Origin: an uncultured Oscillospiraceae bacterium
GTDB lineage: Bacteria > Bacillota > Clostridia > Oscillospirales > Oscillospiraceae
Assembly: GCA_934659445.1 (NCBI GenBank)
Contig: CAKUHV010000043.1
Coordinates: 1-12,766 of the forward strand
DNA length: 12,766 nucleotides
Direction: 5' to 3'
Positions within the stretch are counted from its first letter, which is position 1, and each line of letters begins with the position of its first letter. Position numbers and translations under genes: made by a program. A model generated the notes under the pieces. The model had not been told where the DNA came from, searched no databases, and worked only from the letters and a program-made list of their open reading frames with translations. Of this stretch, positions 1-12,766 are shown piece by piece.

Positions 1-76
1 CGGCCTTCGCCGCGATCTCCGTGATCTTCTTCATCTCATGGGCCTGTGCGATCTCAATGTCTGTTTTGAATTCCAT
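1..76 (-). CDS. fhs: Formate-tetrahydrofolate ligase, N-terminal fragment (runs off the left edge)
   Basis: Only 25 codons are visible. They read MEFKTDIEIAQAHEMKKITE and onward, which matches the conserved N-terminus of formyl-THF synthetases (TDIEIAQ followed by MKxITEIA). The enzyme joins formate to tetrahydrofolate using ATP, making 10-formyl-THF in the cytosol for purine synthesis or for the methyl branch of acetogenic metabolism. The ATG at 76-74 has AAGGAG at 91-86, nine bases away. A second ATG at 83-81 is out of frame and too close to the ribosome binding site. The gene has its own sigma-A promoter and a LysR-type box upstream (separate entries). It points the same way as the LysR gene, but a terminator lies between them. 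Identification rests on a short N-terminus, so the rest of the gene should be confirmed outside the window. Confidence 0.85.
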   Translation of the reverse strand, partial: MEFKTDIEIAQAHEMKKITEIAAKA

Positions 77-158
77 TTGGCATAACTCCTTATCTGTCCC
101 CGGGGAGAAGGGCCGCACACCGGGCGCACCGTTTCGCCGGGGTATTCTTGGTGGTCTC

Positions 159-187
159 ATTGTAAAAGCAATCTTCCAATCAGGCAA
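159..187 (-). promoter_or_regulatory. Sigma-A promoter of fhs
   Basis: On the minus strand, TTGCCT (187-182) and TACAAT (164-159) are separated by exactly 17 bases. The predicted transcript starts near 152 and has a leader of about 75 nt. The leader contains a CCCCGG...CCGGGG pairing and a self-complementary TCCCCGGGGA. I could not match it to the THF or ZTP riboswitch consensus. Confidence 0.7.
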
Positions 188-208
188 CTACAAAAAAATC
201 ATGTTTTT

Positions 209-223
209 ATAACGGGAAGTTAT
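209..223 (-). promoter_or_regulatory. LysR-type operator upstream of fhs (ATAAC-N5-GTTAT)
   Basis: This is a perfect 5+5 bp inverted repeat, ATAAC-GGGAA-GTTAT, with the T-N11-A spacing typical of LysR recognition sites. Read toward fhs it extends to CCAATAAC-N5-GTTAT. It ends 21 nt before the fhs -35 and its centre lies near -64. Both the sequence and the spacing are the same as at 1341-1355 in front of the panB-like gene, which suggests control by the LysR regulator encoded between them. Confidence 0.7.
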
Positions 224-254
224 TGGTCATTCCTTCCTCCTATGGGGTCATAGA

Positions 255-291
255 TAAAAGCGCGGGCCGGGGGCCTGGAGCGCCCCCGGCC
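255..291 (-). terminator. Rho-independent terminator of the LysR gene
   Basis: A perfect 10-bp GC stem, GGCCGGGGGC (265-274) with GCCCCCGGCC (282-291), has a 7-nt loop. On the minus strand it is followed after CGCGC by the U-rich stretch TTTTATC. It begins 10 bases past the LysR stop codon and separates that transcript from fhs. Confidence 0.65.
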
Positions 292-301
292 GAAGCCGTG
301 C

Positions 302-1225
302 TCAGGGCTGGTCGCTGTCGCCGCGCGCCCCGAAAGGGCCGGACTCGGAGTGAGCGCGGTCTACGATAAAGTTGCTGAACAGAGTGGATACATAGGGCTG
401 ATAAGCGTTTTTGTTGGTGACCAGACAGCACACCCAGGGGAAGCTGTCCTGCAGGGGGATCAGCTTCAGTCCCGGAAGACAATGCCGGGCGGCGTATGGC
501 CGGGGCAGGATGCAGATGCCCTTTCCCCGCTCGGTGATCTGGATGATCAGGCTGATCTTGGAGCTGGTGATGTTGATTTTGGGGTTGAACCCGGCATAAT
601 TGCAGCGGGTGAGCAGCTGGTCGTTCAGGGTGGAAAAGCTGCTGTACATATTAAAGTATTCCTCCCGCAGCTGCCCGAACCGCAGGCTGTCATTCCGGGC
701 CAGCGGGTTTGCGCTGTTGACGCACACCACCATCTCGTCCCGGGCCAGAACAATGTCGTGAAGGCAGTCGAAGGAGTCCCCGGCGATGCACACCCCGATG
801 TCCAGATTGCTGTCCGCCAGCTGCCGGCGGACAGCCTTGGAGCCGGTCTCGGTCAGCTTGATCTCCACCTCGGGGTACAGATTACAAAAATCCACGATGG
901 CGTCCATCAGGAACAGGTCCGCCAGCATGGGGGACACGCCCACCCGCAGCTTGGCATTTTTCGCGCTGCGCACATCCTGGGTAAAGTCCATCAGTGAATC
1001 GAACTCGCTCAGCAGGGGGACGACGCGGTTATAAAGCGCCTGACCGAAATCGCTGAGAAAAACGCCGTTGGGTCGGGTGACCAGAAGGGGCACCCCCAGC
1101 TCGCTCTCCAGCTTCTTGATCATTTTGCTCAGCGCAGGCTGAGACACATACAGGTGCTCGGCGGCCTTTGTATAGCTTTGATCCCGGGCGATCTGAACAA
1201 AATAACGCAGCTCACGAAGTTCCAA
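302..1225 (-). CDS. LysR-family transcriptional regulator
   Basis: This 307-residue protein is of standard LysR length. The N-terminal winged helix-turn-helix is clear at residues 1-60: ELRELRYFVQIARDQSYTKAA, then SQPALSKMIKKLE and ELGVPLL. An effector-binding domain follows at about 90-295 (RVGVSPMLADLF near its start). I chose the TTG start at 1225-1223 because AAAGGA lies nine bases upstream and the family normally begins at this LELRELRYF segment. In-frame ATGs at 1270 and 1252 would add 15 or 9 unconserved residues and lack a good ribosome binding site. It is divergent from the panB-like gene. A palindromic T-N11-A box in the shared promoter region overlaps its own -35, so autorepression with activation of the neighbour is likely. 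The ligand is unknown; a 2-oxo acid or a one-carbon related acid is only a guess from context. Confidence 0.93.
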   Translation of the reverse strand: MELRELRYFVQIARDQSYTKAAEHLYVSQPALSKMIKKLESELGVPLLVTRPNGVFLSDFGQALYNRVVPLLSEFDSLMDFTQDVRSAKNAKLRVGVSPMLADLFLMDAIVDFCNLYPEVEIKLTETGSKAVRRQLADSNLDIGVCIAGDSFDCLHDIVLARDEMVVCVNSANPLARNDSLRFGQLREEYFNMYSSFSTLNDQLLTRCNYAGFNPKINITSSKISLIIQITERGKGICILPRPYAARHCLPGLKLIPLQDSFPWVCCLVTNKNAYQPYVSTLFSNFIVDRAHSESGPFGARGDSDQP

Positions 1226-1234
1226 ACGCTCACA

Positions 1235-1240
1235 TCCTTT
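1235..1240 (-). promoter_or_regulatory. Ribosome binding site that fixes the TTG start of the LysR gene
   Basis: AAAGGA on the minus strand sits nine bases upstream of TTG at 1225-1223. It supports the shorter 307-residue reading of the regulator over the upstream ATG codons. Confidence 0.6.
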
Positions 1241-1312
1241 GCTTTTGTACATCCCGAAAGGCGGACGCATGGCCGCCCCTTCGGGGTCGGAACGGGGACA
1301 TATCTTTTTTCT

Positions 1313-1341
1313 ATTGTACCATAAAAGTTTTGAACAGCCAA
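1313..1341 (-). promoter_or_regulatory. Sigma-A promoter of the LysR gene
   Basis: On the minus strand, TTGGCT (1341-1336) and TACAAT (1318-1313) are separated by 17 bases. The start would be near 1306, giving a leader of about 80 nt. The outermost -35 base touches the LysR-type operator at 1341-1355, an arrangement typical of negative autoregulation. Confidence 0.6.
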
Positions 1342-1355
1342 TAACCTGGTGTTAT
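1341..1355 (+). promoter_or_regulatory. LysR-type operator between lysR and panB-like (ATAAC-N5-GTTAT)
   Basis: This perfect inverted repeat, ATAAC-CTGGT-GTTAT, contains T-N11-A (T1342 to A1354). Its centre lies near -64 from the predicted panB-like start, the classical position of a LysR recognition site. The bases before it extend the match with the fhs-side copy to CCAATAAC. A weaker TAT-N9-ATA dyad at 1361-1375, between this box and the -35, could be the activation site. Confidence 0.75.
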
Positions 1356-1376
1356 GTATTTATAAAACTTGGATAT

Positions 1377-1405
1377 TTGTCAAAATCGTGAAAGCCCCCT
1401 ATAAT
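1377..1405 (+). promoter_or_regulatory. Sigma-A promoter of the panB-like gene
   Basis: TTGTCA (1377-1382) and a perfect TATAAT (1400-1405) are spaced by 17 bases. Transcription should start near 1412, leaving a leader of about 26 nt that carries AGGAGG (1425-1430), seven bases before the ATG. Confidence 0.8.
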
Positions 1406-1437
1406 GAGGGCACAAAAAATTATGAGGAGGAGACAAA

Positions 1438-2310
1438 ATGTCTTATCTTATTCAGGAAGAGCGCAAAAAGGTCACTCTGGCCACCATTCACGAGAAAAAG
1501 GCCCGGGGCGAGAAGCTGGCCCGCACCGCCCTGTACGACTATCCCATGGCCTGTCTGGCTGACGAGGCCGGCATCGAGATCATCAACATGGGCGACTCCA
1601 TCGCCACCGTCATGCTGGGCGAGAACAGCACCACCAAGGCCACGCTGGATGTGATGGTGGAGCACGCCAAGGCCGTGCGCCGGGGCGCTCCCCACTGCTT
1701 CATCATGGGCGATATGCCTTACATGACCTATCAGTGCTCCCCCGAGGAGGCCGTGAAGAACGCCTCCCGCTACATGATCGAAGCCGACATGGACTGCGTG
1801 AAGATGGAGGGCGGTCTGGAGATCGTTCCCGCCATCGAGGCCTGCACCAAGGCCGCCATCCCCGTTATCGGCCACACCGGCCTGACCCCCCAGAGCGCCA
1901 TCATGCTGGGCGGCTACAAGACCCAGGGCCGCAGCGCCGAGGCTGCTATGAAGCTGATCGAGGTCGTGGAGGCCTTTGAGAAGGCCGGCTGTATCGCCGT
2001 TGTGGTGGAGGCCGTTCCCAGCGACGTGGCCAAGATCATTTACGAGAAGATCGAGATCCCCATCCTGGGCTCCGGCTGCGGCCCCTACAGCGACGCCCCC
2101 ATGATCAACTGGTACGACCTGCTGGGCTTCTATGCCCGCAACCCCAAGTTTGCCAAGAAGTACGCCAATATCCGCGAGGACATCCTGAAGGGCGCCACCG
2201 CCTTCGTGGAGGAGTGCCACAACGGCGCTTATCCCGCTCCCGAGCACAGCTACACCATGCTGCCCGGCGAGGAGGAGAAGCTGCTGAAGATGCTGGCTGA
2301 ACGCAAGTAA
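1438..2310 (+). CDS. panB: Ketopantoate hydroxymethyltransferase (PanB) family protein
   Basis: This 290-residue protein is a TIM-barrel member of the PEP mutase/isocitrate lyase superfamily. True PanB transfers a hydroxymethyl group from 5,10-methylene-THF to 3-methyl-2-oxobutanoate, making ketopantoate for coenzyme A. Family landmarks are present: a metal Asp in NMGDS (D53), a second Asp in MGDMPYM (D92), the Lys/Glu pair in VKMEGG (K122, E124), GHTGLTPQS with H146, GGYKTQGR, and the catalytic Glu in VVEAVP (E191). The later loop departs from the usual IGIGAG...TDGQ...HD pattern and reads GSGCGPYSDAP followed by NWYDLLGF. The glycine after the first metal motif (GDSLG) is also missing. No panC or panD is adjacent. 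It may therefore be a paralogue acting on another 2-oxo acid, possibly in the retro-aldol direction. Family membership is sure; the substrate is not. Confidence 0.88.
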   Translation: MSYLIQEERKKVTLATIHEKKARGEKLARTALYDYPMACLADEAGIEIINMGDSIATVMLGENSTTKATLDVMVEHAKAVRRGAPHCFIMGDMPYMTYQCSPEEAVKNASRYMIEADMDCVKMEGGLEIVPAIEACTKAAIPVIGHTGLTPQSAIMLGGYKTQGRSAEAAMKLIEVVEAFEKAGCIAVVVEAVPSDVAKIIYEKIEIPILGSGCGPYSDAPMINWYDLLGFYARNPKFAKKYANIREDILKGATAFVEECHNGAYPAPEHSYTMLPGEEEKLLKMLAERK

Positions 2311-2340
2311 GACGTCCTCTCACATATACACTGCGACACA

Positions 2341-2377
2341 GACAGCCCCGCGGCCTATGGCCGCGGGGCTGTCGTTT
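2341..2377. terminator. Bidirectional terminator between panB-like and icd
   Basis: A perfect 15-bp stem (2341-2355 with 2359-2373) has a TAT loop. It lies between two convergent genes, 31 bases past the panB-like stop and 18 past the icd stop. On the plus strand it is followed by GTTTATA. The U-tract is short on both strands, but the stem is very strong. Confidence 0.8.
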
Positions 2378-2390
2378 ATATCAGGCCGTG

Positions 2391-3614
2391 TCAGCCCCGT
2401 GCGGCCCGCAGCTGATCCAGCCGGGCGGCGATGGCCCGAAGGAACTCCTCTGAATCCACGGCGCGGGCGGTAAAGCCGGGGATGAGCAGGGGGATCAGGT
2501 CCTTTGTCATGACCCCGCCGTTGATGGTGTCCAGACAGGCCCGCTCCAGATCGTCGGCAAAGGCGCAAAGGTCGTCCAGTCCGTCCAGCTGCCCCCGCTT
2601 GCGCAGGGCCCCCGTCCAGGCAAAGATGGTTGCAACGGGGTTGGTGGAGGTCTTCTCCCCCTTCAGATGGCGGTAATAGTGCTGGGTCACGGTGCCGTGG
2701 GCGGCCTCATACTCCGTGGCGCCGTCGGGGGCAATGAGCACGGAGGTCATCATGGCAAGACTGCCGAAGGCGGTGGACACCATGTCGCTCATCACGTCGC
2801 CGTCGTAGTTCTTGCAGGCCCAGATAAAGCCGCCCCTGGAGCGGATCACCCGGGCTACGGCATCGTCGATCAGGGTATAGAAATAGGAGATGCCCAGTTC
2901 TCTGAACTTCGCCTCATAAGCGGGATACTCCTGGGCAAAGATCTCCTTAAAGCGGCCGTCATAGACCTTGGACACGGTATCCTTTGTAGCGAACCACAGA
3001 TCCTGCTTCATATCGATGGCGCACTGGAAGCAGGAGCGGGCAAAGGCCCGGATGGAGCCCTCGGTGTTGTGCATCCCCTGCCAGACGGCGGGGCCGTCGG
3101 TCCGTGCCACTTCGGCGGACAGCTGTTTGCCGCTGCTGTCGGTAAAGGTCAGGGCGCACACCCCCGGCTCGTCGCTGCACAGCTCCACGGCGCGGTATAC
3201 GTCGCCATAGGCGTGCCGGGCCACGGTGATGGGCTTCTCCCAATTGCGGACCACCGGGCGGATGGGGTCCACCAGAATGGGTGTGCGGAACACGGTGCCG
3301 TCCAGAATGGCCCGGATGGTGCCGTTGGGGCTTTTCCACATTTGGGTCAGCTGGGGATACTCCTCCATCCGCTGCCGGTTGGGCGTGATGGTGGCGCACT
3401 TGACGGCCACGCCCAGCCTCCGGGTGGCAAGGGCGGCGTCCGTCGTCACCTGATCCCCAGTCTCGTTGCGGTGCAGCAGCCCCAGATCGTAGTATTCGGT
3501 CTTCAGCTCCACATAGGGGGACAAAAGCCGGTCCTTGATCATCTGCCACAGAATACGGGTCATTTCATCCCCGTCCATCTCCACCAGCGGGGTCCTCATC
3601 TGTATCTTTTCCAC
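2391..3614 (-). CDS. icd: NADP-type isocitrate dehydrogenase
   Basis: This 407-residue protein is the homodimeric, eukaryote-like IDH type and full length. It oxidises isocitrate to 2-oxoglutarate and CO2 in the cytosol, supplying 2-oxoglutarate and reducing power. Visible motifs are PLVEMDGDEMTRI at the N-terminus, the substrate loop WKSPNGTIRAILDGTVFR, the Arg of VARHAYGD (equivalent to human IDH1 R132), the catalytic Lys in ATKDTV, metal aspartates in LIDD and NYDGDVMSD, and the cofactor loop HGTVTQHY with KTSTNPVATIFAWT. The start is GTG at 3614-3612, with AAGGAG nine bases upstream and the family-like VEKIQMRTPLVEM; reading further upstream to 3764 gives unconserved residues. The cofactor loop has Gln where IDH1 has R314. 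It is divergent from the alpha/beta hydrolase and does not clearly belong to either neighbouring module. Confidence 0.95.
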   Translation of the reverse strand: MEKIQMRTPLVEMDGDEMTRILWQMIKDRLLSPYVELKTEYYDLGLLHRNETGDQVTTDAALATRRLGVAVKCATITPNRQRMEEYPQLTQMWKSPNGTIRAILDGTVFRTPILVDPIRPVVRNWEKPITVARHAYGDVYRAVELCSDEPGVCALTFTDSSGKQLSAEVARTDGPAVWQGMHNTEGSIRAFARSCFQCAIDMKQDLWFATKDTVSKVYDGRFKEIFAQEYPAYEAKFRELGISYFYTLIDDAVARVIRSRGGFIWACKNYDGDVMSDMVSTAFGSLAMMTSVLIAPDGATEYEAAHGTVTQHYYRHLKGEKTSTNPVATIFAWTGALRKRGQLDGLDDLCAFADDLERACLDTINGGVMTKDLIPLLIPGFTARAVDSEEFLRAIAARLDQLRAARG

Positions 3615-3623
3615 GGATGCACG

Positions 3624-3629
3624 CTCCTT
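3624..3629 (-). promoter_or_regulatory. Ribosome binding site fixing the GTG start of icd
   Basis: AAGGAG on the minus strand is nine bases from GTG at 3614. It rules out the longer reading frame, which stays open without a stop up to 3764. Confidence 0.75.
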
Positions 3630-3723
3630 CGCAAAGATATAGGCTGTTTTTTCCGCAAAAACGGCCCTTTTCCGGCTCTCAAGGGTGCGGCACAAAAACG
3701 GCGAAAAATCCCCCTGAAATCGT

Positions 3724-3752
3724 ATTATATTGTAGTAAATCGACAGGAAAAA
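3724..3752 (-). promoter_or_regulatory. Probable promoter of icd
   Basis: A perfect TATAAT (3729-3724) is on the minus strand. The best 17-bp-spaced -35 is only TTTTTC (3752-3747), so it is weak and may need an activator. The leader would be about 100 nt. Confidence 0.45.
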
Positions 3753-3813
3753 GGCAAATAACAAATGGCAATAGCTCTATAACTAAGAAAAATGACCAAA
3801 TCAGGCGAATGTA

Positions 3814-3822
3814 TGCTATAGT
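3814..3822 (+). promoter_or_regulatory. Extended -10 promoter of the alpha/beta hydrolase
   Basis: TGCTATAGT gives an extended -10 (TG-n-TATAGT). The nearest -35-like hexamer, ATGACC at 3792-3797, is at a poor 19-bp spacing, which fits reliance on the extended element. The start would fall near 3829, inside the palindrome at 3827-3842. Confidence 0.5.
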
Positions 3823-3826
3823 CATA

Positions 3827-3842
3827 TTGTCGAGAGCGACAA
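3827..3842. promoter_or_regulatory. Perfect palindrome TTGTCG-AGAG-CGACAA at the hydrolase transcription start
   Basis: A 6+6 bp inverted repeat with a 4-nt centre lies immediately downstream of the -10. It could be a repressor operator over the start site or a 5' hairpin in the mRNA. A second, smaller hairpin, TGCCG-TCTTCT-CGGCA, follows at 3849-3864 within the same leader. Confidence 0.5.
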
Positions 3843-3888
3843 CTCAACTGCCGTCTTCTCGGCACAATCTCCGGAACAGGTGAGACAG

Positions 3889-4731
3889 ATGGAACTGAGC
3901 GGGAAAAATTTCCTGAAGACAACAGACGGTGCGCACATTTATTATGAGGAGTACGGCACCGGACACGAGCAGGCCATTCTCATGGTCCCCGGCTTTCTGT
4001 GTACGACGAAGTTTTTCCGCCGGAACGCCCAGGTCCTTTCCCAGGAGTACCACGTGATCCTGATGGATCCCCGGGGACAGGGATTGTCCTCCAAGACCCT
4101 TTCGGGGAACACGGTGGAGCGCAACGCCCGGGATATTGGCGAGCTAATCGGCCATCTGGGACTGAAAAAGCTGGTGCTGCTGGGCTGGTCCGTGGGCTCC
4201 TCCGTCAGTCTGGAGTACGCGGTGGAGATGGACCCCGGCCGTCTGGCCGGACTGATCCTGGTGGACGGGTCGCTGTTCCCCCTGTCCGGCGAGGACTGGA
4301 ACAAGCACCGCGCCCGGGCCTATAACGTGCAGAACTGGATGGACACCTATCTTCCCCTGTACTACGAGCCTCAGAAGTTCTATGACCGCTTTATCGAGCG
4401 CATCTCCAACGGCCTGATGAGCGACGAGGACCGGATTTGGGTGGGTGAGGAGTGCCGGAAGACCCTGCCCTGGACGGCGCTGGAGCTGCACTACGACTTC
4501 TGCCACACGGACAACCTGCCCCTGCTGCCCCGGCTGAGCGTGCCGGTGGGCTTCTTCGGCGGCAATTCCAAGGCCTACGGTCTGCAGATGCTGGAGGAGT
4601 ACAGCAGCCGGGTGACCGTCCCCAGCCGGGTGTGCCCCTTCTATGAAAGCGGCCACCTGATGTTCTATTATGAGGCGGACAAGTTCAACGCCTGCGTGCG
4701 TGACTTCTGCCGCCAGCTGGCCCGGTGGTAA
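3889..4731 (+). CDS. Alpha/beta-fold hydrolase
   Basis: This 280-residue protein has the alpha/beta hydrolase fold, a family of esterases, lipases, C-C hydrolases and related enzymes. The oxyanion turn is MVPGFLCT (residues 32-39), followed by the family motif MDPRGQGLSS (59-68), the nucleophile elbow GWSVGS with Ser101, and a C-terminal ESGH with His256. The acid is unclear: the usual strand-7 position reads GGNSKAYG without Asp, so D126 after strand 6 (LILVDGS) is a candidate. No signal peptide is seen, so the protein is cytosolic. I chose ATG 3889 because GGTGA lies five bases upstream; GTG at 3880 would destroy that site. It precedes the TAXI and TRAP genes by 100 bp on the same strand, so it may process the imported compound. 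The substrate cannot be told from sequence. Confidence 0.88.
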   Translation: MELSGKNFLKTTDGAHIYYEEYGTGHEQAILMVPGFLCTTKFFRRNAQVLSQEYHVILMDPRGQGLSSKTLSGNTVERNARDIGELIGHLGLKKLVLLGWSVGSSVSLEYAVEMDPGRLAGLILVDGSLFPLSGEDWNKHRARAYNVQNWMDTYLPLYYEPQKFYDRFIERISNGLMSDEDRIWVGEECRKTLPWTALELHYDFCHTDNLPLLPRLSVPVGFFGGNSKAYGLQMLEEYSSRVTVPSRVCPFYESGHLMFYYEADKFNACVRDFCRQLARW

Positions 4732-4749
4732 GCGGGCCCATTCGATCCG

Positions 4750-4778
4750 GATACATAAGCTGCGGCTTTTTGTATTAT
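4750..4778 (+). promoter_or_regulatory. Possible promoter of the TAXI-TRAP genes
   Basis: GATACA (4750-4755) and TATTAT (4773-4778) are spaced by 17 bases in the 100-bp gap after the hydrolase. The -10 is good and the -35 weak. A 4-bp hairpin (AAGC-TGCG-GCTT) followed by TTT lies in the spacer and is too small for a convincing terminator. The transporter may therefore be read partly from the hydrolase promoter and partly from here. Confidence 0.35.
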
Positions 4779-4831
4779 ATCCCCAGCAAATCGCAAAACA
4801 CACTCAACAGGAAAGGGAAAGGTAAATCAAG

Positions 4832-5875
4832 ATGAAGAAGTTTATTGCAATGCTCCTTGCTCTGTCCATGACCCTGGGCCTGGCGGCCTGCGGCAAGACC
4901 GAGCCTCCCGCCGGCAGCGGCACCGGCAGCGGCAGCGGCACCGGCACCACCAGCGACGAGGTGGCGCTGACCTGGGCCACCGCCTCTCTGGGCGGCACCA
5001 TCCAGATGGTCGCCACCGCCATCGCCACCGTCACCAACAAGTATGAGCCCAACTACAAGGTTACCGTTCAGGCCACCGGCGGCTCCGTCGAGAACGTCCG
5101 TCTGCTGCGCAACGGCGAGTGCGATATTGCCCACACCACCGAGGGCGTGAACGCTCTGACCGCCAAGGGCGCCTTCGACGGTGAGCCCACCTTTGACAAC
5201 CTGCAGACCCTGTTCAAGTGCTACGGCAACGAGACCGTGGCTCTGGTCATGTCCGACAGCCCCCTGACCGACACCAAGAATCTGGAGGGCCTGAAGGTCT
5301 GCATCGGCCCCACCGGCTCCGGCATCTCTCAGCAGGCCACCGCTTATCTGAAGACCATTGGCGTGTATGATAAGTGCAAGATCCTGAACATCAGCTACAA
5401 CGACTCCGTTGACGCCCTGAAGGACGGCACCATCGATGTCCTGTTTGCCTTCACCTCCGGCAAGATGCCCAACTCCTACCTGACTCAGCTGGAGACCAGC
5501 GCCGAGGTCCGCGCCCTGCCCCTGGAGACCGACGCCTTCGAGTCCATCTATGAGAACTACCCCGACTTCGGCGCCGCCACCCTGCCCGCCGGCTCCCTGA
5601 AGTGCATCACCGAGGACTACCCCACCTTCGCCTCCTACTCCATCGAGTACGTCACCGACGAGATGCCCGAGGACGTTGCCTACACCATCGTGAAGAACAT
5701 CTACGAGAATTATGACGAGCTGTGCGTCTACAACAACTCCTGCAAGGCCCTGAAGATTGAAGATGCCATGGAAGGTATCCGTCCCCAGATCCCTGTCCAT
5801 CCCGGCGCTGTCAAGTATTTCAAGGAAGCCGGCGTGTGGGACGACTCCCTGACCATCGGTACCGTCAAGGGCTGA
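4832..5875 (+). CDS. TAXI-family TRAP transporter solute-binding lipoprotein
   Basis: This 347-residue protein begins with a lipoprotein signal: KK at 2-3, a hydrophobic stretch, and the lipobox LAAC with Cys20. It should be lipid-anchored outside the membrane. A low-complexity Gly/Ser/Thr linker (about residues 28-41) leads into a type II periplasmic-binding fold typical of TAXI proteins: WATASLGGT near 48, VQATGGSVENVRLLRNGECDIAH, LKVCIGPTGSGI, DGTIDVLFAF, and a C-terminal region near HPGAVKYFKEAGVW. TAXI proteins bind organic acids such as dicarboxylates, glutamate or aromatic acids and hand them to a fused TRAP permease, here the next gene. The ligand is not predictable. The ribosome binding site is purine-rich (GGGAAAGG, 4814-4822) at moderate spacing from the ATG. 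A hairpin downstream may stabilise this message segment. Confidence 0.93.
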   Translation: MKKFIAMLLALSMTLGLAACGKTEPPAGSGTGSGSGTGTTSDEVALTWATASLGGTIQMVATAIATVTNKYEPNYKVTVQATGGSVENVRLLRNGECDIAHTTEGVNALTAKGAFDGEPTFDNLQTLFKCYGNETVALVMSDSPLTDTKNLEGLKVCIGPTGSGISQQATAYLKTIGVYDKCKILNISYNDSVDALKDGTIDVLFAFTSGKMPNSYLTQLETSAEVRALPLETDAFESIYENYPDFGAATLPAGSLKCITEDYPTFASYSIEYVTDEMPEDVAYTIVKNIYENYDELCVYNNSCKALKIEDAMEGIRPQIPVHPGAVKYFKEAGVWDDSLTIGTVKG

Positions 5876-5914
5876 TATCCAACCAATAGACCCTCTGCGA
5901 CTCAATAACCCATA

Positions 5915-5952
5915 GGCAGTGGAGGGCGCGGCGCTCGCCGCGCCCTCCTGCC
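5915..5952 (+). other. Intercistronic hairpin between the binding protein and permease genes
   Basis: GGAGGGCGCGGC (5921-5932) pairs perfectly with 5937-5948 around a GCTC loop. GGCA (5915-5918) with TGCC (5949-5952) extends the stem across a 2-nt bulge. No U-tract follows. It is best read as a 3'-end stabiliser or attenuating element that sets a higher level for the binding protein than for the permease. Confidence 0.6.
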
Positions 5953-6007
5953 AGATCGATCACTATCAGCAACCCTTTGGAAATCCATTTTGAAAGGATA
6001 GAGAGAG

Positions 6008-7915
6008 ATGGGAAAGTCCCAAAACAGTAATCTGGCGAACAAGCTGTTCCCTATTGTGGCTGTCGCCATGTGTGTTTTCCACCTTTACACCGTGGTTCAG
6101 CCCTCGCTGGACTCCATCCAGCAGCAGGCCATCCACCTGTGCTTCGCTCTGGTCCTGGTCTTCCTGGACTGCATGAGCGTAAAAGACGGCAAGAAGCCCA
6201 AAACTTTGAATGTTATTGTGGACATCGTTCTGATGGCCGTTTCCATTTATTCCCTGACGTATATTCTGGTCAAGCAGGAGACTCTGATCAACAAGATCGG
6301 GACTTACACCAGCAACGATTTATTTGTGGGAGCGTCCCTGATCCTGATCCTGTTTGTGGCTACATACCGAACCTTCGGTAAGGCCCTGCCCATTTTGGTG
6401 GGCATCTTCCTGCTGTACGGCCGCTACGGCTATGTGGTGCCCGGTATGCTGTATCACGCCGGCATCGCCTGGCCCCGCCTGATTGTCAGCGTCACCACCA
6501 ACCTGTCCGGTATGTTCGGCACCGTGCTGGAGGTCTCCTCCACCTACATCGTCCTGTTCATGATCTTTGGCGGCCTGCTGGACGCCAGCGGTGCGGGCAA
6601 CTTCTTCATCAAGTTCGCCATGTCCGCCGGCGGCAAGTCCCGCTCCGGCGCGGCCCAGGCGGCCGTAATCTCCAGCGGTCTGGTGGGCTCTATCAACGGC
6701 TCTGCCGTGGCCAACGTGGCCTCCACCGGCGTGTTCACCATTCCCCTGATGAAGGACCGCGGGTATGAGCCCCACTTTGCCGGCGCCGTCGAAGCCTGTG
6801 CCTCCACCGGCGGCATGATCATGCCCCCCGTTATGGGCGTGGCCGCCTTCGTCATGTCCGGCATCACCGGCATCCCCTACACCAAGATCGCTCTGGCTGC
6901 TTTGGTGCCTGCCCTGCTGTATTATGTTACCATCAGCTTTTCTGTCCATTTGCGCGCCCTGAAGAAGGGCTTCAAGCCCCTGACTGACGACGAGATCCCC
7001 TCCATGAAGGAGGTCATGTTCAACGGCGCCCACTTCATGACCCCGCTGATCGTGATCGTCATCCTGATGGTGTCCGGTATGTCCGCCATGCGCAGCGCCT
7101 TCTTCGGCTGCGTCAGCCTGCTGGTAGTGGTCGCCATCCGCGAGACCATCCGTGACCCCAAGTATCTGACCCGCAAGGACTTCTACGTCATGATCTATCA
7201 GGGCTTCGTCAGCGGCGCCAAGAGCTCCATGAGCGTGGCCGCTGCCTGCGCCGCCATGGGCATCATGACTCAGGTCATCATCAACACCGGCATGGCCACC
7301 AAGATCGTCTTCCTGATCAAGTCTCTGGCCGGTGGCCATATGTTCGCTGCCCTGTTCCTCACCTGCGTCATCTCCATCTTCTTCGGCATGGGCGTGCCCA
7401 CCACCGCATCCTATATTCTGGTGGCCTCTCTGGGCGCCCCCGTTCTGATCGAGCTGGGCTATCCCACGCTGGCCGTCCACCTGTTCATCTACTACTACGC
7501 CATTCTGGCCAACATCACTCCTCCCATCGCCTCCGCCGCTCTGGTGGGCTCTCAGATCGCCAAGGCCCCCTATATGCAGACCGGCTGGACCGCCGTGCGT
7601 CTGGGCCTGCCCGGCTTCATCCTGCCCTTCCTGTTTGTGTACCACCCCGAGCTTCTGCTGGAGGGCAGCTTCTTCGCCTGCGCGTCGGTCATCCTGTCCT
7701 GCCTGCTGGGCATGTTCTGCATGGCCTGCTTCTTCGAGGGCTGGTTCTTTACCAGGCTCAGCGTGGTGGAGATGGTTGGCATGGCCGCCGCCACCTTCCT
7801 GCTGGTCAAGCCCGGCACCTACTCCGATCTGATCGGTCTGGCCATCTTCCTGGCAATTTTCTTCTTCCAGTATAAGAAGGGAAAGGCCGCCAAGGCTTCC
7901 GCCGCAGCGGCGTGA
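6008..7915 (+). CDS. TRAP transporter fused 4TM/12TM permease (TAXI-associated)
   Basis: This 635-residue membrane protein fuses the small (DctQ-like, roughly the first 150 residues) and large (DctM-like) TRAP subunits, as usual for TAXI systems. It moves the bound solute inward using the sodium or proton gradient. Family segments include GGLLDASGAGNFFIKFA, GGKSRSGAAQAAVISSG, INGSAVANVASTG, GGMIMPPVMGVAAFVM, FFGMGVPTTASYILVA and ANITPPIASAALVGSQIAKA, the conserved transport-core loops. About 16 hydrophobic segments fit 4+12 helices. The C-terminus ends in a short KKGKAAKASAAAA tail. The ATG at 6008 has AAAGGA (5993-5998) at nine bases. It follows the TAXI gene by 132 bp and ends just before a strong terminator, so it closes the operon. 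Confidence 0.95.
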   Translation: MGKSQNSNLANKLFPIVAVAMCVFHLYTVVQPSLDSIQQQAIHLCFALVLVFLDCMSVKDGKKPKTLNVIVDIVLMAVSIYSLTYILVKQETLINKIGTYTSNDLFVGASLILILFVATYRTFGKALPILVGIFLLYGRYGYVVPGMLYHAGIAWPRLIVSVTTNLSGMFGTVLEVSSTYIVLFMIFGGLLDASGAGNFFIKFAMSAGGKSRSGAAQAAVISSGLVGSINGSAVANVASTGVFTIPLMKDRGYEPHFAGAVEACASTGGMIMPPVMGVAAFVMSGITGIPYTKIALAALVPALLYYVTISFSVHLRALKKGFKPLTDDEIPSMKEVMFNGAHFMTPLIVIVILMVSGMSAMRSAFFGCVSLLVVVAIRETIRDPKYLTRKDFYVMIYQGFVSGAKSSMSVAAACAAMGIMTQVIINTGMATKIVFLIKSLAGGHMFAALFLTCVISIFFGMGVPTTASYILVASLGAPVLIELGYPTLAVHLFIYYYAILANITPPIASAALVGSQIAKAPYMQTGWTAVRLGLPGFILPFLFVYHPELLLEGSFFACASVILSCLLGMFCMACFFEGWFFTRLSVVEMVGMAAATFLLVKPGTYSDLIGLAIFLAIFFFQYKKGKAAKASAAAA

Positions 7916-7927
7916 TCCGAGGTCTCA

Positions 7928-7961
7928 AAAAGGAGCGGTCCACTCAGGGACCGCTCCTTTT
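7928..7961. terminator. Bidirectional intrinsic terminator after the TRAP permease
   Basis: A perfect 14-bp stem, AAAAGGAGCGGTCC (7928-7941) with its complement (7948-7961), has a 6-nt loop. The A and T tracts form the base of the stem, so a U-run follows the GC stem in both directions. It begins 12 bases past the permease stop and also serves the converging minus-strand pair. Confidence 0.9.
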
Positions 7962-7965
7962 GATC

Positions 7966-8006
7966 GACAAGGTCCCGGCACAGGCTTTCTGTGCCGGGAC
8001 CTTGTC
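7966..8006. terminator. 18-bp hairpin directly after the serine hydrolase gene
   Basis: A perfect 18-bp stem (7966-7983 with 7989-8006) has a GCTTT loop, three bases past the stop codon of the minus-strand hydrolase. It has no adjacent U-tract on either strand. It probably acts together with the 7928-7961 terminator or protects the 3' end. Confidence 0.7.
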
Positions 8007-8009
8007 TGC

Positions 8010-8924
8010 TTACAGCTGGGGCACGACCGTATCCCACAGGGCATCCAGGATCGGCTGGGTACAGCCCTCCTTGTGGGCGGCCAGAGCGATGACCGCGTCC
8101 TGCCGGGGCAGAACGATGATAAACTGGCCGTAGATCCCCTCCGCCCGGTAGGCGTCGTCCCGGGCGCACCGCCACACCCAGTAGCCATAGCCGGCGGCGG
8201 AGTCCCGTTCGCTGCGATAGGGGTTTCCGGCGGTATCCACATGGCAGCGCACCGCATCCCGGATATAGGCGGCGGGCACCAGCCTGCGGCCCTTCCAGCA
8301 GCCCTCGTTCAGGAACAGCTGCCCCACCCGGGACATCTCCTCCAGATTCAGAAACAGGCCGCCCACCCCCAGGGTGTAGCCCAGCGGGCAGGTCATCCAC
8401 TGGGGATTGGGGATCTCCAACGGATCAAACAGCCGGGGTTTGAGATAATCTACCAGAGACATCCCAGCCCGCTTTTGGATGGCACGGGAGGCCAGAATGG
8501 GGGCACAGTTGTTGTATATGAAGCGCTGGCCTGGGGCGGACACAAGGGGGTAGTGCAGGGCGTAGTGGACCCAGTCCAGGTCCTCCAGCCAATCCCGCTG
8601 ACAGCCGTGGAGCACCAATTTGTCATAACCGGCTGTCATGGTCATCAGATGTCCCACCCGCAGCTGGCTGAGATAGTTGGAGGGACAGGCCGGAGCCTGC
8701 TCGGGGAAGATGTCCACGACCCGTTCGTCCATGGTCAGCAGCCCCTCCTCCAGCGCCATGCCCATGGCCAAAGAGAGCACCGTTTTGCTGCAGGAATGAA
8801 TGTTGTCCCGGCGGCCATCCCACCAGTAGAAGCTGTCCAGAATGGTGTCGTGTTGGCGCACTAAAACGCCGTGAATGTCCAGTCCCTCCTTACTGACAGC
8901 GGCAATAAACGGTTTCAGATCCAT
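8010..8924 (-). CDS. Serine hydrolase, class C beta-lactamase family
   Basis: This 304-residue protein has the beta-lactamase/penicillin-binding-like transpeptidase fold. The SxxK motif is S44-C-S-K47, the YxN motif is Y137-N-N139, and the third active-site strand is GIYGQFIIVLP (263-273), the GQ-type seen in EstB-like and 6-aminohexanoate-hydrolase-like members rather than KTG. There is no signal peptide, so it is probably a cytosolic esterase, amidase or peptidase and not a resistance enzyme. The start is ATG 8924, where AAAGGA lies about seven bases upstream; the frame stays open to 9002, but that part overlaps the end of the preceding permease gene. It lies 23 bp downstream of the AEC permease on the same strand, so the two are likely co-transcribed. 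The substrate is unknown. Confidence 0.9.
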   Translation of the reverse strand: MDLKPFIAAVSKEGLDIHGVLVRQHDTILDSFYWWDGRRDNIHSCSKTVLSLAMGMALEEGLLTMDERVVDIFPEQAPACPSNYLSQLRVGHLMTMTAGYDKLVLHGCQRDWLEDLDWVHYALHYPLVSAPGQRFIYNNCAPILASRAIQKRAGMSLVDYLKPRLFDPLEIPNPQWMTCPLGYTLGVGGLFLNLEEMSRVGQLFLNEGCWKGRRLVPAAYIRDAVRCHVDTAGNPYRSERDSAAGYGYWVWRCARDDAYRAEGIYGQFIIVLPRQDAVIALAAHKEGCTQPILDALWDTVVPQL

Positions 8925-8947
8925 GATTGTTTCCTTTCCGCCGGGCA

Positions 8948-9886
8948 TCAGATCAGACCCAGCTGTTTTAAGATAAAGATCCAAAAGAAGAACGTAAAGC
9001 AACAGAACAACGAGGTGGAGACCACCACCTGCCCAGTCAACTCATAGTCACTATTGTAGATCTGGGCCATGGCAAAGGCGGTGGCTGCCATAGGGGCGGC
9101 GGAGACCAGAAGGGTGACTGACAGATCGTTCCCCCGGAAGCCCAAAGCGATGGCACACAGCATCACTGCCAGGGGGATCACCACCAAACGCAGACAGCTG
9201 AGAAGAACCACCTGCTTCCACCCCTGCTTCAGGGTGGAGAAGTTGAAGGAGATGCCCAGCGTGACCAGAGCCAGAACAGTACCCGCCTGCCCAAGCGAGA
9301 CCATAGCAGACTCCACAGCGGAAGATAGACGGATGCCTAAAAGGGAGAAAGCCAGACCGGTCAGAGAGCCGACAATGAGGGAGTTCTTCAGAATACAACA
9401 GAGTAAATGAGGAACGGAGGGCTTTCCGCCGCGCAGGCTTTCCAGGGCGATCACGGCCAGCGTGTTATACAGGGGCACCAGCACCGTAATGGCAATGGTC
9501 ATGGATGCGACGCCCGCCTCATCCGTCAGTGTCTGGGCCAGAGCGATGCCGATGATGGCGATATTTGAGCGGAACAGCGCCTGAAGGCAGGCGCCCCGCC
9601 GCCGGGGGTCGGGCACGGTGCGTGAGAACAGGACGGCTCCCCCTGCGAAGAGGAGCAACGTCTGCAGCACCAGAAAGGCGATCAGCCGGGGCGAGAAGGC
9701 GCGGTCAAAATCGGCGGTATAAACGCTGTAAAACATATAGACGGACAGCAGTGCGTTGAAGCACAGCTTGTTCAGCTGGGGGACCACCGCCTCGGTCACA
9801 ATGCCCAGCCGCTTGGCCACATAGCCCACCGAGAGCTTGATAAAGATGGGTAGCACGCAGTTCAGCGCGGTCAGCAGATTGTTCAT
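8948..9886 (-). CDS. AEC-family (auxin efflux carrier type) permease
   Basis: This 312-residue membrane protein has about ten hydrophobic helices in two halves, the AEC layout. Characteristic segments are PIFIKLSVGYVAKRLG at the N-terminus, the motif FRSNIAIIGIALA in the fourth helix, ILKNSLIVGSLTGLA, and LVSAAPMAATAFAMAQIY. Bacterial members carry malate, malonate and similar small organic anions, or have unknown substrates. The start at ATG 9886 has AAGGA five bases away. In-frame ATGs at 9904 and 9979 lack a ribosome binding site and would add a soluble, unconserved leader. The gene ends 23 bp before the serine hydrolase start, which suggests the permease handles the substrate or product of that hydrolase. 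Confidence 0.92.
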   Translation of the reverse strand: MNNLLTALNCVLPIFIKLSVGYVAKRLGIVTEAVVPQLNKLCFNALLSVYMFYSVYTADFDRAFSPRLIAFLVLQTLLLFAGGAVLFSRTVPDPRRRGACLQALFRSNIAIIGIALAQTLTDEAGVASMTIAITVLVPLYNTLAVIALESLRGGKPSVPHLLCCILKNSLIVGSLTGLAFSLLGIRLSSAVESAMVSLGQAGTVLALVTLGISFNFSTLKQGWKQVVLLSCLRLVVIPLAVMLCAIALGFRGNDLSVTLLVSAAPMAATAFAMAQIYNSDYELTGQVVVSTSLFCCFTFFFWIFILKQLGLI

Positions 9887-9990
9887 GTTCGTCCTTGTTT
9901 CCATACAGGCTTTCAGTTGCCGAAATGTCCCCTTCGCTTCTCGGCCCCGCCCCCGGGGGCCCGGAACGCGGAAAAGCATGGGATAAGATA

Positions 9991-10019
9991 AAAATACCGT
10001 AAACGGGGCAAAAAATCAA
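9991..10019 (-). promoter_or_regulatory. Promoter of the AEC permease-hydrolase pair
   Basis: On the minus strand, TTGATT (10019-10014) and TATTTT (9996-9991) are spaced by 17 bases. The leader of about 100 nt contains the perfect palindrome GCCCCCGGGGGC (9949-9960). Confidence 0.5.
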
Positions 10020-10081
10020 CGCAGTTGACTAAACGGCATGGACCTATGATTTTTTGTTATGGGCGGGCCCGGGCACAGGCT

Positions 10082-10124
10082 TGCCCCCCGGCGCGGAGCC
10101 TTTGTTTTTCCGCGTCAGGGGGCA
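10082..10124. other. Hairpin in the lexA 3' region
   Basis: TGCCCCC (10082-10088) pairs with GGGGGCA (10118-10124). An inner CGCGG/CCGCG pair (10092-10096 with 10110-10114) sits across a 3x3 internal loop. No U-tract follows on the minus strand, so it is a weak candidate for the lexA transcript end. The rest of 10020-10165 shows nothing else. Confidence 0.35.
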
Positions 10125-10165
10125 TTTTCCCAAAAACGTTTTCCTCGATCCGGTCCGCGGCGGCA

Positions 10166-10783
10166 TCAATACCGCCGCACCACGGCCACCACCTTGCCGA
10201 TGATCTCGGCATGGTCGCCGTCGATGGGCTGATAGGCCGGGTTCTCCGGCAGCAGCAGGGTGTGGCCATCCTTCCGCCACAGGGTCTTCACCGTGGCCTC
10301 GTCCTCGAACAGGGCCACCACGATCTCGCCGTTGCGGGCGTCCTGCTGCCGGTGCACCACCACCAGGTCGTCGGGCAGGATGCCGGCGTTCAGCATGGAC
10401 TCCCCCCGGACCCGAAGGGCGAAGTGCTCCCCCTCCACCCCCTGGGTGTCGAAGGTCAGGTAGTCCTCGATGCACTCCTGGGCCAGAATGGGGGACCCGG
10501 CGGCCACGTTGCCCACAACGGGCACCCGGTCAGCCCTGGCGTCGATCTCCTCCGCCACCGGCCCTGTAGACACGCCGGGCAGCGAGATGGCCCGGGTCTT
10601 GCCCTCGGCCTTGACGATCACCCCGGCCTCCTCCAGCCCCTTCATGTGGAAGTGGACGGTGGAGGGGGACTTCAGTCCCACGGCCGCGCCGATCTCCCGC
10701 ACAGAGGGGGGGTAGCCGTGGTCGCTGGTGAATTGCAGAATGAAGTCGTAGATCTTCTGCTGCTTGGCGGTCAGCTTGGCCAT
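10166..10783 (-). CDS. lexA: SOS repressor LexA
   Basis: This 205-residue protein has normal LexA length and is complete. The N-terminal winged helix-turn-helix covers about residues 1-65 (TAKQQKIYDFI, YPPSVREIGAAVGLKSPSTVHFH). The self-cleavage site is A95-G96 within GNVAAGSP. The catalytic dyad is Ser129 (RGESM) and Lys166 (EATVKTLW). LexA represses DNA-damage genes and cuts itself when RecA filaments form. The ATG at 10783 has AAAGGAG eight bases upstream. A sigma-A promoter and a matching SOS box lie upstream, so autoregulation is expected. No other SOS gene is visible nearby; the gene stands alone between the AEC permease and the DUF362 gene. Confidence 0.97.
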   Translation of the reverse strand: MAKLTAKQQKIYDFILQFTSDHGYPPSVREIGAAVGLKSPSTVHFHMKGLEEAGVIVKAEGKTRAISLPGVSTGPVAEEIDARADRVPVVGNVAAGSPILAQECIEDYLTFDTQGVEGEHFALRVRGESMLNAGILPDDLVVVHRQQDARNGEIVVALFEDEATVKTLWRKDGHTLLLPENPAYQPIDGDHAEIIGKVVAVVRRY

Positions 10784-10823
10784 AAGTCAGGCTCCTTTCC
10801 CTTGCTCCGGTACTTTCGCCCCC

Positions 10824-10852
10824 ATTTTACCACAGACTCTGCCAAAAGTCAA
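10824..10852 (-). promoter_or_regulatory. Sigma-A promoter of lexA
   Basis: On the minus strand, TTGACT (10852-10847) and TAAAAT (10829-10824) are separated by 17 bases. Transcription should start near 10817, with a leader of about 34 nt. Confidence 0.8.
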
Positions 10853-10863
10853 ACGGATGTTCC
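10850..10863 (-). promoter_or_regulatory. lexA: SOS box (LexA operator) of lexA
   Basis: GGAAC-ATCC-GTTTG on the minus strand matches the Gram-positive SOS box CGAAC-N4-GTTCG with two mismatches. It overlaps the first three bases of the lexA -35. This position would block RNA polymerase and give autoregulation. Confidence 0.75.
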
Positions 10864-10899
10864 AAATTTTTACGTTTTCTTTTGCCCTCTCATAAAGAA

Positions 10900-10924
10900 G
10901 TGCCCCCGGCTCTGCCGGGGGCAC
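10900..10924 (-). terminator. Terminator of the DUF362 gene
   Basis: A perfect 11-bp stem, GTGCCCCCGGC (10900-10910) with 10914-10924, has a 3-nt loop. On the minus strand it is followed by TTCTTTATG. It lies 52 bases past the DUF362 stop and upstream of the lexA operator. Confidence 0.75.
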
Positions 10925-10976
10925 CCCACTGTTTTCTCTCTTCCGCCCCCGGGGCCGAAAGGGCAGAAGCTCAGGC

Positions 10977-12128
10977 TCACTTCATGCCGATCAGCTCATA
11001 CTCCCGGGCGCCCAGGCCGATCTTCTCCGCGTGCTCCAGGGTCTCCTTCCAGGCCATGTTGGGGTTGCTGTTCTCCCACACGTTGCCGTGGTCGTGGAAG
11101 TGGGGGTCCCGCAGGTGCTCGCCCAGCTGGCTGTTGGCAAAGGGTGTGGCCTGCTCACACAGGTCCACGCAGGCCTGATCCAGGGCCACGGGGTCAAAGG
11201 AGGCCAGCATCCCGATGTTGGGCAGGATGGGGGCGTCGTTCTCGCCGTGGCAGTCGCAGTTGGGGGACACGTCGGTGATCAGGCTGATGTGGAAGCAGGG
11301 TCGCCCGTGGCACACGGCGGCGGTATACTCCGCCATCTTCCGCCCCAGCAGCTGGGGAGCGTTATAGTTCTGGTTCCTGATGGCGTCGAAGGCGCAGGCG
11401 CCGATGCACCGGCCGCAGCCCTTGCACAGGGCGGGGTCGATCCACGCCTTGGTCACCGTCTGGCCCTGCTCGTCCGTCCTGGGCAGGTAGGAGATGGCGT
11501 TGGAGCCGCACTCTCTGGCGCACCGCCGGCAGCCCCGGCACTTTTTCTCATTCACCACGGGGTGGCCGCTGTTGTGCTGCTGCATCTTGCCCGCCCGGCT
11601 GCCGCAGCCCATGCCGATGTTCTTGATGGCGCCGCCGAAGCCCGCCTGCTCGTGGCCCTTGAAGTGGGTCAGGGAGATAAAGATGTCCGCATCCATTACC
11701 GCCCGGCCGATATACGCCTGCTTGCAGTACTCGCCGTTGGGCACAGGCACCAGAATGTCGTCCGTGCCCCGCAGGCCGTCGCCGATGATGATCTGGCAGC
11801 CGGTGGTCACCGTGTTGAAGCCGTTGAGATTGGCGCAGTCCATGTGCTCCAGGGCGTTCTTCCTGCTGCCGGGATACAGGGTGTTGCAGTCGGTCAGGAA
11901 GGGCACGCCCCCCTGCTCCTTCACCACGTCGGCCACCGCCTTGGCGTAGTTGGGCCGCAGGAACGCCAGGTTCCCCAGCTCGCCGAAGTGCATCTTGATG
12001 GCCACAAACTTGCCGTCCATGTCGATCTGGCCGATGCCCGCCTGTCGGATCAGCTTCTGCAGCTTCGCCGTCAGACTCACCCCCAGCCGGGTGCGGAAAT
12101 CCGTAAAATACACCTTAGACTTTTCCAT
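10977..12128 (-). CDS. DUF362 protein with two [4Fe-4S] clusters
   Basis: This 383-residue protein has DUF362 segments on both sides of a ferredoxin insert. The N-terminal part includes VAIKMHFGELGN (42-53), LTDCNTLYPGSRKNA and SLTHFKGHEQAGFGGAIKNIGMGCGS. Two CxxCxxCxxxC motifs follow: C197/C200/C203/C207 and C235/C238/C241/C245. The C-terminal part includes ASFDPVALDQACVDL and NPNMAWKETL. Neither fourth cysteine is followed by the proline common in ferredoxins. There is no signal peptide, so it is cytosolic. The family is common in anaerobes and has no settled biochemical role; electron transfer is inferred from the clusters. The ATG at 12128 has AAGGAG eight bases upstream. It is monocistronic, with its own promoter and terminator. 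Confidence 0.92.
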   Translation of the reverse strand: MEKSKVYFTDFRTRLGVSLTAKLQKLIRQAGIGQIDMDGKFVAIKMHFGELGNLAFLRPNYAKAVADVVKEQGGVPFLTDCNTLYPGSRKNALEHMDCANLNGFNTVTTGCQIIIGDGLRGTDDILVPVPNGEYCKQAYIGRAVMDADIFISLTHFKGHEQAGFGGAIKNIGMGCGSRAGKMQQHNSGHPVVNEKKCRGCRRCARECGSNAISYLPRTDEQGQTVTKAWIDPALCKGCGRCIGACAFDAIRNQNYNAPQLLGRKMAEYTAAVCHGRPCFHISLITDVSPNCDCHGENDAPILPNIGMLASFDPVALDQACVDLCEQATPFANSQLGEHLRDPHFHDHGNVWENSNPNMAWKETLEHAEKIGLGAREYELIGMK

Positions 12129-12216
12129 CGTATTCGCTCCTTCTCTCGCCTCCGCCCGCCGCGCAGCGCTGGCCCGAGAACGTCTTTTCGGCCCTGTCGG
12201 GCCCCTTAATGGGTCT

Positions 12217-12245
12217 ATTTTACTCTAAATACTGCCGCAGTACAA
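12217..12245 (-). promoter_or_regulatory. Sigma-A promoter of the DUF362 gene
   Basis: On the minus strand, TTGTAC (12245-12240) and TAAAAT (12222-12217) are separated by 17 bases. The leader of about 80 nt carries a small hairpin, GGCCC-TGTC-GGGCC (12190-12203). Confidence 0.75.
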
Positions 12246-12279
12246 CTTATTTTTCTCCCCGTTTATGCATAGCATCGAC

Positions 12280-12301
12280 GTTGCTAACAGGTTGCTAACA
12301 G
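12280..12301. repeat. Tandem 11-bp direct repeat (GTTGCTAACAG x2)
   Basis: Two identical, directly adjacent copies of GTTGCTAACAG lie between the tRNA terminator tail and the DUF362 promoter. The 11-bp period equals about one helical turn, so a protein bound to each copy would sit on the same DNA face. Confidence 0.7.
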
Positions 12302-12308
12302 ACGAGGA

Positions 12309-12355
12309 TATAAAAGAAAAAGAAAAGTCCTGAACCCCTTGGGGCTCAGGACTTT
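12309..12355 (-). terminator. Terminator of the tRNA-Val gene
   Basis: The stem AAAGTCCTGA (12324-12333) with TCAGGACTTT (12346-12355) is extended inside by CCC/GGG pairs. On the minus strand it is followed by the pyrimidine run TTCTTTTTCTTTTATA. It begins three bases past the encoded CCA. Confidence 0.88.
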
Positions 12356-12358
12356 CAA

Positions 12359-12435
12359 TGGTGGACGCTAACGGACTTGAACCGCTGACCCCCTGCACGT
12401 CAAGCAGGTGCTCTAGCCAGCTGAGCTAAGCGTCC
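12359..12435 (-). tRNA. tRNA-Val (anticodon GAC), CCA encoded
   Basis: The minus strand folds as a complete 77-nt cloverleaf. The acceptor stem is GGACGCT with AGCGTCC (7 bp). The D arm is in AGCTCAGCTGGCTAGAGC, and the anticodon stem CCTGC/GCAGG encloses the loop TTGACGT with anticodon GAC. The T arm carries GGTTCAAGTCC. The discriminator is A and the terminal CCA is encoded at 12361-12359. It reads GUC and GUU valine codons. It is a single-gene transcript with a near-consensus promoter and its own terminator. Confidence 0.95.
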
Positions 12436-12449
12436 AGACAGCATAGATA

Positions 12450-12478
12450 ACTATACCACGCTTCCCCCAAAATGTCAA
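12450..12478 (-). promoter_or_regulatory. Consensus promoter of the tRNA-Val gene
   Basis: On the minus strand, a perfect TTGACA (12478-12473) and TATAGT (12455-12450) are separated by 17 bases. The predicted start lies only a few bases before the mature tRNA 5' end. Confidence 0.88.
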
Positions 12479-12571
12479 CGATTTTCTGCGCTATTTTCCG
12501 TCCCCTGTTTTTCTGCCCATTGTCCCCCCTTTTTTGCTTTGAAATTTCGCCCCCTTTTGCAAAAGAACCTG

Positions 12572-12600
12572 CTGACCGGCCGGGCGGAACGTGGTATAAT
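12572..12600 (+). promoter_or_regulatory. Sigma-A promoter of the right-edge gene
   Basis: CTGACC (12572-12577) and a perfect TATAAT (12595-12600) are separated by 17 bases. The start near 12607 gives a leader of about 40 nt containing AGGAGG. Confidence 0.7.
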
Positions 12601-12647
12601 ACCCCCGGAGACGCTCATCCCTGCTTCATTCGATAGGAGGTATCCCT

Positions 12648-12766
12648 GTGCTGAATTTTCATCACTCCAACGCCGACCCCTTCCTGCCCCAGGACTGGCT
12701 GCTGCCTTACGAGGGGCCGCTCACGCTGGCTGCCCACCTGCTGACCACCCACTCCGGCCCCGGCGG
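12648..12766 (+). CDS. Unrecognised protein, N-terminal fragment (runs off the right edge)
   Basis: Thirty-nine codons are visible from a GTG start at 12648. AGGAGG at 12635-12640 is seven bases upstream, and a good promoter precedes it, so the start is well supported. The residues begin MLNFHHSNADPFLPQDW, then LLPYEGPLTLAAHLL. There is no signal peptide or strong membrane segment in this part. I do not recognise the family from so short a stretch. It is divergent from the tRNA-Val gene. Confidence 0.7.
   Translation, partial: MLNFHHSNADPFLPQDWLLPYEGPLTLAAHLLTTHSGPG

Follow-up and report, generated by a model that had tools for sequence, protein, structure and literature searches.

The window, i.e., the whole stretch of 12,766 nucleotides that was analysed, carries a gene for a LysR-type regulator with a palindromic box on either side, one towards the 5' end of fhs and the other towards a gene for a PanB-like enzyme, and further downstream a hydrolase gene and genes of a TRAP transport system. 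The features are as follows (positions, strand, description).

1..76, minus: 5' end of fhs (formate-tetrahydrofolate ligase), ATG at 76-74, running off the window; 25 codons only
159..187, minus: fhs promoter TTGCCT-17-TACAAT, -35 at 187-182, -10 at 164-159, the -10 lying 45 nt past the box end
209..226 (core 209-223), minus: box 1, CCAATAACTTCCCGTTAT, upstream of fhs; pattern and joint scans
302..1225, minus: LysR-type regulator, probable TTG start at 1225 with AAGGATG upstream; Pfam HTH_1 and LysR_substrate
1313..1341, minus: lysR promoter TTGGCT-17-TACAAT, -35 at 1341-1336, -10 at 1318-1313
1338..1355 (core 1341-1355), plus: box 2, CCAATAACCTGGTGTTAT, upstream of the panB-like gene; pattern and joint scans
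1362..1376, plus: weak second box, ATAAAACTTGGATAT (ATAAA-N5-GATAT), candidate activation site 21 bp 3' of box 2
1377..1405, plus: promoter of the panB-like gene, TTGTCA-17-TATAAT; promoter and joint scans
1438..2310, plus: PanB-like enzyme (ketopantoate hydroxymethyltransferase family), 290 aa; TIGR00222, PF02548 and tree position
3758..3772, plus: third, degenerate box, ATAACAAATGGCAAT, with 2 mismatches and weaker than boxes 1 and 2
3817..3822, plus: -10 TATAGT, 45 nt past the third box
3889..4731, plus: alpha/beta hydrolase (ORF listed from 3880); PF00561
4832..5875, plus: TAXI-family TRAP solute-binding protein; TIGR02122, 215.5 bits, cut-off 84.35
6008..7915, plus: TRAP fused permease; TIGR02123, 585.5 bits, cut-off 320.65

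The regulator shows the N-terminal HTH_1 domain (PF00126) and the C-terminal LysR substrate domain (PF03466), both above cut-off; most NCBIfam alignments to it start near residue 16 of the longer ORF, and the TTG at 1225 is the most likely start. The PanB-like enzyme passes TIGR00222 with 255.9 bits (cut-off 207.55), and the N-terminus of the window's Fhs, MEFKTDIEIAQAHEMKKITEIAAKA, resembles the Fhs of Ruminococcaceae bacterium D5 (genome G001), MGFMSDIEIAQSCKPKKITEIAAAAG, which is present there at full length. For the hydrolase none of the 22 NCBIfam models listed reaches its cut-off. Neither panC nor panE is found among the ten main ORFs of the window, nor is a dehydrogenase for the route proposed below visible in it, and the window's only candidates for pantothenate catabolism are the TAXI-TRAP system and the alpha/beta hydrolase, to which no specificity is assigned. 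The NADP-isocitrate dehydrogenase at 2391-3764 was considered as a pathway member and rejected, as it scores 601 bits to the ordinary enzyme. Rfam at gathering score returned nothing but a tRNA in the window.

The first-pass annotation of this DNA had described two perfect ATAAC-N5-GTTAT palindromes at equal distances before two promoters, and an exact pattern scan confirmed both 15-bp cores, at 209-223 on the fhs side and at 1341-1355 on the panB-like side. The pattern CCAATAACNNNNNGTTAT has exactly two matches in the 12,766 bases (226-209 on the minus and 1338-1355 on the plus strand) and no further match in the window at up to two mismatches; two matches at up to two mismatches were reached by 2 of 200 shuffles. 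The equal spacing also holds, since at both promoters 21 nt separate the box end from the -35 and the spacer measures 17 bp, and the T-N11-A dyad is centred near -64 at the fhs and the panB promoter relative to the predicted transcription starts, as had been claimed. In a joint scan of both strands for boxes with up to two mismatches and, 44-46 nt past the box end, the start of a -10 hexamer, four sites were obtained in the window compared with a shuffle mean of 0.065, and three sites were reached in none of 200 shuffles. Two of these are the fhs and the panB site (each with 0 mismatches at 45 nt), one is a lysR site via the weak second box read on the minus strand (2 mismatches, 44 nt) and one is the third box (2 mismatches, 45 nt to TATAGT). 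Of the 200 shuffles none contained a single perfect box with a -10 at the distance of 44-46 nt, which upholds the earlier judgement that chance is an unlikely explanation. These values of sequence, spacing and rarity were computed directly. The leading CC was rejected as a part of the operator, because it is common to the two window boxes only and absent in the boxes of relatives.

The degenerate third box precedes the alpha/beta hydrolase gene and then the TAXI-TRAP genes, and an additional ATAAC half is located at 3779, 21 bp past it. A site of this type arises in 7 of 5000 shuffles of that region and in none of seven other chosen upstream stretches of the window. A box directly before the TRAP solute-binding gene of the window was looked for and is not there.

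A protein search resulted in 54 LysR proteins of at least 42% identity, the window's own included, the next ones having at most 36%. In six cases LysR and PanB-like proteins came from equally long longest contigs (8812, 3566, 138399, 7239, 2277 and 4902), an indirect sign of a LysR-PanB linkage. Among the matches listed, an orthologue of 60% identity is present at locus L001 of G001 and at locus L002 of Yanshouia hominis (G002), and thus only three loci, window included, carry the orthologous regulator; among the 80 loci listed L001 and L002 are the only ones with a near orthologue, the next having 35% identity. At E<=1e-70 the LysR orthologue occurs in 2 of 396 genomes of one family, and at E<=1e-60 in none of 400 genomes of another; the window's PanB-like protein is matched at E<=1e-90 in 1 of 394 genomes of the order, and a search of viral contigs gave no match.

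Gene content and box conservation at these loci were likewise computed. L001 has the order lysR, box, TAXI solute-binding protein, TRAP permease, box, 2-hydroxyacid dehydrogenase and PanB, and in L002 the TRAP genes are missing while both boxes are kept, the second with one mismatch. From box end to -10 the two L001 boxes measure 46 and 45 nt and the first L002 box 46 nt; the second one of L002 lacks a -10 in the 44-46 nt range. Reading by eye, a weak site similar to that of the window lies 22 bp 3' of each L001 and L002 box. The exact box occurs in the 2.6 Mb of G001 examined at two places, both at this locus (reversed-pattern control 0), and in G002 at one place, again this locus (reversed-pattern control 2 places). 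As the L001 and L002 DNA is approximately 94% identical, the two count as one lineage beside that of the window, i.e., two lineages in total. The joint scan also picked up weak two-mismatch sites at other places. L001 has one and L002 two, which reappear in L252; of the two in L251, one repeats the L001 site and the other, at 4827, has a perfect TATAAT. L253 and L096 have one site each, and L254 has none.

The presence of the same box before members of this gene set in two relatives with an orthologous regulator supports the earlier reading of the boxes as LysR operators, with binding as a prediction. The scan of related genomes that had been proposed bears the suggestion out in part: boxes stand before the TRAP genes and before the dehydrogenase-panB run, but a box before fhs itself is seen in the window only. 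Boxes at the fhs copies of relatives were rejected; of the 8 of 12 loci inspected, three had two-mismatch matches and five none.

The suggested coupling of Fhs and PanB is borne out by G001, in which fhs lies directly 3' of panB on the same strand, followed by fchA, folD, a formate channel and a folate-family ECF transporter. The transporter passes the FolT-family model (136.5 bits, cut-off 60), FchA and the FocA/FNT formate channel are named by resemblance below cut-off (161.9 vs 275 and 191 vs 290.1, respectively), and fhs and folD of this run are named by sequence similarity to other loci. Since fhs follows panB in G001, the separate box-bearing fhs promoter of the window corresponds to that gene. 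Two fhs copies each are present in G001, G002, G245 and G399. One copy belongs to the PanB cluster, except that in G002 it lies on another contig, which is collinear with that of G001. Genome G106 has three fhs copies and no PanB over the cut-off, showing that extra fhs copies are not specific and prove little alone.

Taken together, with a probability of roughly 58% the boxes are operators of the LysR regulator encoded between them, which controls a catabolic regulon with the PanB-like enzyme working in reverse. The regulator would bind the strong dyad centred near -64 and probably also the weaker site 21-22 bp downstream, adjoining the -35, and would repress its own promoter and activate its targets with the inducer present. 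The -35 of lysR overlaps the edge of box 2 by one core base, or four bases counting the leading CCA, and this layout fits autorepression; activation of the targets is deduced from the layout of recognition and activation site. The sign of regulation is thus a prediction, as is the operon extent. In the window the targets would be the panB-like gene, fhs and probably the hydrolase-TRAP genes, and in G001 the TRAP genes and the run of 2-hydroxyacid dehydrogenase, panB, fhs, fchA, folD, formate channel and folate transporter. Sequence comparison therefore supports a LysR regulon that would be larger than first proposed: the one-carbon regulon stands, but its scope is wider, including TRAP genes and in the relatives a 2-hydroxyacid dehydrogenase.

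Such a pathway would start with the import of a pantoate-like 2-hydroxy acid by the TRAP system and its oxidation to the 2-oxo-4-hydroxy acid by the 2-hydroxyacid dehydrogenase (G001, G245) or, in other genomes, by PanE. The PanB-like enzyme might then transfer in reverse the terminal hydroxymethyl group to tetrahydrofolate leaving a 2-oxo acid, FolD and FchA would oxidise methylene-THF to formyl-THF, and Fhs in reverse would yield formate and ATP. We infer the direction of the reaction from the uptake genes, the missing panC and the neighbouring formate branch. The regulon thus probably serves one-carbon release rather than supply. Synthesis is also a possible direction for every one of these enzymes.

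The assimilative direction is the one usually given for Fhs and PanB. In this case Fhs would activate formate, which is reduced to methylene-THF, PanB would hydroxymethylate an imported 2-oxo acid, and the dehydrogenase would reduce the product, which the cell excretes or uses. Every enzyme involved is reversible, and the formate channel of G001 could import formate. However, such a route would cost an anaerobe ATP, the uptake genes of G001 and probably those of the window share the same box, and the relatives G001, G002 and G245 lack a panC to use the pantoate; panC was found in none of the five genomes of the genus of G001. The assimilative direction is therefore rather doubtful, though it is the strongest competitor of the catabolic reading.

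It might also be that PanB makes ketopantoate for ordinary pantothenate biosynthesis and that LysR coordinates this with the one-carbon supply, and the distribution of panC around clostridial PanB proteins bears on this. In a class-wide sample PanB was detected at E<=1e-50 in 110 of 381 genomes at 123 places, and 122 loci were taken (that of G001 apart), many of them truncated at contig ends. In 87 of the 122 loci panC is present within the stretch. Fhs, FolD or FchA occur in nine loci, of which eight belong to the 35 that lack panC and one to the 87 that have it, in this case at 6 kb distance (Fisher P 0.0002). In L157 the one-carbon label is due to an FchA-like gene beside an apparent histidine degradation, and L189 and L191 represent one cluster; with L157 dropped and the latter two counted once, the numbers are 6 of 33 vs 1 of 87 (P 0.0017). 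TRAP or Tct permeases, searched with three query proteins, occur in 7 of the 122 loci, none with panC (the L164 match is weak and 8 kb off), and 23 loci have none of the panC, one-carbon or permease genes by the queries used.

An unrooted PanB tree of 138 rows, with one short row dropped, is split with an SH-aLRT support of 99. The first side consists of all 86 rows that have panC no more than 3 kb away, plus four others. The second side has 48 rows, none with panC in the stretch, and includes the window and its relatives as well as all 19 rows labelled by one-carbon or transporter neighbours (L132 and L252 by hand; L189 and L191 are the same row). The split stays at 99 after addition of the second PanB of G1429:C19, the contig of L189 and L191, which has a long branch and falls on the side of the window. 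A second tree of 93 rows, for which 45 panC rows were drawn at random and ten long or duplicate rows dropped, resulted in the same split with a support of 100/97.

Furthermore, panC was searched in 80 genomes, comprising 78 of the 110 plus G399 and G245, and was found in 66 and absent in 14; a missing panC may be an assembly gap, genome completeness not being told. All PanBs of the 14 genomes fall on the second side, so that genomes with a second-side PanB lack panC in 14 of 24 cases and those with a first-side PanB in 0 of 58. Of the 10 second-side genomes with panC, eight hold only second-side PanBs at E<=1e-50 (G1136, G1169, G1223, G1245, G1267, G1368, G1373 and G1451, the last having one PanB approximately 11 kb from panC), suggesting that a part of the second side may be biosynthetic.

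These eight genomes, the score of the enzyme above the TIGR00222 panB cut-off and its conserved catalytic residues speak for a biosynthetic role in the window. On the other side stand the absence of panC in the relatives with the regulon and of panC and panE among the ten main ORFs, and the position of the window's PanB outside the branch with all 86 panC-adjacent rows, so that ordinary biosynthesis appears improbable. The missing panC in the relatives together with the placement in a branch without panC neighbours favours catabolic one-carbon release. From the role first suggested, release by the PanB-like enzyme, which had been allowed for, is thus favoured, and the tuning of supply for biosynthesis is not. 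That the two window boxes and their spacing are a coincidence, or belong to another regulator, is very hard to believe. It is true that AT-rich promoters look alike, that the fhs box is known from a single genome and that weak sites of the same form occur elsewhere, but the shuffles yielded no perfect box with its -10 and the exact box is confined to this locus in G001.

The catabolic reading was extended to the gene contexts of the second side, which were read by eye, the key ones being checked by models. PanB-PanE-DctPQM is present in L130, L136, L139, L143 and L151, which except for L136 also have an IclR-type regulator. L143 contains FolD and a full Fhs, L139 FolD and a C-terminal Fhs remnant only; the genomes of L130, L136, L139 and L143 also carry panC elsewhere, but that of L151 does not. 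L132 has the order PanB-PanE-M20 hydrolase-YhdT-PanF-IclR in a genome without panC, its pantothenate symporter PanF scoring 559.8 bits (cut-off 328.05). Similarly, L157 contains PanF (594.4 bits), YhdT, PanE and PanB, and L171 has IclR-PanB-folate transporter-Fhs. In L096 TAXI-TRAP genes, an IlvD-like dehydratase (below cut-offs) and a 2-hydroxyacid dehydrogenase are found with PanB, fhs, fchA, folD and a formate channel, and this PanB is 84% identical to that of the window. L099 has DctM, LysR and fhs beside a PanB of 45-47% identity. The remaining second-side PanBs are solitary or in other company.

The residues D53, S54, D92, K122, E124, H146 and E191, which we take to be catalytic or active-site residues, are kept in all rows of the window's subfamily (15/15), of the other non-panC group (32/32) and of the panC group (86/86). 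The subfamily differs at otherwise invariant positions, suggesting that its substrate may be a relative of ketopantoate and not ketopantoate itself. The type of 2-hydroxyacid dehydrogenase in these loci would presumably accept D-pantoate, which also fits the PanF/PanE loci as a substrate, and a further source may be dihydroxy acids such as threonate, as indicated by the IlvD-like enzyme in L096.

Based on these contexts we tentatively propose, as a possibility just short of an even chance, that much of the second PanB branch is catabolic and strips the hydroxymethyl group from pantoate-like acids, resulting in formate and ATP via Fhs, that the LysR of the window, with its defined operator, is predicted to regulate such a pathway, and that in some genomes vitamin B5 is used via PanF, a hydrolase and PanE. 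If true, a gene annotated as vitamin B5 biosynthesis would mark the breakdown of related acids in a number of anaerobes, the substrate sometimes perhaps being vitamin B5 itself, and predictions of which gut bacteria make or consume the vitamin would change. Carbon would moreover enter the one-carbon pool by a new route linked to the formation of ATP, and the regulator, whose operator is defined, could serve to test the pathway. In the accessible parts of a 2019 reconstruction of gut vitamin pathways PanB is listed as biosynthetic (PMC6593275), and in those of a review from 2025 on the CoA metabolism of gut bacteria pantoate is described as a precursor (PMC12570885). No catabolic PanB was found in a bounded literature search covering few subscription journals.

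The operator layout is standard. LysR regulators are described, in the part of the source available, as having a recognition site of the T-N11-A type near -65 plus an activation site close to the -35 (PMC8407307). The locus shares with these systems the dyad near -64, the weaker site by the -35 and a regulator gene divergent from one target. It differs in that the regulator has no named equivalog, the best of 25 of 57 models listed being CidR with 202.5 bits vs a cut-off of 415, and in the PanB/Fhs/TRAP set as window targets.

A route from pantothenate is provided by the pantothenase of Pseudomonas fluorescens, which hydrolyses pantothenate and for which the protein behind the activity is called unknown in the part of the source available (PMC10393543). 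The likeness lies in this bacterial route, and the leftover pantoate could feed the proposed pathway. We know of no onward route of pantoate after pantothenase that uses PanB.

In comparison with PanB of known structure (1m3u and 1oy0, which we take to be the E. coli and M. tuberculosis enzymes), the window's enzyme aligns over nearly the whole length with the active-site positions kept. In contrast, its subfamily alters otherwise invariant loops, e.g., CDGQxLV to SDxPMIN, it is located on a separate branch without a panC neighbour, and the neighbours of the subfamily are TRAP, 2-hydroxyacid dehydrogenase and one-carbon genes. Finally, Fhs, FchA and FolD constitute the formate-producing ATP module of clostridia fermenting amino acids and purines. 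The clusters of G001 and G245 contain the same enzymes together with a formate channel, but here the input of the module seemingly comes from a hydroxymethyl transfer of the PanB type instead of from glycine, serine or formiminoglycine.

The cluster of Yanshouia hominis (G002) is broken at the 3' end of panB, as was seen when its loci L252 and L270 were compared with the L251 locus of Ruminococcaceae bacterium D5 (G001), in which panB is directly followed by fhs. The homology between the two genomes ends on one contig and picks up at the very next base on another contig, and an ORF resembling a serine recombinase adjoins the break. Judged from the sequence, panB and fhs of Y. hominis seem to have been split apart by an integrative element. 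Moreover, Y. hominis lacks the TRAP genes found in G001, with both boxes flanking them, i.e., the predicted LysR operators, being kept (L252:9093-9148).

Y. hominis furthermore encodes a LysR paralogue of 39% identity (L088/L097), which by eye is flanked by a 2-hydroxyacid dehydrogenase gene and an enolase-superfamily gene; no good box was found at this locus.

For three PanBs of the second side, the branch of the PanB tree that holds the window protein (loci L133, L134 and L145), the neighbours resemble by eye corrinoid proteins and a UroD-like methyltransferase as well as CobW-like and opine-dehydrogenase-like proteins. The genes adjoining the L152 PanB resemble, also by eye, aconitase X, two RraA-like proteins and a LeuB-like dehydrogenase.

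The window itself carries the following further features:

5920-5950, strong hairpin, rich in G+C, in the gap that separates the TRAP permease gene from that of the solute-binding protein
8010-9002, minus strand, serine hydrolase, kin of 3-succinylated cholic acid synthase
8948-9979, auxin-efflux-type carrier, adjoining the serine hydrolase
10977-12128, minus strand, DUF362 protein with 4Fe-4S ferredoxin-type motifs
12362-12435, minus strand, tRNA gene

The hairpin perhaps serves in raising the dosage of the binding protein. Compared with the model of 3-succinylated cholic acid synthase, the serine hydrolase reaches 164.9 of 800 bits, far under the cut-off.
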